From Candidatus Omnitrophota bacterium (GTDB taxonomy: Bacteria > Omnitrophota > Gorgyraeia > Kaelpiales > Kaelpiaceae): 11,161 nucleotides of DNA. The translations under genes were made by a program, and so were the position numbers. The stretch is taken from positions 1 through 11,161 of the forward strand of contig JAQUNS010000010.1 of the NCBI GenBank assembly GCA_028717465.1, given 5' to 3'. Of this stretch, positions 1 through 11,161 are shown one piece after another; position 1 is the stretch's first letter, and each line of letters starts with the position of its first letter. The notes under the pieces are model-generated. The model was not told the DNA's origin. It searched no databases and saw nothing but the letters and a program-made list of their open reading frames with translations.

Positions 1-1
1 C

Positions 2-595
2 ACCTTTAAGAGTCACGGTAAAAGGCATCTGGGTTGTATTGCCCAGCTCATCATCAATCTTGGCATCAAAAGTAACATTGAAGCCATTTTTCCACTCTTT
101 ACCCGGAGTACTTGCAATTCTCTGGTTAATATCCTGAATATCTTTTTTGGATAGATTAGAATAATTCTCAATAATGTACCTAAGCACTTTGGCATGCCTG
201 CCGGAGTAGCTTATAGAGCCGTCTTTGCCTACCGATTTATTGGGAGAAGCGGACTTCGCCGGCCTATAAGACACTTCTGCTTCGTATTTAGCAACCTCGA
301 GAGCCCGTTTTCTTAAATATTCCATCCATTTAATTGTCGAGCTGACTTGCTGGAAATTTTTACTAACCGCCTCCCCGCTTTTGTTTTTTAGTAAAGCTGT
401 CTTGAGCTGTAACAACCAGCCTTCATACTGCTCTAGGGTCATCTCGGGCGAAAGCTCCTTGTAGGTCTCTGCGCTAGAACCATAGTTTTCACCTACGTTT
501 CCAGTGCTTGTCGCGGCTAATCCATCTTGCGAATATATAATAGCCGCTGTTATAGCGGTTGCAATAAATACTTTTAAAAAGACTTGTTTCTTCAT
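2..595 (-). CDS. Exported protein of unknown function, C-terminus outside window
   Basis: This open frame starts at the ATG at 595-593 and stays open for 198 codons to the left edge, so the C-terminal part is missing. The N-terminus (MKKQVFLKVFIATAITAAII...) is a typical signal peptide: two lysines, then a hydrophobic stretch to about residue 21, with a likely cleavage around the LAA at residues 26-28. The product should therefore be exported. The mature part is hydrophilic. It has a probably helical stretch at about residues 40-105 (LEQYEGWLLQLKTALL, STIKWMEYLRKRALEVAKYEAEV), then a Ser/Gly/Lys-rich linker at about 108-130. A second segment has alternating polar and hydrophobic residues ending in a probable beta region (NGFNVTFDAKIDDELGN...PFTVTLKG). 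I do not recognise the family. No Shine-Dalgarno sequence precedes the ATG, but a promoter-like sequence abuts it, so the gene may be transcribed separately from the lipoprotein gene upstream. Confidence 0.75.
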   Translation of the reverse strand, partial: MKKQVFLKVFIATAITAAIIYSQDGLAATSTGNVGENYGSSAETYKELSPEMTLEQYEGWLLQLKTALLKNKSGEAVSKNFQQVSSTIKWMEYLRKRALEVAKYEAEVSYRPAKSASPNKSVGKDGSISYSGRHAKVLRYIIENYSNLSKKDIQDINQRIASTPGKEWKNGFNVTFDAKIDDELGNTTQMPFTVTLKG

Positions 596-610
596 GGTAT
601 ATTTATACCA
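595..610. repeat. 16-bp palindrome over a -10 box and start codon
   Basis: The sequence tggtata-tt-tatacca has perfect 7-bp arms around two central T bases. It covers the predicted -10 and reaches the first base of the start codon at 595. This could be a dimeric repressor operator, but AT-rich -10 regions form palindromes by chance fairly easily. Confidence 0.45.
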
Positions 611-630
611 CATGTTTTCAAAAAAATCAA
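596..630 (-). promoter_or_regulatory. Candidate sigma-70-type promoter giving a leaderless transcript
   Basis: On the minus strand, TTGATT (630-625) and TATAAA (607-602) are separated by exactly 17 bp, matching the -35 and -10 consensus at 4/6 and 5/6 positions. Only six bases separate the -10 from the ATG at 595, so initiation would fall on or next to the start codon. There is no ribosome-binding site. The -10 lies inside a perfect 16-bp interrupted palindrome. The call rests on sequence match alone. Confidence 0.5.
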
Positions 631-641
631 ATCAGAGAACA

Positions 642-1217
642 TTATTTTAGGTAAAAATTATCTATATAACAACGCCCGATATCTATACTAGTATATCTTT
701 TATCTATAAATATATTAATTTCAAATAGATCGGATAGATTGCCCTTTTTAAGCACATCTAAAGAGATCTCTATATTATTCCAATCATCGGACACGCCGGA
801 GCTCATAATAGTAACCCCTCTGCCAAATTTATCCTCGATTGTAACGCCTATTATCTTGGAATAGCCCAGATCCGGCTCGCCTTTGACCCAAAAACCTAGA
901 TATTCATACTTGCTAAAATCGTATTCTGCCACGCCTAGCCAGAGGCCGCCGACCAAATCAGTGCCTGTTCTAAAGTCATAATCTATAACAAAAGAGTTGC
1001 CCTTATCGCCCATTTTAACTTTGTCTGTGATTGTGCCTTTGAACGAAACGGCCGTATCATTCATAAACTCTTCCCAGATGCCGCCTTTAAAATCTGAGGA
1101 ACTAAAATCCTGGAATATAAAAACCGCCCTTTCTGGCTGTTGGGCATTTTCCGAAGATACTCTGGCGCTACAAGCCACTAGAGATGCTACCGAGATTAGT
1201 AAAAATTTGTTTTTCAC
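642..1217 (-). CDS. Putative lipoprotein with beta-sandwich (carbohydrate-binding-like) domain
   Basis: This 191-residue protein starts at a GTG (1217-1215). The start overlaps the upstream gene's TGA by four bases (GTGA), implying translational coupling; no later start preserves the signal sequence. The N-terminus (MKNKFLLISVASLVAC) is a lipoprotein signal peptide with lipobox LVAC, so Cys16 would be lipidated and the protein anchored to a membrane. The rest alternates beta-strand-like segments: residues 32-60 (AVFIFQDFSSSDFKGGIWEEF), GLWLGV, YEYLGFWVKGE at about 104-114, then NNIEISLDVL and a final GRCYIDNFYLK. The aromatic 'FWVKG' and terminal 'YIDNFYL' resemble jelly-roll carbohydrate-binding or CIA30-like modules, where a comparable C-terminal strand occurs. 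This is a resemblance by eye, not a family assignment. It is the last gene of the run that begins with glmS. No catalytic motif is visible. Confidence 0.8.
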   Translation of the reverse strand: MKNKFLLISVASLVACSARVSSENAQQPERAVFIFQDFSSSDFKGGIWEEFMNDTAVSFKGTITDKVKMGDKGNSFVIDYDFRTGTDLVGGLWLGVAEYDFSKYEYLGFWVKGEPDLGYSKIIGVTIEDKFGRGVTIMSSGVSDDWNNIEISLDVLKKGNLSDLFEINIFIDKRYTSIDIGRCYIDNFYLK

Positions 1218-1840
1218 CTTTTAACAATTGCAAGCTCTGCTATAGAATAGCTGCCTATACCATCACGATCGCCGTGACCGGGCACAATTATTTTAATCCT
1301 CTTTACATTGCAGGGTACAGTTGCCGCATCAAAGAGCTGAAACGGCACTAATACCAGCGTAGCTGATTTCAATTTAACCTCAATACTTTTAGAGTAACTA
1401 CCGTTTTTTAAGCCTAAAGCTATTGTTAAAGAGTTCGGGCCTCGCCTACTGGGAATGATAACCATCTGTAGAGCACAATCATCTGCGCTAATCCCTGCAA
1501 TATTATGTGGTATCAATATTTCACATTCAGGCTCGCGCCTGGGTAAAGATAGATAGCTTATACCTATTGTTTTGCTCTCTTTATCGGTACTAGAAGTCAT
1601 AAAACCTAGCGATCCTATTCTTGTCACTATCCACTTTCTGGCATCTTCGGCAAAAAGATAGTCAAAATTATAAACAGCCTCTTTGGCCAGATCAAATTCG
1701 GGGTATTGACACAAAAGTTCTGGGTTTACTATTACAGCCTGGGGCAGCGCGAATGTTATGCTTTCATTCTCTTCAGAAAAAGCATGGCTGGCAATCAATG
1801 CAATTGCAATTAATGCCGCAAGAAAAAATTTTACTTTCAT
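1214..1840 (-). CDS. Exported protein of unknown function (signal peptide, beta-rich)
   Basis: I start this gene at the ATG at 1840-1838, giving 208 residues. A GGAAG ribosome-binding site lies 7 nt upstream (1852-1848), and the product then begins directly with a signal peptide (MKVKFFLAALIAIALIASHAFS, likely cut after AFS). A longer frame from 1894 would add 18 residues before the signal peptide and overlap rsmI by 32 bp, so I reject it. The mature protein looks beta-rich: KWIVTRIGSLGFM at about 67-80, TIGISYLSLP, a segment ALQMVIIPSRRGPNSLTIAL, then SIEVKLKSATLVLVPFQLF and a closing VKRIKIIVPGHGDRDGIGSYSIAELAIVKR. The ending resembles the last strands of jelly-roll surface proteins such as FlaA-like or carbohydrate-binding domains, but I cannot assign a family. 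It lies 22 bp after rsmI and overlaps the lipoprotein gene by 4 bp, so the two are probably co-produced and may act together at the cell surface. Confidence 0.8.
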   Translation of the reverse strand: MKVKFFLAALIAIALIASHAFSEENESITFALPQAVIVNPELLCQYPEFDLAKEAVYNFDYLFAEDARKWIVTRIGSLGFMTSSTDKESKTIGISYLSLPRREPECEILIPHNIAGISADDCALQMVIIPSRRGPNSLTIALGLKNGSYSKSIEVKLKSATLVLVPFQLFDAATVPCNVKRIKIIVPGHGDRDGIGSYSIAELAIVKR

Positions 1841-1847
1841 AAAAAAT

Positions 1848-1852
1848 CTTCC
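1848..1852 (-). promoter_or_regulatory. Ribosome-binding site that fixes the start at 1840
   Basis: GGAAG on the minus strand lies 7 nt before the ATG at 1840, at normal spacing, and just after the rsmI stop codon. It supports the signal-peptide start over the in-frame start at 1894. Confidence 0.6.
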
Positions 1853-1862
1853 GGACTTTGCA

Positions 1863-2561
1863 CTATTGTATACACTTTTCACTTTTAGGGGCAAGTATAA
1901 TAACTAGTTCTCCTTTTACAAGAAAACCTCCGGAATCAATAGCTTTGATGGCGCCGGAGATAGAGCCTCTAAATATCTGTTCATAAACCTTGGTCAGCTC
2001 GCGGGCAAGGCATATATCTCTATCGCCTACAATGTCCATCATTTCAGGTAGAATATTTTTTATTCTATGCGGAGATTCGTAAAAAATAGTTGTTCTTGTT
2101 TCGTTAATTAGTTGCCTGAGCCTCTCTGCGCGTCTGCTATTTTTTTTGGGCAAAAATCCCTCAAAAACAAACCTGTCTGTAGGCAGGCCCGATATTACTA
2201 AAGCGCTTAAAAAAGCGCTTGGTCCGGGTACTGTCGTTATCTCTATGCCTTCTTTAAGCGCCTCTCTGACTAAATAGAAACCGGGATCCGATATGCCTGG
2301 TGTTCCGGCATCGGATATAAGAGCCGTGTTTTCGCCGGCCTGGATTCTTTTAATAACAGCCGGCGTTTTATGGGCCTTGTTATGGTCATGGAAAGACGAT
2401 GTCTTGGCCTGAATACCGTAAGATTTAAGCAGCTTAGCGCTTGTTCTAGTATCTTCGCAAAGAATATGATCTACGGTTTGAAGCGTCTCGATAGCCCTAA
2501 AAGATATGTCTTTGAGGTTTCCTATCGGCGTGGCTACCAGATAAATTTTACCTTGCGGCAT
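1863..2561 (-). CDS. rsmI: 16S rRNA (cytidine(1402)-2'-O)-methyltransferase
   Basis: RsmI transfers a methyl group from S-adenosylmethionine to the 2'-OH of C1402 in the decoding centre of 16S rRNA. The 232-residue protein shows the tetrapyrrole-methylase-fold signatures in order: LVATPIGNL at residues 8-16, CEDTRTSAKLL at 35-45, FHDHN at 57-61, the SAM-binding LISDAGTPGISDPG at 81-94, VPGPSA at 111-116, FVFEGFLP at 131-138 and FYESPHR at 160-166. The start is the ATG at 2561, 19 bp after the glmS stop, with a G-rich GGGGGAA site 9 nt upstream. The family is usually about 275-290 residues. This copy ends soon after the GELVIIL strand (217-223) and lacks the small C-terminal helical extension. 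The stop is clean and the next gene follows at once, so it looks like a natural short form rather than a frameshift. Co-transcription with glmS is likely from spacing. Confidence 0.95.
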   Translation of the reverse strand: MPQGKIYLVATPIGNLKDISFRAIETLQTVDHILCEDTRTSAKLLKSYGIQAKTSSFHDHNKAHKTPAVIKRIQAGENTALISDAGTPGISDPGFYLVREALKEGIEITTVPGPSAFLSALVISGLPTDRFVFEGFLPKKNSRRAERLRQLINETRTTIFYESPHRIKNILPEMMDIVGDRDICLARELTKVYEQIFRGSISGAIKAIDSGGFLVKGELVIILAPKSEKCIQ

Positions 2562-2580
2562 ATTGAAAAATTCCCCCGGC

Positions 2581-4395
2581 TTATTCCACTGTAACGCTTT
2601 TAGCCAGATTGCGAGGCTTGTCTACATCACAGCCTTTTTTGGCAGCAATGTAATAGGCCAAGAGCTGCAGGGGCAACGGCACAAGCATGGTCGAAAGGTG
2701 TTCTTCTGCAAACGGCACAGGTATTGTTTTGTAACATGCCTGCATTAAATCGCTATCTCCTTCTGTGATAATACCGACTATCTTGCCCTGCCTTGCTTTA
2801 ACTTCCAGCATATTAGACAACATCTTGTCTCTGACGCGCCCTGCGGGAGATATTGCTATGACTGGGAGCTCTTTGTCGATTAAAGCAATCGGGCCGTGTT
2901 TCATCTCTCCGCCGGCATAACCTTCGGCATGAATATAAGAGATCTCTTTTAGTTTCAAAGCACCTTCTAAAGCATTAGGATAATTAATGCCCCTGCCTAG
3001 ATAGAGAAAATTGGAAGCTTTTTGAAGTTCTTCCGCCAAAGATTCGATAACCGGCGCTTCGGCTAAAATTTTCTCTAAATATAACGGTATTTTTTTAAGC
3101 TCTGTAAAATAGCGGTAATAAAAACCGGGAAGCTGTTTGCGGTATAAATGCGTAAGCTTAAGCGCTAAAAGCTGTAACACGATAATCTGGCTAAGGTATG
3201 CTTTGGTAGAAGCAACCCCTATTTCCGGCCCTGCATTTGTGTAAATAACTTTATCAGCCTCCCGCGCAATGGTAGAGTTTTCTACATTGACCATGGCCAA
3301 GGTTTTAAAACCAAACTCTTTAGCTAATCTTAACCCAGCCAGTGTATCTGCAGTCTCGCCAGACTGTGAAATACATACAAACAATGTTTTTGCTTCCGGT
3401 ACGAAGTTACGGTACCTAAATTCGCTGGAGGTATCTACCGTGACCGGGATCCCGGCAATTTCCTCTATCATATATTCGGCAAGTAAGCCGGCATGATAGG
3501 CTGTCCCGCAAGCTACTATTGTGATTCTGTCTATGTCTTGGAAAAATCTCTGGTCTATGCTGAAATCTACCGTATCTTTTTCTGTATAAATTTCTATGTT
3601 TTTCTTTATAACTTCAGGCTGTTCATAAATCTCCTTTAGCATAAAATGGGCAAAACCTTTTTTGTCGACCGCTGGGCCAGACCAACTCAATGCCGAGGTT
3701 GTTTTAGATTTAATGAGGCCTTTGAAATCTTTGATTTCAAACCCTTGCTTTCTAATAACGGCCACTTCGCCATCTTCTAAATATATAACTAAAGCCGCCT
3801 CATCTACGAGAGCTGTCGCATCAGAGGCCAGATAGTAACCGTCTTTTGCGATGCCTAAAATCAGCGGGCTTAACATGCGCGCTGCAATAATTTTGTCCGG
3901 TTCTTTCTTAGAAGCAACCATTAGCGCATAACTACCCTGTAGCTGTGGCAGGGCTTTTAGAACAGCCTGCTCCAGATCGCCCTCGTAATAACTCTCTATC
4001 AAATGGGCTATGACCTCGGTATCTGTTTCAGAAACAAAGACATGGCCCTGCTTAATAAGCATCTCTTTGAGCGGGCGGTAGTTTTCAATGATACCATTAT
4101 GCACCAGAGCAATCTCCTGCCTACAATCCCAGTGTGGATGAGCATTAACTTCGTTGACTTCCCCATGCGTTGCCCAGCGCGTATGTCCCAACCCTAGCGA
4201 ACCCGGCATACTAGTCTGTTTTAAGGCTTCTTTAAGGTTGTCCATTCTGCCCGGTTTTTTTACAGTATTAAAACTGCCGCCATCTAAAACAGAGACTCCG
4301 GCAGAATCATACCCTCTATAATCTAAACGCTCCAGCCCTTTTTCTAAAATGGGCAAAGCATCTTTTTTGCCAAGATATCCTATGATGCCGCACAT
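2581..4395 (-). CDS. glmS: Glutamine-fructose-6-phosphate aminotransferase (isomerizing)
   Basis: GlmS makes glucosamine-6-phosphate from fructose-6-phosphate and glutamine. This is the first step toward UDP-GlcNAc for peptidoglycan and lipopolysaccharide; the enzyme is cytosolic. The 604 residues match the family length (about 600-610). The N-terminal glutaminase domain begins MCGIIGY, with Cys2 as nucleophile after Met removal, and has GHTRWATHG (70-78), HNG (99-101) and SETDTE (122-127). After the FMLKEI linker (251-256) come two SIS sugar-isomerase domains: the first includes CGTAYHAG (296-303) and CISQSGETADT (341-351), the second YLGRG (465-469), KEIS (483-486) and AEGYAGGEMKHGPIALID (490-507). 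The C-terminal tail is DVDKPRNLAKSVTVE, with the fructose-phosphate Schiff-base lysine expected in KSVTVE. The start ATG is preceded by GGGGG about 10 nt upstream. The 59-bp leader after tRNA-Glu is too short for a glmS ribozyme. Confidence 0.98.
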   Translation of the reverse strand: MCGIIGYLGKKDALPILEKGLERLDYRGYDSAGVSVLDGGSFNTVKKPGRMDNLKEALKQTSMPGSLGLGHTRWATHGEVNEVNAHPHWDCRQEIALVHNGIIENYRPLKEMLIKQGHVFVSETDTEVIAHLIESYYEGDLEQAVLKALPQLQGSYALMVASKKEPDKIIAARMLSPLILGIAKDGYYLASDATALVDEAALVIYLEDGEVAVIRKQGFEIKDFKGLIKSKTTSALSWSGPAVDKKGFAHFMLKEIYEQPEVIKKNIEIYTEKDTVDFSIDQRFFQDIDRITIVACGTAYHAGLLAEYMIEEIAGIPVTVDTSSEFRYRNFVPEAKTLFVCISQSGETADTLAGLRLAKEFGFKTLAMVNVENSTIAREADKVIYTNAGPEIGVASTKAYLSQIIVLQLLALKLTHLYRKQLPGFYYRYFTELKKIPLYLEKILAEAPVIESLAEELQKASNFLYLGRGINYPNALEGALKLKEISYIHAEGYAGGEMKHGPIALIDKELPVIAISPAGRVRDKMLSNMLEVKARQGKIVGIITEGDSDLMQACYKTIPVPFAEEHLSTMLVPLPLQLLAYYIAAKKGCDVDKPRNLAKSVTVE

Positions 4396-4454
4396 AAAAT
4401 ATATACCCCCTGCACTGGTTTTATATCCATCTCTATCAGTGCTTGCCTATTCAA
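4396..4454 (-). other. Spacer between tRNA-Glu and glmS
   Basis: These 59 bp hold a G-run (GGGGG at 4410-4406) that may serve as a weak ribosome-binding site for glmS. I see no convincing promoter at consensus spacing and no terminator hairpin, so the tRNA and glmS may share a transcript that is cut at the tRNA 3' end. Confidence 0.4.
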
Positions 4455-4527
4455 CGTCCCCAGCCGGGTTTGAACCGGCGCCGACGGCTCGAAAGGCCGT
4501 TGTCCTAGGCCGCTAGACGATGGGGAC
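4455..4527 (-). tRNA. tRNA-Glu (anticodon UUC)
   Basis: The 73-nt sequence on the minus strand folds as a full cloverleaf. The acceptor stem pairs GTCCCCA (4527-4521) with TGGGGAC (4462-4456), with discriminator G at 4455 and no encoded CCA. The D arm is GTC-TAGCGGCCTAG-GAC. The anticodon stem pairs ACGGC with GCCGT around the loop CTTTCGA, giving anticodon TTC (4493-4491), which reads Glu codons GAA and GAG. The variable loop is 4 nt, and the T arm pairs GCCGG with CCGGC around TTCAAAC. Its first 23 nt also encode the end of the upstream GIY-YIG gene, and its first 29 nt are part of a 102-bp repeat found again at 4832-4933. Confidence 0.97.
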
Positions 4528-4600
4528 TTGTTCTAAATTTTTCTGTCAATAATTGCTTAAACGCATTGCCTGCCTTAAATCTTTTAAGCTGCTTCTCGCG
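4499..4600 (-). repeat. 102-bp perfect direct repeat, copy A (GIY-YIG tail plus tRNA 5' part)
   Basis: These 102 bases are identical to 4832-4933 at an offset of 333 bp. The unit holds GIY-YIG codons 61 to the stop plus the first 29 nt of tRNA-Glu. It breaks at 4601 against 4934 (t against c) and at 4498 against 4831 (c against g). This is the copy joined to the intact gene and intact tRNA. Confidence 0.97.
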
Positions 4601-4780
4601 TCTCATAGCTTCTGCTTTTGAAAGATAATCTTCGGCCATCACCAGCTCTATCGGACCCCTGCTTCGTAAATACTTGGACTTACCTCTGCTGTGTTCGCTC
4701 AGGCGCCGATCCAAATTGTTTGTGTGGCCTATATAATACCTGTTGTTCGACTTAATTTTCAATATATATACCACGTACAT
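4505..4780 (-). CDS. Small GIY-YIG nuclease-domain protein, 3' end inside tRNA-Glu
   Basis: The 91-residue protein is essentially one GIY-YIG catalytic domain (UvrC/URI-type, COG2827-like). It has VVYIL at residues 3-7 (GIY position), YYIG at 15-18 (YIG position), the conserved arginines in NLDRRLSEH (22-30), and AEAMRREKQLKRFKAG (56-71), whose Glu57 is the likely metal ligand. Such stand-alone proteins are predicted structure-specific or mobile endonucleases, but their cellular role is not established. The start is the ATG at 4780, with no clear ribosome-binding site. The C-terminal PHRLAA and the TAG stop are read from the first 23 nt of tRNA-Glu, so this tail is a by-product of the tRNA sequence. 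From codon Arg61 onward the gene is identical to a second DNA copy upstream. Position and duplication suggest a mobile or recombining element tied to this tRNA. Confidence 0.85.
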   Translation of the reverse strand: MYVVYILKIKSNNRYYIGHTNNLDRRLSEHSRGKSKYLRSRGPIELVMAEDYLSKAEAMRREKQLKRFKAGNAFKQLLTEKFRTSPHRLAA

Positions 4781-4815
4781 ATTGATTGCTTGTGCCCATC
4801 TAATGTAACCGGCAA

Positions 4816-4860
4816 CGTCCCGCCAAGGCGGGTTGTCCTAGGCCGCTAGACGATGGGGAC
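4816..4860 (-). pseudogene. Collapsed tRNA-Glu remnant
   Basis: Read on the minus strand, this begins with the exact first 29 nt of tRNA-Glu (acceptor 5' strand, D arm, start of the anticodon stem). After 10 unrelated bases it ends in GGGACG, the tRNA's acceptor 3' end plus discriminator base. The match continues through the next three bases: caacgtccc on the plus strand at both 4813-4821 and 4452-4460. The anticodon loop, T arm and most of the 3' half are gone, a net loss of 28 nt. The GTCCC/GGGAC acceptor ends could still pair. It cannot work as a normal tRNA. It is best explained as an internal deletion in a duplicated copy. Confidence 0.65.
4819..4832. repeat. GC-rich 14-bp inverted repeat at the repeat junction
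   Basis: cccgcc-aa-ggcggg has perfect 6-bp arms and a 2-base centre. It lies exactly where the tRNA 5' copy ends and the 3' acceptor remnant begins, so it marks the deletion junction in the collapsed tRNA. There is no T-run after it, so it is unlikely to be an intrinsic terminator. Confidence 0.6.
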
Positions 4861-4933
4861 TTGTTCTAAATTTTTCTGTCAATAATTGCTTAAACGCATT
4901 GCCTGCCTTAAATCTTTTAAGCTGCTTCTCGCG
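4832..4933 (-). repeat. 102-bp perfect direct repeat, copy B (orphan)
   Basis: Identical to 4499-4600. Here the GIY-YIG tail has no intact upstream portion, and the tRNA 5' part is followed by only a short remnant. Full identity across both coding and non-coding bases suggests a recent duplication or gene conversion. Confidence 0.97.
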
Positions 4934-5017
4934 CCACCTATAAAATCTAGACCGATGACAATACTTATAAAGTTTACCATTTTATTTCATTTTTGCAAAT
5001 TTCTTTATCATATATAT
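4861..5017 (-). pseudogene. Possible decayed second GIY-YIG gene
   Basis: Copy B of the 102-bp repeat supplies an in-frame GIY-YIG tail (REKQLKRFKAGNAFKQLLTEKF). Reading the same frame further upstream gives VIYMIKKFAKMK, a TAA stop, then NGKLYKYCHRSRFYRW, which runs into the tail. 'VIYMIK' falls where VVYILK would be, and 'NGKLY' resembles the strand before YIG in this family, with an arginine further along. That would make this a degraded gene with one nonsense codon and an in-frame loss of roughly 30 codons. The similarity is short and judged by eye. The alternative is that only the repeat is related and the rest is ordinary AT-rich spacer. The coding part, if real, would continue into the tRNA remnant as in the intact gene. 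Confidence 0.35.
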
Positions 5018-5084
5018 TACTTGGTAAAGCTGGGCGTGTTCCTCTGGCTAGCATAACTCGGGCAGGCCCCGTTAAACAATATGG

Positions 5085-7514
5085 CTAATCTTCTTCTTTA
5101 ACAACCTTGGCAAACGATACTACTTTATCGCTTTTGCTCGTTTTAACAACCCGGACGCCTGATGTGCTGCGACCTATTGTCCGGACATCTTTGACGGATG
5201 TTCTGATAACCTGGCCGCTCTCGGTCATCAAGACAATATCATCCTTATCGCTTACAACATCTGCTCCTACAACCTTGCCTGTTTTCTGGCTCAGTTTCAT
5301 GTTAATTACGCCTTTGCCTGCACGGGACTGCACGCGGTACTCTTTAACCAGGGTTCTTTTGCCAAAACCTTGGTCGCTCACAGTTAAGATGCTGGCTTCG
5401 TCCTTAATGCAGCACATACTTACTACTATATCAGACCTGCTAAGGGAGATTCCCTTCACTCCCTGGGCATTGCGGCCCATAGGCCGCAGCTGTTTTTCGG
5501 TGAAGCATATCGACTTACCCTCTTTTGTTGCTATAAAAACATTGTGCGAGCCGTCGCTCGCTCTAGCTCTGATTAAACAGTCGCCTTTTTTAAGAGCTAT
5601 GGCATTAACTCCGCCTCTGCGCGGATTATCAAACTCTTCCAGTTTTATCTTTTTAACTACACCCTGGGCCGTCGCCAATATTAAATAGTGGCCGGCCTTA
5701 AAATCTCTTACCGGAATATAGGCCGCTATCGACTCCTCTTTGTTTAAGCTGAGAAGATTGACCACCGCTTTGCCTCTGGCTATACGATTAGCCACAGGTA
5801 TTTCATGAACTTTCAGCCAGTATAAGCGGCCTTTGTTGGTAAAAAACAACATATAGTCATGGGTAGAAGCTATAAATAAATGCCTGACAAAATCACCTTC
5901 TTTTAAATCGATGCCTATAACGCCTTTGCCGCCCCTGCGCTGTCTTTTGTAAGCCGATATAGCCTGTCTTTTGATATAGCCCAAGCTTGATATCGTAATA
6001 ACCATATCTTCCTCTGCTATTAAATCTTCTATTTCTATCTCCTGCACTTCTTCTACTATGTCGGTCATGCGATCGTCCCCATAGCGCTCTTTAATCTCAA
6101 GCAGCTCTTCTTTGATGACCTGCATAACTTTCTGCTCATTGGCTAAAAGTCCTTTAAGGTATGTCATTTTTTTTATCAGCTCCAGATATTCATTTTCAAG
6201 CTTATCTACTTCCAGGCGGGTCAATCTTTGCAGCTGCATTTCAAGAATAGCTTGAGCCTGTATATCTGTTAATTTGAGTTGCTGCATCAGGCGCTCTTTA
6301 GCCTCAGCAGTGCTTTTAGATTTTTTAATCAGCTCTACTACCTTGTCTATGCTGGCCAGGGCTAATTTTAAACCCTCAACTATATGGGCTCTTCTCTCTG
6401 CCTTATCCAGATCAAACCGGGTCCTTCTTATTACTACCTCTTTTCTGTGTTGAACAAACTCTACAACCAACTGTTTGATGTTTAATACTTGCGGCCTGTT
6501 GTTGCTTAGAGCCAGCAGTATAATGCCAAACGATACCTCCATCTGCGTATGCTTATAGAGCTGATTGAGCACTATCTCGGCATTTTGTTCTTTCTTAAGC
6601 TCTACTACGATTCTGATACCTTCTTTGTCAGATTCATCGCGTAAATCCGAGATGCCTTCTATTTTCTTATCTTTAACCATACTAACTATTTGTTCTATCA
6701 AATTAGACTTGTTGACTTGATAAGGAATCTCTTTTACCACAACTGCTTCTCTATTGCCCTTCAGCTGTTCAACTACAGCCCTGGCCCTTATTTTTACTAT
6801 GCCTTTGCCTTGGGTATAAGCATCTTTCAACCCCGTGCTGCCATATAAAATTCCTCCGGTAGGAAAATCGGGTCCGGGGATGTGTTTAATGAGCTCTTTA
6901 ACCGATATATCGGGATTGTCTATATATGCAACTGTTCCGTCAATAACTTCCGACAGATTGTGCGGAGGTATATTAGTAGCCATGCCTACTGCTATGCCGG
7001 AAGAACCGTTGATAAGAAGGTTTGGTATTTTACTTGGCAACAGTACCGGTTCTTGCAGGCTTTCGTCAAAATTGGGCCTGAAATTAACAGTGTCTTTTTC
7101 TAAGTCTTCTAATAGCTCTTGCGAGATAGGAGCAAGCCTGGCCTCTGTATACCGCATAGCTGCAGCCGGATCACCGTCTACAGATCCAAAATTGCCCTGC
7201 CCATCTATGAGAGGATAGCGCATTGAAAATTCCTGAGCCATTCTAACAAGTGAATCGTATACTGCGGTATCGCCGTGGGGGTGATATTTACCTAAGACTT
7301 CGCCGACTATACGGGCTGATTTTTTATAGGGCTTGCTGGATTCCAGGCCCAACTCTTTCATGGCATACAATATACGCCTGTGTACGGGCTTTAAACCGTC
7401 TTTAGCGTCCGGCAAAGCCCGGCCTATAATGACGCTCATGGCGTAACTCAGATAAGAATCTTTCATCTCATCTTTAATATCCACATACTTGAGGTTTTGT
7501 TCTCTGCTGTACAT
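5085..7514 (-). CDS. gyrA: DNA gyrase subunit A
   Basis: GyrA is the DNA breakage-reunion subunit of gyrase, which with GyrB (A2B2) introduces negative supercoils using ATP. The 809-residue protein begins in phase with E. coli GyrA numbering. It has [25 protein letters not shown] (23-47), the quinolone-determining region [12 protein letters not shown] (76-87) with Thr83 and Asp87, and the catalytic Tyr122 in [10 protein letters not shown]. The GyrA box QRRGGKG (525-531), which marks a gyrase rather than topoisomerase IV, opens the C-terminal beta-pinwheel. Repeated blade motifs such as [10 protein letters not shown] and [13 protein letters not shown] follow. Length lies below E. coli (875), because the acidic C-terminal tail is reduced to VVKEED. 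The ATG at 7514 is preceded by AAAGGAAGG at 6-nt spacing, the clearest ribosome-binding site in the window. It follows gyrB by 25 bp and so is probably in the same operon. Thr83 is a natural variant in many lineages and does not by itself show resistance. Confidence 0.98.
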
Positions 7515-7520
7515 CGTCGT

Positions 7521-7529
7521 CCTTCCTTT
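7521..7529 (-). promoter_or_regulatory. Strong ribosome-binding site of gyrA
   Basis: AAAGGAAGG on the minus strand lies 6 nt before the ATG at 7514, inside the 25-bp gap after gyrB. It supports this start and suggests that gyrA is initiated independently rather than only by coupling to gyrB. Confidence 0.7.
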
Positions 7530-7538
7530 GTCGGTTTT

Positions 7539-10325
<2,787 letters not shown>

Positions 10326-10327
10326 TT

Positions 10328-11161
10328 TTACAGTAACTGCATAGGCAGAATGAGATATATATATTGAGAACCCAACCTTATAATGCCCGGTTTGTCGGCA
10401 CCGTTTAGTTCTATTTCTACTGTATCCTGTTCGATGTTTTTAAAAACATCTAGCAGATACTGGGGATTGAATCCGACAATTATGTCTTCTCCTTTGTATG
10501 TCGCGTTTATTTCTTCTCTGCCTTCGCCCAACTCGGGGGTTGTTTTTGATACCACCACTTTGTTTTGATAAACCTCTATTTTAACCGCCATAGATTCGGC
10601 AGTGGTCATAAGATATGCCCTTTTTATGGCTTGGTAAAAATCTGTTGTGTTTACCGCTAGTTTGTTTTTACTCTCTTTAGGTATAACCTCTTCGTAATTT
10701 GGAAAGTCCCCCTCTATGAGGCGCGTAATCAATTCTGTATTTTGAAACAAAAAAGCTATCTGGTTGTTTTTCTCGGACAGGCTTATTGTTAAAACATCTG
10801 TGTCTTTTTCTAGTGTTTTTAAAAGCTCCGTAACGGCTTTGTGGGGCACTATATATTTACCCTCCCAGGCGGTTTGTATTGGTTCTTCAGCCAAAGACAA
10901 GCGCCTACCGTCGCTGGCAACCAACCTAAGCCGATTGTTGTTAAAGTCGAACAAGATGCCGCTTAAAACATACCTGGTCTCTTCGTGTGAGCAGGCAAAA
11001 CAGGTTTTGGCTATCATTGTTGCAATGGTTTTTGTCTCTGTTTTGAGTTTTTTGCCTTCTGTTTTAGGTATGTCGGGGTATTCCTCTGGCGAGAAGCCCA
11101 ATAGTTTAAAATAACATTTTTCGCCTCTTATTATTACCCCAAAATTTTTAGTCTCTTCTAT
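10328..11161 (-). CDS. dnaN: DNA polymerase III beta subunit (sliding clamp), N-terminus outside window
   Basis: The beta clamp encircles DNA as a dimer and holds polymerase III and other factors on it. The frame is open to the right edge: before the TTG at 11101 that could pass as a start it reads IEETKNFGVIIRGEKCYFKLL, with no stop, so the gene enters from outside. About 277 residues are visible against a usual 365-380, so most of domain I is missing. Clamp signatures are GFSPEEYPDIP (family pattern PxxxFPxxP), TIATMIAKTCFACSHEETRYVLSGILFDF, LRLVASDGRRLSLAE, FPNYEEVIPKESKNKL, EINATYKGEDIIVGFNPQYLLDVFKNIEQDTVEIELNGADKPGIIR, and the C-terminal YLILPMQLL, which matches the usual YxxMPMRL end. 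It is followed 2 bp later by the DUF721 gene. In this operon recF would be expected at that point and is missing. Confidence 0.97.
   Translation of the reverse strand: MEETKNFGVIIRGEKCYFKLLGFSPEEYPDIPKTEGKKLKTETKTIATMIAKTCFACSHEETRYVLSGILFDFNNNRLRLVASDGRRLSLAEEPIQTAWEGKYIVPHKAVTELLKTLEKDTDVLTISLSEKNNQIAFLFQNTELITRLIEGDFPNYEEVIPKESKNKLAVNTTDFYQAIKRAYLMTTAESMAVKIEVYQNKVVVSKTTPELGEGREEINATYKGEDIIVGFNPQYLLDVFKNIEQDTVEIELNGADKPGIIRLGSQYIYLILPMQLL

Follow-up and report, generated by a model that had tools for sequence, protein, structure and literature searches.

The 102-bp direct repeat that joins the tail of a GIY-YIG nuclease gene to the first part of a tRNA-Glu gene is probably the footprint of a minimal homing-type mobile module—a GIY-YIG gene that enters a tRNA gene together with a working tRNA copy—for which reading, based as it is on sequence comparisons, we estimate a probability of about 0.7. 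This reading is supported by the anatomy of the site, the recurrence of that anatomy at other tRNA genes, the existence of empty sites in relatives, the upkeep of the tRNA, the clustering of the nucleases by tRNA isotype, and the occurrence of hairpins at recurring places in the tRNA loops.

The window, by which we mean the whole 11,161-nucleotide stretch of DNA that was analyzed, is one entire contig of a draft genome (G000) of 1.04 Mb in 206 contigs that is 76% complete. The order on the minus strand is gyrA, leader, GIY-YIG tail, tRNA-Glu positions 1–29, GC-rich hairpin, full GIY-YIG ORF, full tRNA-Glu, and glmS, where the two flanking genes are presumably gyrA and glmS, as judged from their protein sequences. 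The features are the following:

4455..4527, minus strand: intact tRNA-Glu (TTC), the sole full match in the draft genome and identical at 73 of 73 positions to that of the sister species G002
4499..4600, minus strand: repeat copy at the intact tRNA, comprising nuclease tail and tRNA positions 1–29, from the repeat search
4505..4780, minus strand: GIY-YIG nuclease ORF of 91 aa, matching PF01541 at 58.8 bits, with its stop inside the tRNA
4781..4818, minus strand: short spacer separating the hairpin and the nuclease start
4819..4832, no strand assigned: GC-rich hairpin CCCGCC-AA-GGCGGG, which replaces the anticodon arm of the displaced half
4832..4860, minus strand: displaced tRNA-Glu 5' half, positions 1–29, matching at 29 of 29
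4832..4933, minus strand: repeat copy upstream of the intact nuclease, comprising the tail of a second nuclease gene and the displaced tRNA 5' half
4841..4936, minus strand: remnant of a GIY-YIG gene, either older or duplicated, comprising residues 60–91
4960..5021, minus strand: native tRNA-Glu leader, common to the empty-site sister species, which the module now parts from the intact tRNA

A repeat search of the window returned a direct-repeat pair of 109 nt (4499–4607 and 4832–4940; 97% identity, spacing 333) whose identity is complete over the first 102 nt, thus confirming the identical copies at 4499–4600 and 4832–4933 that had been described in an earlier note on this DNA. Since the remaining direct-repeat families of the window, among the 20 of 21 families listed, measure only 20–38 nt at 70–90% identity, a chance origin of the 102-bp repeat is excluded. 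The repeat spans the 3' part of the GIY-YIG ORF and tRNA-Glu positions 1–29, so that the extent proposed in the note, a nuclease tail plus the first 29 nt of the tRNA, was correct; the two parts are nevertheless not strictly separate, because the stop codon of the ORF lies within tRNA-Glu and the ORF and the tRNA overlap by 23 nt. The resemblance of the spacer at 4781–4818 to a tRNA T-arm was not significant (149/1000 shuffles), nor was that of the sequence left of the nuclease tail to an additional tRNA relic (193/1000 shuffles), which relic would be expected from a first insertion. The window holds no 3' relic, and the sequence behind tRNA-Glu tracks that of the sister species. As a separate observation, the displaced half and the hairpin (4781–4860, minus strand) fold in a tRNA-like manner with an acceptor-like stem, at a z of −2.3 and with 2/200 shuffles folding as well.

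Regarding the nuclease, its match to PF01541 lies well above the cut-off of 22.6 bits, with the Pfam domain covering residues 1–67 of the 91. Eight residues—Y5, Y16, G18, R26, H30, A58, E62, and K66—are invariant in 20 aligned relatives, and five of these, Y5, Y16, G18, R26, and E62, have catalytic roles; the domain and the invariance of those five place the protein within the GIY-YIG superfamily. The solved relatives found by profile were, in the first place, UPF0213 (3.3e-15) and SLX1 (5.5e-8), with I-TevI weakly matched at 8.6e-4. In nucleases of the I-TevI/SegB type a separate DNA-binding part usually stands behind the GIY-YIG domain, but the window ORF consists of a single GIY-YIG domain whose last codons lie inside the tRNA, and such a separate part was not found in it. 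SLX1, which acts in DNA repair, differs in its longer chains of 183–324 residues, and we know of no mobility for either UPF0213 or SLX1, the closest solved relatives of this nuclease. Searches with the nuclease returned four weak and partial matches in phage records and no match in viral contigs, only weak homing-endonuclease matches in NCBIfam and PHROGs, and eight homologues in the protein database, which, including the query itself, were of little use.

The sites of close relatives indicate what was added to the window. G001 and G002, which share the genus, and G003, which shares the family, each carry a solitary tRNA-Glu behind gyrA and no nuclease there, these being relatives with zero modules such as the earlier note had recommended seeking; G006 and G041 likewise have one tRNA-Glu after gyrA without a nuclease, and the GIY-YIG matches of G001–G003, among the matches listed, are located on other contigs. 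The window leader next to gyrA, when compared with the empty sites by local alignment and shuffling, aligned with the leaders of G001 and G002 (loci L114 and L115; 0/500 shuffles each). A full match to tRNA-Glu occurs once in each of G000 to G003, and the displaced half is the only other match. Taken together, the empty sister sites, the shared leader, and the single tRNA-Glu mean that the nuclease and the displaced half are additions in this lineage and that an apparently single-copy essential gene stayed whole. In another family, G039 has a nuclease of its own at the same gyrA–tRNA-Glu site.

A simpler form of the module is present in Velamenicoccus archaeovorus (G057), a member of the window's class whose complete genome is a single contig (NZ_CP019384.1), in the order leader, tRNA-Asp positions 1–13, a double hairpin of 59 nt, a further 11 nt of the tRNA, nuclease, and intact tRNA-Asp. 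In G028, of the genus of G057, the same leader is followed directly by a tRNA-Asp that is identical at 79 of 79 positions to the intact one of G057, and each of the two genomes has one full-length tRNA-Asp match. Occupied and unoccupied alleles of one site were accordingly found in close relatives both for the window (versus G001, G002, and G003) and for G057 (versus G028). A stray tRNA-Asp 3' end, AATCCCATCGTCCCC, was observed in G028 (L233) about 300 nt behind the tRNA-Asp, with no nuclease seen. The G028 site may thus not be untouched on that side, and the piece is possibly a relic of a lost element.

To describe how often this anatomy recurs, we used two sets of GIY-YIG genes. The first came from a search of 59 relatives, of which 52 gave matches, and the 113 loci, drawn from among the matches listed, 30 through the search and 80 by place, correspond to 112 distinct genes, the window's own tail fragment being counted as one. 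For 29 of the 112 the gene end coincides with or lies close to the beginning of a tRNA on that strand, and for 83 no tRNA begins between −60 and +150 relative to the stop. Flanking direct repeats scoring at least 30 accompany 21/112 genes, as against 4/447 shifted positions and 2/2240 shuffles; of those 21 repeats, 15 are the 5' part of the downstream annotated tRNA, and two (L104 and L105) are the 3' part of the upstream tRNA. The second set, of 104 genes, combined the best 80 of 148 relatives from a contig scan with loci obtained by searching 292 genomes of the class, among which 217 had a match and from which the loci of at most 30 matches were taken; the contig-scan loci (best 80 of 148) come from Omnitrophota, Patescibacteria groups, Bacteroidota, Acidobacteriota, Zixibacteria, and others. 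Among the 216 pooled genes we considered as tRNA-linked the 69 for which a tRNA begins between −60 and +30 relative to the stop, further tRNA-linked genes being situated just outside this rule; because the second set was chosen by likeness to tRNA-linked nucleases, 69/216 is not a frequency in nature.

The recurring anatomy consists of a displaced 5' part of a tRNA, usually followed by a GC-rich hairpin, then the GIY-YIG ORF, and then the complete cognate tRNA. A cognate 5' relic lies within 220 nt upstream of the nuclease start in 51/69 tRNA-linked genes, in comparison with 0/690 shuffles, 8/659 pairs with another isotype, and 3/67 stretches further upstream; only 1 of the 51 relics is or overlaps an annotated complete tRNA. 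The other 18 have no relic at the threshold, several of them having short interrupted relics by eye and others none. The target isotypes of the 69 are Ser (25), Glu (15), Pro (8), Tyr (7), Asp (4), Asn (3), Arg (2), and Gly (2), plus three that occur singly. In 44/69 the nuclease stop is inside the tRNA, so that 5' processing of the tRNA would strip the stop from the message; the expression of the nuclease and that of the overlapping tRNA may compete. A near-identical module at two sites was not caught among these loci.

When a common geometry (20–560 nt upstream of the tRNA) was applied to all tRNAs, a 5' partial copy was present at 51/68 nuclease-linked tRNAs versus 13/92 tRNAs with no GIY-YIG match upstream, which control had stood at 18/97 before a more lenient GIY-YIG search and is drawn from loci fetched for GIY-YIG genes or tRNAs rather than from a random sample. 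For nine of the 13 relic-bearing control tRNAs, a same-strand GIY-YIG gene follows at a distance of no more than about 180 nt; a relic can thus stand immediately before the intact tRNA and the nuclease lie beyond it, and the order of the module is not fixed. Loci of this kind include L146, L182, L198, L132, and others (tRNA-Thr, -Gly, -Pro, -Asp, and -Lys), where a 5' partial copy, the intact tRNA, and a GIY-YIG gene follow one another. Elsewhere (L078, L087, L090, L102, and L109) the GIY-YIG gene is downstream of the tRNA and a hairpin, TTCTRCTTCGC..., lies directly behind the tRNA, with similar repeats after the nuclease stop in some loci of this class. L104 and L105 bear a copy of the tRNA 3' end behind the nuclease. 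Such tRNA-then-nuclease loci may represent a mirror-image element. At L031, the leader and the first 15 nt of tRNA-Leu are present in tandem copies upstream of a GIY-YIG gene.

The old tRNA can also leave its other end behind. A cognate 3' relic downstream of the intact tRNA was found in 25/64 loci with enough sequence, the best of ten shuffles reaching the score in 1/64, and 1/25 of those relics being part of an annotated tRNA. The 5' and 3' relics together suggest that the old tRNA is a shell split by a nuclease plus a complete tRNA. At L151 the halves of the shell match each other in the acceptor stem and do not match the intact tRNA-Ser that they enclose, which is accordingly no copy of the old tRNA; at several other loci the bases just behind the intact tRNA agree with those behind the 3' relic, fitting a local copy. 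Both a local copy and an outside origin of the intact tRNA may thus occur.

A second type of nuclease appears in the same arrangement within the genome of the window. On contig C126 of G000 (L001, 83–630, minus strand), an HNH-type ORF ends 10 nt before a tRNA-His, with a tRNA-His 5' half upstream. That relic matches at 31/31 positions in G001 and G002, the matched site in G002 being a tRNA-His, and no complete tRNA-His being called there in G001. Aligned with the tRNA-His of G002, the intact one of G000 agrees at 50 of 77 columns, and nothing beyond short partial matches to it was found in G001–G004. Since G000 is 76% complete, a native tRNA-His may lie elsewhere in the genome; from these comparisons, the tRNA-His of C126 is apparently foreign and constitutes the clearest sign that modules can bring their own tRNA. 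A restored part from outside was not seen in the window, whose tRNA-Glu is that of the sister species, but is indicated for this tRNA-His and for L151. Near the HNH module we also observed a GIY-YIG gene that overlaps a tRNA-Arg, accompanied by a 20-base relic.

The mechanism that we propose is as follows, the cutting, the repair path, and the role of the hairpins being what we infer from the arrangements described above. The nuclease, or a relative of it, would cut an unoccupied tRNA gene, and the break would be repaired by copying from an occupied tRNA gene, in which the relic and the intact tRNA could serve as the two homology arms. The host would keep a tRNA, and the old 5' part—sometimes also the old 3' part—would be left as a relic. 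In the window there may have been two insertions, or one insertion and then a tandem duplication, upon which the older nuclease gene would have been reduced to its tail, giving rise to the 102-bp repeat. The nuclease is a plausible cause within this scheme, in line with the suggestion in the earlier note that the GIY-YIG protein itself may have made the break. Several findings run against the homing-module reading: the intact tRNA of the window is that of the uninvaded sister, neither recoded nor visibly foreign; 18/69 linked genes lack a relic at the threshold, and 83/112 genes of the first set have no tRNA beginning nearby; some relics have no nuclease between themselves and the tRNA; the single-domain ORF has UPF0213 and SLX1, rather than I-TevI, as its best solved relatives; the relic expected from a first insertion was not significant; and a near-identical module was not caught at two sites.

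The hairpins are unneeded by a plain homing model. A GC-rich hairpin is present in the 130 nt upstream of 61/69 tRNA-linked genes versus 8/67 control stretches; other sets gave 24/61 for stretches behind the tRNA and 53/132 for other GIY-YIG genes. We placed 46 insertion points (37 upstream and 9 downstream, with 0/69 in shuffles), a few rows having a slack of up to 9 bases or spanning two copies, and two of the downstream rows classed as "other" looking spurious. In the anticodon loop, 9/10 hairpins fall exactly after the second anticodon base, and in the T loop 3/5 fall exactly after TTC; 26 upstream hairpins are before the anticodon arm, 22 of them at positions 12–24, in the D region. In the window the hairpin interrupts the relic, while the intact tRNA-Glu equals the sister's. 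The window's hairpin motif occurs 4 times in the 1.04-Mb draft G000 and 0 times in G001 and G002, so we rejected plain genome background as its source; the motif is yet common in some genomes (21 in G039, 41 in G025, and 44 in G057), and in G032 there were 3 occurrences versus 7 of a reversed control pattern.

If, as one alternative that concerns the mechanism and not the mobility, insertion were directed by structure, a UPF0213/SLX1-type enzyme would cut tRNA genes at hairpin loops that are exposed when the DNA is single-stranded or cruciform, and the hairpins would be joined in along with the nuclease gene, the target being the tRNA shape and not its sequence. That proposal agrees with the ranking of UPF0213 and SLX1 ahead of I-TevI among the solved relatives and with the positions just given in the D, anticodon, and T loops; for an enzyme that read shape alone, however, there would be no need for the nucleases to cluster by tRNA isotype. 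Across a tree that includes 68 of the 69 tRNA-linked genes' nucleases and rests on few columns, the target isotype changed 21 times, as compared with a mean of 39.2 on shuffling (0/200 as low), Tyr and Gly taken singly not being clustered; in an earlier tree of 107 rows all labels together were clustered (23 versus 28.8 changes; 0/200), and Glu, Ser, Asp, and Arg singly were not. Such clustering is what a nuclease lineage that tracks its target would give, and shared descent can also produce it. We consider structure-directed insertion unlikely, if still the most credible of the alternatives.

If, alternatively, the repeat were the outcome of local tandem duplication only, slippage or unequal exchange would have copied the stretch from nuclease to tRNA and one copy would have decayed, with no mobility needed; the earlier note had put forward much the same account, a tandem duplication of nuclease gene plus tRNA-Glu followed by the collapse of one copy. 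In its favor are the identity of the 102 bp across coding and noncoding bases alike, as if recent, the few bases outside the tRNA that in some loci are common to the relic and the intact copy, the relics without a nuclease between relic and tRNA at 13/92 control tRNAs, and the tandem tRNA–nuclease duplications that the phage enzyme SegB is reported to cause (PMC13096335). The unit is indeed present 1.3 times in the window, with one GIY-YIG gene cut to its tail; as the main event, however, duplication and collapse are not supported, since the displaced 5' tRNA part is the usual footprint (51/69) and also occurs without a duplicated nuclease tail, the relics often being accompanied by hairpins and by a 3' relic. 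Moreover, the recurring order of relic, nuclease, and tRNA at many tRNAs, the recurring loop positions of the hairpins, the nuclease-free relatives, and the nonnative rescue tRNAs would all be left unexplained. Local duplication without mobility is therefore improbable in our judgment, and yet may have been the last step in the window.

A repeated nuclease is also present at other loci. Within 600 nt upstream, 5/69 loci have another nuclease gene or fragment. At L194, from Taylorbacteria, the nuclease tail and tRNA-Ser positions 1–36 are repeated with 104 of 110 positions alike; at L188, from Paceibacterota, two modules of tRNA relic plus nuclease are in tandem before a tRNA-Pro, the second nuclease lacking a start and the two copies clearly differing, which locus provides the two-module arrangement that the note had also wished to see. 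What sets the window apart is the nuclease tail dragged along by the displaced half, a trait that it shares with L194. From L194 and L188 it follows that a nuclease tail is dragged along when the tRNA that ends a module is hit again or duplicated, the window being a recent case.

L194 also weighs against an artefact of the draft metagenome assembly, which the earlier note had named as the main alternative and to which a draft of 206 contigs might lend itself: a partly diverged repeat of the nuclease tail exists in another phylum and in an unrelated assembly (L194, 104/110), and the simpler anatomy exists in the one-contig genome of V. archaeovorus, so that we regard an artefact as very improbable. 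Equally improbable is an integrative element at a tRNA attachment site with the repeat as attL and attR, as the tRNA target and a block of identity on both sides might suggest. Integrases classically reuse the 3' part of a tRNA, and here the duplicated part is the 5' half; furthermore, the 231 bp between the repeats are too short for an integrase gene and hold the nuclease as their sole sizeable ORF, and we rejected this candidate upon finding no integrase within the element. Group I introns with homing endonucleases do sit in the anticodon loops of tRNAs, and the nuclease has weak matches to group I intron endonucleases, but a decayed intron of that type is the least credible explanation of all and was rejected, as the downstream tRNA is complete, the relics end in different loops, and the window and 20 related loci contained no group I intron at the Rfam gathering score.

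For the homing-module reading the nearest precedents appear to be phage SegB and the gene-restoring mobile ORFs (mORFs) of fungal mitochondria, with certain mitochondrial hairpin elements as a parallel. SegB of phages T4 and T6 is described as a free-standing GIY-YIG homing endonuclease beside tRNA genes, where the 5' end of tRNA-Tyr shares microhomology with the 3' end of segB and the formation of tandem tRNA–segB repeats requires the enzyme (PMC13096335). The likeness resides in a GIY-YIG gene adjoining tRNA genes; the differences are that SegB belongs to phages and that neither displaced tRNA halves with hairpins nor a rescue tRNA in place of a chromosomal one is mentioned in the text consulted (PMC13096335), whereas the window nuclease is a single short domain in a bacterial chromosome. 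The fungal mORFs, as portrayed in PMC3630166, are known from atp6 in Allomyces and from atp6, atp9, cox2, and nad3 in Glomus, and resemble the present case in that an endonuclease ORF is located in an essential gene, the carried gene end restores that gene, the displaced native end remains beside it, and relatives are empty. They involve protein genes, 3' ends, mitochondria, and, in Glomus, mostly LAGLIDADG enzymes (PMC3630166), whereas the window type involves tRNA genes, mainly 5' ends, bacterial chromosomes, and hairpins in the relic. The mitochondrial double-hairpin or repetitive hairpin-forming elements, single or double, occur in noncoding stretches and RNA genes and are thought mobile, according to PMC2800124; the hairpins reported here differ in being located in displaced tRNA pieces beside a nuclease gene and at recurring loop positions. 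Among the papers listed in our searches of the open-licence literature, none describing the bacterial tRNA case turned up.

Beyond the window, we would give even odds to a wider proposal: that mobile elements of less than a kilobase—small GIY-YIG elements and at least one HNH element, each made of a nuclease and a complete tRNA—are widespread in bacterial chromosomes, where they enter tRNA genes that are essential and single-copy, substitute a tRNA of their own, which keeps the host alive, and leave the old one as a split shell with hairpins at fixed loop positions, in what would be a natural form of cleave-and-rescue and a route of foreign tRNA replacement. If this were true, it would explain why, in Omnitrophota, Patescibacteria, and further phyla that have been little studied, small GIY-YIG genes overlap with tRNA genes, and bacteria would be seen to have an equivalent of the mobile ORFs that restore the gene they enter in fungal mitochondria. 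These would then be natural cleave-and-rescue elements small enough to be tested whole, and the recurring positions of the hairpins in the tRNA loops make the movement of short palindromes directly testable. Finally, essential tRNA genes would be open to horizontal replacement, as may have occurred with the tRNA-His of this genome.
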